From Amycolatopsis sp. FDAARGOS 1241 (GTDB taxonomy: Bacteria > Actinomycetota > Actinomycetes > Mycobacteriales > Pseudonocardiaceae): a DNA stretch of 64,000 nt. The notes under the pieces were generated by a model. The model did no database searches and was not told where the DNA came from. It worked only from the letters and a program-made list of their open reading frames with translations. The DNA lies in contig NZ_CP069526.1 in NCBI RefSeq assembly GCF_016889705.1, positions 2,728,001-2,792,000 on the forward strand. The letters run 5' to 3'. The position numbers and the translations under genes were made by a program. Every line of letters begins with the position of its first letter. Within the stretch, counting starts at the first letter, position 1. Below, piece by piece: positions 1-64,000 of this stretch.

Positions 1-2172
1 CAGCAGCGCGAACCACCACGCCACCAGACCGGCCAGGAAGCCCAGCGCGGCCACGAACAGCACACCCGCGGCGAGGGGCAGCCAAAGAGCGGCCCGACTG
101 GTGCGGACCACCGCCGGGGCCGGGGTGCGCACCAGCACGTCGCCGTCCGGGACGGCGCCCGGCGGGACGCCCGGGACCACCCCGTCCGGCGGGGAAGGAC
201 GGCGCCGCAACAGATACGCCGCCGCGATCGCCGCGGCGCCGAGGACCGCGAGCACCGCCGCGAGGATCACGAGCCAGCCGTCCTGCGGCTGCGCGGCGGC
301 CGGCGTCGTCGGCGTGGCCTCGTTCTGGCCCTTGTCCAGCGGCGAGTCCGTGGTCGGCGCGGCGGAGTGCGGCGCGGTCGGCAGGTCGTCGGTCGCGTCG
401 GGCTGGTGGGAACCCTGGCTGTTCTGCTGCAGGTACGACGGGACGATGCCGCGGCCGTCGGCGAGCGGCGTCGGGTCGAAGGTCACCCAGCCCCGGTCGC
501 CGAAGTACGCCTCGACCCACGCGTGCGCGTCCTGCGAGGAGATCGACTGGTAGTCGCCCTTCGAAACACCGGGCGTGAAGCCGATCGCGACCCGCGAGGG
601 GATGTTCGCGACCCGCAGCATCACGGCCATCGCCGATGCGTACTGCTCGCAGTAGCCCCGCTTGCCGTTGAGGATGAAGTCGGCCAGCGCGTCGGGGTCC
701 CGCGCGTCGGCGGTCTTCGTGTCGTACACGAAACCGTTCTGCGCACTGAAGAACTGCCACAACGCGGTCGCCCGGTCGAAGTTGTCGGTCTTGCCCGTGA
801 TGATCTGGTTCGTCTTCGCGACCACCCGCGGGTCCACGCGGCCGATCTGCCGGTAGAAGGCCGGCACCTCGTCGGACTTGGGGTCCGTGGCCCGCAGCTC
901 GACGGCCGTGGGTTCCTTCAGAGAGGCCACTTCCGTGTAAACCGGCGCGGGTTCGCTCTTCGTCGTGAACACCGACCCGCTCACGCGGTCGTAGAGCCAC
1001 TGCGGCGACAACCCGCGCAACGCGCGGGGCGCGCCGTAGACCGGCAACCAGTTGTCGACCCACCGGGTGGGCTGGATCTGGATCTGCCGCGACACGCCGG
1101 TGCCGTCGTCGCCGGGCGCGGCGGGCAGCGTGCTGTTGGCGAGCACCCCCGTCTGCGCCTGGCCGCCGCCGCGCAGGCCCCAGCCCTGGTTCGGCGTGTA
1201 GGTGTCCAAGGTGAACGCGCGCAGGTACCGACGGTCGTTGCCGAGCCCGCGGACCTGGAACAGCTCGGTGTTCTGGCCTTGGTCGAGCAGGCCGCGCAGC
1301 TGCGTGAACGGCGCGACGCCGAACCCGCCGGTGCCGTCGCCGCCCGAGCCCGGGCCCGAGCCGAACGGGATCTTCCCAACGGTGCCCACCCACGTGATCC
1401 CGCCGCCGAGCAGCCCGAGCACGAGCGCGGCGCAGACCACCGCGACGGGCGCCTGCACCGTACGCGCCCAGCCGCCCGAACCGGGTGCTTCGCGGTTGCG
1501 CCAGCGCCGGTGCCGGTGGTTTCCGTCGAGCGCGAGCAGGCACGCGAACGCCGCCGCGCCGAGCAGGAACGTCCACCACGGCAGCATTTCGTCCGACAGC
1601 GCCGCCGGCACCGCGTACACGCACAGCAGCACCAGACCGGTGGCGGCAGGCGCCGCGGCCGCGACGGCCAGCGTGTCCACGAGGACCGCGACCAGCCCGA
1701 TCGCGATGGTCACCAGGCACAGGATCGGCTGCGTGCCCTCGACCGGCGGCAGGCCCGTGCGGATCTGCTCGGCCGACGCCGCGAGCGTCGCCTGCAGTTC
1801 CCCGAAGGCCATCGGCCCCGGGATGATCTTGAGGATGCCCTGCGTGGTGAACGCGCCCGTCACCAGGAACAGCAGCACCACCAGCTGGCTGAGCCCGACC
1901 ACGACGGTCGGCGCCCGCAGCGAGCGCAGCGCCAGCCCGGTCGAGGCGATCAGGACGACCGCCACGAACAGGTAACCGAACCACGCCCACCCGTCGACCA
2001 CGCTCGTGAGCGACGTCGCCGCGCACAGCGTCGCGAGGCCCGCGGCGATCGGCGGCAGGATCCCGCTCGACCACACCGGTGGCTGCGCGGCCGGCTGCGG
2101 CGTCGGCGTGTGGGGGATCGGCGGCGGTGCCTGCGGGGCGGGCGCCGGCGGCCGGGGCGCGGTCGCGGTCAT
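1..2172 (-). CDS. Transglutaminase-like membrane protein (TgpA/DUF3488 type), 3' end outside window
   Basis: Minus-strand gene whose ATG lies at 2172-2170 and which is still open at base 1, so about 724 codons are visible and the C-terminus is missing. After a Pro/Ala-rich cytoplasmic start come several hydrophobic segments (about residues 40-200), as in the DUF3488 domain. A periplasmic transglutaminase-like core follows. The catalytic Cys is codon 649-651 (about residue 508) in RGYCEQYASAM, and the His/Asp part reads DAHAWVEAYFGDRGWVTFDPT further on, near 490-550. This is the standard partner of MoxR and DUF58 genes, and the start overlaps the DUF58 stop by ATGA. The substrate of these actinobacterial enzymes is not established; an envelope role is inferred. 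Confidence 0.9.
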   Translation of the reverse strand, partial: MTATAPRPPAPAPQAPPPIPHTPTPQPAAQPPVWSSGILPPIAAGLATLCAATSLTSVVDGWAWFGYLFVAVVLIASTGLALRSLRAPTVVVGLSQLVVLLFLVTGAFTTQGILKIIPGPMAFGELQATLAASAEQIRTGLPPVEGTQPILCLVTIAIGLVAVLVDTLAVAAAAPAATGLVLLCVYAVPAALSDEMLPWWTFLLGAAAFACLLALDGNHRHRRWRNREAPGSGGWARTVQAPVAVVCAALVLGLLGGGITWVGTVGKIPFGSGPGSGGDGTGGFGVAPFTQLRGLLDQGQNTELFQVRGLGNDRRYLRAFTLDTYTPNQGWGLRGGGQAQTGVLANSTLPAAPGDDGTGVSRQIQIQPTRWVDNWLPVYGAPRALRGLSPQWLYDRVSGSVFTTKSEPAPVYTEVASLKEPTAVELRATDPKSDEVPAFYRQIGRVDPRVVAKTNQIITGKTDNFDRATALWQFFSAQNGFVYDTKTADARDPDALADFILNGKRGYCEQYASAMAVMLRVANIPSRVAIGFTPGVSKGDYQSISSQDAHAWVEAYFGDRGWVTFDPTPLADGRGIVPSYLQQNSQGSHQPDATDDLPTAPHSAAPTTDSPLDKGQNEATPTTPAAAQPQDGWLVILAAVLAVLGAAAIAAAYLLRRRPSPPDGVVPGVPPGAVPDGDVLVRTPAPAVVRTSRAALWLPLAAGVLFVAALGFLAGLVAWWFALL

Positions 2173-3440
2173 CGCGGGCCGCCGATCAGGGCGACGCGGT
2201 GGGCGCCCGTGCGGCACAGTTCGGCCCACGCCTGGGGCATCGGGGTCTGCGGGCCGACGACGACCACGCCCCAGCCGGTCGCGCGCAGCAGCTCGGCGGC
2301 GTCCTGCGTCGCGGCGGTCTGGTGGTCGCTCGAGCCGGTCCCGGCCCAGCTGGGGGTGTCCAGCAGGACGGCGAGGCTGCGCACCCCGCGCGGGCGGTAG
2401 CGGGCCAGTTCGTGCACCGACTCCGCGCTGACCGTGCCGAGCACCGCGATGAGCTCCTGTCCTTCGGCCGGGTCGTGGCCCAGCGTCACGTCGCGCTGGT
2501 GCGCCGGCTGCAGGGCGGCCAGCGCGTCGAGCACGACGTTGTCGTAGCCTTCCCCGCCGTCACCCGGGGCGTCGGCCAGCGTGATGCCGTGCTCGGTGAC
2601 CAGGCGGACGCGGTGGCCGGAGCGGCGCAGGTGCAGCGCGACCGACGCCGCGAACGACACCGCCCACTCGAGGCTCGCCGCCGGGCCCGTGCCGTGGTGC
2701 GCGGCCGCGCGGTGGTCGAGCAGCACGGTCGTGCCGCCGCGCCACGGCCGTTCCTCCACGCGCACCATGACCTCGTCGCGGCGGGCGGTGGAGCGCCAGT
2801 GGACCTTCCGCATGTCGTCGCCGGTGCGGTAGTGGCGCACGATCACGTCGGGCTCGCCCTGTCCCGCGTGCAGGCGGACGGTGCCGTCGTCACCCGCGCC
2901 GACTCCGGCGCCGCCGGGCAGGCCCCACAGGCCGGCGACACGGGGCACCACCACGAGCCGCGAGTGGCCGATCAGCTCGCGTTCGAACTCGCACAGCCCG
3001 AACGGGTCGGTGATCGTCGCGCGCAGCGGGCCCACCTGCTGGATCCCGCGCAGCATCGGCTGCAGCGGGTACCGCAGCAGCACGCGCCGGTCGTGCGGCA
3101 GCCGTTCGACCACGAACCGCGGGCGGGAGCCCAGCGCGTACGGCACGCCGTCCTCGAGCAGCACCTCACCGCCGGGGAGCCGGCCGCTGCGCCACAGTTC
3201 GAGGTGCACCTCGCCGCTCGTGCCGACGGCCACGCGCTCCGGCCGCAGGGCCCGCGCGGCGCCGAGGCGCAGCCTGGTCGCCGAGATGAAGGCGGCGACA
3301 AGCAGCGGCAGCGCGACCACGAACACGGAGACGCGCAGGAGGTCGCGCTCGTTGAGCACCAGCGAGCACACGGCCGCGGCGATCCCCGCGGCCAGGAGGC
3401 AGCGGCCGCGGGTGGTCAGGCCGGACAGTGCACGCAGCAT
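2169..3440 (-). CDS. DUF58 domain protein
   Basis: 423 aa. Two N-terminal hydrophobic stretches (about residues 14-52) are followed by a beta-rich region and the DUF58 hallmark GDDMRKVHWRSTARRDEVMVR near residue 230, which lies just before a von Willebrand A-like fold in this family. It sits between a MoxR ATPase (33 bp upstream) and a transglutaminase (4-bp ATGA overlap). This is the classic MoxR-DUF58-TgpA order, thought to be an ATPase-driven chaperone and membrane complex acting on the envelope. The precise function is unknown. The ATG at 3440 is the only start that keeps the first membrane helix. Confidence 0.9.
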   Translation of the reverse strand: MLRALSGLTTRGRCLLAAGIAAAVCSLVLNERDLLRVSVFVVALPLLVAAFISATRLRLGAARALRPERVAVGTSGEVHLELWRSGRLPGGEVLLEDGVPYALGSRPRFVVERLPHDRRVLLRYPLQPMLRGIQQVGPLRATITDPFGLCEFERELIGHSRLVVVPRVAGLWGLPGGAGVGAGDDGTVRLHAGQGEPDVIVRHYRTGDDMRKVHWRSTARRDEVMVRVEERPWRGGTTVLLDHRAAAHHGTGPAASLEWAVSFAASVALHLRRSGHRVRLVTEHGITLADAPGDGGEGYDNVVLDALAALQPAHQRDVTLGHDPAEGQELIAVLGTVSAESVHELARYRPRGVRSLAVLLDTPSWAGTGSSDHQTAATQDAAELLRATGWGVVVVGPQTPMPQAWAELCRTGAHRVALIGGPR

Positions 3441-3473
3441 GCGGTTCTCGAATTCGCGTAGTGGGATCGACGG

Positions 3474-4550
3474 CTAGCGGGAGCCGGCCGAGCCCTGGGG
3501 GACGGGGACGCGGTGCAGCACCGCGCGAACCACGTCGGTCGCCGACCGGCGGGCGGCGTGCGCTTCGGTGGTGAGCACGAGCCGGTGCGCCAGCACGGGC
3601 CCGGCGACCGTGTGCAGGTCGTCCGGCACCACGTATTCACGGCCCGCCAGCGCTGCCTGCGCCCGCGCCGCACGGACCAGGTGCAGCGTCGCGCGCGGCG
3701 AAGCGCCGAGCCGGATCTCCGGCACCTGCCGGGTCGCGGCCACCAGGTCCACGGCGTAGCGGCGGACCTCGGGCGCGATGTGCACGGCGCGCACGGTCTC
3801 GATCAGCCGCTGCACGGTCGCGCCGTCGGACACCGGCGCCAGCTCGGCCAGCGGGTTGTGCCCGGCGTGCTCGTCGACCATCGCGAGCTCGGCCTGCTGG
3901 TCGGGGTAGCCGATCGACACGCGCGCGGTGAAGCGGTCGCGCTGCGCCTCGGGCAGGGCGTAGGTGCCCTCCATCTCGATGGGGTTCTGCGTCGCGATGA
4001 CCATGAACGGCTTGCCCAGCGCGTACGTGCTCGTGTCGACGGTGACCTGGTGCTCTTCCATGCACTCCAGGAGCGCCGACTGCGTCTTCGGCGAGGCGCG
4101 GTTGATCTCGTCGCCCACCACGATGTTCGCGAACACCGGGCCGGGCCGGAACTCGAACTCGCCCGTCTGCCGGTTGTAGATCGACACGCCCGTGACGTCG
4201 CTCGGCAGCAGGTCCGGGGTGAACTGCACGCGGCTCACGGTGCAGTCGATCGACCGCGCGAGCGCCTTGGCCAGTGAGGTCTTGCCGACGCCCGGCACGT
4301 CCTCGACGAGCAGGTGACCCTCGGCGAGGAGGGTCACCAGCGCGATCCGGATGACGTCGGGCTTGCCGACCAGCACGCGTTCGACGTTGGCGGCGATGCG
4401 GCGGGCCGTCTCGTGCAGCTCGTCGAGGGACACCCTGGGGGCGTACCCGTTCTGTCGCCCGATCGGGGCATCCGCCGCCGGGTAAGGCGGCTGCCCGGCC
4501 CCGCCGCCCTGCTGTCCGGCAGGGGTGGCGGGCTGGATTCTCGACGTCAC
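3474..4550 (-). CDS. MoxR-family AAA+ ATPase
   Basis: 358 aa. A disordered Gln/Gly/Pro-rich N-terminus (about 35 residues) precedes the AAA+ core. Walker A is VPGVGKTS at residues 85-92 and Walker B is VVGDEINRA, with Asp/Glu 147-148. Sensor and arginine-finger regions follow (ATQNPIEMEGTY, PEAQRDRF). MoxR proteins are chaperone-like ATPases that usually act on a VWA/DUF58 partner, and that partner is the next gene. It is the first gene of the minus-strand operon, diverging from the gene at 4820 across a 269-bp promoter region. Confidence 0.93.
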   Translation of the reverse strand: MTSRIQPATPAGQQGGGAGQPPYPAADAPIGRQNGYAPRVSLDELHETARRIAANVERVLVGKPDVIRIALVTLLAEGHLLVEDVPGVGKTSLAKALARSIDCTVSRVQFTPDLLPSDVTGVSIYNRQTGEFEFRPGPVFANIVVGDEINRASPKTQSALLECMEEHQVTVDTSTYALGKPFMVIATQNPIEMEGTYALPEAQRDRFTARVSIGYPDQQAELAMVDEHAGHNPLAELAPVSDGATVQRLIETVRAVHIAPEVRRYAVDLVAATRQVPEIRLGASPRATLHLVRAARAQAALAGREYVVPDDLHTVAGPVLAHRLVLTTEAHAARRSATDVVRAVLHRVPVPQGSAGSR

Positions 4551-4819
4551 TCGACCTCCTGGTGGCGCATGGCTGTGGGGCTTGCACCGGCTCCGCCGGG
4601 TCGCTCGCTGTCCGCGCAGCGATCAGCCTTCCACCCAGTGTGTCAAACTCGGGCGAACTCGGCGGCGGAACCCCGCGAACGGATCGCGGCGACTCTCCGG
4701 TATTACCGGACCTACGCCGATCGGGTGGCGGGGCGCCATTTCGGGTGCTCCCGCTGACGGTCCGCTCTCACGTATGCTCCGAGCCGAGGTCGCTCGACTA
4801 CGGAGAGGCGTAACCGCTC
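4551..4819. promoter_or_regulatory. Divergent promoter region with a perfect 15-bp palindrome
   Basis: This non-coding gap separates the MoxR operon (minus) from the type VII-like set (plus). It contains TCCGGTA-T-TACCGGA at 4696-4710, a perfect inverted repeat with one central base and the size of a dimeric repressor site. A plausible ribosome binding site (GGAGAGG, about 4801) precedes the ATG at 4820. No adjacent regulator gene explains the palindrome, so its ligand is unknown. Confidence 0.45.
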
Positions 4820-5200
4820 ATGAGCGAGGCTGGGGCCGCACCGCTGCCCGACGTGCCGGGCCTGACGAGTTCCGGTGCCGGCTCCCGCGGCTTCGCGGTG
4901 GCGCCTGAGCTGGCGACCGCCACCTACGCGAAGCTGGGCGAACTGCAGGACGTGGTGGGCGAGATGGTCCGCGAAGCCGGCGTCCTGGGGCGGTCCGTTC
5001 CGCTCGGCGGTGGGTACGCCGGCGAAGTCGGCGCGTTCATGGCGAAGTACGGCCTGGGCCGCGACGGCTCGGCGGTCGCGCAGCTGACCGCGTTCGGCAA
5101 GGAGCTCGAGGACCTCAAGGAACGGATCGCCGGCGCGCTGAAAAAGTACGAGCGCCAGGACGAGTCCGCTGCGGGCGGCGTGGACTGCGCCGGTGCCTGA
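4820..5200 (+). CDS. Small helical type VII-secretion-associated-like protein
   Basis: 126 aa, predicted mostly alpha-helical, with a central segment AKLGELQDVVGEMVREAGVL and an amphipathic C-terminal helix ending in charged residues. It has no signal peptide or membrane segment. I cannot assign a named family with certainty. Its size and its position directly before a DUF3558 lipoprotein, a PPE-like protein and EspG suggest a WXG100/EspC-like secreted or partner protein. It starts 20 bp after GGAGAGG and its stop overlaps the next start by 8 bp, so translation is probably coupled. Confidence 0.7.
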   Translation: MSEAGAAPLPDVPGLTSSGAGSRGFAVAPELATATYAKLGELQDVVGEMVREAGVLGRSVPLGGGYAGEVGAFMAKYGLGRDGSAVAQLTAFGKELEDLKERIAGALKKYERQDESAAGGVDCAGA

Positions 5201-5741
5201 CCCCGTGCGCTCGGCCAAGCTCCTCGCGCTCGTCCCCGCGCTCTGCGTGCTCGCCGCGTGCGGCCGCGCGCCCGTGACCCAGCGGGCTCTGCCCGTCGCC
5301 GACGGCGCTCCCGAACCCGCGCCGGCGAGCACCTCCGCCGCCTCGCTCGCCGGTCTGGACCCGTGCGCGCTGCTGTCGCCGGCGGACCGGTCGACGGCCG
5401 GGCTGACCCTGCTCGGCAAGCCGAAGACGATCGGTGCGGCGCGCGCGTGCGACTGGACCGTGCCCGCGACGTTCGGCGTCACCGTGACCCTCGACGGGAA
5501 CGCCGGGCTCGCCAACCTCGACGTCTCCCGGGGTACGCGCACGAAGAAGAAGGTCGGCGCGCACCAGGCCGTGCAAGTGGCGGACAAGAAGAACGCCGCC
5601 GGCACGTGCGCGGTGCTGCTGGGCGTGGGCGACTCCGCGAGCGTGCAGGTCGACGTGAGCAACGCGAGCTTCTCCGACACGACGCTCGCGTGCAGCCGGG
5701 CGGCGACCGTCGCCGCGCTCGTCGAGCCGAAGCTGCCCTGA
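5193..5741 (+). CDS. DUF3558 lipoprotein
   Basis: 182 aa, GTG start overlapping the previous gene by 8 bp. A lipoprotein signal peptide ends in LAAC with the lipidated Cys at residue 23. The mature part carries the DUF3558 signature LDPCALLSPADRS followed by a Cys-containing beta domain (ARACDWTV, GTCAVLLGV, TLACSRAA). Such lipoproteins are common next to ESX-like genes in Pseudonocardiales. The molecular role is unknown; surface anchoring is inferred from the lipobox. Confidence 0.85.
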   Translation: MPDPVRSAKLLALVPALCVLAACGRAPVTQRALPVADGAPEPAPASTSAASLAGLDPCALLSPADRSTAGLTLLGKPKTIGAARACDWTVPATFGVTVTLDGNAGLANLDVSRGTRTKKKVGAHQAVQVADKKNAAGTCAVLLGVGDSASVQVDVSNASFSDTTLACSRAATVAALVEPKLP

Positions 5742-5770
5742 TCCGCGATTCCGCCAACGGAAGGTGTGCC

Positions 5771-6337
5771 GTGTCCGCAGCTGTGCCCGAACCGACGGCC
5801 CGTTACGAGTCCTACAGTCACGTCGCGCTGGCCGCACTTGTCGAGCAGGACAACGACCCGGTCGCCGCCGGCCAGGCGGGCGCGCGGTGGGCCGAGCTGG
5901 CACGCCGGTTCGACGATTCGACGGCCTCGCTGGTCGCGCTGTCCTCCGGCAGCCGCGAGCTGTGGGAAGGCGACGCGGGCGACGCGATGCGTGCCGTCCT
6001 CGCCAAGGCGACGGGCTGGCTCGGCGAATCGGCCGCGGTGTCGGCGAAGGTCGGCGACTCGGTGGCGGCGCAGGCCGACGTCGCGGCACGGGCCCGGGCC
6101 GAGATGCCGCCGCCGGTCGAGTTCGACCCCGCCGCGATGATCCGGTCCGCCGCCGCGAGCGGGAGCGTGCTGCAGCTCGCGGGGCTGTCGATCGAGCTGG
6201 ACGCGCGCCGGGCGGCGGCCGAGGCGGCGCGGCAGAAGGCGATCGACGTCGTGCGGACGCGCGACGAGGCGCTGCGTGGGCTCGTGCCGGGTGTGTCCTT
6301 CCCGGCGGCTCCGGCCCTCGGTTCGGGGCCGGCTTGA
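5771..6337 (+). CDS. PPE/WXG-like secreted helical protein
   Basis: 188 aa from GTG at 5771, chosen because GGAAGG lies 6-8 bp upstream. The protein is an all-helical hairpin with a WEG turn (about residue 58) between long helices. It then has an Ala-rich helix and MPPPVEFDP, the layout of PPE-domain substrates in Pseudonocardiaceae. The stop codon overlaps the next start (TTGA). Immediate linkage to an EspG gene, whose family chaperones PE-PPE substrates, supports a type VII substrate. No ESX core gene is in the window, so secretion is inferred. Confidence 0.75.
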   Translation: MSAAVPEPTARYESYSHVALAALVEQDNDPVAAGQAGARWAELARRFDDSTASLVALSSGSRELWEGDAGDAMRAVLAKATGWLGESAAVSAKVGDSVAAQADVAARARAEMPPPVEFDPAAMIRSAAASGSVLQLAGLSIELDARRAAAEAARQKAIDVVRTRDEALRGLVPGVSFPAAPALGSGPA

Positions 6338-7041
6338 TCCGGCTCTCCGCGTCGGCGTTCGACGTGGTGTGGACCGATCTCGGGCTCGGCCGCGTCCCGG
6401 TGCCGCTGGCGGTGCCGAGCGTGGGCGCGACGGCGGAGGAACGCGCGGCGATCCGCGCTGAGGTCTACCGCGGGCTGGGCGAACGCGGCCTCTTCGACGG
6501 CCGCCTGGCGCCGGAGCTCGAGGACCGGTTGCGCGTGCTCGACGCCGCTTCCCGGTATGTGGGTTGTGAAGCGCTCGCGGACATGACCGCCGACCGCCCG
6601 TTCCGCGCGGTGGCCGCGGTGCGCGGGTGCTCCGGCGTGCTGGCGGTGCAGCCGGAGCGGACGGTGGGGCTGAGCGGGATTCGCGAGGGCGAGCTCGCGT
6701 CGGCGATCGTCGACGTGCTGCCCCGGCTGTCCGCCGGCCCGGGGTACGGCGTGACCCTGCCGTCCGGCGGCTGGGATTCGCCGACGGAGGTGGTGAGGCG
6801 GCAGGCCGAGGAGGTCGCCGCGATCCAGGCGCGCCCGGTGTTCGCCGCGGGCCAGTTCAGTGTCTACGAGCGGGGGAGCGGTGGCCGCGTCGAGCGGCGC
6901 GGCGGGCTGACGTGGTTCGACACGGACGCGGGCGCGTACTCCGCCGCGGTGTCCGGCGGGCGCGGCGGGCAGGAATGGGTGACCGTGGCTCCGGTCGACG
7001 GCCCACGGCTCGCGGAACGGGTGCTGGCGCTCTTCGGCTGA
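6334..7041 (+). CDS. EspG-family type VII secretion chaperone
   Basis: 235 aa from TTG at 6334, overlapping the PPE-like stop as TTGA. The start is placed here because the EspG N-terminal motif (LSASAFDVVWTDLGLG) begins at once. The usual EspG mix follows: an acidic helical segment (LAPELEDRLRVLDAASRY), then a central beta-sheet with an Arg/Gly-rich turn and a C-terminal helix. EspG proteins bind the tip of PPE proteins in the cytosol before ESX export, so the upstream PPE-like protein is the likely client. It ends 22 bp before a convergent Lrp gene. Confidence 0.85.
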   Translation: MIRLSASAFDVVWTDLGLGRVPVPLAVPSVGATAEERAAIRAEVYRGLGERGLFDGRLAPELEDRLRVLDAASRYVGCEALADMTADRPFRAVAAVRGCSGVLAVQPERTVGLSGIREGELASAIVDVLPRLSAGPGYGVTLPSGGWDSPTEVVRRQAEEVAAIQARPVFAAGQFSVYERGSGGRVERRGGLTWFDTDAGAYSAAVSGGRGGQEWVTVAPVDGPRLAERVLALFG

Positions 7042-7063
7042 GCGGGCCCGGCCGGATGGGTTT

Positions 7064-7516
7064 TCACGCCAGCTCGAGCAGGCTGGTCACCCTCACCTCG
7101 AGGTCGTGCAGCACCAGCCGGCTGCGCAACGCGCGCACGCCGTGCTCACGCTTGAGGCGGTCGACGACCGTTTCGAACTCCACGGGGTCCACGCACGCGA
7201 GCCGCAGCCGGTAGTCGTACTCGCCGCTCATCCGTGCCCCCGACACGATCTGCGGCACCCGGTGCAGCTCACGTTCGAACTCGGTGCGGTCGACGTCTTC
7301 GCGCAGGCGGACGTCGCTGACCATGGTCAGCCCGCGGCCCAGTGCGGCCGGGTCCAGATCGGCCCGGAAGCCGCGGATCACGCCGGCGGCCCGGAGCCGG
7401 CGCACGCGGTCCGCGACGGTGTTCGCGGACAGGCGCACCTCTTTGCTGAGCTCGTTGTACGTGCGGCGCGCGTCGTCTTCCAGGAGCCGGACGAGCGCGC
7501 GGTCGATGGCGTCCAC
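7064..7516 (-). CDS. Lrp/AsnC-family transcriptional regulator
   Basis: 150 aa if it starts at GTG 7516, where the fold begins (VDAIDRALVRLLEDDARRTYNELSKEV). A longer reading from ATG 7639 overlaps the divergent gene's start and adds non-conserved residues, so I reject it. An N-terminal winged helix (LSANTVADRVRRLRAAGVI) precedes a RAM/AsnC effector domain with GEYDYRLRLACVDP. It probably senses an amino acid and controls the divergent membrane-protein gene and itself. The exact start is uncertain because no strong ribosome binding site decides it. Confidence 0.85.
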   Translation of the reverse strand: MDAIDRALVRLLEDDARRTYNELSKEVRLSANTVADRVRRLRAAGVIRGFRADLDPAALGRGLTMVSDVRLREDVDRTEFERELHRVPQIVSGARMSGEYDYRLRLACVDPVEFETVVDRLKREHGVRALRSRLVLHDLEVRVTSLLELA

Positions 7517-7555
7517 GAGCGTGGTTGCGGAGTCCTCGGCTCCTGCCGGCAAGAG

Positions 7556-7604
7556 CCGAGGAAAACTCGGTTGACAGGGAGAGAAGTGCCGAGATTTTCG
7601 AGCC
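7556..7604. promoter_or_regulatory. Inverted repeats in the Lrp/membrane-protein intergenic region
   Basis: CCGAG-GAAAA-CTCGG (7556-7570) is a perfect 5-bp inverted repeat. It abuts TTGACA (7571-7576, a -35-like hexamer for the plus gene) and is followed by CCGAGATTTTCGAG (7589-7602), which repeats the same elements. AT-containing repeats beside an Lrp gene fit an autoregulatory site. This is inference from position and symmetry. Confidence 0.4.
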
Positions 7605-7637
7605 ATCCTCGACCTTGCTCCTGGAATCGTCGAGGTC

Positions 7638-8427
7638 ATGGAAGTCCTGCTGCCGCCCGTCCTGCCCGTGCTGACCGTTCTGCTCGTGACCGTGGTCCAA
7701 CGCCGCTACGGCCACCGGCTCGGCGGGCGGCTGACCGGGTTCCCGACGACGACCTTCCCGTTCCTGATCGTCCTCGTGACGAGCGACGGCGCCGGTGGCG
7801 TGGCGCAGGCGGCGCGGGGGATGATCGCCGGTCAGCTCGTGGTGGCGGCTTTCTGCCTCGGCTACGGCCGGCTCGGCCGGCAGCTGCGGAACCCGGCCGC
7901 GGCGGTCACGATCGCGCTGGCCGTCGCCGCCGGGGCGTTCTCCATCGCGACGGAGCTGCGGTCACCGTGGACGGCGGCGGGGCTGACCGGCGCGCTGGTC
8001 CTCGCGGGGTTGGGGGCGTGGCCGCCCACGTCCGGGCCCGAGCTGGCGGGCCGGGCGCCGCGCTGGTCGGGAGGCGCCGGTGCGCGTGGGTGCCGCCGCG
8101 GCCGTCGTGACGGCGCTGGCCGTGCTCGCCCGGCTGCTGGGCCCGCAGCCGGCGGGCCTGCTGTCGTGCACGCCGGTCGTGCTGTCGATCCTCACCCCGA
8201 CGATGGACCGCGGTTCGGGATTCGCGGCCGCGGAAACGCTGGTGTGCTCGGCGTTGCGCTCGTTGCCGGCGACGCTGGCGTTCGCCGTGGTCACCGCGTT
8301 GTGCGTGATGCCGCTCGGGCCCGTGGCGGCATTCGGCCTCGCCGGCGCGGCGCTGTTCATCACCGACCACCTCGTCGGCCGGCTGCTGGCCGCGCGCGAG
8401 CCCGCGGCGGCCGGGCAACCCCGCTGA
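7638..8427 (+). pseudogene. Internally duplicated membrane protein broken by a frameshift
   Basis: From ATG 7638 the frame encodes about 140 plausible residues with four or five hydrophobic segments, ending near APRWSGGAG. From about 8080 that frame turns into Arg/Gly-rich nonsense, while the frame beginning GTG 8080 carries a matching second half (about 115 aa) to the stop at 8427. The halves resemble each other: an initial P-rich loop (TGFPTTTFPFLIVLVTS against AGLLSCTPVVLSILTPT), then G..A...G and an AF motif. That suggests one duplicated transporter-like protein of about 262 aa. The shift must lie between about 7987 and 8100. It could be a real mutation, a sequencing error or two genes. 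No known family is recognised. Confidence 0.65.
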
Positions 8428-8522
8428 CCGGAAGCTTCGGCGTGATACTTCACGCACGGCACGCGGAATGCCAGGCCGCACACTGGGGTTGTCGCCAGTA
8501 GTCGTAGCGGGAGGAGTCCGAC

Positions 8523-9632
8523 GTGACGAGCGTCGAGATGGCGGACACCGAGTCCGGAGCGGTCGAGCACCGCCCCCGGGCGCGCCGTCGCCTGCCCTGG
8601 CGCCCCGTCCTCCACTGGGCTGTCGTCGCCGCCGCGCTCGGTTACCTCGTCTGGCGAGTGCCGGACCTCGCCGCGCAGTTCGAGCGGCTGGACCATGTGC
8701 AGTGGGCGTGGGTCGCGGCGGCCGGGCTCTCCGGGCTGGCCGCGCTGGGCGTCTACGGCGAACTGCACCGGCAACTGTTGCTCGTCGGCGGGGCGCACGT
8801 GCCGGCGTCGGCCGTGCAGGGCATCACCTTCGCGCAGAACGCGGTCTCGACGACCGTCCCGGTGGTGGGTGGTGCCGGGTCGCTCGGCTACGCCATCAAC
8901 CAGTTGCGCCGTCGCGGCGTCGACAGCGCCCTCGCCGCCTGGGCGGTGCTGCTCGCCGGCGTGATCACCACCGTGCTGCTCATCGTGCTCGGCTGGCTCG
9001 GCCTCGCCTGGGCCGGCCGGGTCCCCATCCGGCTCGCCGTGCCCGCGGCACTCGTCGTCGCGGCGGGCTCCGCCGGCGTGTGGGCGGTCCTGACACATCC
9101 CGCGGTCTTGCAGCGCGGGCTGACCTCGCTGCTGCGGGTGTTCGGGCGCACCCCGGGCACGTGCCGCACCTGCCGCAAGACGTGGCTGGAGAAGGCCGAC
9201 GCCGCGGCGTTGCAGCTGTCGGAACGCGTCGCGCGCCTGCGTCCCGGCGGCACCCGCTGGAGCATCCTGCTGATCCTCGCGCTCGGCAGCTGGGGATTCG
9301 ACTTCTTCGCGCTCATCGCCAGCGCCGAAGGCACCGGCACGCACATCCGCTGGGCCGTTCTCGCGGTGGGCTTCCTGGTCGTCCAGGCCAGCATCGCCCT
9401 CCAGATCCTTCCCGGCGGCGCCGGCCTCGCCGAAGCCGGCCTGCTCGGCGTGCTCGTCGCAGCGGGCGTCCCCGCCGCGCCGGCCGCCGCGACCGTCCTC
9501 ATCTACCGCGCGATCAGCTGGGCGGGCCTGTCGCTGGTCGGCTGGGTCGTCTACGCCCTCCAGCCCCACGCGACACCGTCGCACCGCCACGCGCCCGCCG
9601 CACCCGCCGCGGTCGCCCGGTCGCGGGCCTGA
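8523..9632 (+). CDS. Flippase-like membrane protein (YbhN/UPF0104, LPG-synthase TM region)
   Basis: 369 aa, GTG start just after a GGGAGGAG-type ribosome binding site (8510-8517). About eight hydrophobic helices have the family's layout: LHWAVVAAALGYLVWRV first, a central loop NAVSTTVPVVGGAGSLGYA, and a C-terminal ILPGGAGLAEAGLLGVLVAAGVP. The family includes the membrane half of lysyl-phosphatidylglycerol synthases and putative lipid or isoprenoid flippases; the substrate here is unknown. Oddly, the long loop near residues 205-225 holds CRTCRK (Cys214, Cys217), a possible metal or redox site. Confidence 0.85.
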   Translation: MTSVEMADTESGAVEHRPRARRRLPWRPVLHWAVVAAALGYLVWRVPDLAAQFERLDHVQWAWVAAAGLSGLAALGVYGELHRQLLLVGGAHVPASAVQGITFAQNAVSTTVPVVGGAGSLGYAINQLRRRGVDSALAAWAVLLAGVITTVLLIVLGWLGLAWAGRVPIRLAVPAALVVAAGSAGVWAVLTHPAVLQRGLTSLLRVFGRTPGTCRTCRKTWLEKADAAALQLSERVARLRPGGTRWSILLILALGSWGFDFFALIASAEGTGTHIRWAVLAVGFLVVQASIALQILPGGAGLAEAGLLGVLVAAGVPAAPAAATVLIYRAISWAGLSLVGWVVYALQPHATPSHRHAPAAPAAVARSRA

Positions 9633-9989
9633 CGCCTCCTCTTCGAGCAGCGCAATCACCCGGCCGCGCCGCTGCCCCGGAACACCGCGGACGTGAGGGC
9701 AGGGCTGATGCTCCGTGGTTCACTACCTCGCGCCACGGCCCCACAGCCCCCCACGGGAAGCCCCCACGGGTCCCCACCGGAAGCCCCGCCTGCCCCCACC
9801 GGGGCTCCCCCGGGGGTTCCCGGGTCTTCACGCTGCCGCTCAGCGGACGTTCGGCACCCTCGCCAGGTTGCGCCGTGACCCCGGCGCGGGGGATCTTGAC
9901 CACGGCCCCCCACCCACCCCCCACCACACCCCACACTGCTGACCTGCGCAAACGCGCGACACGACTGAGTTAACGCGGCGCAGGTCGCG
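9633..9989. other. Non-coding leader region with a G-quadruplex motif
   Basis: 357 bp without a credible gene. It contains short GC-rich repeats (CACGGG/CCCCAC around 9750-9790), a palindromic CCCCCGGGGG near 9810, and a polycytosine tract at 9906-9932 with runs C6, C3, C6, C4 separated by 1, 1 and 6 bases. On the minus strand this is a canonical four-run G-quadruplex motif. An inverted repeat GTTAACGCG / CGCGTTGAC starts at 9969 and runs into the mraZ promoter. Confidence 0.6.
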
Positions 9990-10031
9990 TTGACTGTGGT
10001 GAAAAGTGGGGTACGGTGGTGGCCAGTGGGG
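9969..10031 (+). promoter_or_regulatory. mraZ (dcw) promoter with four MraZ boxes
   Basis: A sigma-A-like promoter is visible: TTGACT (9990-9995), 16-bp spacer, TACGGT (10012-10017). Four GTGGKG hexamers lie at exact 10-bp intervals: 9996-10001, 10006-10011, 10016-10021 and 10026-10031, with 4-bp spacers. This is the known binding pattern of the MraZ ring protein, so MraZ probably represses its own operon by covering spacer, -10 and start region. The inverted repeat GTTAACGCG-N8-CGCGTTGAC (9969-9994) overlaps the -35. Confidence 0.85.
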
Positions 10032-10097
10032 CGGAAGGGAGCCCCGTGGCCGGAGCCGGGTGGTTCACCAGCCGGGGCCGGTAGGGAGGTGGAGGCC

Positions 10098-10529
10098 GTG
10101 TTCCTCGGCACCCACACCCCGAAGCTGGACGACAAAGGGCGGCTCGCGCTGCCCGCGAAGTTCCGCGACGCCTTGGCCGGCGGGCTGATGGTCACCAAGG
10201 GGCAGGACCACTGCCTCTTCGTCTTCCCCCGTGCCGAGTTCGAGCAGATGGCGCGCAAGGTCGCCGATGCCCCGTTCACGAACGAGGCGGTCCGGGCCTA
10301 CCAGCGCTACCTGTTCGCCGGAACGGACGAGCAACGCCCGGACGGGCAGGGGCGCATCACCATCGCGTCCGAGCTCCGGCGCTACGCCGGGCTGAACAAG
10401 GAGTGCGTGGTGATCGGCGCGATCACCAGGCTGGAGATCTGGGACGCCCAGGCGTGGCAGGGCTACCTGGAAGAACACGAGGACAGCTACGCGAAGGCTC
10501 GAGAGGAAGTTCTACCGGGCGTCTTCTAG
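10098..10529 (+). CDS. mraZ: Transcriptional regulator MraZ
   Basis: 143 aa from GTG 10098, chosen over upstream in-frame starts because a strong GGGAGGTGGAGG precedes it and the protein then begins [21 protein letters not shown], the canonical MraZ start. Two SpoVT/AbrB-like halves each carry a DKGR/DxQGR motif ([12 protein letters not shown] and [12 protein letters not shown]). MraZ forms a ring that binds repeated GTGG boxes, found here just upstream at 9996-10031. It is the first gene of the division and cell-wall cluster. Confidence 0.97.
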
Positions 10530-10741
10530 GAGACGCGGCCACCGGAGCACCTGCGTCGTCGGGGGACGCGGGTCCGCCGCGGCCGTGCTGCCGGAACCGC
10601 CTCCGCGGATGCCGTGAGGCCTCTGTCCGCTCTGGGGCCCTGGCGCACCTTCCCCGGTGCCAGGACCCGCCAGCGGGCGGGCAGGGACCTGACGGCATCC
10701 GCCGCATCTTCCCCGGGAGCACCTAGCGAAAGGGGGAGGGC

Positions 10742-11698
10742 ATGGCGACCGAGCACGAGCACGTTCCGGTGCTGCTGGACCGCATCGTCGAGCTGTTCAC
10801 CCCCGCCCTCGCCGACCGTGACGCCGTCCTGGTCGACGCGACCGTCGGCCTCGGCGGCCATTCCGACGCGCTCCTGGAGACCTTCCCGCGGCTGCGCCTC
10901 GTCGCGCTGGACCGCGACCCCGCCGCGCTCGAGCGCTCCGGCGAGCGGCTCGCGCGGCACGGTGACCGGGTCGACCTCGTCCACACCGTCTACGACGGAC
11001 TCCCCGAGGCGCTGGCCGGGCTCGGACTGTCCCGTGTGGACGGCATCCTGTTCGACCTCGGCGTCTCCTCGATGCAGCTGGACCGCGCCGAGCGCGGCTT
11101 CGCGTACTCGAAGGACGCGCCGCTGGACATGCGGATGGACCCGACCACCGGGTTCACCGCGGCCGACGTGCTCAACACCTACGCGCCCGGCGAACTGATC
11201 CGGATCCTGCGCGACTACGGCGAAGAGCGCTTCGCGCAGCGGATCGTCAAGGCGGTCGTCGCCGAGCGCGAGAAGGAGCCGTTCACGCGCAGCGCGCGGC
11301 TCGTCGAACTGCTCTACGACGCGGTGCCGGCGGCGAGCCGGCGCACCGGCGGGCACCCGGCCAAGCGCACGTTCCAGGCGCTGCGGATCGAGGTCAACGG
11401 CGAGCTGGAGGTGCTGCGCCGGGCGATCCCGGCCGCGCTCTCGTCGCTCGCGATGGACGGCCGCATCGTCGTGGAGTCCTACCAGTCGCTCGAGGACCGC
11501 CTGGTGAAGCAGGCGCTCGCCGAGCTGGCGAAGTCCCGGACCCCCGAAGGGCTTCCGGTCGAGCTGCCCGGCCACGGGCCTGAGCTGAAGCTCCTGACCC
11601 GGGGAGCCGAGAAGGCGAGCGAAAGAGAGATCGAGCAGAACCCCAGGGCCGCCTCCGTGCGGCTGCGGGCAGCACAGAGGATCGGAGAGCCGCGATGA
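10742..11698 (+). CDS. rsmH: 16S rRNA m4C1402 methyltransferase RsmH
   Basis: 318 aa, ATG 8 bp after GGGGGAGG. The N-terminus [14 protein letters not shown] and the SAM-binding loop [16 protein letters not shown], followed by [14 protein letters not shown], are diagnostic of RsmH (MraW). The C-terminal region has [15 protein letters not shown] and the [10 protein letters not shown] motif. It methylates N4 of C1402 in 16S rRNA. A 212-bp gap separates it from mraZ and contains no other gene. Its stop overlaps ftsL by ATGA. Confidence 0.97.
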
Positions 11699-12399
11699 CC
11701 GCACCCACGAAGTCCCGCCGCCGTTCCGGCGCGTCGGCGACCCGCCGGAGCGCAGCCGCGGGCACGGCTCTCGAGCAGGAGCCGAAGACCACGACCGCGC
11801 AGCCGGAAGCCACTCCGCGCCGATCCTCGCGCGGTCGCACCACCGCGGCGGAGCGGGCGTATGCGCGCCGCGCGCAGCGGGCCGACCTGCTGCAGCAGCG
11901 CGAGCCGAGGAAGCAGGCCGCGCCCGCAGCCGGACGCGTCGAGGACACGGTGAAGCCGAAGCGGCTGCGGCTGCGCTGGCCGCGTTCGCGCGCCTCGTTC
12001 GTGCTGCTCATGATGGGTCTGCTCGCCGTGGGGGTGGCGTCCACGCTGTGGCTCACCACGCAGGCGATCGCCGACTCCTACCGGCTCGAGCAGCTGCGCG
12101 AGACCAACGCCGGGCTGGCCGAAGCGAAGGACCGGCTCGAGCGCGACGTCGCCAAGGCGCAGTCGCCCGCGTCGCTCGCGCCCGCCGCGAAGCAGCTGGG
12201 CATGGTGCCCGGCGGTGATCCGGCCCGCATCGTCGTGGGTCCCGACGGCAAGACCACGGTGGTCGGTGAGCCGACGAAGGCGAAGGCGCCGGCGGGATCC
12301 GGCAACGCCGAGACCCCGGCGCCCCCGGCCGGGCAGCCGGCCGGTCAGAACGAGGGTGGCATCGAAGGCGACCTGCCGAGCACGCCGGCGGGGCAGTGA
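11695..12399 (+). CDS. ftsL: Cell division protein FtsL
   Basis: 234 aa, long for FtsL because of an actinobacterial basic, disordered cytoplasmic arm (residues 1-100). A single membrane helix (about 102-122) is followed by a short coiled coil ([24 protein letters not shown]). A Pro/Gly-rich tail after [14 protein letters not shown] resembles the septum-formation-initiator ending. FtsL bridges FtsQ to the FtsW/FtsI synthase. Assignment rests on topology and its fixed place between rsmH and ftsI. Confidence 0.9.
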
Positions 12400-14312
12400 T
12401 GGCGGCTTCGGGGGCGAGCCGGGCGGCGGGCAGCGCCCGGCGCACGTACGCCGCGGGCACGCGCCGCGCGGTGGCCAAGCGCGGCAACGGCGGGCAGCGC
12501 GGCCGGTTCTCGGCGGTGCGCATCCTGCTGGTGGCGCTCATGGTGGTCGCGGGCGTGAAGCTCGTGCAGGTGCAGTGGTTCGAGGCACCGACGCTCTCGG
12601 CCGCGGCCGAGCGGCAGCGCAGCCTGACGATCGACATCCCGGCGCAGCGCGGGTCCATTGTGGACCGCAACGGCAACAAGCTGGCGTTCAGCGTCGAGAC
12701 CCGCACGCTGTCGGTGAACCTGCGCACGCTGCACAAGCAGATGGACGACTACGCGAAGAAGAACCCGGGCAAGGGGACGAACTTCGAAACCGAGGTCACC
12801 GCCGCGGCCAAGTACATCGCCTCGAAGGTGCCGCACCTGACCAACGAGCAGGAGCTGCTGCAGAAGCTGCACAAGCCGCAGTCGTTCACGTACCTGGTCG
12901 ACAACGTCGAGCCGTCGGTCGCCGACGACATCGTGAAGCAGTTCCCGTGGGTCGCAGTGGAGAACCGCGCGATGCGCGAGTACCCGGGTGACACGCTGGC
13001 GTCGAACATCGTCGGGCTCGCCAACTGGCGGATGGACGACCCCGATGTCTCGAAGCACAACCTGCACGGCGTGGTCGGGCTGGAGCAGTCGCGCGACAAC
13101 GACCTCGCGGGTACGCCGGGCCGCGAGATCGTGAACACCCAGAACGGCAACGACAACCTGTACCTGCCCGGCTCCGAGCACGTGCTGCAGGCCGCCATCC
13201 CGGGTTCGGACGTCGAGCTGACCATCGACTCGGACCTGCAGTACGAGCTGCAGCGGCAGCTGGGCGACTACGTCGCGCAGTCGCACGCCAAGGGCGGCCA
13301 GGCCGTGATCATGGACGCGAAGACCGGCGAGATCTACGCACTGGCCGACGACAAGACGTTCAACCCGAACGACCCGTCGACGATCCAGGACGAGCTGCTC
13401 AACGACCGGGCGGTCACCACGCCGTACGAACCGGGTTCGGTGAACAAGATCGTCACCGCCACGGCGGCGATCGACGAGGGTATCGCCACGCCCGAGTCGA
13501 CGCTGCAGGTGCCCGGCGAGATCAAGATCGCCGACCGCACGGTGCACGACGCGTGGGTGCACGGCACGCAGACCTTCACGACCACCGGCGTGTTCGCCAA
13601 ATCGTCCAACGTGGGCACGCTGGAGATCGCGCAGAAGGTCGGTCCGGACCGCTACTCGGAGCTGCTGAAGAAGTTCGGCATCGGGCAGCGCACGGGCCTC
13701 GGCCTGCCGGGTGAGAGCCCGGGTTACGTGCCGCCGCGCAGCCAGTGGTCCGCGAGCACGTTCGGCAACCTGCCGATCGGGCAGGGCTTGTCGATGACCG
13801 TGGTGCAGATGGCCGGGATGTACCAGGCGATCGCCAACGACGGCGTGCGCGTGCCGCCGCGCATCGTGAAGGCGAAGAAGAACCCGGACGGTACGGTCGT
13901 GCCCGAGCCGGCGCCGAAGCCCGTGCGCGTGGTCAGCGCGCAGACCGCGAAGACGGTGCGCGACATGCTGCGTGCGGTGGTCCAGAACGCCAAGAGCCCG
14001 AACGCCGGCACGGCGCCGTCGGCCGCGCTGGAGGGTTACCAGATCTCGGGCAAGACGGGCACCGGCCAGCAGGTCGACCCGCGCACGAAGGCCTACAGCC
14101 AGAGCCTGGCCAACATCACCTTCGCCGGGATCCTGCCCGCCGACCACCCGCGGTTCGTCGTCGGCATCCGCCTCGACGCGCCGGACACGACACTGCCCGC
14201 GGGGCACTCGGCGGGGCCGCTGTTCCACTCCATCGCGTCGTACCTGACGCAGCGGTACCAGATCCCCCTATCGGACGGGCCGTCGCCGATCGTGCCGCTC
14301 GTCCTCCCGTGA
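12396..14312 (+). CDS. ftsI: Septal class B penicillin-binding protein FtsI/PBP3
   Basis: 638 aa from GTG 12396 (GTGA overlap with ftsL); ATG 12399 is equally possible and would shorten it by one residue. One N-terminal membrane helix (about 40-60) is followed by the dimerisation domain (RGSIVDRNG) and a transpeptidase domain. The active sites are SVNK at residues 348-351, SSN at 403-405 and KTG at 553-555. It crosslinks septal peptidoglycan with FtsW. A 14-bp perfect hairpin lies 44 bp after the stop. Confidence 0.97.
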   Translation: MMAASGASRAAGSARRTYAAGTRRAVAKRGNGGQRGRFSAVRILLVALMVVAGVKLVQVQWFEAPTLSAAAERQRSLTIDIPAQRGSIVDRNGNKLAFSVETRTLSVNLRTLHKQMDDYAKKNPGKGTNFETEVTAAAKYIASKVPHLTNEQELLQKLHKPQSFTYLVDNVEPSVADDIVKQFPWVAVENRAMREYPGDTLASNIVGLANWRMDDPDVSKHNLHGVVGLEQSRDNDLAGTPGREIVNTQNGNDNLYLPGSEHVLQAAIPGSDVELTIDSDLQYELQRQLGDYVAQSHAKGGQAVIMDAKTGEIYALADDKTFNPNDPSTIQDELLNDRAVTTPYEPGSVNKIVTATAAIDEGIATPESTLQVPGEIKIADRTVHDAWVHGTQTFTTTGVFAKSSNVGTLEIAQKVGPDRYSELLKKFGIGQRTGLGLPGESPGYVPPRSQWSASTFGNLPIGQGLSMTVVQMAGMYQAIANDGVRVPPRIVKAKKNPDGTVVPEPAPKPVRVVSAQTAKTVRDMLRAVVQNAKSPNAGTAPSAALEGYQISGKTGTGQQVDPRTKAYSQSLANITFAGILPADHPRFVVGIRLDAPDTTLPAGHSAGPLFHSIASYLTQRYQIPLSDGPSPIVPLVLP

Positions 14313-14355
14313 CAGTCCCGCGACACTCCGACAACCCGATCGCAACGCTCCCGTG

Positions 14356-14388
14356 ACGGGCCGCCTCGCACCCCGCGAGGCGGCCCGT
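14356..14388 (+). terminator. GC hairpin after ftsI
   Basis: A perfect 14-bp stem (14356-14369 with 14375-14388) closes a 5-base loop. There is no U-run after it, as is usual in very GC-rich actinobacteria. It may terminate or attenuate the mraZ-ftsI segment before murE. Confidence 0.6.
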
Positions 14389-14563
14389 TCCGCGTATTCG
14401 GCCGTCTTTCCGCCCGCGATAGTCCACTTCGGCTGGTGGTGCCCGCGGGAAACGCTTGTGCCGTAACGACCTTGCGCGGGCCGCATAGCACACGCGCCGA
14501 CGTACGGCGCGTTCGCCGTACCGCCTTGGGTCACCCGAACGCGCTCTCGGTAACCTCTCGGAC

Positions 14564-16171
14564 GTGTCCGTGTCCTCGTCCCAGCCCCAGAGCGGGCCGG
14601 CTGCCTCGTCGCTGCCGGAAAGCCCGGCGAAGGCGGTCGCCGCACCGCCCCGCCCGGCCCGGATCGACCCGGTCCCGCTGGCCACTCTGCTCGCCCGTGC
14701 GGGCGCCCGGCTCATCGCCGAGTCCCCCGAGGCCGCCGACCTCACCGTCACCGGGACCACGCTGCGTGCGCAGCACGTGCTGCCGGGCGACCTGTTCGCC
14801 GGGTTGCCCGGCGCGCGCGCCCACGGCGCCGATTTCAGCGACCAGGCCGTGGCCGCCGGCGCGGCCGCCGTGCTCACCGACGCCGCGGGCGCCGAGCGGC
14901 CCGCGCTGCGCGACGCCGGCATCCCCGTCCTCGTGCACCCCGACCCGCGCGCCGCGCTGGGCGAGATCGCCGCGTGGATCTACGGCGAGCCGTCGCTGCA
15001 CCTGTCCGTGCTGGGGGTCACCGGCACGTCGGGCAAGACCACGACCTCGTACCTGGTCGACTCGGGGCTGCGCGCCGCCGGGCTGACGACGGGACTGATC
15101 GGCACGGTCGAGACCCGGATCGCGGGCGAGCGGCTCGTCAGCGGCTTCACCACGCCGGAGGCGCCGGACCTGCAGGCGCTGCTCGCGGTGATGCTCGAGC
15201 GCGGCGTGACCCACGTGCCGATGGAGGTGTCGAGCCACGCGCTGGCGCTCGGCCGCGTCAACGGCACGCGGTTCGCGGTGGGCGCGTTCACGAACCTGTC
15301 GCAGGACCACCTCGATTTCCACCACGACATGGAGGAGTACTTCGCCGCCAAGTCGCTGCTGTTCGACGGCCGCTCGACCACCGAGGTCGTGGTCGTGGAC
15401 AGCGCGTGGGGCCGGGCTCTGCTCACCCCGCAGACGGTGACCGTGTCGATCGAACCGGGCACCGACGCCGCGTGGCGCGCCTCCGACATCGAGCCGACGC
15501 CGGCGGGGGAGCAGACCTTCACGCTGCACGGCCCGGACGGTCTCGCGCTCGCCGCGAAGATCCCGTTGCCGGGCACGTTCAACGTCGCCAACGCCGTGCT
15601 CGCCGCCGCGATCCTCGGCAGCGCCGGGGTCGCGCCCGCCGACATCGTGACGGGCCTGGCGGCCGTCGAGGTGCCGGGCCGGATGGAGCGCGTGTACCTG
15701 GGCCAGGACTTCACCGCCGTCGTCGACTACGCGCACAAACCCGCGGCCGTCGCGCAGGGGCTCGACGCGCTGCGCGCGCGCACCGAGGGCCGGATCATCA
15801 CCGTCCTCGGCTGCGGTGGCGATCGCGACACGGCCAAGCGCCCGATGATGGGCGAGGAGGCCGTGCGCCGCAGCGACGTGCTGATCGTGACCGACGACAA
15901 CCCGCGCTCCGAGGACCCGGCCGCGATCCGTGCCGCGATGCTCCAGGGCGCGAGGGGCGTGGGACCCTCCCACGGCGGCGAGGTCGTGGAGATCGGCGAC
16001 CGCCGCGAGGCCATCACCCACGCCGTGTCGCTCGCCCGCGCGGGGGACATCGTGTTCATCGCCGGCAAGGGCCACGAGACCGGTCAGGAGGCCCAGGGTG
16101 TCGTGCACCCGTTCTCCGACCGCGACGAGCTCGAGGCCGCCATCCGCAAGCATCTCGAGGTGAGTGCGTGA
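14564..16171 (+). CDS. murE: UDP-MurNAc-tripeptide synthetase MurE (meso-DAP adding)
   Basis: 535 aa, GTG start; several in-frame alternatives exist because the first 40 residues are low-complexity. The Mur ligase P-loop TGTSGKTTT lies near residues 152-160, and the central domain has VSSHAL and NLSQDHLDFH. DNPR at residues 445-448 marks ligases that add meso-diaminopimelate, so the wall is DAP-type. The 251-bp upstream gap holds the ftsI hairpin and presumably a local promoter. The stop overlaps murF by GTGA. Confidence 0.97.
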   Translation: MSVSSSQPQSGPAASSLPESPAKAVAAPPRPARIDPVPLATLLARAGARLIAESPEAADLTVTGTTLRAQHVLPGDLFAGLPGARAHGADFSDQAVAAGAAAVLTDAAGAERPALRDAGIPVLVHPDPRAALGEIAAWIYGEPSLHLSVLGVTGTSGKTTTSYLVDSGLRAAGLTTGLIGTVETRIAGERLVSGFTTPEAPDLQALLAVMLERGVTHVPMEVSSHALALGRVNGTRFAVGAFTNLSQDHLDFHHDMEEYFAAKSLLFDGRSTTEVVVVDSAWGRALLTPQTVTVSIEPGTDAAWRASDIEPTPAGEQTFTLHGPDGLALAAKIPLPGTFNVANAVLAAAILGSAGVAPADIVTGLAAVEVPGRMERVYLGQDFTAVVDYAHKPAAVAQGLDALRARTEGRIITVLGCGGDRDTAKRPMMGEEAVRRSDVLIVTDDNPRSEDPAAIRAAMLQGARGVGPSHGGEVVEIGDRREAITHAVSLARAGDIVFIAGKGHETGQEAQGVVHPFSDRDELEAAIRKHLEVSA

Positions 16172-17691
16172 TCGAGCTCAGCCTGGCCGAGATCGCCGAC
16201 GTCGTCGGTGGCCGGCTGCACCGGAGCGACGGCTCCGCGGCCGTCACCGGCAGTGTCGAGTTCGACACGCGCAAAGCCGGGCCCGGCAGCCTGTTCGTCG
16301 CCCTGCCCGGCGAGCGCGTCGACGGGCACGACTTCGCCGCGCAGGCGGTCGCGTCCGGCGCCGTCGCGGTGCTGGCCGGCCGCGAGGTCGACGCCCCCGC
16401 GATCGTCGTGCCGCCACTGCCGGCGGGCCAGGCCCACGAGCGGTCGGTCGCGCTGGCCGGTGACAAGGACGGATCCGGCGCCGCCGTGCTGGCCGCGCTC
16501 GCGAAGCTGGCGCGGTTCGTCGTCGGCCGCCTCGCGGCCGAAGGCCTGACGGTCGTGGCCCTCACCGGCTCGTCGGGCAAGACCTCGACCAAGGACGTGA
16601 TCGCGCAGCTGCTGGAGCCGATGGGCCCCACGGTCGCGCCGCCCGGCTCGTTCAACAGCGAGCTGGGCCACCCGTGGACCGCGCTGCGCGCCGGCCCCGA
16701 CACGAAGTACCTCGTGCTGGAGATGTCCGCGCGCGGGCCGGGGCACATCGCCGAGGCCGCGGCGGTCACACCGCCGCGCATCGGGGCCGTGCTCAACGTC
16801 GGCAGCGCGCACGTCGGCGAGTTCGGCTCGCGGGAAGCCATCGCGAAAGCCAAGGGCGAGCTCGTCGAAGCGCTCCCGGACGCCGACGCGGGCGGCGTCG
16901 CCGTGCTGAACTTCGACGACCCGCTGGTCGCCGCCATGGCGAGCCGCACCACCGCGCGCGTGGTCGGGGTCGGGGAGAGCGCGTCGGCGCAGGTCCGCGC
17001 GGTCGACATCCGCCTGGACGACGAGGCCCGCGCGTCGTTCCGGCTGCTCACACCCGCCGGCGAAGCGCAGGTCACGCTGCCGCTGCACGGCGAGCACCAC
17101 GTGGGCAACGCCCTGTCGGCCGCCGCGATCGCGCTGGAGCTGGGCGCGACGCCGGACGAGGTCGCGCAGCGGCTGTCCGCCCTCGAGCGCCGCTCGGCCC
17201 ACCGCATGGCCGTCACCACCCGCCCGGACGGCGTCACGGTCCTCAACGACGCCTACAACGCCAACCCCGAGTCGGTGCGAGCCGCTCTGAAGGCGCTCGC
17301 ATCGATGCGCCGGACCGGTCGCCGGGCGTGGGCCGTGCTCGGCGTGATGGGCGAACTCGGCGCCGACTCCGTGAGCGAGCACGACTCGATCGGCCGCCTG
17401 GTAGTACGCCTCAACATCGACAAGCTGGTCGTCGTCGGCGACGAGGCCGCGCCGATGCACCAGGGCGCCTCCCAGGAGGGTTCCTGGAACGAGGAGTCGC
17501 TGCAGGTACCCGATGGCGAGGCCGCCGTGGCCCTGCTGCATGATCAGCTCCGTCCCGGGGACGTCGTGCTGGTCAAGGCCTCCAACGCCGCCGGGCTCTG
17601 GCGGGTGGCCGAGGCGCTGCTCACCGGCGCCGAAGAAGTCTCAGAATCCCCCTCCCCGTCCTCTGAACGCTCGAACGGTGGTCACGCGTGA
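16168..17691 (+). CDS. murF: UDP-MurNAc-pentapeptide synthetase MurF
   Basis: 507 aa from GTG 16168, overlapping murE by GTGA. The start matches the family N-terminus [14 protein letters not shown]. It has the ATP loop [11 protein letters not shown], the [10 protein letters not shown] motif and the C-terminal [10 protein letters not shown] signature typical of MurF. It adds D-Ala-D-Ala to the UDP-MurNAc tripeptide in the cytosol, the last soluble step before MraY. A short Ser/Pro tail precedes the stop, which overlaps mraY. Confidence 0.97.
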
Positions 17692-18770
17692 TCAACATCC
17701 TGATCGCGGCCGCGGCGGGCCTGCTGGTCTCCATCCTGCTCACGCCCTACCTGATCCGGGTCTTCTCCCGGCAGGGCTTCGGGCAGGAGATCCGCGAAGA
17801 AGGCCCGCAGGGTCACAAGTCCAAGCGCGGCACCCCGACCATGGGTGGCGTGGCGATCATCATCGCGATGGTCGTCGGCTACTTCGTCGCGCACCTGATC
17901 AGCTGGCTCGGCGGCTCCCACAGTTCGGCGCCGTCGGCCTCCGGCCTGCTGGTGCTGATGCTGGCCGTGGGGCTGGGCGTCGTCGGGTTCCTCGACGACT
18001 TCATCAAGATCCGCAAGCAGCGCAACCTTGGCCTGAACAAGACGGCCAAGCTCGTCGGCCAGCTCGTGGTCACGGTCCTGTTCGCGGTGCTGTCGCTGCA
18101 GTTCGCCGACGAGCACGGGCTGACGCCGGCGTCGCAGAGCCTGTCGTACGTGCGCGACCTCACGCTGATCACGTTCCCGTCGGTCGTGTTCGTGATCTTC
18201 TGCTACGTGGTCATCTCCGGGTGGTCGAACGCGGTGAACTTCACCGACGGCCTCGACGGCCTGGCCGGTGGCGCGGCGGCAATGGTGCTCGCGACCTACG
18301 TGGTCATCTCGTTCTGGCAGGCGCGCCTGTCCTGCGCCGACGGCCCCGCGGCCGCCTGCTACGACGTCCGCGACCCGCTCGACCTCGCGGTGGTGGCCGC
18401 CGCCGCGACGGGTGCGTGCGTCGGCTTCCTCTGGTGGAACGCCGCGCCCGCCAAGATCTTCATGGGCGACACCGGTTCGCTCGCCCTCGGCGGGCTCGTC
18501 GCCGGCCTGTCGATGACCACCCGCACCGAACTGCTCGCCATCGTGATCGGCGGCCTGTTCATGGTCGAGATGATCTCGGTGGTCACCCAGATCGCGGTGT
18601 TCCGCACGACCCGGCGAAGGCTCTTCCGGATGGCGCCCTTCCACCACCACTTCGAGCTCGCCGGGTGGGCGGAAACCACGGTGATCATCCGGTTCTGGCT
18701 GCTGTCGGCGATCTGCTGCATGTTCGGGCTGGGGCTGTTCTACAGCGAGCAGCTCGGCGTCGGGAGCTGA
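17688..18770 (+). CDS. mraY: Phospho-MurNAc-pentapeptide translocase MraY
   Basis: 360 aa, GTG start overlapping murF by GTGA. About ten membrane helices carry the family motifs [13 protein letters not shown], the Asp pair [22 protein letters not shown], and the [13 protein letters not shown] histidine loop. It transfers phospho-MurNAc-pentapeptide to undecaprenyl phosphate to make lipid I. Only 4 bp separate it from murD. Confidence 0.97.
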
Positions 18771-18774
18771 GGCC

Positions 18775-20205
18775 TTGACCGGCAGGGAAGACAGGGCACT
18801 CGTGCTCGAGGGCCGCAGCGTCCTCGTCGCCGGCGCCGGGGTCACGGGCAAGTCGGTGGTCCCGGTCCTGCGGGAGCTGGGCGCGCACGTCACGGTCACC
18901 GACGGCAACGCCGATCGACTGGCGCAGCTGCAGGGGCTGGGGGCCGAGCTGGTTCCGGAGCTGAGCGAGCCGCCGCCCGGCACCGCGCTCGTGGTCACGA
19001 GCCCCGGCTGGCGCCCCACGTCGCCGCTGCTGGCGGCGGCGGCCGCGGCCGGCATCGAGGTGATCGGCGACGTCGAACTGGCCTGGCGCGTCGGGCAGCT
19101 GCGCGAACGGCCGCCGTCGTGGCTGGCGATCACCGGTACCAACGGCAAGACCACCACCGTCGGCATGCTCGAGTCGATGCTGCGCGCCGGCGGCGTCGAC
19201 GCGGTGGCCTGCGGCAACGTCGGCTACGCGGTGCTCGACGCGGTGCGGGCCGGCCACGCGGTGCTGGCCGTGGAGCTGTCCAGCTTCCAGCTGCACTGGT
19301 CCTCGACCGTCGCGCCCGACGCGTCGGTGGTGCTCAACCTCGCCGAGGACCACATCGACTGGCACGGCTCGATGGTGGAGTACGCGGCGGCCAAGGGACG
19401 CGTCCACGAGCGCTCGCGCGTGGTCGTGCACAACGCCGACGACCCGTGGTCCACCCGCATCGCCGAGGAGCACGCGCCCGGGGGCGCCCGCCGCGTCGGG
19501 TTCCGCCTCGACACGCCGTACGCCGGTGAGCTGGGCCTGGTCGAGGACCTCCTCGTGGACCGTGCTTTCGTCGCCGATCCGGCGACCAGCGCGGAGGAAC
19601 TGGCGACGGTCGCCGACGTCCGCCCCGCCGGTCCGCACAACATCGCCAACGCGCTGGCGGCCGCCGCGCTCGCGCGCGCCCACGGCGTCGGGCCCGAAGC
19701 CGTGCTGCGCGGGCTGCGCGAATACCGGCCCGCGCCGCACCGCGCGCAGGAGATCGCCGAGGTCTCCGGCGTGCGCTACGTCAACGACTCGAAGGCCACC
19801 AATCCCCACGCCGCGGCCGGTTCGCTGCACTCGCACGAGAGCATCGTGTGGATCGCCGGCGGGCAGCTCAAGGGCGCTTCCGTCGACGAACTCGTGGCGT
19901 CGATCGCCGGCCGGCTGCGCGGAGTTGTGCTACTCGGAGTCGATTCACCCGTGATCGCTGCCGCTGTCGCGCGACACGCGCCGGATGTCCCCGTGAACCG
20001 CCTCCGTCCGGGTGACCATGAACCCATGACTGCGGCGGTGGATGCGGCCAGCGCGATGGCTCGACCTGGTGACGTGGTGCTGCTCGCACCCGCCGCCGCC
20101 TCGTTGGACATGTTCCGCGACTACGGCGAGCGCGGCGACGCGTTCGCCGCGGCGGTGCGGGTCCTGGCGGGTGGCGCGGCGGGGGCGGCGGATGACGGTA
20201 GTTGA
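18775..20205 (+). CDS. murD: UDP-MurNAc-L-Ala:D-Glu ligase MurD
   Basis: 476 aa from TTG 18775; the first conserved block (GRSVLVAGAGVTGKSV) begins 13 residues later, so GTG 18799 is an alternative. It contains the Mur ligase loop ITGTNGKTTTVGML, NLAEDHIDWHG and YVNDSKATNPHAA. It adds D-glutamate to UDP-MurNAc-L-Ala. The 3' end overlaps ftsW by 14 bp, so the FtsW start lies inside murD. Confidence 0.96.
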   Translation: MTGREDRALVLEGRSVLVAGAGVTGKSVVPVLRELGAHVTVTDGNADRLAQLQGLGAELVPELSEPPPGTALVVTSPGWRPTSPLLAAAAAAGIEVIGDVELAWRVGQLRERPPSWLAITGTNGKTTTVGMLESMLRAGGVDAVACGNVGYAVLDAVRAGHAVLAVELSSFQLHWSSTVAPDASVVLNLAEDHIDWHGSMVEYAAAKGRVHERSRVVVHNADDPWSTRIAEEHAPGGARRVGFRLDTPYAGELGLVEDLLVDRAFVADPATSAEELATVADVRPAGPHNIANALAAAALARAHGVGPEAVLRGLREYRPAPHRAQEIAEVSGVRYVNDSKATNPHAAAGSLHSHESIVWIAGGQLKGASVDELVASIAGRLRGVVLLGVDSPVIAAAVARHAPDVPVNRLRPGDHEPMTAAVDAASAMARPGDVVLLAPAAASLDMFRDYGERGDAFAAAVRVLAGGAAGAADDGS

Positions 20206-21700
20206 CGAGAAGCAGACCCAGGACCGGCCGGAGCGGCCGCCGAGGTCTCGGCGGGAACGCAAGGTAAGCCCGTTCGTGGCGTTCCGCACGGCGCTCACGG
20301 CGTGGCTCTCGCGGCCGCTGGCGTCGTTCCACTTGGTGCTCGCCCTCACCGGGGTGCTCACGGTGATCGGCATCGTGATGGTGCTGTCCGCGTCGTCTGT
20401 CGCGTCCTACGACCCGACCACCGGCAGCGGCGTGTACTCCCTGTTCTACCGGCAGCTCCTGTTCGTGGCGATCGGCTCGGTGGTGTTCTGGGTCGGCCTG
20501 CGGATCAAGCTCGAGCGCATCCGGCGCATGTCGGCGACCATGGTCGTGATCTGCCTCGGCCTGCTGATGCTGGTGCTCACGCCGCTGGGTTCGACCGTGA
20601 ACGGCTCGCAGGGCTGGTTCAAACTGGGCGTGTTCACGTTCCAGCCGGTGGAGGCCGCGAAGGTCGCCCTGGCGTTCTGGGGCGCGCACATTCTCGTGAT
20701 CAAGTACAACGTGATCCACCAGTGGCGCCACCTGCTCGTGCCGGTCGTCCCGGTCGCGCTCGTGATGTTCGCCCTGGTCATGCTGCAGCCCGACCTGGGC
20801 GGCACGATCACGCTCGCGGTGGTGCTGCTGGCGCTGCTGTGGTTCGCCGGCGCGCCGAAGCGGCTCTTCGGGGTGATCTTGGCGGGTGGTCTCGCCGGCG
20901 TCCTGGTGCTGGCGATCATCGCGCCCTACCGGCTCACCCGCGTGCTGTCGTTCCTGTCGCCGGACGCCGATCTCAGCTCCGCCGGTTACCAGGCCAACCA
21001 GGCGAAGCTCGCGCTCGCCGACGGCGGCCTGTTCGGCAAGGGCCTCGGCCAGGGCGCGTCCAACTGGGGTTACCTGCCCAACGTGCAGAACGACTTCATC
21101 TTCGCCCTCGTCGGCGAGGAGCTCGGGTTCGTGGGCTGCGTCGTCGTGCTCGCCCTGTTCGCCGGGGTTGCCGTTGTGGGCTTGCGGATCGCGACGCGCA
21201 ACATCGACCCGTGGATCCGGATCGTGGCGGGCACGCTGACGATGTTCCTGGTCGCGCAGGCGGCCATCAACATCGGGTACGTCGTCGGCCTCCTGCCCGT
21301 CACAGGTGTCACGCTGCCGTTGATCTCCTACGGCGGAACGTCGTTGCTCATCACGATGCTCATCATGGGGGTGCTCGCCAACGCCGCCCGGCACGAACCG
21401 GAGGCGGTGGCCGCACTGCGCTCGCAAGGCCCGGGTAAATTCGGACGCCTGCTGAGGTTGCCCGCGCCCGACCCGTACCGTCCGCCCACGACCCGCAAGG
21501 GCCAGGCCGGCCGGGGGACCGGCGCGGGGGCCAAGGCGGCCCGGCCCGCGCCACGCGCGGCCCGGCCCGCACCGGCGCAAGAGCGCCGCAGGTCGGTCCG
21601 GCAACCGGTGCGGCGCAGCAGCGCCGCCCGGACGAGCTCGGCGCGGACAACAGCGAACCGCGGTGCCAGGGGCACCGCGAACCGGAGAGGTCATTGGTGA
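20192..21700 (+). CDS. ftsW: SEDS peptidoglycan polymerase FtsW
   Basis: 502 aa from ATG 20192. Longer in-frame starts inside murD are rejected because the family N-terminus begins after [11 protein letters not shown] basic cytoplasmic arm of about 55 residues precedes ten hydrophobic helices. Motifs are QPDLGGTI, the catalytic loop [16 protein letters not shown], and [12 protein letters not shown]. The C-terminus is a long Arg/Ala/Pro-rich tail, as in other actinobacterial FtsW. It polymerises septal glycan together with FtsI. Confidence 0.96.
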
Positions 21701-22821
21701 GTAAGCCCGTCAAGGGAGCCGAGCGATCCCCCTCAGGCAAGGTGCCCGTGGTGGTCGTCGCCGGAGGTGGCACGGCAGGACACATCGAACCCGCGCTCGC
21801 CCTGGCCGACGCTGTCGTGCGGCTGCGCCCCGACGCGAAGGTGATCGCGCTCGGCACGGAGCGCGGCCTGGAGAACAAGCTGGTGCCCGCCCGCGGTTAC
21901 CCGCTGGAGCTCATCCCGCCGGTGCCGCTGCCGCGCAAGCCGACGCCCGAGCTGCTGCGCCTGCCGCTGAAGGTCCGCGATTCCGTGCGCCGTACCCGCG
22001 ACGTGCTCGATCGCGTCGGTGCCGACGTGGTGGTCGGCTTCGGTGGTTACGTCGCGCTGCCGGCGTACCTGGCCGCGCGCGGCCGCACGCCGATCGTGGT
22101 GCACGAGGCGAACAAGTCGCCGGGCCTGGCCAACAAGGTGGGGGCGCGGTTCGCCGCGCGCGTGGCCGTGGCCGTGCCGGGCACGCCGCTGCCGAAGGCC
22201 GAGGTCGTCGGGATCCCGCTGCGCCGGTCGATCACGTCGCTCGACCGCGCCGCGCTGCGCGCCGAGGCCCGCAAGCACTTCGACCTCGACCCCGACGCCC
22301 CCACGCTGCTGGTGTTCGGCGGCTCGCAGGGCGCGCAGTCGATCAACACCGCCGTGTCGGGCGCCGCAAAGGAGCTGGCCGAGGCCGGCGTCGGCGTGCT
22401 GCACGCCCACGGCCCGAAGAACACGCTCGTTGTCCAGGAGTTCCCCGGCAAGCCGGCGTACGTGCCGGTGCCGTACCTCGAGCGCATGGACCTCGCGTAC
22501 GCCGCTGCGGACGTGGTGCTGTGCCGCTCCGGTGCGATGACCGCCGCCGAGGTGTCCGCCGTCGGGCTGCCCGCCGTGTTCGTGCCGCTGCCGCACGGCA
22601 ACGGCGAGCAGGCCGTCAACGCGCAGCCGGCCGTCGATGCCGGCGCCGCCTACCTGGTGCCCGACGCCGAGCTCACCCCGGCCAAGGTGGCCGAGCTCGT
22701 GGTGCCGCTGGTGACCGACGCCGACCGGGTCGCGAAGATGAGCGCGGCCGCCGTGGGCATGGGACACCGCGAGGCCGACGAGACGCTCGCCAAGATCGTG
22801 CTGGAGGCCGCCGGTGCTTGA
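21697..22821 (+). CDS. murG: Lipid II synthase MurG
   Basis: 374 aa from GTG 21697, which overlaps the ftsW stop (GTGA) and follows GGAGAGG; TTG 21694 is a less likely start. The glycosyltransferase 28 motif [16 protein letters not shown] lies near the N-terminus. [28 protein letters not shown] and [11 protein letters not shown] follow, with the UDP-binding [21 protein letters not shown] in the C-terminal domain. It adds GlcNAc to lipid I on the inner membrane face. Confidence 0.97.
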
Positions 22822-24235
22822 GCTGCCCGAACCACTGCGCCGCGCGCACCTGATCGGCATCGGGGGTGCCGGGATGTCCGGCATCGCGCGCATCCTCCTC
22901 GCCCGCGGGGCGGCCGTGTCCGGTTCGGACGCCAAGGAGTCGCGGGCGCTGCTGTCGCTGCGCGCCCAGGGCGCCGAGCTGTTCGTGGGCCAGCGCGCGG
23001 AGAACCTCGACGCGCTCGCCGAGGCGCCGTCGGCCGTCGTGGTGTCCACGGCGATCAAGGAGTCCAACCCGGAGTTCGCCGCGGCCCGTGCGCGGAACAT
23101 CCCGGTGCTGCACCGCGCCCAGGCGCTGGCCGGGCTGATGGCGGGGCACCGCGTGGCCTGCATCGCCGGCACGCACGGCAAGACGTCGACCACGTCGATG
23201 CTCACCGTGGCGCTGCAGCACTGCCGGCTCGACCCGTCGTTCGCGATCGGCGGTGACCTCAACGAGTCGGGCGCCAACGCCCACCACGGCGAGGGCGGGA
23301 TCTTCGTCGCGGAGGCCGACGAGAGCGACGGCTCCTTCCTCACGTACTCGCCGTCGGTCGCCGTGGTGACCAACGTCGAGCCCGACCACCTGGACCACCA
23401 CGGCACCGCCGAGGCGTACGTGAAGGTGTTCACGGAGTTCGTCGGGCGCCTGCAGCCGGGTGGCCTGCTCGTGGTGTGCGCCGACGACCCGGGTGCCGCC
23501 GCGCTGGGCGACCAGGCCGCGGCCGGCGGGGTGCGCGTGCGCCGTTACGGCCGCACGGCCACCGGCGAGGAAGACGTGCGCGTGCTCGACTACAAGCCCG
23601 CGCCGGACGGCGGTGTAGTGCGCATCGCTCTCGGCGGTTCCGGCGGGGCTGACGAGCTCGACCTGCGCGTCGCGGTGCCAGGGGAGCACATGGCGCTCAA
23701 CGCGGTCGCGGCGCTGCTCGCCGGCGTCGAGCTGGGTGCGCCGGTCGACGGGCTGGCCGAGGGGCTGGCCGCGTTCGGCGGCGTGCGCCGCCGGTTCGAG
23801 TTCAAGGGCCGCTCCGGCGACGTGCGCGTCTACGACGACTACGCCCACCACCCCACCGAGGTGGCGGCGCAGCTCAAGGCCGTGCGCACGGCCGCCGGCG
23901 CGGGCCGGGTGCTCGTGGTGTTCCAGCCGCACCTGTACTCGCGCACGCAGAGCTTCGCCGCGGAGTTCGCCGAGGCGCTCTCGCTGGCCGACGCGGTCGT
24001 GGTGCTCGACGTGTACGGCGCCCGCGAGGAGCCGGTGCCGGGCGTGACCGGCGCGCTGATCGCCGACCGCGTGACGAGCCCCGTGCACTACCAGCCGGCG
24101 TTCGACGTCGCAGCCGGCCTCGTGGCCGGCCTCGTAAAGCCGGGTGACCTCGTGGTGACCATGGGCGCGGGTGACGTGACGCAGCTGGGTCCGGAGATCC
24201 TGGCCGAGCTCGACCGGCGGACCGCGGGCGCATGA
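22814..24235 (+). CDS. murC: UDP-MurNAc:L-alanine ligase MurC
   Basis: 473 aa, GTG start overlapping murG by 8 bp. The N-terminal Rossmann start [17 protein letters not shown] is followed by the ATP loop [22 protein letters not shown] and the C-terminal [11 protein letters not shown] and FQPHLYSRT. It starts peptide-stem synthesis by adding L-Ala to UDP-MurNAc. The stop overlaps ftsQ by ATGA. Confidence 0.97.
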
Positions 24236-25074
24236 CGTCGACCAGGGAGCGCCGCCGCTCGTCCTCGGCCGAGGACGAGCGGGACCGGGCTGCCCTGGCA
24301 CGGGCTCGGCGGGGGCGGCGCTCGGAGGAGGAGCGCCGCCGCACCCGGTCGAGCCGCACGACGCGCACGTCGGCCCTGCGCGGGCGGCCGATGCGGAAGA
24401 AGGAGATCCGGCGCCGCTGGGTCGCGCTGCTGTCGGTGGTCACGATCGTGGCGCTGGGGTACCTCCTGTTCTTCAGCTCGCTGCTCGGGGTGAAGGAAGT
24501 GTCGGTGCTGGGCGCGAAAACCGTGTCCGCCGACCAGCTCCGCGGTGTCGCGGCCGTGCCGGTCGGCAAACCGATGCTGCTGCTGGACGTCGACGGCATC
24601 CGCGACCGCGTGGCCCGGGTGCCGGACGTCGCGACCGTGGACGTGTCCCGCTCGTGGCCCAACACCGTCGAGATCTCGGTGACCGAACGCACGGCCATCG
24701 CCTTCTTCGACAGCGGCCCCGGTGGTGACGGCGTTCACCTCGTCGACGGCGGCGGTGTGGTCTTCAAGACCGTCACCGCGCGCCCGGTAGGGCTCCCGGA
24801 GCTCAAGCTCCCGAAGGTCTCGGTCGACGACCCGGTGACCCGCGCGGTCACCGCGGTGCTCGGTGTGATCCCCGCGGAGCTGCGCAAACAGGTTACCTCG
24901 GCCACGGCGCAGACCCCGGCCAGCGTGCAGTTCACCTTGACCGACGGCAAGATCGTCCGCTGGGGCGATGCCGACAAGACCGACCGCAAGGCGAAGGTCC
25001 TGGCCGCCCTGCTCACCCAGAAGGGCAAGGTCTACGACGTGTCGGCACCCGAGCTGCCGACGATCTCGTCCTGA
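24232..25074 (+). CDS. ftsQ: Cell division protein FtsQ
   Basis: 280 aa, ATGA overlap with murC. A strongly basic cytoplasmic arm (about 60 residues) precedes one membrane helix ([18 protein letters not shown]). A POTRA domain follows ([19 protein letters not shown] through [13 protein letters not shown]), then the FtsQ C-terminal domain. It recruits FtsL and the septal synthase. This is the last gene of the contiguous dcw run. In most actinobacteria ftsZ follows directly, but here ftsZ is 3.9 kb away. Confidence 0.95.
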
Positions 25075-25098
25075 CGTTCTTCCTGGCGCGCACTTCTC

Positions 25099-25136
25099 CG
25101 TATACTGTACGCTGTTTTATCTCCGTACGCCATACG
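25099..25136. promoter_or_regulatory. Candidate operator/promoter of the NmrA-like gene
   Basis: CGTATACTGTACG (25099-25111) and CGTACGCCATACG (25124-25136) form an inverted repeat matching at 11 of 13 positions across a 12-bp spacer. TATACT inside the left arm (25101-25106) looks like a -10 element. The arrangement suits a dimeric repressor covering the promoter; no regulator gene is adjacent. Confidence 0.5.
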
Positions 25137-25153
25137 AGGAAAGTGGGGGTGAC

Positions 25154-25987
25154 ATGACGGTCCTGGTGACGGGCGCGACCGGCAACGTCGGGCGGCTCGT
25201 GGTCGACGAGTTGCTGGCGCGGGGCGTGCCGGTGCGGGCGCTGACCAAGGATCCGGCGCGCGCGAAGCTGCCCGACGGCGTCGACGTGGTCGTCGGGTCG
25301 CTCGCACGGCCCGCGACGCTGCCGGCGGCGCTGGCGGGGATCGAGCAGGTGTACCTGGCGCCGATGGCGCGCACGGTCGCGCGGTTCTGCGAACTGGCCG
25401 CCGACGCCGGGGTGCGGCGGGTGGTGGCGCTGTCGGGCAGCAGCGTCGGGGACGAGACCGCGGGGTCGAGCGGCCCGGAGTTCGCGGCGGTCGAGGCGGC
25501 GGTGCAGCAGGCGGGGTTCGAACGGACGTTCCTGCGCCCGGGCGTGTTCATGATGAACTCGCTCGGCTGGGCGCATTCCGTGCGCACACACGGGGAAATC
25601 CGCTCGGCGCATGCGAAGGCGACGCAGACACCGATCGATCTCGCCGACATCGCGGCCGTCGCCGCGCACGTGTTCACGACGGACGGGCACAGCGGGCGCA
25701 CGTATGTCCTCAGTGGACCGGAAGCGCTCACGCTGGAAGAGATGGCGGCGACCATCGCGCGGGCGCTGGGGAAGGACGTGCCGTTCGTCGAGCTCACGCG
25801 CGGGCAGCAGCACGCCGAGTGGGTCGACCTGGGAATGCCCGCCGAGATCGCCGGCTGGCTGCTCGACGGGTTCGCGGCCGCGGAAGCGGACCCGCAGGAG
25901 CCGACGGGCGTCACGGAGGAGCTGCTCGGCCGCCGTGGCGTGACCTACGCGGAGTGGGCGGCGGCGCACACGCGCGCGTTCTCCTGA
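25154..25987 (+). CDS. NmrA-like NAD(P)-binding oxidoreductase
   Basis: 277 aa, ATG 25154 after GGAAAGTGGGGG. The Rossmann loop MTVLVTGATGNVGRLVVDELL is at the N-terminus, and the fold continues as an atypical short-chain reductase: VVALSGSSVG, RPGVFMMNSLGWAHSV, LSGPEALTLEEMA. The usual YxxxK is absent, as in NmrA/HSCARG and quinone-reductase-like members. Substrate unknown. It heads the accessory block between ftsQ and ftsZ and is preceded by an inverted-repeat promoter. Confidence 0.88.
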   Translation: MTVLVTGATGNVGRLVVDELLARGVPVRALTKDPARAKLPDGVDVVVGSLARPATLPAALAGIEQVYLAPMARTVARFCELAADAGVRRVVALSGSSVGDETAGSSGPEFAAVEAAVQQAGFERTFLRPGVFMMNSLGWAHSVRTHGEIRSAHAKATQTPIDLADIAAVAAHVFTTDGHSGRTYVLSGPEALTLEEMAATIARALGKDVPFVELTRGQQHAEWVDLGMPAEIAGWLLDGFAAAEADPQEPTGVTEELLGRRGVTYAEWAAAHTRAFS

Positions 25988-25988
25988 G

Positions 25989-27209
25989 TCAGTGGTCGGC
26001 CGCGCGTCGTTCGGTGGTCCACCACAGCAGCGTGATCAGCGGGATCGCGGCGCCGAACACCGACACGGCCGGCCACCCGCCCAGGTGGTAGGCGACCGAG
26101 CCGATCTCCGACCCGAGCGCGCCGCCCACGAAGAACGTGGCGAGGTAGATGCTGTTCACACGGGCGCGGGCGGTGGGGTCGAGCGCGTAGATCACGTGCT
26201 GGCCCGACACCATCGTCGTCTGCACCGCCATGTCGAGGGCGACGGCGGCCACGGCCAGCAGGATCACGCTGTGCGACCCGAACCCGCCGATCGCGAACGA
26301 GGCCGCGCACAGCAGGAACGCCGCGCCGGTGGCCACGCGGCCGTGGCCGTGGTCGGCCCAGCGCCCGGCCAGTGGCGCGATCGCGGCCCCGGCCGCACCG
26401 ACGAGCGCGAAGAGACCGACGCCCAGTTGTGAGTAGTGGAACGGCGCGGAGGTGAGCACGAACGCGATCGTCGTCCAGAACGCGCTGAACACCCCGAACA
26501 TGGCGGCCTGGTACAGCGCGCGGCGGCGCAGCGCCGGGTGGTCGCGGGCGAGCCGCAGCGTCGAGCGCAGCAGTTCTCCATAGTGGACGGAGGTTTTCGG
26601 AGCTCGGCGTGGGAGACCGAACCGCAGCGCCACGGCGAGCACGGCCATCAGCCCGGCCGAGATCAGGAAGACGACGCGCCAGCTCGTGACTCCGGCGAGC
26701 AGGCTCGCCGCGACGCGCGAGAGCAGGATGCCGAACAGCAGCCCGCTCATCACGCGCCCCACGATGCGCCCGCGCGCGTGGTCGGGGGACAGGTCCGCGG
26801 TGAGCGGGATGAGGATCTGCACCACCACCGACGTCGACCCGGCGATCAGCGACGCGATCAGCAGCACGGAAAACTGCGGCGCGAGGCCCGTCGCGACGAG
26901 CCCCGCGCACGTGATGGCCAGCAGCAGTGAGACGAGGCTGCGGTTCTCCACGCGGTCGCCCAGCGGGACGATCAGCAGCATGCCCGCCGCGTAACCGATC
27001 TGGGTGGCGGTGACCACACCGCCCGCGGCGGCCTCGCCCACGCCGAACGCCTCGCGCAGCTCGTTGAGCAACGGCTGGGCGTAGTAGAGGTTCGCGACCG
27101 TGAGTCCACATGAGACGGCCAGCAACAGCACGAGCCACGCGGGTGGCGTCTGTTGCTGCTGCTGTGCGGCGGGTGACGGGGTCACGGCTTCGGGCTGGGC
27201 CACGGACAC
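25989..27209 (-). CDS. MFS transporter (drug-efflux type)
   Basis: 406 aa with about 12 hydrophobic helices. The cytoplasmic loop between helices 2 and 3 has the MFS signature PLGDRVENRSLVS, and the start region contains LTVANLYYAQPLLNELREAFGV, common in the YgaY/sugar- and drug-efflux group. The N-terminus has a Gln-rich run of five. The stop faces the NmrA-like gene one base away (convergent). Substrate cannot be told from sequence; export is the likely direction. Confidence 0.88.
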   Translation of the reverse strand: MSVAQPEAVTPSPAAQQQQQTPPAWLVLLLAVSCGLTVANLYYAQPLLNELREAFGVGEAAAGGVVTATQIGYAAGMLLIVPLGDRVENRSLVSLLLAITCAGLVATGLAPQFSVLLIASLIAGSTSVVVQILIPLTADLSPDHARGRIVGRVMSGLLFGILLSRVAASLLAGVTSWRVVFLISAGLMAVLAVALRFGLPRRAPKTSVHYGELLRSTLRLARDHPALRRRALYQAAMFGVFSAFWTTIAFVLTSAPFHYSQLGVGLFALVGAAGAAIAPLAGRWADHGHGRVATGAAFLLCAASFAIGGFGSHSVILLAVAAVALDMAVQTTMVSGQHVIYALDPTARARVNSIYLATFFVGGALGSEIGSVAYHLGGWPAVSVFGAAIPLITLLWWTTERRAADH

Positions 27210-27430
27210 CTCGTTCTCGGAAACCGGATGAACCGGTACCCGAGTCTAACAGCCGGTCACCGCGGGTCCGCCCGGTTCGGGGGTGATCTGCGCGACCCCC
27301 GATCCGGGGACGACCCGCCGCCTTTCACCCGTGCTGTCCGGCTTTTCCGGAGCCCGATCCATCCACGGTGGACAGTTTGAAGGCCGCCTCGGGGCGATCC
27401 GGAGCGGCCTTCGGTGGAGCGCGCCGGGGC
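27210..27430 (-). terminator. Intergenic hairpins behind the OsmC gene
   Basis: No gene is visible in this gap. GAAGGCCGC (27379-27387) pairs perfectly with GCGGCCTTC (27404-27412), and on the minus strand the stem is followed by AAACTG; it is the likely terminator of the OsmC gene. A second stem, TCGGGGGT (27277-27284) with ACCCCCGA (27295-27302), sits before the MFS start. It may be a second terminator or leader structure. Confidence 0.55.
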
Positions 27431-27865
27431 TCAGGCGAGCGCCGCGTCCAGGGTGATCGTGGTCCCGGCGAGGGCCTTGGAGACCGGGCAGGTCTTCTCG
27501 GCCGTCTCGGCGAACTCCGCGAACTGCTCGGGCGTGACGCCGTCGAGCTTGGCGCGCAGGGTGATGGCGATGCCGCTGATCTCGAAGCCGCCGCCCTGGG
27601 CCGGGCCGAGGGTGACCTCCGCGGAGACGTCGATGAAGTCCGCCTCGAGCTTCTGGGCTTCCAGCACGCCGGACAGGTTCATCGCGAGGCACGAGGAGTG
27701 GGCGGCGGCGATGAGCTCTTCCGGGCTGGTCTGGCCGTCGGGGCTGCCGGCGCGGGTCGGGAACGACACGTCGAACGTGCCGGCGTTGGACGAGTCGAGC
27801 GTGACCTCGCCCTTGCCCTTCTGCAATCCGCCGGTCCAGTGGGTGGTGGCGTCACGGCTGGGCAC
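27431..27865 (-). CDS. OsmC-family peroxiredoxin
   Basis: 144 aa. The GTG start is fixed by AGGAGG five bases upstream. The two redox cysteines are Cys59 (AHSSCLAMNL) and Cys126 (EKTCPVSKAL), in the OsmC arrangement rather than the shorter Ohr motif. Such enzymes reduce organic hydroperoxides with thiol reductants. It stands alone between two terminator-like gaps in the ftsQ-ftsZ accessory block. Confidence 0.92.
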   Translation of the reverse strand: MPSRDATTHWTGGLQKGKGEVTLDSSNAGTFDVSFPTRAGSPDGQTSPEELIAAAHSSCLAMNLSGVLEAQKLEADFIDVSAEVTLGPAQGGGFEISGIAITLRAKLDGVTPEQFAEFAETAEKTCPVSKALAGTTITLDAALA

Positions 27866-27989
27866 AACTGCCTCCTAGAGGTGGTTCTTCCGCGGTTTTC
27901 GGAACGTCTGAATCTCAACGTAGTGCGCAATTAAGTTGTGTGCAAGCTAGTGTGAAAAAAAGTTTGCCCGGTGCGGCAGGCTGCACTCC

Positions 27990-28499
27990 GTGACCACTCA
28001 GCCCGTACGCCCCGACCCGCCGATGAACGCCGACGAGCGCACCCAGCTCACCGGCTTCCTCGACTTCCTGCGTGCGAGTGTCGCCTGGAAGTGCAGCGGC
28101 CTCACCGACGAACAGGCCCGCCGCACGCACGTGCCCAGCGAGCTGACCACGATCGCCGGGCTGCTCTCGCACCTCACGCTCGTCGAGGCCTACTGGTTCC
28201 GCGTGGTCCTCGACGGCCGGCCCGACGAGTGGGACGAAGCGCTGGCACTCGACCGCGACGCCGAGTTCCGCGTCGCGCTCGAGACCCCGATCGAGCAGCT
28301 CATCGCCGCCTACGAGGCCGAGACCGCACGCTGCCGCGAGGTCGTGCAAGCGCGCGAGTTCACCGACACCGTGCTGTTCAAGGGCGCGCGGCCGCTCACC
28401 GTGCGCTGGGTCGTCACGCACATGATCGAGGAGACCGCCCGCCACCTCGGGCACCTCGACCTGCTGCGCGAGCTGACCGACGGGCTCACCGGCGAGTGA
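27990..28499 (+). CDS. DinB-family (DUF664) putative metal-dependent enzyme
   Basis: 169 aa, GTG start. A four-helix bundle protein with the DinB metal histidines in the expected places: His61 in GLLSHLTLVEAYWF and a C-terminal HMIEETARHLGHLDLLRE (His144, His152, His155). Members include mycothiol- or bacillithiol-dependent transferases, which suits a mycothiol-producing actinobacterium, but the substrate is unknown. Its 3' end overlaps the remnant on the opposite strand. Confidence 0.85.
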   Translation: MTTQPVRPDPPMNADERTQLTGFLDFLRASVAWKCSGLTDEQARRTHVPSELTTIAGLLSHLTLVEAYWFRVVLDGRPDEWDEALALDRDAEFRVALETPIEQLIAAYEAETARCREVVQAREFTDTVLFKGARPLTVRWVVTHMIEETARHLGHLDLLRELTDGLTGE

Positions 28500-28665
28500 G
28501 CCGCTTCGGCGGCAGCGGCACGAACCCGCTCGTGCGCTCCACGTAGGCCGCGTAGCCGGGCCGGTTGCGGGTGAGGCTCTTCTCCGGCTTCGGCTTGCCG
28601 GTGCCGTGCGCGAGCGGGTAGGTCATGGCGATCGGCGACAGGATCGTCGCCGAACCCGGTAGCCA
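28486..28665 (-). pseudogene. C-terminal remnant of a DUF1295/isoprenylcysteine-methyltransferase-like membrane protein
   Basis: About 59 codons on the minus strand, closed upstream by an in-frame TGA (28666-28668) and ending at TGA 28486-28488 inside the DinB 3' end. The readable part includes ILSPIAMTYPLAHGTGKP and RPGYAAYVERTSGFVPLPP. That is the conserved C-terminus of DUF1295-type integral membrane proteins, whose full length is about 260-300 aa. The helical N-terminal part is missing. No ribosome binding site or plausible start exists, so it is a decayed fragment, probably left when the accessory block was assembled. Confidence 0.6.
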
Positions 28666-28668
28666 TCA

Positions 28669-28986
28669 GCGTCGAACAGGCCGGTGGTTCGCCCACCGGG
28701 AAGCCGTCGGACGACGTCGTCCTCGTGATGCCCATGCCCGCGTGAGGTGGCTGCATAGCAGACGGGTGGATCACCGCGAGCTCGGGTTCCCGCGTTTGCG
28801 CACTTGTTCGCGTTGTGGCAAAACACCTTTGCCGCACACGGCGTGGCTACTGGATTAGTGCCTGCCCGGTGCCTACCGTCCTGCTCTAACGCCGGTGGTT
28901 GACATAACTCTCATTCTCGACTTGAGGGTGAGGGTTGCGGCCCCGGCGCGCAGTACGAGCACATCACGATCAGGAAGGCGGACCCG
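28669..28986 (+). promoter_or_regulatory. ftsZ upstream region with 31-bp quasi-palindrome
   Basis: No gene is seen here. TTGACA (28899-28904) is a good -35. Directly after it, the arms 28906-28920 and 28922-28936 form an inverted repeat (11 of 15 positions) with one central base; the right arm is TTGAGGGTGAGGGTT. The element covers the spacer, the -10 and the probable start region, so it is a candidate operator or leader element for ftsZ. GATCAGGAAGGCGGACCCG supplies the ribosome binding site. Confidence 0.55.
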
Positions 28987-30297
28987 ATGACGCCCCCGCA
29001 CAACTACCTTGCGGTGATCAAGGTCGTCGGCATCGGCGGCGGCGGCGTGAACGCCGTGAACAGGATGATCGAGGTCGGCCTCAAGGGTGTCGAGTTCATC
29101 GCGGTGAACACCGACGCGCAGGCACTGCTCATGTCCGACGCCGACGTCAAGCTCGACATCGGCCGGGAACTGACCCGCGGCCTCGGTGCCGGCGCCGCCC
29201 CCGAGGTGGGGCAGAAGGCCGCCGAGGACCACCGCGAGGAGATCGAAGAGGTCATCAAGGGCGCCGACATGGTGTTCGTGACCGCCGGCGAGGGCGGTGG
29301 CACCGGCACCGGTGGCGCCCCCGTGGTCGCGCAGATCGCCCGCAAGCTGGGCGCGCTGACGATCGGCGTGGTGACCCGCCCGTTCACCTTCGAGGGCAAG
29401 CGCCGCGGCAAGCAGGCCGAGGACGGCATCCAGCAGCTGCGCAACGAGTGCGACACGCTGATCGTGATCCCGAACGACCGGCTGCTGCAGCTCGGCGACA
29501 TCGGGGTGTCCCTGATGGACGCGTTCCGCTCGGCCGACGAGGTGCTGCTCTCCGGTGTCCAGGGCATCACCGACCTGATCACCACACCCGGTCTGATCAA
29601 CCTCGACTTCGCCGACGTCAAGAGCGTCATGTCCGGCGCGGGTTCCGCGCTCATGGGCATCGGCTCGGCGCGGGGCGAGGGCCGCGCGATCCAGGCGGCG
29701 GAGAAGGCGATCAACTCGCCGCTGCTGGAGGCGTCGATGGACGGCGCCCACGGCGCGCTGCTGTCGATCGCGGGTGGTTCGGACCTCGGCCTGTTCGAGA
29801 TCAACGAGGCCGCGTCGCTGGTTCAGGAGTCGGCGCACCCCGACGCGAACATCATCTTCGGCACGATCATCGACGACTCCCTCGGCGACGAGGTCCGCGT
29901 CACGGTGATCGCGGCCGGCTTCGACGCCGGCGCGCCCACGCACAAGAAGCTCGACCCGCCGGCCTTCGGCTCGCGCTCGGGCGGCGGCACGGCGTCGGCC
30001 TCGGCCGGGCACGTGGGCGGCGCGCAGCCGCCCGCCGGTCCGCCGTCGGGTGGCGCCACGCCGGTACCGCCGGCGGGCAGCGGTGGGTATCCGGTGGCGC
30101 CGCCGCGCGCGCAGCCGCCGCTGCCGCAGCCGGGTGGCACCCCGCCGGGCGGGCTGCCCCAGCCGGGCGGCGGTTCGCGCGGCTACTCGCCGATCGGCTC
30201 CGGGCCGGCGTCCGGCAGCCTGCCGAGCCGCCCGGCGACGGTGCACGACGACCCGACCGACGACGAGGTCGACGTCCCGCCGTTCATGCGCCGCTAG
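28987..30297 (+). CDS. ftsZ: Cell division GTPase FtsZ
   Basis: 436 aa. The N-terminal GTPase domain has [14 protein letters not shown], the tubulin signature [10 protein letters not shown], and the T7 loop [11 protein letters not shown]. After about residue 315 a Gly/Pro-rich disordered linker (about 100 residues) leads to the C-terminal peptide [12 protein letters not shown], the docking site for SepF and other partners. It forms the Z-ring. It has its own upstream region because it is separated from ftsQ by accessory genes. Confidence 0.98.
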
Positions 30298-30311
30298 CGC
30301 TCGTTTCGTCG

Positions 30312-30352
30312 CGAAGGCCACCCCGCGCCGCCCTCGGCCGGGGTGGCCTTCG
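30312..30352 (+). terminator. Hairpin after ftsZ
   Basis: A perfect 14-bp stem (30312-30325 with 30339-30352) and 13-base loop, followed by GCGTTCTTT. It lies 15 bp after the ftsZ stop. Its position also argues against starting pgeF at GTG 30343. Confidence 0.75.
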
Positions 30353-30375
30353 GCGTTCTTTGGAAGGATGGCGGG

Positions 30376-31083
30376 GTGCGAGTACGACGAGTCGTGACGA
30401 CCAGGGCGGGCGGGGCTTCCCGGCCGCCGTACGAGAGCTTCAACCTCGGGGACCACGTCGGCGACGACGAGGGCGACGTGTACGCCAACCGCAAGCGGCT
30501 GGCGACCGAGCTCGGGCTCGCCGAGGACCGCCTGGCGTGGATGGAACAGGTGCACGGCCGCACGGCCACCGTCGTGGACGGCACCGAGACCAAGGCGGCG
30601 GAGGCCACCGACGCCCTCGTCACGGCGTCGCCGGGGGTGGCGCTCGTGGTGCTGGTCGCCGACTGCGTGCCGCTGCTGATGGCCGACCCTGAGGCGGGTG
30701 TGGTGGCCGCGGTGCACGCCGGCCGCGTGGGCGCGCGCATCGGCGTGGTCCCGGCCGCGGTGGCGGCGATGCGCGACCTGGGCGCCGAACCGGCCCGCAC
30801 GGAGGTGCTGCTCGGCCCGGCCATCTGCGGCGCCTGCTACGAAGTCCCGGCCGACCTGGCCGCGGACGTCGAGAAGCACGTGCCCGGCAGCGCCTGCAAG
30901 ACCCGCCGGGGCACCGCGGGTCTCGACCTGCGCGCGGGGCTGTACCGCCAGCTCGCCGAGCTCGGCGTCGGCCGGATCGGCGTGGACCCGCGCTGCACAG
31001 CCGAGGACAAGACGCTCTTCAGCTACCGCCGCGACGGGACCACCGGCCGGATCGCCGGCATCACGTGGCTGGAGGCCGAGTGA
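30376..31083 (+). CDS. pgeF: PgeF/YfiH-type purine nucleoside phosphorylase (multicopper-like laccase domain)
   Basis: 235 aa from GTG 30376, chosen because GGAAGGA sits 8 bp upstream and GTG 30343 is inside the ftsZ terminator. The zinc-ligand triad of the family is present: His60 (MEQVHG), Cys97 (VADCVPL) and His114 (VHAGRVG). The usual HAGW is HAGR here. GPAICGACYEV follows. Family members cleave purine nucleosides, and the E. coli protein edits UDP-MurNAc peptides. It follows ftsZ in many actinobacteria. The stop overlaps yggS by GTGA. Confidence 0.93.
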   Translation: MRVRRVVTTRAGGASRPPYESFNLGDHVGDDEGDVYANRKRLATELGLAEDRLAWMEQVHGRTATVVDGTETKAAEATDALVTASPGVALVVLVADCVPLLMADPEAGVVAAVHAGRVGARIGVVPAAVAAMRDLGAEPARTEVLLGPAICGACYEVPADLAADVEKHVPGSACKTRRGTAGLDLRAGLYRQLAELGVGRIGVDPRCTAEDKTLFSYRRDGTTGRIAGITWLEAE

Positions 31084-31811
31084 GCGAGGCGCGCCGCGAG
31101 GAGCTCAAAGCGTCGCTCGCCGCCGTCGAGGATCGGATCACCGCCGCCTGCGAGGCCGCCGGGCGAGCGCGCGAAGACGTGCGCCTGCTGGGCGTCACGA
31201 AGACCTTCCCGGCGCCCGACGCGGCGCTGCTGGTCGAACTGGGACTGCGGAACCTCGCCGAGAACCGGGACCAGGAGGCCGGGCCGAAGGCCGCCGAGGT
31301 GGCCGAGCTGAGCCCCGGTGCGCCGCCGCGCTGGCACATGGTCGGGAGCCTGCAGCGCAACAAGGCGCGGTCGGTGGTCCGCTGGGCGGCGGAGGTCCAG
31401 TCGGTCGACTCCGCGCGCCTGGCCGATGCGCTGGGCCGTGCGGCGGGCAACGCGCGGGAAGCGGGGGAGCGCACGGATCCGCTCGACGTGCTGATCCAGG
31501 TGAGCCTCGACGGCGACCCGGCGCGGGGCGGCATCCCCGTCGCCGACGTCCCGGCGCTGGCCGAGCACATAACTCGCGTGGGTGAGCTGCGGTTGCGCGG
31601 TGTGATGGCCGTCGCGCCGCTGGCCGAGGATCCGGGCAGCGCTTTTGCCCTGCTTGCCCAGGTCTCGCACCGACTTCGGGAAGATCACCCGAATGCCGCA
31701 GAAGTCTCCGCCGGGATGAGCCATGATCTCGAACAGGCGATCACGCACGGCTCGACCTGTGTGCGTGTCGGAACCGCGTTGCTCGGTGGGCGCGGTTTAG
31801 CCTCGCCGTAG
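31080..31811 (+). CDS. PLP homeostasis protein YggS/PLPBP
   Basis: 243 aa, GTG start overlapping pgeF. It has the alanine-racemase-like barrel with the PLP lysine Lys41 in LLGVTKTFPAP, the LAENRDQEA motif, WHMVGSLQRNKARSV and the C-terminal SAGMSHDLEQAITHGST that binds the phosphate. It keeps free pyridoxal phosphate balanced rather than catalysing a reaction. It sits in the conserved ftsZ-pgeF-yggS-sepF order. Confidence 0.95.
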   Translation: MSEARREELKASLAAVEDRITAACEAAGRAREDVRLLGVTKTFPAPDAALLVELGLRNLAENRDQEAGPKAAEVAELSPGAPPRWHMVGSLQRNKARSVVRWAAEVQSVDSARLADALGRAAGNAREAGERTDPLDVLIQVSLDGDPARGGIPVADVPALAEHITRVGELRLRGVMAVAPLAEDPGSAFALLAQVSHRLREDHPNAAEVSAGMSHDLEQAITHGSTCVRVGTALLGGRGLASP

Positions 31812-31892
31812 GGAGTCCAAGCCGGTCGTCACGTTTTGTGTTCGGCCGGGTGGGGTAGCACGGTGCGGGAGCGGCTAGGGCTAGGGAGAGGC

Positions 31893-32486
31893 ATGAGCGC
31901 GCTGCAGAAGCTGAAGGCCTACTTCGGGATGGTGCCCGCAGACGAAGACGGCTACGACGTCGAGGACGACGACTACCGTCGTGACTACGACGACGAGTAC
32001 GACTACGAAGAGCCGCCGGCCCGGTCGCGTTCACGGTACCGCGACGCCGCGGACACGTACGACGAGCCTGTCGCCCGGGCTCGCTCACGCCCGGTGACCG
32101 CTTCGGAGCCGGCGACGCACGGGGCGCTGGCCGTGGACCGGCAGCCCGAGCCCGTCGCCCGGCTGCGGCCGGTCACGGAGCCCGTGCGCCCGCCGTCGCG
32201 CGACCCGCTGAGCCGGATCACCACCCTGCACCCGACGAGCTACGTCGAAGCGCGGGCGATCGGCGAGCACTACCGCGAAGGCATCCCCGTGATCATCAAC
32301 CTCACGGAGATGGAGAACGCGGACGCCAAGCGGCTCGTCGACTTCGCCGCAGGGCTCGCGTTCGCGCTCCGGGGGTCGATGGACAAGGTCACCAACAAGG
32401 TGTTCCTTCTCTCACCGCCGGATGTGGACGTGACGGCCGAGGACCGCCGGCGGATCGCCGAGGGCGGGCTTTTCCTGCGCGGCTGA
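31893..32486 (+). CDS. sepF: Cell division protein SepF
   Basis: 197 aa from ATG 31893 after AGGGAGAGG. The membrane-binding amphipathic N-terminus ([14 protein letters not shown]) is followed by a highly acidic Asp/Tyr stretch and an Arg/Pro linker. The C-terminal SepF domain includes [29 protein letters not shown] and [12 protein letters not shown]. It anchors FtsZ to the membrane and replaces FtsA, which is absent from this cluster. Confidence 0.96.
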
Positions 32487-32591
32487 AGCCGCTGGACCGC
32501 TGGGCGCAGCCAGACGTGATTTTGTCGACTCGGCGGCACGCCGGGCACGCTGGCTGCGACTTCGCGGGGCGCCCCCCGCTAGAGTGGTCGC

Positions 32592-32876
32592 GTGAACGCT
32601 GTGTGGCTGGTGATCTGGTACGTGCTGTTCGCCTTCTGGCTTCTGCTGACGGCGCGTATTGTGATCGAGCTCGTGCGCACCTTCGCGCGCGAGTGGCGTC
32701 CCGCCGGAGGGGTTGCGGTGACGCTCGAGACCATCTACACAGTGACCGACCCGCCGGTTCGTCTGTTCAGGCGAATCATCCCGATGGTTCGGATCGGCGG
32801 GATGGGACTGGACTTATCGATTATGGTGCTGCTGTTGGTTGTGTTCTTCGCGATGCAACTGGCAACTCCCAGGTGA
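32592..32876 (+). CDS. YggT-family membrane protein
   Basis: 94 aa, GTG start. Two hydrophobic helices flank a conserved loop (FAREWRPAGG...LETIYTVTDPPVRLFRRIIPMVRIGG), the YggT domain. The function is not settled; it is a constant neighbour of sepF and divIVA and is linked to cell shape or osmotic growth. A 105-bp gap separates it from sepF and shows nothing distinctive. Confidence 0.92.
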   Translation: MNAVWLVIWYVLFAFWLLLTARIVIELVRTFAREWRPAGGVAVTLETIYTVTDPPVRLFRRIIPMVRIGGMGLDLSIMVLLLVVFFAMQLATPR

Positions 32877-32928
32877 TCGGGGAAACTTGGGTGGATCCTG
32901 CAGGCCATGGAGTGCGTGAGGTGATCTG

Positions 32929-33777
32929 ATGTCGTTGACCCCCGCTGACGTGCATAACGTCGCGTTCAGCAAGCCGCCCATCGGCAAGAGGGGCTACAAC
33001 GAGGACGAGGTGGACGCGTTCCTCGACCTGGTGGAGACCGAGCTTGCCCGCCTGATCGAGGACAACAACGAGCTGCGCCAGCAGGTCGAGCAGCTCGACG
33101 CCGAGCTCGAGTCGACCCGGAGCGAGCTCGAGAACGCGAAGGTGAGCGGTCCTCCACCGGTGCGGGACGAGCCGTCCCGCCGGCTGGCCCCCGTGCCGCC
33201 GCCCGCCTCGGCCATGGAGCAGACGCAGGCCCACTCGATGGTCGGCGACAGCGGCGAGCCGAATGTGCAGGCCGCGAAGGTCCTGGGCCTGGCCCAGGAG
33301 ATGGCCGACCGGCTGACCGCCGAGGCGAAGACCGAGTCCGACGGCATGCTGGCGGAGGCGCGGACGAAGTCCGAGCAGCTCCTGTCCGACGCCCGGGCGA
33401 AGTCCGACTCCATGGTCAACGAGGCGCGCACCCGCGCCGAGACCATGCTGAACGACGCGCGCACGCGCGCCGAGACGCTCGAGCGCCAGGCACGCGACAA
33501 GGCGACCACGCTGGAACGCGAGTCGCAGCGCAAGTACACCGAGACCATGAACAACCTGAACGCCGAGAAGGGCGCTCTGGGCAAGAAGATCGAGGAACTG
33601 CGCACCATCGAGCGCGAGTACCGCACCCGCCTGCGGGGCTTCCTCGAGTCCCAGCTGCGCGAACTCGACGACCGCGGCTCCGCGGCCCCGGCCTCGGCGT
33701 CGTCCGGCTCCAGCCAGTCCACCGGCTCCAGCAGCGGCCAGGGCTACTCGTTCGGCCCGCGCGCCGAAGCCGGCTGA
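32929..33777 (+). CDS. wag31: Polar growth protein DivIVA/Wag31
   Basis: 282 aa, ATG preceded by GAGGTGA. The N-terminal lipid-binding domain is recognisable ([20 protein letters not shown] then [14 protein letters not shown]). A short coiled coil, a Pro-rich linker (about 70-100) and a long coiled coil with repeating [20 protein letters not shown] units follow. The tail is Ser/Gly-rich. It forms the polar scaffold that directs apical wall synthesis. It closes the cell-division cluster. Confidence 0.96.
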
Positions 33778-33796
33778 GCTTCTCCCCGCGCGTGAC

Positions 33797-33831
33797 GCCC
33801 CGCCCGATCCCGACCCAGGATCCGGCGGGGC
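33797..33831 (+). terminator. Hairpin after wag31
   Basis: GCCCCGCC (33797-33804) pairs perfectly with GGCGGGGC (33824-33831) over a 19-base loop and is followed by TTCG. It lies 20 bp after the wag31 stop and just before the repeat array. Confidence 0.55.
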
Positions 33832-33870
33832 TTCGCCGTGCCCACCCCTCACCGGCATCGGCGGGCGCAG

Positions 33871-34500
33871 TTTCGGCGTTGTCGGGCTCCGGCTGTGGCT
33901 GGAGCTGTGGTTTTGATCTGTCGTGAGGCTGGCGAGGACCCGAGTTGTGCGGCCTGCTGGCGTGGTTTCGGTGCGTCGTCGCAGCTCTGGCAGCGGCTGG
34001 AGCTGTGCGCTCAGTCTGCTCGCTGCGGCTGGCAGGGGCCGCGAGTTGATCGGCCCGCTGGCTTGGTCTCGGCGCTGTCCGGCTCCGGCGGCGGCTCTGG
34101 GTGGGGCCGCAGGTCGTGCGGCCTGCTGACTTGGTGTCGGCGCAGTCCGGCTTCGGCGGCGGCTGGAGCCGTGCTCTTGGTGGCCTCGCTCAGGCTGGCC
34201 CGGCGCCGCGAGTTGATCGGCCTGCTGGCGTGGGTTCGGCGTTGCCGGGCTCCGGTAGCGCCTGGAGCTGTGGTTTCGGCCTGTGGTGAGGCTGGCGGGA
34301 CCCGAGTTGCGCGGCCTGCTGTCCAGCTTCGGTACCGTCCAGCTCTGGCGGCGGCTGGAGCTGTGTCTTTGGTCTGGCTGCGGCGGCAGGAGCGGCGAGT
34401 TGACCGGGCCCGCTGGCTTGGTTTCGGCGCTGTCGGGTATCGGCAGTGGCTGGAGCTGCGGTTTCGGTCTGTGGTCGGGCCGGCTGAGGTTGACAGCGTG
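33871..34500. repeat. Degenerate tandem repeat array, seven units of about 97 bp
   Basis: The core GGCTGGAGCTGTG or a close variant recurs at 33897, 33995, 34093, 34161, 34260, 34353 and 34448. The spacings are 98, 98, 68, 99, 93 and 95 bp, with unit 3 about 30 bp short. A second core, GAGTTGATCGGCCTGCTGG, lies about 45 bp after the first in units 1, 2, 4, 5 and 6 (from 33942, 34043, 34210, 34304 and 34397), and each unit ends in TTCGG or similar. The unit length is not a multiple of three, and no ribosome binding site or recognised protein exists in any frame. I therefore call it non-coding. Its function is unknown. Confidence 0.85.
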
Positions 34501-35324
34501 CGTGACGGCGGACCCGTGTCGCCGAGCCTATTGAGTTGGCGGTGGGTGTCTTGCTCGGCCACCTGTCGGAGTGTGTCTTCGGGGCCTGCGCCGGTTGCGG
34601 TTCCTCAAGGCCACGCCACTGTGTGGCGTTGACCGGGCATTCTCCATTTCTGTAACCGGGTGATCGCAAATCGTGGTGATAGTTTCGTGATCCGCCGTGA
34701 TGTGCAGCGGCTATCGGTGATCGAATGCGCACGGAATGCAGTGGCGCGTTTTGGCAAGTGGCTGTTCGTGCTTCGCGAGTGCCCCTTCGGGCCGATCTCG
34801 ATCAGCAGTTTTCCGGCCTCGTCCAGGCGATTTCCTGGTGCGGGCGGAGGCGAGTGCGGCCATCGGTAGCCCGCACGGTTACGCGAGGGTCGCCCGGCGT
34901 CGCCGTGAAGCCCCGATCGCCTGCCGATCGCCGGGCGGCGCTTCCCGCGCGGCGGGCGTGGACCGGGTCCCGATGAGCGGGCACACGGGCCTCCAGGGAG
35001 CGGCCTGCGCGCAGCGGGTCGCCGTCGGCGGGCGTCCCCCCACGGTGACCCGCCGCGCGGACTCACCCGTCCCACCCGTGCGCGCCGGTCGGCATCGAGT
35101 GCCTTGCCCGCTGCTGCGCCGGGTCGCCGTCGGCGGACGCGCGGCCGCCGGCCCGGTGCCACCTCGCCCATGGGTAACCGTGCGTGATCTCGAAGGGTCC
35201 CACGCGAGGCCGCCTGGCCTGGGTGGTCTTGACGTCGCCGGGTGGACACGGACGGGAGCCGGTGGGGTACCCGGCGTGGGCGGGTCGTGCCGGGGGACGC
35301 GGGTTTCGCGTGCTGTAATTCAGC
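34501..35324. other. Gene-poor region after the repeat array
   Basis: About 820 bp with no gene I can support. The segment 34640-34800 is visibly less GC-rich than its surroundings and holds GTGAT at 34660, 34676, 34687, 34697 and 34717, roughly in helical phase. A 17-bp direct repeat (CGGGTCGCCGTCGGCGG) occurs at 35015-35031 and 35120-35136 within two loosely similar 105-bp stretches. The last 100 bp presumably contain the promoter of the gene at 35325. Confidence 0.6.
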
Positions 35325-36008
35325 GTGCTCTACATCGTCCTCGTTCTGGTGCTGGCGGCGCTCGCGCTGCTCGTCACGGCGCTCATCACCGCCGGCTCGC
35401 TCTGGGCCTGGGTGTCGATCGGCCTGTCGGTGCTGGCCGGGTTGCTGCTGCTCGCCGACTGGCTGCGCAGGCGCAACCGCCCGGAGCCCGCGCCCACGAA
35501 GCCGGCCGCCGAGGAGAGCGCGGAAAAGGAGAACGCGGAGAAGAAGGACGTCAAGGGCGGTGACGGCGAGCAGACCGCCCTGCTGCCCTCGACCGGGCAG
35601 CTCGGTGCCCCGGCCGACCTCCCCGAGCCGGCCGGCGAGCCGGAGCCACAGGCTGAACCGGCATCGGAGCAGGCCGAAGCCGCGACCGCCGAACCTGCAA
35701 CAGCGGCCCAAACCACCACAGAACCGGCCGCCGAAACCGCAGCAGCCGAGGAGACGGCCGACCCCGGCCGCGATGTCCCGCCGGCCGAGGAGGAGACGAG
35801 CGCGGACGACCTCGCGGTCGTCAAGGAGCTCGGGGTCGAGGTCGTCGTGGTGGACGAGTACCCGCGTTACCACCTGGTCGACTGTCCGTGGCTCTCCGGT
35901 CGCGACGCGATTCCCCTCGGCGTCGGCGAGGCGCGCCAGCTCGGGTTCACGCCGTGCGGCCGCTGCGGCCCCGACGCCGTGCTCGCCCGAGCCCACCGCA
36001 GGCGTTAG
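35325..36008 (+). CDS. Membrane protein with acidic linker and C-terminal His/Cys (zinc-like) domain
   Basis: 227 aa, GTG start. Two hydrophobic helices (about 2-20 and 27-45) are followed by a long Glu/Ala/Pro-rich linker (about 52-160). The compact C-terminal domain has His183 (RYHLVDC), Cys187, Cys211 and Cys214 (FTPCGRC) in the spacing H-x3-C-x23-C-x2-C, suggesting one bound metal ion. I do not recognise a named family. Small membrane proteins occur near wag31 in other actinobacteria, so a link to polar growth is possible. Its stop overlaps the convergent ArsR-like gene. Confidence 0.75.
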   Translation: MLYIVLVLVLAALALLVTALITAGSLWAWVSIGLSVLAGLLLLADWLRRRNRPEPAPTKPAAEESAEKENAEKKDVKGGDGEQTALLPSTGQLGAPADLPEPAGEPEPQAEPASEQAEAATAEPATAAQTTTEPAAETAAAEETADPGRDVPPAEEETSADDLAVVKELGVEVVVVDEYPRYHLVDCPWLSGRDAIPLGVGEARQLGFTPCGRCGPDAVLARAHRRR

Positions 36009-36748
36009 ATCCCCAGCACGTCGCCCAGCACCGAGCGCCCCGACGGCGTCAGCCGCACCGCGCGGTGGGCGTCCGTGCGGCGGCGGAGCCAGCCGGCGTC
36101 GAGCAGCCGCCCCAGCACGGCCGCTCCGAGCGCACCCGCCAGGTGGTGGCGCTGCTCGCTCCAGTCCAAGCAGAAGCGCAGCAGCGGGCGCCGCGCCGAA
36201 GAAGCCGCGGAAACGTCCACGCCCAGTTCGCCGAAGACCTCCGAAGCCGCCGGCCCCAGCGCGTACGGGTGATCGGGCAGCTGCGCGGAAAGCGCGTCAC
36301 CCGGGCGCCGCGCCGTCGTCGGGTCACCGTCCACAGTGACCAGTGCGTGCCGCACCACGAGCGCCGCCGTGATCGCCACGCCGAGCTGCCCCGCGACGTG
36401 GTCGTAGCACGTCCGCGCCGAGCGCAGCGCCTGCGCGCGGGTGCCCTCCCGCAGGGACCGCACCGGCCGCGCGGGGGAGAACCGGGCCAGCGTCTCCAGC
36501 AGTTCCGGCGCCGCGCCCGTCAGGCGGTAGAAGCGGTGCCGCCCGGAGCGTTCGGCGGTCACGAGTCCCGCGGCCAGCAGCTTGGCCAGGTGCGCGCTCA
36601 CGCCCTGCGCCGACAGCCCCGCCTCCCCGGCCAGCACGGACGCCGCCAGCGCCCGCCCGTCACCCAGCGCGAGCAGCACCCGCACGCGCGCCGGGTCCGC
36701 GAACAGGGCCGCGGTGCGGGCGATGTCGACGTCTCCTCCGGTCGCCAT
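36005..36748 (-). CDS. ArsR-like winged-helix regulator
   Basis: 247 aa from ATG 36748; an upstream reading to 36805 adds non-conserved residues. The N-terminal winged helix is DIARTAALFADPARVRVLLAL...GLSAQGVSAHLAKLLAAGLV, with the wing SGRHRFYRL. The C-terminal half has RTCYDHVAGQLGVAI and RPLLRFCLDWSEQRHHLAGALGAA. The regulator at 43397 has the same architecture and motifs, so the two are paralogs. It diverges from an MFS exporter across 65 bp and probably represses it. Confidence 0.9.
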   Translation of the reverse strand: MATGGDVDIARTAALFADPARVRVLLALGDGRALAASVLAGEAGLSAQGVSAHLAKLLAAGLVTAERSGRHRFYRLTGAAPELLETLARFSPARPVRSLREGTRAQALRSARTCYDHVAGQLGVAITAALVVRHALVTVDGDPTTARRPGDALSAQLPDHPYALGPAASEVFGELGVDVSAASSARRPLLRFCLDWSEQRHHLAGALGAAVLGRLLDAGWLRRRTDAHRAVRLTPSGRSVLGDVLGI

Positions 36749-36813
36749 GTTCCCAGGGTGCACCCGGCACACTTCCACCGCGACGGAAGCGTCCGCGAGG
36801 TCCACTGGCGGAC
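36749..36813. promoter_or_regulatory. Divergent operator region, ArsR-like gene / MFS gene
   Basis: Two inverted repeats lie in the 65-bp gap: CTTCC (36772-36776) / GGAAG (36785-36789), and GTCCGC (36791-36796) / GCGGAC (36808-36813). The second abuts the ATG of the exporter. Both are the size expected for a dimeric winged-helix repressor. Confidence 0.5.
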
Positions 36814-38115
36814 ATGCGACCGGCTCTGCTGATCACCCTGTGCACCGGGATGTTCCTGGTGCAGCTCGACGTCACCGTCGTCACCGTGGCCCTGCCCGCG
36901 CTCGGCGAGCACCTGCACGCCGGAGTCGGCGCGTTGCAGTGGGTCGTCGACGGCTACTCCGTAGTCCTCGCCGCGCTGCTGCTCACGGGCGGCGCGCTCG
37001 GCGACGTCCTCGGGCACCGCGGCGTGGTGCTCACCGGGTTCGCGGTGTTCGGCGCCGCCTCCGCTGCGTGCGGGCTCGCGCAGTCGGCTCCGTGGCTGGT
37101 CGCCGCCCGTGCCGTGCAGGGCGTCGGCGCGGCGCTGCTGCTGCCCGGCACGCTCGCCGTGATCAACCGGGAGTGTCCCGACCGCCGTACGCGCGCCCGG
37201 GCCCTCGGGATCTGGGCCGGGGTGTCAGCGCTGGCGCTGCCCGCCGGGCCGTTGCTGGGCGGCGCGCTCGTCGCCGTCGCCGGGTGGCGGCCGGTGTTCC
37301 TGATCAACGCGCCGATCGTCGCTGCGGCGACGATCGCCATCCGGAAGCTGGTCGCGCCCGGCGTCCGCAAACCGGGGTGCGTGGATCTTCCCGGCGCCGC
37401 GACGGCCGCGCTCGGCCTCGGCTCCGGCGTCTACGCCGTCATCGGCCGGCAACCCGTGGCCGTCATCCCGGCCGTCCTCGCCGCCGCGGCGTTCGTCCTG
37501 ATCGAACACCGGTCGGCAGACCCGATGCTGCCGCTGGGCCTCCTGCGTTCGCGCCGGACTGCCGGAGCCAATGCGATCTCCGCGGCGATGAACTTCGCCG
37601 GCCTCGGCTCGATCCTGGTCTTCACTCTGTACCTGCAGCGCGTGCTGAACTTCCCGCCACCGGTCGCGGGGCTCGCGATGCTCCCGCTGTTCCTGACGCC
37701 GGCCCTGCTCGGTCCCCTCAGCGGTCGGCTCGCCGCGAAGTTCGGCACGCGCCCGCCCATCGTCGCCGGGCTCCTCCTCGGGGCGGTGGGCCTGTTCGCT
37801 CTCCTGCGCGCCGGCACCACGGGTTACGCCACTGTCCTGCCGGCCCTGCTCGGCCTCGGCGCCGGCCTGGGGTTGCTCACCGCCGCCGTCGTCACCGCTG
37901 CCGTCGACGGGGTACCGGCGGAACGCGCGGGCATCGCCGGCGGCGTGAACAACGCGGCGCGCCAGGCCGCGGGCGCGCTCGGGGTCGCCGTTTTCGGTGC
38001 TGTGGCAGGGGATCCGGCGCACGCCGGCACGTTCGTCCACGGGCTGCACCTGCTCGGCGCGGCCGCCGGCGCGCTGTGGCTCGCGGCGGCCGTGCTCGCC
38101 GTTCGCACGACCTGA
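36814..38115 (+). CDS. MFS drug exporter (DHA2/EmrB-QacA type)
   Basis: 433 aa with about 13-14 hydrophobic helices. The N-terminal motif LDVTVVTVALPALGEHL (motif D1) and the WVVDGYSV segment of the DHA2 family are clear, with motif C-like GIWAGVSALALPAGPLLGGAL and RAVQGVGAALLLPGTLAVI. It is slightly short for a 14-helix member. The divergent ArsR-like gene and the inverted repeats upstream suggest an inducible multidrug pump; the substrate is unknown. Confidence 0.9.
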   Translation: MRPALLITLCTGMFLVQLDVTVVTVALPALGEHLHAGVGALQWVVDGYSVVLAALLLTGGALGDVLGHRGVVLTGFAVFGAASAACGLAQSAPWLVAARAVQGVGAALLLPGTLAVINRECPDRRTRARALGIWAGVSALALPAGPLLGGALVAVAGWRPVFLINAPIVAAATIAIRKLVAPGVRKPGCVDLPGAATAALGLGSGVYAVIGRQPVAVIPAVLAAAAFVLIEHRSADPMLPLGLLRSRRTAGANAISAAMNFAGLGSILVFTLYLQRVLNFPPPVAGLAMLPLFLTPALLGPLSGRLAAKFGTRPPIVAGLLLGAVGLFALLRAGTTGYATVLPALLGLGAGLGLLTAAVVTAAVDGVPAERAGIAGGVNNAARQAAGALGVAVFGAVAGDPAHAGTFVHGLHLLGAAAGALWLAAAVLAVRTT

Positions 38116-38155
38116 GGCCGGGGCACCCGGAACCTCGCTTGCGCACCCCGGCTAA

Positions 38156-38399
38156 TCTGGTACCAGCAAGGTGTCGATCCGGCCATCACCGGGGAGCCTC
38201 CGGAAGAACGGGGCGCGTGCGCCCCCAGTAGAACCGGACGGGACGGCCCGTCACAGCCGACGAACGAGTGGCCTGGCAGGGAACCACGCCGGGCAAGCGG
38301 GGTGGTACCGCGTGACGCGCGAGCGTCTCGTCCCCGTGTGGGTGACCGGCAAGCGCCGGTCGTCCGTACGCGAGCGACGAACGCAAGGAGCGCACCCCG
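38156..38399 (+). promoter_or_regulatory. ileS T-box riboswitch
   Basis: A T-box leader with the short Stem I of actinobacterial ileS. The specifier loop has CATCACCGGGGAGC, with isoleucine codon ATC at 38185-38187. A GC stem follows (38210-38225). The invariant T-box GGTGGTACCGCG lies at 38301-38312; its TGG pairs with the free tRNA 3' end. AAGGAG sits close before the ATG, and no U-rich terminator is seen, which fits regulation of translation start by uncharged tRNA-Ile. Outer boundaries are approximate. Confidence 0.93.
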
Positions 38400-41570
<3,171 letters not shown>

Positions 41571-41577
41571 CGAACCG

Positions 41578-41616
41578 GCCTTCCCGGCGTTGATCACGAA
41601 TCGGCGTCGGGAAGGC
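41578..41616 (+). terminator. Hairpin after ileS
   Basis: GCCTTCCCG (41578-41586) pairs perfectly with CGGGAAGGC (41608-41616) across a 21-base loop and is followed by TGCTTTCTC, the most terminator-like tail in the window. Confidence 0.75.
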
Positions 41617-41706
41617 TGCTTTCTCACCTGTAACACCCCTTGTCCGTCAGCGATGGGCAAGCTGGGCCGGGTGCGCGCACGTCGCACGGTCTGGGGGAGA
41701 TACGCG

Positions 41707-43353
41707 GTGAGTCCTGCCGGTAAGAGAGCCGTCCTGATCGGCGGCGCGGTCGCGATCGTCGCGATCGTCGTGGCAGCGGTCGTGATCCTGACCGGCGGTT
41801 CGCCGGCACCCGAGGCGGCGGCGCAGCCGTCCGATTCCGCGGCGGCCGCGGCGGGACCGGTCGCACCCGATCCGACCTCGGCCGCGCAGCTCTACCTCAA
41901 GGACTTCGCCGGCAACCAGACCGACGACGCCGGCCTGCTGACCGACGACCCGCACGCGGCGGCCCCGGCGCTGCGCGACGCGTGGTACACGCTCAAGCCG
42001 CACGACGTGCAGGCCAAGGTCGACAAGGTCGATCCCGTGGCCGCGGGCGCGGCGAAGACGACCGCGAGCTACACGCTCACGTGGGATCTCGGTCCTGGTC
42101 ACGTGTGGTCCTACAGCGGCGCGTTCGACGTCGTCAAAGCCGGTGTCGACTGGCGTGTGCACTGGACGCCCGCCGTGCTGTACCCGAAATTGCAGGCCGG
42201 GCAGCGGCTCGTGATCTCGACCGCCGCGGCCGACCAGCCCGCCGTCGTCGATCGCGAGGGCAAGGCGCTGGTCATGACCGGTCCGGGCGGGGTGAACGTG
42301 GTGCCCGGCTCGAAGTTCCCGCTGCTGGCCTCCGCGCTGACCGCCGAGGTCACCTCGTCGGCGTCCGACGCCTTCGCGGTGCAACGGGTCGACTCGTCGG
42401 GCAAGGTGCTCGAGACGGTCTTCGGCAAGGTCGACACCGGGCAGCCGCCGGTGAAGTCGACGCTGAGCACCGCCGTGCAAGGGGCGGCGCAGTTCGCCGT
42501 GGACACGTACAAGGGCAAGGCCGTGATCGTGGCCATCCAGCCGTCCACGGGCGGGCTGCTCGCAGTCGCCCAGAACGCCGCGGCGGGGACGAGCCCCACC
42601 GCGCTGAACGGCCTGTACGCGCCGGGCTCGACGTTCAAGATCGCCACGGCGACGGCCGCGCTCGAAGCCGGTGTCGTCACTAAGGACTCGCAGGTGGCGT
42701 GCCCGCTCACGGCGCGGATCGGCACGCGGACCATTTCCAACGAGGGCTTCGACCTCGGCACGACGACCGTGCACCGGGCGTTCGCGAAGTCGTGCAACAC
42801 GACGTTCGGCCAGCTCGCTTCGCAGCTGCCGCCCGATGCGCTGGAGAAAGCCGCGAGCCAGTACGGGCTCAATGCCGACTTCGACATCCCCGGCCTGACC
42901 ACCGAGATGGGCAAGGTCGTCGCCGCGAGCGGCGGTGACGAGCAGGTCGAGGACGGCATCGGCCAGGGCACCGTGCAGGTCAGCCCGTTCGGCGAAGCGC
43001 TGATGGCCGCGACGGTGGCTGCCGGCAAGGCCGTGACCCCGAAGCTGTGGCAGGGCTCCGACGGCACCGAGACCACGGTGAACGACGGTTACCGCGCGCC
43101 GTCCGCGAGCGTGCTGGCTTCGCTGCGCACGATGATGCGCGAGGTCGTCACCGGCGGCACCGCGACCGGCCTCGCGCGATCCGGCACCGTCTACGGCAAG
43201 ACCGGCACGGCGCAGTTCGGCAGCGGGGCCGAGGCCCACGGCTGGTTCGTCGGCTACCGCGGTGACGTCGCGTTCTCGGTGTTCCTGGAGGACAGCAACG
43301 ACTCCGGTCCGGCCGTCACGCTGGGCGCCAAGTTCCTGTCCGAGGTGAAGTAG
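41707..43353 (+). CDS. Class B penicillin-binding protein with NTF2-like N-terminal domain
   Basis: 548 aa from GTG 41707, after GGGGGAG; longer in-frame readings run into the ileS terminator. One membrane helix (about 8-30) precedes an NTF2-like domain of the MecA_N type (about 58-160) and a transpeptidase domain with STFK at 308-311, SCN at 362-364 and KTG at 498-500. It is probably an elongation or sporulation-type transpeptidase distinct from the septal FtsI in this window. A hairpin follows directly after the stop. Confidence 0.92.
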   Translation: MSPAGKRAVLIGGAVAIVAIVVAAVVILTGGSPAPEAAAQPSDSAAAAAGPVAPDPTSAAQLYLKDFAGNQTDDAGLLTDDPHAAAPALRDAWYTLKPHDVQAKVDKVDPVAAGAAKTTASYTLTWDLGPGHVWSYSGAFDVVKAGVDWRVHWTPAVLYPKLQAGQRLVISTAAADQPAVVDREGKALVMTGPGGVNVVPGSKFPLLASALTAEVTSSASDAFAVQRVDSSGKVLETVFGKVDTGQPPVKSTLSTAVQGAAQFAVDTYKGKAVIVAIQPSTGGLLAVAQNAAAGTSPTALNGLYAPGSTFKIATATAALEAGVVTKDSQVACPLTARIGTRTISNEGFDLGTTTVHRAFAKSCNTTFGQLASQLPPDALEKAASQYGLNADFDIPGLTTEMGKVVAASGGDEQVEDGIGQGTVQVSPFGEALMAATVAAGKAVTPKLWQGSDGTETTVNDGYRAPSASVLASLRTMMREVVTGGTATGLARSGTVYGKTGTAQFGSGAEAHGWFVGYRGDVAFSVFLEDSNDSGPAVTLGAKFLSEVK

Positions 43354-43354
43354 C

Positions 43355-43374
43355 GCTTCGGCGGCGGCCGAAGC
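43355..43374 (+). terminator. Hairpin after the PBP gene
   Basis: GCTTCGGC (43355-43362), loop GGCG, GCCGAAGC (43367-43374): a perfect 8-bp stem two bases after the stop codon. Confidence 0.65.
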
Positions 43375-43396
43375 ATCGGGCTCCTACGGTGGGGGT

Positions 43397-44083
43397 ATGG
43401 AAACCGTCGCGCTGGCCGAGGTGGCCGCGGTGCTCGCCGAGCCGAGCCGGGCGACGATGTGCCTGGCGCTGCTCGACGGGCGCGCGTGGACGATCGGCGA
43501 ACTGGCCGCGGCGGCGCGGATCGCCGTGTCCACGGCGAGCGAGCACGTCACGAAGCTGCACGAAGCGGGGTTCGTCGCGCGTGTGAAGCAGGGCCGCCAC
43601 GCCTACGTCCGCATCGCCGACCCGCGGGTGGCCGAACTGATCGAGCACCTGGCGCAGCACGCCGAGCACCGCGAGCCGGTGGGGCTGAAGGCATCGCTGC
43701 GGACGCAGCGGCTGAGCTTCGCCCGCAGCTGCTACGACCACCTGGCCGGGACCGTCGGCGTCGCGTTGCGCGAGGGCTTGATCGCGAACGGCATCGTGGA
43801 CACCGCGGACGGGTTGACGCTGACGGCGGCGGGGCGTGAGGTGCTCGAAGGGCTCGGTGTCGACGTGCCCGTGCGCAGCCGGCGGCCGCTGTTGCGCGAC
43901 TGTCTGGATTGGACGGAGCGGCGCGATCACCTCGCGGGCGCGGTGCCCGCGGCGATCCTGGCGCGGGCCGTCGACGCGGGCTGGGTCACACGTGATCGCC
44001 AGCGCGCGGTGCGCCTGCGGCCCGCGGCCGGCGAGCCGTTCGCCGCGCTCGGTGTCGATCTCGCGACGCTCGGTGCCGGATGA
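43397..44083 (+). CDS. ArsR-like winged-helix regulator, paralog of the 36005-36748 gene
   Basis: 228 aa, ATG start. The N-terminal winged helix is EVAAVLAEPSRATMCLALL...IAVSTASEHVTKLHEAGFVARV with wing QGRHAYVRI. The C-terminal half SCYDHLAGTVGVAL and RPLLRDCLDWTERRDHLAGAVPAAILARAVDAGW matches the other ArsR-like regulator closely. The C-terminal Cys/His residues may sense metal or a thiol-reactive ligand; that is inference. It may control the antiporter gene downstream (105-bp gap). Confidence 0.88.
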   Translation: METVALAEVAAVLAEPSRATMCLALLDGRAWTIGELAAAARIAVSTASEHVTKLHEAGFVARVKQGRHAYVRIADPRVAELIEHLAQHAEHREPVGLKASLRTQRLSFARSCYDHLAGTVGVALREGLIANGIVDTADGLTLTAAGREVLEGLGVDVPVRSRRPLLRDCLDWTERRDHLAGAVPAAILARAVDAGWVTRDRQRAVRLRPAAGEPFAALGVDLATLGAG

Positions 44084-44098
44084 GTGTCCTAACACACC

Positions 44099-44142
44099 AC
44101 TTCGTCCGGGTTGTCCGGTGGTACACGGACGAGTGACGAAGT
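44099..44142 (+). other. Nested inverted repeat before the antiporter gene
   Basis: ACTTCGTC (44099-44106) pairs perfectly with GACGAAGT (44135-44142), and inside it GTCCG (44113-44117) pairs with CGGAC (44126-44130). It may be a terminator of the regulator gene or an operator or leader structure of the antiporter; the sequence does not decide. Confidence 0.4.
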
Positions 44143-44188
44143 CCGCCTCTCTATCCTGGAAGCCCACGGCGACCGGGAGGGGGCGGAC

Positions 44189-45667
44189 ATGGACCAGCTT
44201 CCGGTGGTGCTCGGCGTGGGCGGTGTCGTGCTGCTCGCGTCGGTGCTCGCCGTGCGCGTGTCGACCCGCCTCGGCCTCCCGTCGCTGCTGCTGTACCTCG
44301 GCATCGGCGTGGCGCTCGGCGAATCGGGCATCGGGATCCGCTTCGACAACTCGAGCCTGACGCAGGCGCTCGGGCTCGCCGCGCTCGTCATGATCCTCAC
44401 CGAAGGCGGGCTCACCACGCGCTGGGCCGCCGTGAAACCCGCGCTGGGCCCCGGAATCCTGCTGTCCACAGTGGGCGTGATCGTGAGCATCGTGGTCACC
44501 GGCACGGCGCTGCATTGGCTGCTCGGCCTCGATTGGCGGATCGGACTGCTGTGGGGCGCCGTGCTCGCGTCGACCGACGCGGCGGCGGTGTTCTCGGTGT
44601 TGCGCACGGTCGTGGTGCGGCCGAAGCTCGCCGGTGCACTGGAGCTGGAGTCCGGGCTCAACGACGCGCCCGCGTACATCGCGGTGGTCGCACTCGCGTC
44701 GGTCGCCACATTGGACTGGACCCTGCCGCTGTTGGTCGTTTACGAACTCGCCGCGGGCCTCGCACTGGGTTTGCTGTTCGGGTGGCTGGGCGCGATGGCG
44801 CTGCGCCGGGCGGCGTTGCCGGCCACGGGGCTGTACCCGCTCGCGACGGTGGCCGTGTGCATCCTCGCGTACTCCTGCGGCCAGCTGGCGCACGCGTCCG
44901 GCCTGATGGCCACCTACGTCGCCGGGCTGGTGCTGGGCAACTCGCGGCTGCCGCACCGCTCCGACACGCTCTCGTTCGCCGAGGGGCTCGGCTGGCTCGC
45001 GCAGATCGGGCTCTTCGTGCTGCTCGGGCTCTACGCGTCGCCCGGCCGGATCCTCGAGGCGCTCGTCCCCGGGCTCGTCGCGGGCGCGGTGGTGCTGCTG
45101 CTCGCCCGCCCGCTGTCCGTGGTCCTCTCACTGCTGCCGTTCCGGCTGCCGTGGCGGGAGCAGACGTTCCTGTCGTGGGCCGGGCTGCGCGGGGCGGTGC
45201 CGATCGTGCTGGCGCTGATCCCGCTGTCGCAAGGCGTGCCGGGGGCGGAGCGGCTGGTCGACGCCGTGTTCGTGCTGGTCATCGTGCTGACGCTGCTGCA
45301 AGGTGCCACGCTCGGGCCGTTCGCGCGGCTGCTGGGTCTTGCGAAGCCCTCCGAAGCGCACGAGATCGAGGTCGACGCCGCGCCACTGGACGAGCTCGGC
45401 GCCGAGCTGCTGCAGGTGCGCATCCAGAAGGGTTCGAAGCTGCACGGCGTCTACGTGTCCGAGCTCCGCTTGCCCGCCGGCGCGACGGTGAGCCTCGTGG
45501 TCCGCGGCGGCCTCGGGTTCACGCCGCAGAAGACCAGCCGCCTGCAGGAGGACGACCAGCTGCTCGTGGTGACCACGGCCGGGGTGCGCGAAGCGACCGA
45601 GCGGCGGATCCGCGCCGTCGACCGGGCCGGGCGCCTCGCGCGCTGGCGCGGTGAGCTGGGGCGGTGA
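44189..45667 (+). CDS. Cation/proton antiporter of the CPA1 NhaP2/CvrA type
   Basis: 492 aa from ATG 44189 after GGGAGGGGG. About 12 hydrophobic helices carry the family motifs YLGIGVALGESGIG, MILTEGGLTTRW, ASTDAAAVFSVLR (the ion-binding Asp region) and GLNDAPAYIAVV. The cytoplasmic C-terminus has a TrkA_C-like domain (LGAELLQVRIQKGSKLHGVYV, LVVRGGLGFTPQKTSRLQEDDQLLVV). Potassium/proton exchange is the best guess. The ArsR-like gene and a nested hairpin lie upstream. Confidence 0.92.
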   Translation: MDQLPVVLGVGGVVLLASVLAVRVSTRLGLPSLLLYLGIGVALGESGIGIRFDNSSLTQALGLAALVMILTEGGLTTRWAAVKPALGPGILLSTVGVIVSIVVTGTALHWLLGLDWRIGLLWGAVLASTDAAAVFSVLRTVVVRPKLAGALELESGLNDAPAYIAVVALASVATLDWTLPLLVVYELAAGLALGLLFGWLGAMALRRAALPATGLYPLATVAVCILAYSCGQLAHASGLMATYVAGLVLGNSRLPHRSDTLSFAEGLGWLAQIGLFVLLGLYASPGRILEALVPGLVAGAVVLLLARPLSVVLSLLPFRLPWREQTFLSWAGLRGAVPIVLALIPLSQGVPGAERLVDAVFVLVIVLTLLQGATLGPFARLLGLAKPSEAHEIEVDAAPLDELGAELLQVRIQKGSKLHGVYVSELRLPAGATVSLVVRGGLGFTPQKTSRLQEDDQLLVVTTAGVREATERRIRAVDRAGRLARWRGELGR

Positions 45668-45677
45668 CGCAACCGGG

Positions 45678-47057
45678 TCACCGCAGGGCGGCGAGGACAG
45701 GTTCGAGCTTCTCCGGCGGGTGCCACAGCGGTAGCCGCAGGTGGGTCCGGAAGCCGTCGTAGGCGGAGAACGCGGGCCCGGGCGCCAGTTTCACGCCCGC
45801 GGCGAGGGCGCGCTGCGCCAGTCGCACGGCGTCCTCGCCGGTGTCGGCCCACAGCCCGGTGCCCCCGGCCGGCCGCGTCCAGCGCCAGCGCGGGAACAGC
45901 CGGCCGAGTACGTCCACAGTGGACCCCAGTCGATCCGTGAGCAGTGTGCGGCGTGCTGCCCGGGCTTGCGTGATCTTGCGCAGCAGCCCCGCCGCGACGA
46001 GCTGGTCGACGACCGAGCAGCCGAGGTCGATCGCCTTGCGCGCCTCGGTGAGCCGCGTGATCGTCGGCGCGTCCGCGCGAAGCCAGCCGATGCGCAGCCC
46101 GCCCCAGAACAGCTTCGACGCGGTGCCGATGCTCACCAGCAGCTCCGGTGGCACGTGCGCGGCCAGCCCCGGCGCCGGAACCGGGCCGCTGAACACCAGG
46201 TCGGCGCTGCTGCGGTCCTCGACCGTGCGCAGCCCGGCGGCGGTCACCAGCTTCGCGAGCTCGGCCCTGGCGGCGGCGGGCATCCGCTCGCCGGTCGGGT
46301 TGTGCACCGACGGCTGGCAGTAGAGCAGCGCGGGGGAGCGGCGCAGTGCCGCCCGCAGGTGGCCGTGGTCGATCCCGTCCGCCGTCCAGCGGATGCCCCG
46401 CAGGCGCGTGCCGGCGCCCGCGAACGCCTCGAGCGCACCCCGGTAGCTCGGCTCTTCGACCACGACGAGGTCGCCGGGCGTGACCAGTGTGTGCGCTACG
46501 AGCCAGACGGCCTGCTGGGCGCCGGCGGTCACGAGGACCTGCTCCGGGGTGGTGGGCACGCCGTCGTCGGTGAGCAGCCGCGCGATCATGGCGCGCAGCC
46601 GCGGGATGCCGGCGGGGAAGTAGCCGTCGGTGCCGAGGTAGGGCTCGAGGTCGGCGGGGCCGAGCGCGGCGAGTGCGCCGGCCGTCAGACCGGTCCCGGG
46701 GAGGGCCCCGCTGGACAGGTCCGCCGGGGCGGGTTCGGCGCCGGTGAACGACACCAGCCGCCCGCCCGCCACGCCCGGGCCACCGGGCTGCCGGCGCCGG
46801 ACGCGCGAGCCCGAGCCGGGCTCGGCCGTGAGCCGACCGCCCGCGGCGAGCTGCTCGTACGCCGTGGTCACGGTGCCGCGCGCCACGCCGAGCGCACGGG
46901 CGAGCGGCCGTTGCGCGGGCAGCACTGCGGCTTCCGGCAGCACGGCGGAGTCGACCAGCTCGGCCAGCGTGGTGGCGAGCGCGGCCGGCAGCGTCGGGCC
47001 GCAGCCGCGCCACGCGCCGAGCAGCCGGGCCAGTTCCGCCGCCGCGACCCGGTGCAC
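45678..47057 (-). CDS. MocR/PdxR-type GntR regulator with aminotransferase domain
   Basis: 459 aa from GTG 47057, chosen because GGAGGTGG lies 5 bases upstream; longer readings would put that site and a putative operator inside the gene. The N-terminal GntR winged helix (LPAQRPLARALGVARGTVTTAYEQL) is followed by a fold-type I aminotransferase domain with VTAGAQQAVWLVAHTL, QPSVHNPTGERM and a PLP-lysine region GTASKLFWGGLRIGW. Such proteins sense PLP-linked ligands. It diverges from the Tm-1-like operon and probably controls it. Confidence 0.9.
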   Translation of the reverse strand: MHRVAAAELARLLGAWRGCGPTLPAALATTLAELVDSAVLPEAAVLPAQRPLARALGVARGTVTTAYEQLAAGGRLTAEPGSGSRVRRRQPGGPGVAGGRLVSFTGAEPAPADLSSGALPGTGLTAGALAALGPADLEPYLGTDGYFPAGIPRLRAMIARLLTDDGVPTTPEQVLVTAGAQQAVWLVAHTLVTPGDLVVVEEPSYRGALEAFAGAGTRLRGIRWTADGIDHGHLRAALRRSPALLYCQPSVHNPTGERMPAAARAELAKLVTAAGLRTVEDRSSADLVFSGPVPAPGLAAHVPPELLVSIGTASKLFWGGLRIGWLRADAPTITRLTEARKAIDLGCSVVDQLVAAGLLRKITQARAARRTLLTDRLGSTVDVLGRLFPRWRWTRPAGGTGLWADTGEDAVRLAQRALAAGVKLAPGPAFSAYDGFRTHLRLPLWHPPEKLEPVLAALR

Positions 47058-47058
47058 G

Positions 47059-47089
47059 TGGACCACCTCCACCTGCCAGTTTGGACCAC
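47059..47089. promoter_or_regulatory. Direct-repeat operator candidate for the MocR regulator
   Basis: TGGACCAC occurs at 47059-47066 and again at 47082-47089, start to start 23 bp, about two helical turns. CCAGTTTGG (47076-47084) lies between. MocR proteins typically bind spaced direct repeats in the divergent promoter, so position and spacing fit; the right copy sits where promoter elements of both genes are expected. Confidence 0.5.
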
Positions 47090-47142
47090 TTCGGCGGAAG
47101 CGGCCCATCGGTTGCGGGCCCGGCTGGGCCACCATGGCCGGC

Positions 47143-48354
47143 ATGGCCACGGTCTGCCTCGTCGGCACCCTCGACACGAAACGCGCCGAATACGACTGGC
47201 TCCGCACCCGGCTCGAGGTCGACGGCGTGCACACGCTGCTGGTCGACGCCGGGTCCTCGGGTTCCGAGGGTGCGGACGTGCCTGCCGAGGAGGTCGCGCG
47301 CGCCGCCGGGGCGAAACTGGAGTCGCTGCGCGGCGACCGGGGCCGGGCCGTGGAGACGATGGCGCGTGGCGCGGCGGTGGTCGTGCGGCGGCTGTTCGAC
47401 GAGGGGCGGGTCGACGGCGTGCTCGCGGTCGGCGGCTCCGGTGGCTCGTCGATCGCCGCGGCGGTGATGCGGGAGCTGCCGGTGGGCGTGCCGAAGCTGC
47501 TCGTGTCGACGATGGCGTCCGGCGACGTGCGCCCGTACGTGGGTGAAACCGACGTGACGCTGATGTACTCCGTGGTCGACATCGCGGGTCTCAACGCCGT
47601 GTCGACGACAGTGTTCGGCAACGCGGTGGCCGCGATCGCCGCCATGGCGCGCCGCCGCGACGAAGGCGTTCCGGTGCCGGAGCGGCCGGTGGTCGCGGTG
47701 ACGATGTTCGGCGTCACCACCCCCGCGGCCGACGAAGCCCGCGCCGAGCTGGCGGGGCTGGGTTATGAGGTGCTCGTGTTCCACGCGACCGGCTCCGGCG
47801 GGCGGGCGATGGAGAAGCTCGTGACCGACGGCCTCGTCGCCGGTGTGCTCGACCTGACCACCACGGAGCTGGCCGACGAGCTCGTCGGCGGCGTGCTGTC
47901 CGCCGGCCCGCACCGACTCGAGGCCGCAGGGCGCGCGGGCGTTCCGCAAGTGGTCAGCGTGGGGGCGCTCGACATGGTCAACTTCGGGCCGGCCGACACC
48001 GTCCCGGAGCGGTTCGCTGAGCGGAACCTGTTGGTGCACAACCCGACTGTCACGCTCATGCGCACGACGCCCGAGGAGACCGCGCAGCTGGGCACGCTGC
48101 TCGGGCGCAAACTCCGGGCCGCTCGCGGACCGGTGTCGGTGCTCCTGCCTCTCGGCGGAGTGTCCGCAGTGGACGTTCCCGGCGGGCCGTTCCACGACCC
48201 GGCCGCCGACGCCGCGCTGTTCACCGGCCTGACCGAAGAGCTCGCCGGGTCCGCGGTTTCCGTGCAGCGGCGCGAAGAGGCCATCAACGACCCCGGGTTC
48301 GGGGCGGCCGCAGCGCGCGAGCTGCACCGGCTCATCGGCGAGAGGAAGTCCTGA
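47143..48354 (+). CDS. Tm-1-like ATP-binding protein (UPF0261)
   Basis: 403 aa; ATG 47134 is a possible alternative three codons upstream. The UPF0261 start [18 protein letters not shown] is clear, followed by the glycine-rich [46 protein letters not shown], a second domain with [18 protein letters not shown], and [13 protein letters not shown]. This corresponds to the N-terminal ATP-binding domain of tomato Tm-1. One base separates it from the TIM-barrel gene that matches the other Tm-1 half. The metabolic role in bacteria is unknown. Confidence 0.9.
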
Positions 48355-48355
48355 C

Positions 48356-49177
48356 GTGGACCGCGCGGAGGCGCTGGCCCGGCTCACCGCCGCGGTGGCC
48401 GGAGGACGACCGGTGATCGGTGGCGGCGCGGGCACCGGCCTGTCCGCCAAGGCGGCCGAGGCCGGCGGCATCGATCTGCTGATCATCTACAACTCCGGGC
48501 GCTACCGCATGGCCGGGCGCGGTTCACTCGCGGGGCTGCTGGCCTACGGCGACGCCAACGGCATCGTGGTCGACATGGCGCGCGAGGTGCTCCCCGTCGT
48601 GCGGGACACGCCGGTGCTGGCCGGTGTCAACGGCACCGATCCGTTCCGGCTCATGGGCCCGTTCCTCCACGAGCTGAAGCGCCTGGGGTTCGCCGGGGTG
48701 CAGAACTTCCCTACGGTGGGCCTGATCGACGGCGTCTTCCGGCAGAACCTCGAGGAGACCGGCATGGGGTACGGCCTGGAAGTCGACCTCGTCGCGCTCG
48801 CCCGCGAACGCGACTTGCTGACCGCGCCCTACGTGTTCGACCCGGGGCAGGCCGAGGACATGACCCGCGCGGGCGCGGACGTGCTCGTGCCGCACCTCGG
48901 GCTGACCACGAGCGGCACGATCGGCGCGCGCACCGCCGTGTCGCTCGACGAGGCCGCCGCCCGCGTGCAGGAGATGCACGACGCCGCCAAGCGGGTGAAT
49001 CCCGACGTGCTCGTGCTGTGCCACGGCGGCCCGATCGCCGAACCCGCGGACGCCCAGTACGTGCTCGACCACACCGACGGGGTGGTCGGCTTCTTCGGCG
49101 CTTCCTCGATCGAACGGCTCCCGACGGAGCGCGCGATCCGCGAGCAGACGGAGGCCTTCCGCGCGGTGCGGCGGTGA
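48356..49177 (+). CDS. TIM-barrel protein of the phosphoenolpyruvate-hydrolase-like family
   Basis: 273 aa, GTG start one base after the Tm-1-like stop. It is a TIM barrel with the family's conserved blocks: [70 protein letters not shown], and the C-terminal [17 protein letters not shown] and [12 protein letters not shown]. This domain is fused to the Tm-1 domain in plants and fungi. The two adjacent genes therefore form the split bacterial version. No enzymatic activity is established with certainty. Confidence 0.9.
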
Positions 49178-49254
49178 TCGTCTCCGTGTGAGCGCCGTCT
49201 CAGCTCACCGGACACCTCTGGCGTCCCGCCGCTTCGTTCGGTTACCTTCTGAGT

Positions 49255-49372
49255 CAGGTCATGAGTGCCAGCGTCAAGCCCCGGCTAGCTGGCCGGCAAC
49301 CCTCCTACCGCGGTGGGGTGCCCCGGGTGAGGACCAGGCCGGTCGCGCAGCGCGACGGGCAAGCGCGGGCCC
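49255..49372 (+). promoter_or_regulatory. SAM-IV riboswitch
   Basis: The aptamer has the SAM-IV core: GGTC (49257-49260) pairs with GACC (49332-49335) as outer stem. Between them lie GAGTGCCAGCGTCAAGCCCC, GCTGGCCGGCAACCCTCC and CCGCGGTGGGGTGCCCCGGG. The trailing element CGACGGGCAAGCGCGGG (49353-49369) is the SAM-IV-specific extension. It regulates in response to S-adenosylmethionine. The expression platform to 49410 contains a GC hairpin and the GAGGAGG ribosome binding site. Confidence 0.9.
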
Positions 49373-49410
49373 CTCGCCGGGGGTCCCCGGAACGCCGAGG
49401 AGGCACCGTC

Positions 49411-50754
49411 ATGACTCTCGCCCTCGATCGCACCGCTGAATCCACCGAAACCGTTGGTGCGCAAGGGATCCCCGCGGTCGCCGGTGCCGCGCTGCGGGTG
49501 CCGCTGGTGACCGGGGACGAGATCGGGTACGCCAACCTCGACCACGCGGCGAGCGCGCCGTGTCTCGACGCGGTGCGCACGGCCGTCGACGAGTTCCTGC
49601 CGTGGTACGCCAGCGTGCACCGCGGCGCGGGGTTCGCTTCGCAGGTCTCGACGCGGCTTTACGAGCGCACGCGCGACATCCTGAGCCGGTTCGTCGACGC
49701 CCGCGGCACCGACACAGTGGTGTTCACCCGCAACACCACGGATTCCTTCAACCTGCTGGCGCGGTCGTTGCCGCGCAAGACTTCCGTCGTCGTCTTCGAC
49801 ACCGAGCACCACGCCGCGCTGTTGCCGTGGCGCGGTCCGAACGTGCACCGCGTGAGCCTGCCGCGCACGCGCCTCGCCGCGGTGTCCGTTGTGGACGAAG
49901 CGCTCGCGGCGTGCCCGGAGGGCCCGCGGCTCGTGGTCGTGGCCGGAGCGTCCAACGTGACCGGTGAGCTGCTGCCGGTGGCCGAGATCGCCGCCGTGGC
50001 CCGGAAGCACGGTGCCCGGGTGGCGCTGGACGCCGCGCAGCTCGCCCCGCACCGCCGTGTTTCCCTGCGGGAGCTCGACGTGGACTACGTGGCGCTCTCG
50101 GGCCACAAGTTGTACGCACCCTTCGGAGCCGGCGCGCTGATCGGCCGCGGCGACTGGCTGCGCGCGGCGGAGCCGTACCTGGCCGGCGGCGGTGCGACGA
50201 AGCTCGTGACCGAAGACGCCGTCGTGTGGAACACCGGCGCGGAGCGGCACGAGGCCGGCTCGCCCAACACCGTCGGGGTGTACGCGCTCGGCGTCGCGTG
50301 CGAGCAGCTGGCGGCGAACTGGGCCGCGGTGGGTGAGCACGAGGCGGCGCTGCTGGAGCGGCTGCTCAAGGGCCTGGCCGGCATCCCCGGCTGTGCCGAG
50401 CTGCGCCTGTTCGACGCCCCGGTGGACCGCGTGGGCACGGTGAGCTTCGTCGTCGATGGCTTCGAACCCGGCTGGCTCGCCGCGGTGCTCTCGGCCGAGT
50501 ACGGCATCGGCGTGCGCGACGGCGCGTTCTGCGCCCACGTCGCCACCAAGCGCCTCATCGGCACGACCGGGCGCGAAGGGCAGCAGGCGGTGCGCGTGAG
50601 CCTCGGCCTCGGCAGCACCGAGGAGCACGTCGACCGGCTCGTGCTGGCGCTGCGCCAGCTCGTCGCGCGCGGCCCGCGCTGGGAGTACGCCAAGGTCGAC
50701 GGCCGGTGGGCGCCGGTCGGCGACCCGCGCGAGCTGCCGCCCTTCTGCGCCTGA
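49411..50754 (+). CDS. Cysteine-desulfurase-like class V aminotransferase
   Basis: 447 aa, ATG 49411 after GAGGAGG. Fold-type I PLP enzyme with the SufS/Csd pattern: YANLDHAASAP, TRNTTDSFNLLARSL, TEHHAALLPW (base-stacking His133/134), VALDAAQLAPH (Asp207/Gln210), PLP-lysine Lys233 in LSGHKLYAPFG, and a Cys at residue 374 (DGAFCAHV) near the group II active-site position. Control by a SAM riboswitch places it in sulfur or methionine-related metabolism, so its sulfur donor or acceptor may differ from SufS. Confidence 0.88.
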   Translation: MTLALDRTAESTETVGAQGIPAVAGAALRVPLVTGDEIGYANLDHAASAPCLDAVRTAVDEFLPWYASVHRGAGFASQVSTRLYERTRDILSRFVDARGTDTVVFTRNTTDSFNLLARSLPRKTSVVVFDTEHHAALLPWRGPNVHRVSLPRTRLAAVSVVDEALAACPEGPRLVVVAGASNVTGELLPVAEIAAVARKHGARVALDAAQLAPHRRVSLRELDVDYVALSGHKLYAPFGAGALIGRGDWLRAAEPYLAGGGATKLVTEDAVVWNTGAERHEAGSPNTVGVYALGVACEQLAANWAAVGEHEAALLERLLKGLAGIPGCAELRLFDAPVDRVGTVSFVVDGFEPGWLAAVLSAEYGIGVRDGAFCAHVATKRLIGTTGREGQQAVRVSLGLGSTEEHVDRLVLALRQLVARGPRWEYAKVDGRWAPVGDPRELPPFCA

Positions 50755-50845
50755 GTCCGCACTGGTCGGCACGCCCCGGCACTCGTGGAGTGCGTGAACG
50801 GGCGTCGGGGAGAGTGCCGGTCGCCGGGACGTGGACAATGGAGCC

Positions 50846-51514
50846 GTGAGCACCGAGCCCTCCTCGTCCGAACCCGGCCTGTCCGAGGCCGCCACCCAGC
50901 CCGCCGAAGCACCCGAACCGGCGGCGGCCGGTGACGCGACCCCGGCCGAAACCCCGCTCGAGCAGGCGGGCGAGTCGGCGCCGCTGCTGCCGAAGCGCCG
51001 GGTCGGGCTGGTGTTCGCGGTCGCGGTCGTGATCTGGGTGATCGACCTCGTGTCGAAGAACCTCGTGGCGGCCAATCTCGAGGGCAAGGAGCCGGTGCGC
51101 ATCCTCGGCGGCCTCATCTACCTGCAGGTGATCCGCAACGCCGGCGCCGCGTTCTCCATGGCCACCGGCATGACATGGGTGCTCGCGCTGATCGCGGCGG
51201 CCGTGGTGGTCGCCATCGTGTGGCTTTCCCGCCGGCTGCGGTCCGTCGGCTGGGCGATCGGCCTGGGCCTCGTGCTCGCCGGCGCGCTCGGCAACCTCAC
51301 CGACCGCATCTTCCGCGCGCCCGGCCCGCTGCGCGGCCACGTCATCGACTTCATCTCCGCCTTCGCGCCCAACGGCGAGGGCTTCGCGATCTTCAACATC
51401 GCCGACTCCGCGATCTGCGTCGGCGGTGCGCTCATCGTCCTGCTCTCGCTGCTGGGCAGGGACTACGACGGCACCACGACCCGGAGCAAGAAGAAGGCCG
51501 GGGAAGCTGCGTGA
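50846..51514 (+). CDS. lspA: Lipoprotein signal peptidase LspA
   Basis: 222 aa from GTG 50846 (GGAG five bases upstream); GTG 50831 is an alternative. An unusually long Glu/Pro/Ala-rich cytoplasmic arm (about 50 residues) precedes four membrane helices. The catalytic aspartates are Asp153 (GNLTDRIF) and Asp187 (FNIADSAI), with the family motif [12 protein letters not shown]. It cleaves prolipoproteins after lipidation, such as the DUF3558 protein in this window. The stop overlaps the next gene by GTGA. Confidence 0.96.
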
Positions 51515-52440
51515 GCGCCCGGATGCTGCCCGTCCCGGACGGGCTCGACGGCATGCGCGTGGACGCCGGGCTGGCCAAGCTGCTGGGCCTTTCGCGCACC
51601 GTGGTGGCGGAGCTGGCCGAGTCCGGCGACGTGCTGCTCGACGGCAGGCCCGCGGGCAAGTCCGACCGCCTGGCCGCCGGTGGCCTGCTCGAAGTGACGC
51701 TGCCCGACCCGGCGGCGCCGGTGCAGGTCGTGGCCGAGCCGGTGGAGGGTATGAAGATCCTCCACGACGACGACGACATCGTCGTGATCTCGAAGCCGGT
51801 GGGTGTCGCCGTGCACCCGAGCCCGGGCTGGACCGGCCCGACGGTCGTCGGCGGGCTCGCGGCGGCGGGCCTGCGCATCGCGACGTCCGGCGCGGCCGAG
51901 CGCCAGGGTGTGGTGCACCGCCTCGACGCCGGCACCACGGGTGTGATGGTCGTGGCCAAGAGCGAGCACGCGTACACGGTGCTCAAGCGGGCGTTCAAGG
52001 AACGCACCGTCGACAAGGGCTACCACGCCGTGGTCCAGGGCCACCCGGACCCGATGCGCGGCACCATCGACGCACCCATCGACCGCCACCCGCGCCACGA
52101 CTACAAGTTCGCCGTGGTCGCCGGCGGGCGCCCGAGCGTGACGCACTACGAGGTGGTGGAGGCGTTCCGGGCCGCGTCGCTGGCGCACGTGAAGCTCGAG
52201 ACCGGCCGCACGCACCAGATCCGCGTGCACTTCTCCGCGTTGCGGCACCCGTGCGTCGGCGACCTGACCTACGGTGCCGACCCGGTGCTGGCCCGCCACC
52301 TCGGCCTCTCCCGGCAGTGGCTGCACGCCCGCACGCTCGGCTTCGCGCACCCGGCCGACGGCCGCTGGGTCGAGTTCGAAGCCGAGTACCCCGACGACCT
52401 GGCCCACGCGCTCGAGGTCCTGCGCGAGGAGAGCTACTAG
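51511..52440 (+). CDS. RluD-family 23S rRNA pseudouridine synthase
   Basis: 309 aa, GTG start overlapping lspA. An N-terminal S4 domain ([23 protein letters not shown]) is followed by the catalytic domain with [13 protein letters not shown] and HRLDAGTTG at 136-144, where Asp139 is the nucleophile. [19 protein letters not shown] follows. It isomerises uridines in the large rRNA. The lspA-rluD pair is conserved in actinobacteria. The stop codon overlaps the convergent gene as CTAG. Confidence 0.95.
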
Positions 52441-53558
52441 CCCTCGACCGTCCAGGTCAGCGACCGCTCGTCCGGCTCGGGCCGCGGGCTCCAGCGCACC
52501 GAGACGACGCGGACCGCCTCCGGGAGGACGTACACGGTGTGGCCGCCGAGCGTCTCGCCCGGCCGCACGCCGATCTTGTGCGGCGGCCGGGAAGTCAGCG
52601 ACACGGGCGCCTTGGCGACGGTCGTGCCGTCGGCCGTGACGAGCTCCAGGTAGTTGTCGGGCAGCGACGCGAACGGGATGGCGCCGCGGTTGGTGATCTC
52701 GGTGTGCACCACGACCGCCCGCTCGCCTTCTTCGAGCCGGTAGCCGGCGGCGCCGAAGAGGAAATCGGCCGGGTCCTGCACCTCGAGCAGCTGGATGGTG
52801 AGCTGCTCGCCTTCGAGGCCCTGCGCCGGGAGCGGCTCGCCGATCCGGCCGTGCTTGCCCTCGGCCGGGCCACCGCGGCGCTGCCCGTCGCCGCGCGCCC
52901 AGGACGCGGTCTGCGGCACGCCCCACGTGCTGAGCACCGGGTCCGGCGCCGGGCCGGGCTGCGCTGCGAACTGTCCGGACGGCACGCCGTACGGACCCGA
53001 GGGCGCTCCATACGGTCCCGAAGGCACGCCGCGCACCGTCCCGGACGGTCCACCGTGGACGGACGGAGCCCCACCGGAGGGCACCGGTTGTCCGGCCGGC
53101 CCTGGCGCCGAGCCCGCCCCCGGGGGCGGTCCGGAGGGCAGCCCTGTCCGGGCTTGCGGCCCGGGCCCCGCCGGCATCGCGTGCTGCGCCTGGAGCATCG
53201 GCCCGCTCGGCGGCATCCCCGCCGGAAACACTTGCCCCGCCGGCACACCGGGCTGCGGGCCGTGCGGCGCACCCGGCTGCGTCGGGGGACCGGGGCGACC
53301 GCCCGGCCCCACGACCGGCATCCCGCCCGAAGGCGGCGCCTCCTGCCACGAAGCCGGCGCCCCCGCGATCGCCGCCCGCAGCCCCGCTGGATCGCTCTCC
53401 ACGCCGACCAGCAGCGGCAATCCGCTGCCGGACAACGAGACCAGCCGGTACGCGACCTCGCGCGGATCCATGCCCACCTTCGCCGCGAGGTCGTGCACGG
53501 CCGTCGTCCCTGCCTCGGCGAGGGCGGCGAGCAGGCGAACATCCACGGGATCGGTCAC
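52437..53558 (-). CDS. HTH protein with long Pro/Gly-rich linker and C-terminal beta domain
   Basis: About 373 aa; the start is uncertain among closely spaced GTGs (53558, 53564) because no clear ribosome binding site decides it. The N-terminal 60 residues look like a winged helix of the AsnC/MarR sort ([36 protein letters not shown]). A disordered Pro/Gly/Gln-rich linker of about 160 residues with short repeats ([15 protein letters not shown]) follows. The C-terminal 130 residues form a predicted beta-sandwich ending in RSLTWTVEG, resembling DUF4352-like domains. I recognise no named family for the whole protein. Confidence 0.75.
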
Positions 53559-53833
53559 GGCCACCCGTTGAACGCTACCGGCCGCGCCCACCCCGGCGGG
53601 CCGGCCCCGCGCTCGCGTCGCCCGGTCCGGTGGGTGGCGCGCGGTCCGCGGACCCCGCGTGGGTGAGTCACCGCGAAACCGCGGGAGCGGCCGCGGCGCC
53701 GCGTGACCGGAACGGTTCGATCCGGCCGTTCACCATGTGTGAACGGGACGCTCGTGCCGGAACGACACCCCGAGCCCCGGTCTCCATTAGGGTCGGCAGC
53801 GCATGGCACCACGAACCCCGGGAGTCCGCACCC

Positions 53834-56800
53834 ATGACCGTCGTCACCGATCTGGCCGACGAGCTCGTCGACGAGCTGTTCGGCTTCGAGCCGCTCTCCG
53901 CCGCGATCCTGGGCATCAAGCCCGACGCGCCGGGGCTCGGCGATCCGAGCGCCGCCGCCGAAGCCGCTTACCGCGGACGGCTCGCGGGGTTGCTGGAGCG
54001 GGCGCGGGCGGTCCCGGCCGACGACCTCGACGCCACCGACCGCGTCACGCGCGAGGTCGTGATCAACTCCATCGAGGGCAAGCTCGACTTCATCGACACC
54101 CGGTTCGCCGAGTTCACCGTGACCGACCTGTTCGTCGCGCCCGCGGCCGGGCTGCTGTCCGCCCTGCCGATGGTCCCCGTGCTGCCGGGCACCGCCGACG
54201 TGCACCTCGGCCGGCTCGCCGAGATCCCGGACTACCTGCGGTCCGTCGCGCGCCGGCACCGCGAGGGCATCGAGGCCGGGCTGGTGCCGGTCGAACGGCT
54301 GGTGAGGGGTGCGATCGCGCACCTGGACCGCTACCTCGCCGAGCCGGCGGGCGACCCGCTGCTGCGCCAGCCCGCGCCCGACGACGCGTTCGCGGCCCGG
54401 CGCGAGGAGCTGTTGCGCGACGTCGTGCGCCCGGGTTTCAAGGAGTACCGCGACTTCCTCGAGGCCGAGGTGCTCCCGCACGGCCGGCCCGATGACCGGG
54501 CCGGTGTCTCGTGGCTGCCCTGCGGTGACGAGATCTACGCGCGCCTGGCGCGCCTGCACACGACCACGCCGCGCACGCCGCAGGAACTGCACGACACGGG
54601 CCTGGAGGTGATCGCGGGCCAGGCCGAGCAGTACCGGGCGCTGGGCGAGCGCGTGTTCGGCACGCGCGAGCTGCCGGAGATCTTCGAGCGGCTGCGCACT
54701 GACCCGAAGCTGCGCTGGACGAGCGCTGAGGAGCTGCTCGACACCGCGCGTTCGGCCATCGAGCGCGCGGCCGCCGAGTCGCCGAAGTGGTTCGGGCACA
54801 TCCCGGAGCAGCCGTGGACCGTCGAGGCCGTGCCGGAGGACTCCGCGCCCGGCGCACCGCCCGCGTACTTCATGCCGCCGGCGGCCGACGGGTCCCGCCC
54901 GGGCACGTACTTCGCCAACACCTACGAGGCCACCGAGCGCTTCCGCCACACGGCCGAGGCCACCGCGTTCCACGAGGCCATCCCGGGCCACCACTTCCAG
55001 CTGAGCACGGCGCTCGGGCTGACCGAGCTGCCGCTGCTGCGCCGGCTGGGCGACTTCAACGCCTACGTCGAGGGCTGGGGCCTCTACACCGAGCGCCTGG
55101 CCGACGAGATGGGCCTCTACTCCGACGACGTGTCGCTGCTCGGCATGCTCACGCTGGAGTCGATGCGCGCCGGGCGGCTCGTCGTCGACACCGGGCTGCA
55201 CGCGCTGGGCTGGACGCGGCAGCAGGCGATCGACTACCTCGTCGAGTACACGCCGATGGGCCGGCTCGAGATCGAGTCCGAGGTGGACCGCTACCTCGGC
55301 TACCCCGGCCAGGCGCTCGCGTACATGGTGGGGCGCCTGGAGATCCAACGGATCCGCCGCGCCGCCGAAACCCGGCTCGGCAGCCGCTTCGACGTCCGGG
55401 CGTTCCACGACGTGGTGCTCTCCGGCGGTGCGCTCCCGCTGTCGGTGCTCGACTCGGTCGTCGGCGCGTGGGTCGAGGGCCACGGCGACACCGTCGCGGG
55501 CCTGGCCGAGGACCTGCTCGAGCTCGAGTTCGAACGTGAGCCGATCGAGCGCACGATGTACGGCCTGCCGGGCGACCACGGTGTGCTCGCCGACCCCAGC
55601 CTCGCCGCAGCCGAGAATTTCCGCGCGCGCTTCGCCGATCTCGCGGACCGCGCCGAGGCGATCGACCGCAGCGGGCTTTCGGCCACCGACGCCGTGACCC
55701 GCGACGTGGTGATCGCCCGCGCCCGCGGCGTGGTCGACACGCTCGACTCGCGGCTGGCCGGGTTCGCCGTGAGCGACGGCTTCAGCTCGCCCGCGCTGTA
55801 CCTGATCACGAACCTGTCGGCGCTGGTGCCGGAGGACGAGGAGCGGGCCCGCGGCTACCTGAGCCGGCTGGCGGCCATCGGCGGGTACCTCGACGCCGTG
55901 ATCGAGGCCCAGCGCGCCACCGTGGCCGACGGGTTCGCGCCGCCGGACTTCCTGGTTCGCGTCGGCATCGGGTACGTCGAGCGTTATCTCGCCGCGGCGG
56001 ACGCCGATCCGCTGCGGGTCACGCCGGCCGTCGAGGTGGCGGGGTTCGCCGACGAGCGCGACCGGCTGCTGGCCGAGGTCGTGCGGCCGGCGTTCGGACG
56101 CTACCGCGCGTTCCTGGCCGACGAGGTGCTGCCGGTCGCCAAGCCGGAGTCGCAGCCGGGCATCGGGCACCTGCCGGGCGGGCAGGAGAAATACCAGGGC
56201 CTGATCCGCGCCGAGACGACCACGGAGCGCACCGCGCAGGACCTGCACGACACGGGCCTCGCCATCGCCGAGCAGCTCGCGGTGGAGTACCGCGAGCTGG
56301 GCGCGAAGGTGTTCGGCACCGAGGACCTGGCCGAGATCTTCGAGCACCTGCGCAACGATCCGGCGCTGCGCTGGCACGACGGCGAGGAACTGCTCGCCGG
56401 CGCGCGATCGGCGATCGAGCGGGCGGAAGCCGTGGCGCCGCAGTGGTTCTCACGCGTCCCGGCGGCGAAGTGCGTGGTGGCGCCCGTGCCGGCGGCCGAC
56501 GCGGCGAGCGGCACGATCGCTTATTACTTGCCGGCTGCGCTGGACGGTTCGCGGCCGGGCACTTACTACGCCAACACTTACGAGGCGAGTTCACGCCCGC
56601 GCTTCACCAGCGAGGGGATCGCGTTCCACGAAGCCGTGCCGGGGCACCACTTCCAGCTGTCGTTCGCGCAGGAGCTCACTGAGCTGCCCCTGCTGCGCCG
56701 GCTCGTGCCGTTCAACGCCTACATCGAGGGCTGGGGCCTCTACTCCGAACGGCTCGCCGACGAAATGGGCCTGTACTCCGACGACGTCACGCGCCTGGGC

Positions 56801-57157
56801 ATGCTGACGCAGGACTCGATGCGCGCCGCCCGGCTCGTGGTCGACACCGGGCTGCACGCGCTGGGCTGGAGCCGGCAGCAGGCCGTGGACTACGTGGTGG
56901 CCAACACGCCGATGGCGCGGATCGAGATCGAGGCGGAGATCGACCGCTACGTCGCGAACCCGGGCCAGGCGCTCGGTTACATGGTGGGGCGCCTGGAGAT
57001 CCAGCGCGTGCGCGCTGCCGCCGAGGAGGCGTTGGGCGAGGCTTTCGACATCCGCGAGTTCCACGACGTCGTGCTGGGCAACGGGAACCTTCCGCTGTCC
57101 ACACTGGACACACTCGTGGCGGAGTGGGTCGCGCGCAAGCAGGAGGACGCACGGTGA
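53834..57157 (+). CDS. Tandemly duplicated DUF885 protein (putative metallopeptidase-like)
   Basis: 1107 aa, about twice the usual DUF885 length of 550. Each half has the same signatures: GTADVHLGRLAEIPDYL-type helices, AxFHEAxPGHHFQLS metal-binding motifs (His380 and His932, 552 residues apart), AYVEGWGLYTERLADEMGLY / AYIEGWGLYSERLADEMGLY, and YMVGRLEIQR. The first half starts DELFGFEPLSAAILG. The family is M32-like in fold and metal site, but its substrate is unknown. The halves are diverged but both keep the metal motif. The stop overlaps the next gene by GTGA. Confidence 0.9.
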   Translation: MTVVTDLADELVDELFGFEPLSAAILGIKPDAPGLGDPSAAAEAAYRGRLAGLLERARAVPADDLDATDRVTREVVINSIEGKLDFIDTRFAEFTVTDLFVAPAAGLLSALPMVPVLPGTADVHLGRLAEIPDYLRSVARRHREGIEAGLVPVERLVRGAIAHLDRYLAEPAGDPLLRQPAPDDAFAARREELLRDVVRPGFKEYRDFLEAEVLPHGRPDDRAGVSWLPCGDEIYARLARLHTTTPRTPQELHDTGLEVIAGQAEQYRALGERVFGTRELPEIFERLRTDPKLRWTSAEELLDTARSAIERAAAESPKWFGHIPEQPWTVEAVPEDSAPGAPPAYFMPPAADGSRPGTYFANTYEATERFRHTAEATAFHEAIPGHHFQLSTALGLTELPLLRRLGDFNAYVEGWGLYTERLADEMGLYSDDVSLLGMLTLESMRAGRLVVDTGLHALGWTRQQAIDYLVEYTPMGRLEIESEVDRYLGYPGQALAYMVGRLEIQRIRRAAETRLGSRFDVRAFHDVVLSGGALPLSVLDSVVGAWVEGHGDTVAGLAEDLLELEFEREPIERTMYGLPGDHGVLADPSLAAAENFRARFADLADRAEAIDRSGLSATDAVTRDVVIARARGVVDTLDSRLAGFAVSDGFSSPALYLITNLSALVPEDEERARGYLSRLAAIGGYLDAVIEAQRATVADGFAPPDFLVRVGIGYVERYLAAADADPLRVTPAVEVAGFADERDRLLAEVVRPAFGRYRAFLADEVLPVAKPESQPGIGHLPGGQEKYQGLIRAETTTERTAQDLHDTGLAIAEQLAVEYRELGAKVFGTEDLAEIFEHLRNDPALRWHDGEELLAGARSAIERAEAVAPQWFSRVPAAKCVVAPVPAADAASGTIAYYLPAALDGSRPGTYYANTYEASSRPRFTSEGIAFHEAVPGHHFQLSFAQELTELPLLRRLVPFNAYIEGWGLYSERLADEMGLYSDDVTRLGMLTQDSMRAARLVVDTGLHALGWSRQQAVDYVVANTPMARIEIEAEIDRYVANPGQALGYMVGRLEIQRVRAAAEEALGEAFDIREFHDVVLGNGNLPLSTLDTLVAEWVARKQEDAR

Positions 57158-58359
57158 CCTGGCTCGACCTGCCCGAGGACACGGGGTTCGGGCCGGCCAA
57201 CCTGCCCTTCGGCGTGTTCTCCCGCGGCGGTGCGCCCGAACGCCGCGCCGGCGTCGCGGTGGGTGAGCACGTGCTCGACCTGTCCGCTGCCGCGGAGGAG
57301 GCCGCGGCGCCGTTCGCGCAGCTGCTCACCGCCGGAGTGCTGAACCCGCTGCTGGCAGCCGGACCGGCGACGTGGCACGACGTGCGCGAGCAGGTGCGTG
57401 AGTGGCTCACCGAGCAGCGTTACGCCGACCAGGTGCGTCCCCACCTCGTGCCGCTCGCGGAGATCACGAGCCACCTGCCGATCGAGGTCGCGGACTACGT
57501 CGACTTCTACTCGAGCGAGCAGCACGCGATCAACGCGGGGAAGATCCTGCGCGGGCCGGATGAGGAGCTGGCACCGAACTGGAAGTACCTCCCGATCGGC
57601 TACCACGGGCGGGCCGGCACCGTCGTGGTGTCGGGGACGCCGATCGTGCGCCCGGCCGGGCAGCGGAAACCGCGCTCGGCCGCCGAACCGTCGTTCGGGC
57701 CGTCGCAACGGCTCGACGTCGAGGCGGAGGTCGGATTCGTGGTCGGCACGCCGTCGACGCTGGGCACTCCGGTGCCGGTCGAGGACTTCGCGAAACACGT
57801 GTTCGGCGTGTGCCTGGTGAACGACTGGTCCGCGCGCGACATCCAGGGCTGGGAGGCGCAACCGCTGGGGCCGTTCCTCGCGAAGTCCTTCGCCACGTCG
57901 GTGGCCCCGTGGATCGTGCCGCTGGCGGCGCTGGAGCACGCGCGGGTGCCCCAGCCGGCGCAGGACCCCGTGCCGTTCGAGTACCTGCGTACCACCGAGC
58001 CGTGGGGGCTGGACCTGACGTTGGAGATCCGCGTCAACGGCCACTTGGTATCGAGCCCGCCGTTCGCGACGCACTACTGGACCGCGCCACAGCAGCTCGC
58101 GCACCTGACCGTCAACGGCGCGAGCCTGCGCACCGGCGACCTGTTCGCCTCAGGCACGGTGACCGGGCCGGAGAAGGACCAGCGCGGGTCGCTGCTGGAG
58201 TTGAGCTGGGGCGGTCGTGAGCCGTTCGCGCTGGGTGACGGCGAGACGCGGACGTTCCTCGAGGACGGCGACGAGGTCGTGATCAGCGCGACCGCACCCG
58301 GACCCGCGGGCAGCCGGATCGGGTTCGGGGAGGTGCGCGGGCGGGTGGTGCCCCGGTAG
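57154..58359 (+). CDS. fahA: Fumarylacetoacetase
   Basis: 401 aa, GTG start overlapping the DUF885 gene by four bases. The N-terminal SH3-like domain (NLPFGVFSRG) is followed by the catalytic FAH domain with YVDFYSSEQHAINAGKILRG, LPIGYHGRAGTVVVSG, EAEVGFVVG and CLVNDWSARDIQGWE, which hold the metal-binding Asp/Glu residues and the catalytic His. It hydrolyses fumarylacetoacetate at the end of tyrosine breakdown. No other tyrosine-degradation gene is in this window. Confidence 0.94.
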   Translation: MTWLDLPEDTGFGPANLPFGVFSRGGAPERRAGVAVGEHVLDLSAAAEEAAAPFAQLLTAGVLNPLLAAGPATWHDVREQVREWLTEQRYADQVRPHLVPLAEITSHLPIEVADYVDFYSSEQHAINAGKILRGPDEELAPNWKYLPIGYHGRAGTVVVSGTPIVRPAGQRKPRSAAEPSFGPSQRLDVEAEVGFVVGTPSTLGTPVPVEDFAKHVFGVCLVNDWSARDIQGWEAQPLGPFLAKSFATSVAPWIVPLAALEHARVPQPAQDPVPFEYLRTTEPWGLDLTLEIRVNGHLVSSPPFATHYWTAPQQLAHLTVNGASLRTGDLFASGTVTGPEKDQRGSLLELSWGGREPFALGDGETRTFLEDGDEVVISATAPGPAGSRIGFGEVRGRVVPR

Positions 58360-58423
58360 GGTAAGCGAACGCTTAGCCGGGTACGGGACGCTGTGGTCCC
58401 GTGCGGCAGATCGAGGGAGCACG

Positions 58424-59464
58424 ATGAGGGTCGGGACGGGCATCAACTACTCGGGCGGGTTCGCCGACAGCGTCGCGGACATCGTCCAGCTGGAGAAGGT
58501 GGGGCTCGACATCGCGTTCGTCCCGGAGGCCTACAGCTTCGATGCGGTGAGCCAGCTCGGGTACCTGGCGGCGAAGACCGAGCGCGTGCAGCTGGCGTCG
58601 GGGATCTTCCAGATCTACACGCGCACGCCGAGCCTGACCGCGATGACGGCGGCGGGGCTTGACTTCGTGTCCGACGGGCGCTTCACGTTGGGCCTGGGCG
58701 CTTCGGGACCCCAGGTGATCGAGGGCTTCCACGGCGTCAAGTACGACGCTCCGCTGGCCCGCACCCGCGAGATCATCGAGATCTGCCGCCAGGTGTGGCG
58801 CCGCGAACGCCTGGTGCACGAGGGCAAGCACTACCCCATCCCGTTGCCGGCGGATCAGGGCAGCGGCCTGGGCAAGCCGCTCAAGCTGATCAACCACCCG
58901 GTGCGCGAACGCATCCCGATCCTGCTCGCGGCGTTGGGGCCGAAGAACGTCGCGCTGACCGCGGAGCTCGCCGAAGGCTGGGAGCCGATCTTCTTCCACC
59001 CGGAGAAGGCGGCCGATGTATGGGGCGAGGCGTTGGCCGAGGGCAAGGCGAAGCGCGACCCGGCGCTGGGTGAGCTGGACGTGTTCGCGGGCCCGGCGCT
59101 CGCGATCGGTGACGACGTGGAGCCCCTGCTCGACCACCTGCGCCCGCACCTGGCGCTCTACATCGGGGGTATGGGCGCGCGCGGCAAGAACTTCTACAGC
59201 ACGCTCGCCGCCCGCTACGGCTTCGAGGCCGAGGCGAAGGAGATTCAGGACCTTTACCTCGACGGCAAGAAGGACGAAGCCGCCGCGGCGGTACCCGTTG
59301 AGCTGCTGCGGGCGATTTCGCTCGTCGGACCCGAAGCCCACGTCGCCGAGCGGGTGGCCGCGTTCAAGGAAGCGGGGGTGACCACGCTGGTGGTCAACCC
59401 GCTCCAGGCCGGGCGGGAAGCGCGGATCCAGGCGGTCGCGAAATTGAAGGAAATCATCGGCTGA
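58424..59464 (+). CDS. F420-dependent LLM-class oxidoreductase
   Basis: 346 aa, ATG after GAGGGAGC. Luciferase-like TIM barrel with F420-type features: MRVGTGINYSGGF, ERVQLASGIFQIYTRTPSLTAMTA, GRFTLGLGASGPQVIEGFHG and PILLAALGPKNVALTAELAEGW. The substrate is unknown. It follows fumarylacetoacetase after a 64-bp gap and may be co-transcribed. Confidence 0.88.
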   Translation: MRVGTGINYSGGFADSVADIVQLEKVGLDIAFVPEAYSFDAVSQLGYLAAKTERVQLASGIFQIYTRTPSLTAMTAAGLDFVSDGRFTLGLGASGPQVIEGFHGVKYDAPLARTREIIEICRQVWRRERLVHEGKHYPIPLPADQGSGLGKPLKLINHPVRERIPILLAALGPKNVALTAELAEGWEPIFFHPEKAADVWGEALAEGKAKRDPALGELDVFAGPALAIGDDVEPLLDHLRPHLALYIGGMGARGKNFYSTLAARYGFEAEAKEIQDLYLDGKKDEAAAAVPVELLRAISLVGPEAHVAERVAAFKEAGVTTLVVNPLQAGREARIQAVAKLKEIIG

Positions 59465-59674
59465 CCAGCGCTCGAAGCGCCGACGGGCAGGACGAATCGG
59501 ACTCGTTCAGGCGTTCGGTTTATCATGTTGTGATTACGGGTGTGAAAAAGTCGCACCTCGGGATCGGTGCTGTGGTGGGAAAACCGTAAATCCCGCCCGG
59601 GTGGGTCACACCAGGTGTAGGAACGGTGGTCCGGGGGAACACGACGGCGAAGCGAAAGCGAGGTAGGCCTGACT
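59465..59674 (+). promoter_or_regulatory. Promoter region of the ppx/gppA gene
   Basis: A 210-bp gap with no gene. An AT-rich island (TTTATCATGTTGTGATTAC, 59519-59537) contains the short inverted repeat ATCA-N5-TGAT, and GTGTGAAAAAG follows. It is the likely promoter of the gene at 59675. No strong -10/-35 pair is certain. Confidence 0.4.
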
Positions 59675-60649
59675 GTGCGCAGATTCTCGGGGCCGGCTGT
59701 GGGTGTGCTGGATGTGGGTTCGTTCAGCGCTCGGCTCGTGGTGCTCGAGCCCGGCGGTACGCCGCTCGAGCCCGCGCTGAGCCACCAGAGCCGGCTGCGG
59801 CTGGACCGTGAACTCGACGACGAGTGCCGGTTGGGCGACCGGGGGATCGCCGCCATCTCGGCGGCGGTCGCCGAGGGGATGGCCGTGGCCGCTCGCCACG
59901 GTGTGCACGATGTGTTCCCCTTTGCGACGTCCTCGATCCGGGATGCGGCCAATGCGGATGAGGTGGTGCGCACGGTTCGCCGTGACACGGGTGTCGAGCT
60001 GCAGTTCTTGTCGGGGCGCCGCGAAGCCGAGCTGACCTATGTGGGCGCTCGGCGCTGGTATGGTGCGGCCGCCGGTCCGCTGCTGGTTCTCGACATCGGT
60101 GGTGGGACGGTGGAGTTGTCGGCCGGACGCGGTTCCCAGGCCGAGTTCGCGCGGTCGCTGCCGTTGGGGGCCCGGTCGGTCACCCGTGACTGGCTGCCCA
60201 CGGATCCGCCGGTGCGGTCGAAGAAGGTGCGGGCCCTGCGTGAGTACGTGCTGGCGCAGGTGCGCGGCGCGCTGGGTGACGTGACCGCCGAGATCGCCGA
60301 TCATCGCGTGGTCGGCTGTTCGAAGGTGCTGCGCCAGCTGGCACGCCTCGCCGGTGACCGTCCGGGGCGGGGCCGGGAGCTGCACCTGGACGACCTGCGC
60401 GTGTGGATCCCGCGCCTGGCCGCCATGCCGACGGCCAAGCGCGCGAAGCTGCCGGGCATCTCGCGTCAGCGCGCCCGGCAGGCCCTCGGCGGCGCCGTGG
60501 TCGCCGAAGCCCTGCTGACCATCACCGGCGGGACCATGGCCATCTGCCCGTGGTCGACCCGCGACGGTCTGTTGCTGAGCATGCTCGACGCACTGGCCCT
60601 CGACGTCCCGGCCGGCCCGGCCGGCGCCGGTTCGCGTCCGGCCGCGTGA
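59675..60649 (+). CDS. Ppx/GppA-family phosphatase
   Basis: 324 aa, GTG start after AAGCGAGG. Actin-like ATPase fold with the two phosphate loops VGVLDVGSFSARLVVLE (near residue 10) and LVLDIGGGTVELS (about 135), the catalytic-region motif FPFATSSIRDAANADEVV and EAELTYVGARRW. It hydrolyses polyphosphate and/or pppGpp and may link to the stringent response. The family's usual GSNS loop is GSFS here. Confidence 0.93.
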   Translation: MRRFSGPAVGVLDVGSFSARLVVLEPGGTPLEPALSHQSRLRLDRELDDECRLGDRGIAAISAAVAEGMAVAARHGVHDVFPFATSSIRDAANADEVVRTVRRDTGVELQFLSGRREAELTYVGARRWYGAAAGPLLVLDIGGGTVELSAGRGSQAEFARSLPLGARSVTRDWLPTDPPVRSKKVRALREYVLAQVRGALGDVTAEIADHRVVGCSKVLRQLARLAGDRPGRGRELHLDDLRVWIPRLAAMPTAKRAKLPGISRQRARQALGGAVVAEALLTITGGTMAICPWSTRDGLLLSMLDALALDVPAGPAGAGSRPAA

Positions 60650-60690
60650 CACTCCTGGTGCGGCGCTGGGCGAAAGGGTATTCCGGAGTC

Positions 60691-60870
60691 ATGACACGTG
60701 AGCACTTCCCGCGCGACGACCACGTCGACGACGAAGACGACCTCGCCGGCCTGCCCGACCCGCAGAAGCTGCGCTCCGAGGTCGCGACCGCCCCGGGCCC
60801 CGATCTGACGCCGAGCCACACGAAGGACGTCGACGCGCCGCCGGGCACGGAGGCTCCCGCGGACAGCTGA
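60691..60870 (+). CDS. Small acidic protein of unknown function
   Basis: 59 aa, ATG 60691 seven bases after GGAG. Very acidic and probably disordered (HFPRDDHVDDEDDLAGLPD, then a Pro/Thr-rich tail). It lies 41 bp after ppx/gppA and ends in the bidirectional hairpin at 60866. I do not recognise a family. The good ribosome binding site and strongly biased composition support a real gene, with moderate certainty. Confidence 0.6.
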   Translation: MTREHFPRDDHVDDEDDLAGLPDPQKLRSEVATAPGPDLTPSHTKDVDAPPGTEAPADS

Positions 60871-60890
60871 CCGGCGTGAAGCCGGTCAGC
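60866..60890. terminator. Bidirectional hairpin between convergent genes
   Basis: GCTGACCGGC (60866-60875) and GCCGGTCAGC (60881-60890) form a perfect 10-bp stem around loop GTGAA. It overlaps the last codons of the small protein and lies 11 bp from the end of the GH65 gene on the other strand. Confidence 0.7.
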
Positions 60891-60900
60891 CGCGCCGGGG

Positions 60901-63282
60901 TCACTTCTGCTGCGTCACGAACTGCCGCTGCCGTGAGGAGTCGCGGCGCTGCGGGGCGCGGCCGTAGGGCTGCACCGGCGGTTCGCCCGCGTCGATGTCC
61001 GGGATCGGGAGCGTCACGGGTACCTTCGTGACGGTGAACCGCTCGCCGTGGTGGATGAGGTCCAGCTTGGCGCCCTCGAGCACGTGGTAGGTGGCCTCGC
61101 CGTGGTGGACGGCGACCTGGAACCGCGTGCCGCGGAACGCGAGGCGGAACGTGATGCCGCCGAGTTGCCGGGGCAGCCGCGGGGCGAAGGACAGCTGGCC
61201 GCCGTGGTCGCGCAGGCCGCCGAGCCCGGCGACGGTGCCCTGCCAGGCGCCGGCGAGCGAGGCCATGTGCAGGCCGTTGCGGACGTTGTTGTGCACGTCG
61301 TGCAGGTCCGTCATGGCGGCTTCGGCCAGGTAGTCGTACGCGAGGTCCAGATGTCCCACCTCGGCCGCGATCACCGCTTGCGTGCCGGCCGAGAGCGACG
61401 AGTCGCGCACCGTCCGGGCCTCGTAGTAGGCGAAGTCGCGCGCCTTCTCCTCGGGGCTGAACGAGTCGCCGCACAGGTGCAGCGCCAGCACGAGGTCCGC
61501 CTGCTTCACGACCTGCTTGCGGTACAGGTCGAAGTACGGGTAGTTCAGCAGCAATGGGTAGAACGCGGGGTCGGTGCCCTTGTAGTCCCACTCGTCGTGC
61601 TCGAGGAAGCCCTCCGACTGCGGGTGCACACCGAGTTCCTGGTTGTAGGGCAGGAACATCGCTTCGGCCGCCGCGCGCCAGCTGTCGAGCTCGGCGACGT
61701 CGACCTCGAGCCGCTCGATCACGTCCGGGAACTTTTCGCACACCTGCGCCGCGCCGAGCAGGTTCCGCCGCGCCATCAGGTTGGTGTAGACGTTGTTGTC
61801 CGCCACCGCCGAGTATTCGTCCGGACCGGTCACCCCGTCGATGCGGAAGTGCCCGTGGCGGTCGAAGTGCCCGAGCGAAGCCCACAACCGCGCCGTTTCC
61901 ACCAGCAGCTCGGCTCCGCAGCCGCTTTCGAACTCGTCGTCGCCGGTCGCGTTGACGTAACGCAGCACGGCGTCGGAGATGTCGGCGCTCACGTGGAAAG
62001 CCGCCGTGCCCGCCGGCCAGTAGGCCGAGCACTCCGCGCCGGTGATGGACCGCCACGGGAACGCCGCGCCGCGCAGTCCCAGCTGCTTCGCGCGTTCCTT
62101 GGCCTTGTCCATTGTGGAGTGCCGCCAGCTCAGCGCATCCCTTGCGGCATCGGGGATCGTGTACGTGAGCACGGGCAGCACGAAGGTTTCCGTGTCCCAG
62201 AAGGCGTGCCCGTCGTACCCGGGACCGGTGAGGCCCTTGCCGGCGATCGCGCGCTGCTCACCGCGGGCACCGGCCTGCAGCAGGTGGAACAGCGAGAACC
62301 GCACGGCCTGCTGCAGCTCGGGGTCGCCGTCGATCTCGATGTCCGAAGTGGCCCAGAAATCGTCGAGGTATTGACGCTGCTCGGCGATCAGGCCCTTCCA
62401 GCCGGTCTGGCGCGCACCGGCGAGCGCGGCCTCGACCTGCGCGCGCAGGGCGGGCACGGACCGCTGCGCGGACCAGCCGTAGGCGAGGAACTTCGTGATC
62501 CGCAGCCGCCCGCCCTTCGGCACGTCGACCGCGACGGTCAGGCGCGCGAGGTCGTCCTCGGAGTGGATGCGCGTGCGGATACCGTCGTCGACCTCGATCT
62601 TGTGGTCCATCGCGGCGGCCATGCGCAGCCCCGAGTTGCGGGTCTGGTGCACCAGCACGGCCTGGTAGTTGGCTGCGCGGTGGAACTGCGACACCAGCGG
62701 CGTGTCGAGCGCCGCGGCGACCCGCGGGTCACGCGTGTCGGACTCGATCGGCTCGTTGGCCAGCAGGTCGGACTGGACCACGAGCTGCAGGTCCTCGTCG
62801 AGCGGCTCGACCTCGTAGCGGATCGCCGCGATCGCACGCTGGGTGAACGACACGAGCCGTTCGGTCTTCACGCGCACGCGGCGGCCGGTGGGGGAGGACC
62901 ATTCGGTGGAACGGCGCAGGGTGCCGCTGCGGAAGTCGAGTACCCGGTCGTGCTCGTCGGCGGTGCCGTAGCGCATGTCGAGCGGCTCGTCCTCGACGAG
63001 CAGGCGCAGCACCTTGCCGTCGGTCACGTTGACAACCGTCTGCCCCTCCTCGGGGTAGCCGTAGCCACCTTCGGCGTAGGGCAGTTCGTGCTGCTCGTAG
63101 AAGCCGTTGAGGTACGTGCCGGGCAGCCCGCGAGGTTCGGCCTCCTCGAGCGTGCCGCGCAGTCCGATGTGGCCGTTGGACAACGCGAAGGCCGACTCCG
63201 TGCGCTGCAGCGCGTCGACGTCGAGGCCACGCCACCGCAGCTCCCACGGCGAGCACTCGTAACCGAAACCCGTCTCGGTCAT
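60901..63282 (-). CDS. GH65 glycoside phosphorylase/hydrolase
   Basis: 793 aa. N-terminal beta-sandwich ([29 protein letters not shown]), then the alpha/alpha-barrel with [14 protein letters not shown] and the catalytic-acid motif [11 protein letters not shown], where Glu489 is the proton donor. [24 protein letters not shown] corresponds to the phosphate/water-side loop. GH65 enzymes act on trehalose, maltose or kojibiose. Pairing with a beta-phosphoglucomutase-like HAD gene (4-bp ATGA overlap) favours a phosphorylase, though M. tuberculosis has a similar pair of uncertain activity. Confidence 0.92.
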
Positions 63283-64000
63283 TCCTTCTCCAGCAGTTCG
63301 GCGAGGTCGTCGACCACGACGTCGGCGCCGTGGGCTCGGAGTTCGTCGGCCTGGTCGGCGCGGTTGACGCCCACCACGTACCCGAAGTTCCCGGCGTGCC
63401 CGGCCTGTACGCCGGACAGCGCGTCCTCGAACACGGCCGCCTGCGCCGGCTCGACGTCGAGCGCCTTCGCGCCCGCCAGGAACGAGTCGGGCGCGGGCTT
63501 GCCGTTGAGGTGGTCGCGGCGGATCACGATCCCGTCGACGCGCGCCTCGACGAACTTCGACAGGTCCGCCGCGTCGAGCACCTTCGCGCCGTTCGCGGAC
63601 GACGTGACCACGGCGATCCGCAGCCCGGCGGCTTTGACCGCTTCGAGGTAGCGCACCGAGCCGGGGTAGGGGTTCACCCCGCGTTCGTCGATGATCTTGA
63701 GGACCAGCTCGTTCTTGCGGTTGCCGACGCCGTTGACGGTGGGCTCGTTCACCCCGTCGTCCGGCGATCCTTCCGGCAGTTCGATGTCGCGGGAGCGAAG
63801 GAACTCACGCACGCCGTCGGCGCGCGGGCGGCCGTCCACGTAGGCCGCGTAGTCGTGCTCGGTGAACTCGCGGAACGTTTCGCCGTCCCGGCTGCGGAGA
63901 AATTCGTCGAACGTCCGTTTCCACGCCTCGCGGTGCAGCACGGCCGTTCCGGTCAGCACGCCGTCGAGGTCGAACAGACAGGCGGTGATGGTGTCCGGCA
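63279..64000 (-). CDS. Beta-phosphoglucomutase-like HAD hydrolase, 5' end outside window
   Basis: About 240 codons visible; the start is beyond 64000. HAD motif I reads [21 protein letters not shown] right at the edge, motif II is [12 protein letters not shown], and motifs III/IV are [15 protein letters not shown] and [16 protein letters not shown]. The cap domain carries the [16 protein letters not shown] stretch. It would convert beta-glucose-1-phosphate from the overlapping GH65 gene to glucose-6-phosphate. The operon order is HAD then GH65. Confidence 0.9.

Follow-up and report, generated by a model that had tools for sequence, protein, structure and literature searches.

A degenerate seven-unit tandem repeat array in the long spacer downstream of wag31 in an Amycolatopsis genome

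In the 64-kb stretch of DNA analysed here (“the window”, G000:C1:2728001–2792000 of a 9.8-Mb genome; positions are those of the window unless given in Mb), the region 3′ of wag31 holds seven degenerate units arranged head-to-tail on the + strand with a period of ≈97 bp, from 33873 to ≈34489. The array is non-coding, and it is very probably an ordinary degenerate bacterial minisatellite, drifting in a long spacer specific to this lineage. It comes after the wag31 stop (33777) and the hairpin behind that stop, and past the array the sequence is non-coding up to 35325. The features of the locus are:

32929..33777, + strand: wag31/divIVA, the array's neighbour, an ORF of 282 aa with a match in 80/80 genus genomes
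33797..33831, + strand: hairpin after wag31, a probable terminator, read by eye in a region common to the relatives G028 and G094
33873..33967, + strand: repeat unit U1
33968..34068, + strand: repeat unit U2
34069..34136, + strand: repeat unit U3, with an internal deletion of ≈30 nt
34137..34235, + strand: repeat unit U4
34236..34328, + strand: repeat unit U5
34329..34423, + strand: repeat unit U6
34424..34489, + strand: repeat unit U7, partial and most diverged, end approximate
34714..34840, + strand: spacer block common to the two nearest relatives (72%), from sequence comparison, gap positions 937–1063
35325..36008, + strand: downstream gene, an ORF of 227 aa with a hydrophobic N-terminus and no Pfam match above cut-off

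The top two Tandem Repeats Finder scores of the window, 399 (period 167) and 238 (period 98), both belong to the array, with 106 the next-highest, and none of 300 dinucleotide-preserving shuffles of 33841–34520 yields a match with a period of at least 40; both agree with the original prediction of a seven-unit tandem array of about 97 bp after wag31. The unit spacings of 98, 98, 68, 99, 93, and 95 bp are exactly as predicted, while the core placed in all seven units had been over-counted: GGCTGGAGCTGTG is exact in three (33897, 33995, 34353), carries one mismatch in three (34161, 34260, 34448), and is lacking in U3, where it would be expected near 34093 and where ≈30 nt are missing. A + strand scan of the whole window finds this core at ≤1 mismatch at six sites, every one inside the array. 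The second core, GAGTTGATCGGCCTGCTGG, credited to five units, can be located in five versions, of which only that at 34210 is exact; those at 34043, 33942, and 34304 have 1–3 mismatches, and the fifth, beginning at 34397, is one base longer.

The units, 66–101 nt long, are 63–85% identical in pairs, with indels. The closest pairs are U1–U5 (82%) and U2–U6 (85%), with U1–U2 at only 75%, and the block U1–U3 matches the block U5–U7 at 81% over 237 bp; the affinities of U3 (79% to U1 and U4) and U4 (79% to U2 and U3) are less clear. Repeated block duplication would give this unit order. We propose that a segment of ≈97 bp just 3′ of the wag31 terminator would have been duplicated in tandem, that later duplications would have taken multi-unit blocks and led to the present order, that one unit would then have lost ≈30 nt, and that the copies may since have drifted without selection. 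The mechanism would be replication slippage or unequal recombination, and the duplication steps would have followed one another in the order given. The original prediction of a non-coding array with non-triplet spacing holds, and of the three options offered with it the “expanded recombination scar” comes nearest.

The spacer itself is long in few genomes. Gap length, counted between the stop of wag31 and codon 2 of the gene that follows, was measurable in 78 of the 80 genus genomes (in G004 the probe has no match, though the next gene is visible ≈90 bases on, and the stretch of G091 ends after 231 bases, in low-complexity sequence). It is 82–243 bp in 75 of these 78, too short for seven units, and exceeds 700 bp only here (1551 bp), in G094 (1330 bp), and in G028 (721 bp). 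At the 4-fold sites of wag31, G028 and G094 are the nearest (0.186 and 0.210; next 0.255) of 29 relatives, these being the genomes with the most similar Wag31 among 79 and nearness meaning 4-fold-site distance. The three long-gap genomes have in common the terminator region, the 127-bp block (72%), and ≈84 bp at the end of the spacer; from terminator to block the distance is ≈870 bp here versus ≈100 bp in G028 and G094. The G094 spacer carries a two-copy duplication of its own (84%, 128 bp apart, at positions 563–648 and 691–774 after the wag31 stop, within spacer sequence missing from G028), which is unrelated to the array, so the spacer saw duplication more than once.

When the syntenic gaps of the window are compared with those of G028 (10 of 10 gaps listed), G094 (11 of 11), and G012 (14 of 15), the wag31 spacer alone among the listed gaps is larger here than in each of the three relatives, and several others differ by kilobases in one or more of them. 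Upstream of ftsZ (28652–28754), G028, G094, and G012 are each ≈5.3–5.6 kb longer than this genome, the extra stretch of G028 holding what we take, by eye, to be an anti-sigma factor-like frame beside a possible sigma-factor frame. At 45670–49185, ≈3.5 kb present here are absent from G094 and G012, a difference that is not flagged against G028. In G090, wag31 is matched twice, in separate pieces that overlap (G090:C1:9357460–9358310; residues 1–174 and 147–282); a frameshift, duplication, or sequencing error could explain this. Directly 5′ of the GTG start of the gene after the spacer lies TGTAATTCAGC (35310–35330), which is nearly invariant in most of the relatives shown and which, by resemblance, is a candidate −10 box of a leaderless mRNA.

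The unit is confined to this one place. A profile built from the seven units with 10 stem pairs scores them at 48–97 bits, and no other site of the genome exceeds 30.4 bits; the best scores of the profile are 30.8 bits in 39 other genomes and 29.3 bits in G028 and G094, both at background level, so that the array is absent from the two nearest relatives. At E ≤ 0.1 the profile has some match in 20 of 40 genomes, as expected of a background of this size, and the G028 and G094 spacers show no remnant of the array (p 0.22–0.78). A DNA search at E ≤ 1e-3 matches 15 of 60 genomes (the own genome included), the best match outside the array reaching 9.4e-6; among the 18 non-array matches, L002, L003, and L004 lie in long frames, the second match in the own genome (L017) looks coding by eye, and L005, L006, L014, and L016 have no array with a unit of at least 30 bp. 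With blastn, 297 other order-level genomes give one match at E ≤ 1e-6, within a transporter-like frame, and 72,556 plasmid and 50,697 phage records give no match to the array. The outcome hoped for originally, conservation of the array beside wag31 in differing copy number, is not borne out: the profile is at background in 41 relatives and the gaps are 82–243 bp in 75 of 78 genomes.

These searches bear directly on two other readings. Had a mobile or dispersed (REP-like) element landed here and then been amplified, a palindromic core and the additional length between terminator and common block would be accounted for; yet the genome has no other copy, the plasmid and phage records are silent, and the single order-level match lies in the transporter-like frame, and we regard such a remnant as very improbable. 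MIRU- or REP-like repeats have copies at many places of one genome, and we rejected a dispersed repeat of this kind on the same count, as all units scoring at least 48 bits are at a single site and the next score is 30.4. An array adjoining wag31 that binds a protein or organizes the chromosome, another of the options offered originally, would suit the regular spacing near 97 bp and the recurrent cores. The cores do not, however, stand out in conservation from the remainder of the unit: no window of 8, 12, 20, or 30 columns is significantly conserved (smallest p 0.095). Together with the absence of further copies from this genome, and of any copy from G028, G094, and 39 other relatives, this leaves the binding array unsupported and, in our view, highly unlikely. 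A protein-coding repeat is the least credible reading, although stop-free frames of 264 aa (+) and 183 aa (−) span the array, which lies within a 568-codon stop-free stretch. The spacings modulo 3 are 2, 2, 2, 0, 0, and 2, so four of six break the frame, and a Pfam search of four frames spanning the array gives nothing at E ≤ 0.1; on these two grounds the protein reading was dropped, and the earlier statement that degenerate units of non-triplet length exclude a protein repeat is borne out. Only 6% of the + strand bases of the array are A, which makes stops rare by composition, and the long open frames there therefore carry little weight. Frame length alone does not set the array apart from coding arrays, as is illustrated by a control in which Tandem Repeats Finder was applied to the window plus 40 stretches of 20 kb each (20 from the own genome, 10 from G094, and 10 from G012). 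Outside the window, a period of at least 40 with a score of at least 300 occurs in 2 of the 40 stretches, both from the own genome: L087 (period 276) and L102 (periods 90, 102, and 186; at 9.60 Mb). All of these periods are divisible by three, and the long degenerate repeats of L102 lie in a large collagen-like frame, read as a repeat protein. A third array of this genome, found via the core pattern (L080, 7.876 Mb), lies in a 1456-aa proline-rich frame.

What most deserves weighing against the minisatellite reading is a ladder of tandem terminator-like hairpins, each unit providing a stem, CGGCTCCGGC / GCTGGAGCTG, with T residues in the tail behind it, which would stop wag31 read-through before the next gene and whose unit may descend from the wag31 terminator region. 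The array does sit between two co-oriented genes, and a stem of 9–12 pairs with a 4-nt loop beats shuffles in U1, U2, U4, U5, and U6 (p 0.007–0.04). Terminator-like patterns number six where 1.1 ± 1.0 would be expected, though several of the six overlap and read the same two hairpins; the hairpin-plus-T pattern occurs at U1 and U6. The whole + strand folds with a z of −3.0 (20 shuffles only), compared with 0.04 for the − strand. These hairpins in five units, the + strand z, and the six patterns are the evidence that runs counter to the minisatellite reading. Against the ladder, U3 and U7 have no hairpin that is significant versus shuffles, the U1 hairpin is equally strong versus shuffles on the − strand, and the hairpin tests amount to about one observation because the units have common ancestry. 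Six of the seven units folded singly have a z between −0.74 and +0.84 (U7, −3.46), and cross-unit pairing is no better than shuffled. The stem shows no covariation: 335 of 500 shuffles reach its score and no pair is changed on both sides, while in the predicted consensus fold one pair is changed on both sides and the covariation term is unfavourable. Among ≈10 stem changes, 6–7 keep pairing (hand count) where 45% are expected (p 0.10–0.26). The stem pairs in 92% of cells versus 23–53% when slid, as expected of a structure derived from these same sequences.

Descent of the unit from a terminator is suggested by one group of relatives. Eight related relatives have, at the corresponding position, a terminator and 3′ flank that resemble the unit consensus (empirical p 0.002–0.036 against 6000 genomic 150-mers; p ≤ 0.01 in 5 of 75 gaps); these eight amount to about one test because they are near-identical there, the first look being post hoc. 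No such resemblance is seen at this genome's own terminator (p 0.61) or at the terminators of G028 and G094 (p 0.82), and the proposed descent is a suggestive lead from that one group of relatives. The probable terminator hairpin at 33797–33831 is not listed by the terminator scan, which covers loops of 3–8 only. On balance we consider the ladder unlikely. A fuller version, which we think quite unlikely, would have it arise from the region of the wag31 terminator within a single Amycolatopsis lineage and serve today to shield the downstream gene from wag31 transcription; if true, it would be a case of a transcription terminator turned into a satellite. The structured RNA option offered originally gains little from single units with a z near zero in six cases, cross-unit pairing at the level of shuffles, and the whole + strand z, and a structured RNA array was rejected for want of stem covariation and of a known RNA family on the array. 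The two matches in the window above the Rfam gathering score both lie off the array: a SAM-IV riboswitch at 49257–49371 (115 bits) and an mraW RNA at 10601–10710 (64 bits). Among the tests for function, the whole-strand fold with its hairpins and the terminator-like patterns lean weakly towards function; the others do not. Constraint is not detectable, and the minisatellite would be evolving neutrally.

How old the minisatellite might be can be judged from the divergence of its units. After a correction made by hand, the 15–18% between U2 and U6 and between U1 and U5 would place the block duplication near the split from G028 and G094, and the 25% between U1 and U2 would mark an older duplication, provided that the spacer changes at that rate. 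The array would either have been lost in G028 and G094 or be changing faster than the 4-fold rate. A strand-damage signature (C-to-T and A-to-G), suggested by the A-poor strand, was rejected: departures from the unit majority include T>C 19, C>T 14, G>A 13, and A>G 1 among others, with no one-way bias. T exceeds A in the wag31 gaps of 28 of 29 relatives, the 29th being without a motif to measure to, so the skew is general at the wag31 gap. With dnaA at 9.19 Mb, the + strand would be the leading strand if the origin lies beside that gene.

With the short gap known from 75 relatives and the long gap in three, two of which carry different duplications in the spacer, the locus offers a compact and clear example of how a spacer in a bacterium becomes a satellite, and it can be used for studying the expansion of non-coding DNA in dense actinobacterial genomes. 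Barring transcription data to the contrary, the array tells nothing new about wag31.

Comparison with known systems places the array among prokaryotic satellites. CRISPR arrays consist of near-identical short repeats with unrelated spacers between them, and this candidate was rejected, as the units here are contiguous, alike along their whole length, and 63–85% identical. The MIRU-VNTR loci of Mycobacterium are intergenic tandem repeats in an actinobacterium, and MIRUs are dispersed over many loci per genome; the wag31 array is likewise intergenic, tandem, and actinobacterial, but unlike MIRUs has its unit at one place only. Satellites have been described as a class in prokaryotes; the survey by Subirana and Messeguer (2019; PMC6749651) defines them by at least four head-to-tail units of 10–200 nt, which compares with seven of 66–101 nt in our array. 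The survey also demands internal regularity, a test that units 63–85% identical might not pass, and places many satellites inside coding genes, whereas the wag31 array is non-coding. For Amycolatopsis mediterranei a table of the survey counts 23 satellites, of which 39.1% have long repeats, and the figures given for Amycolatopsis orientalis NCPC 2-48 (PMC7852140), 404 tandem repeats of which 325 are called minisatellites, indicate that tandem repeats are common in the genus. The array fits the satellite class, and is less usual within it in being non-coding, strongly diverged, and confined to the long spacer of one lineage.
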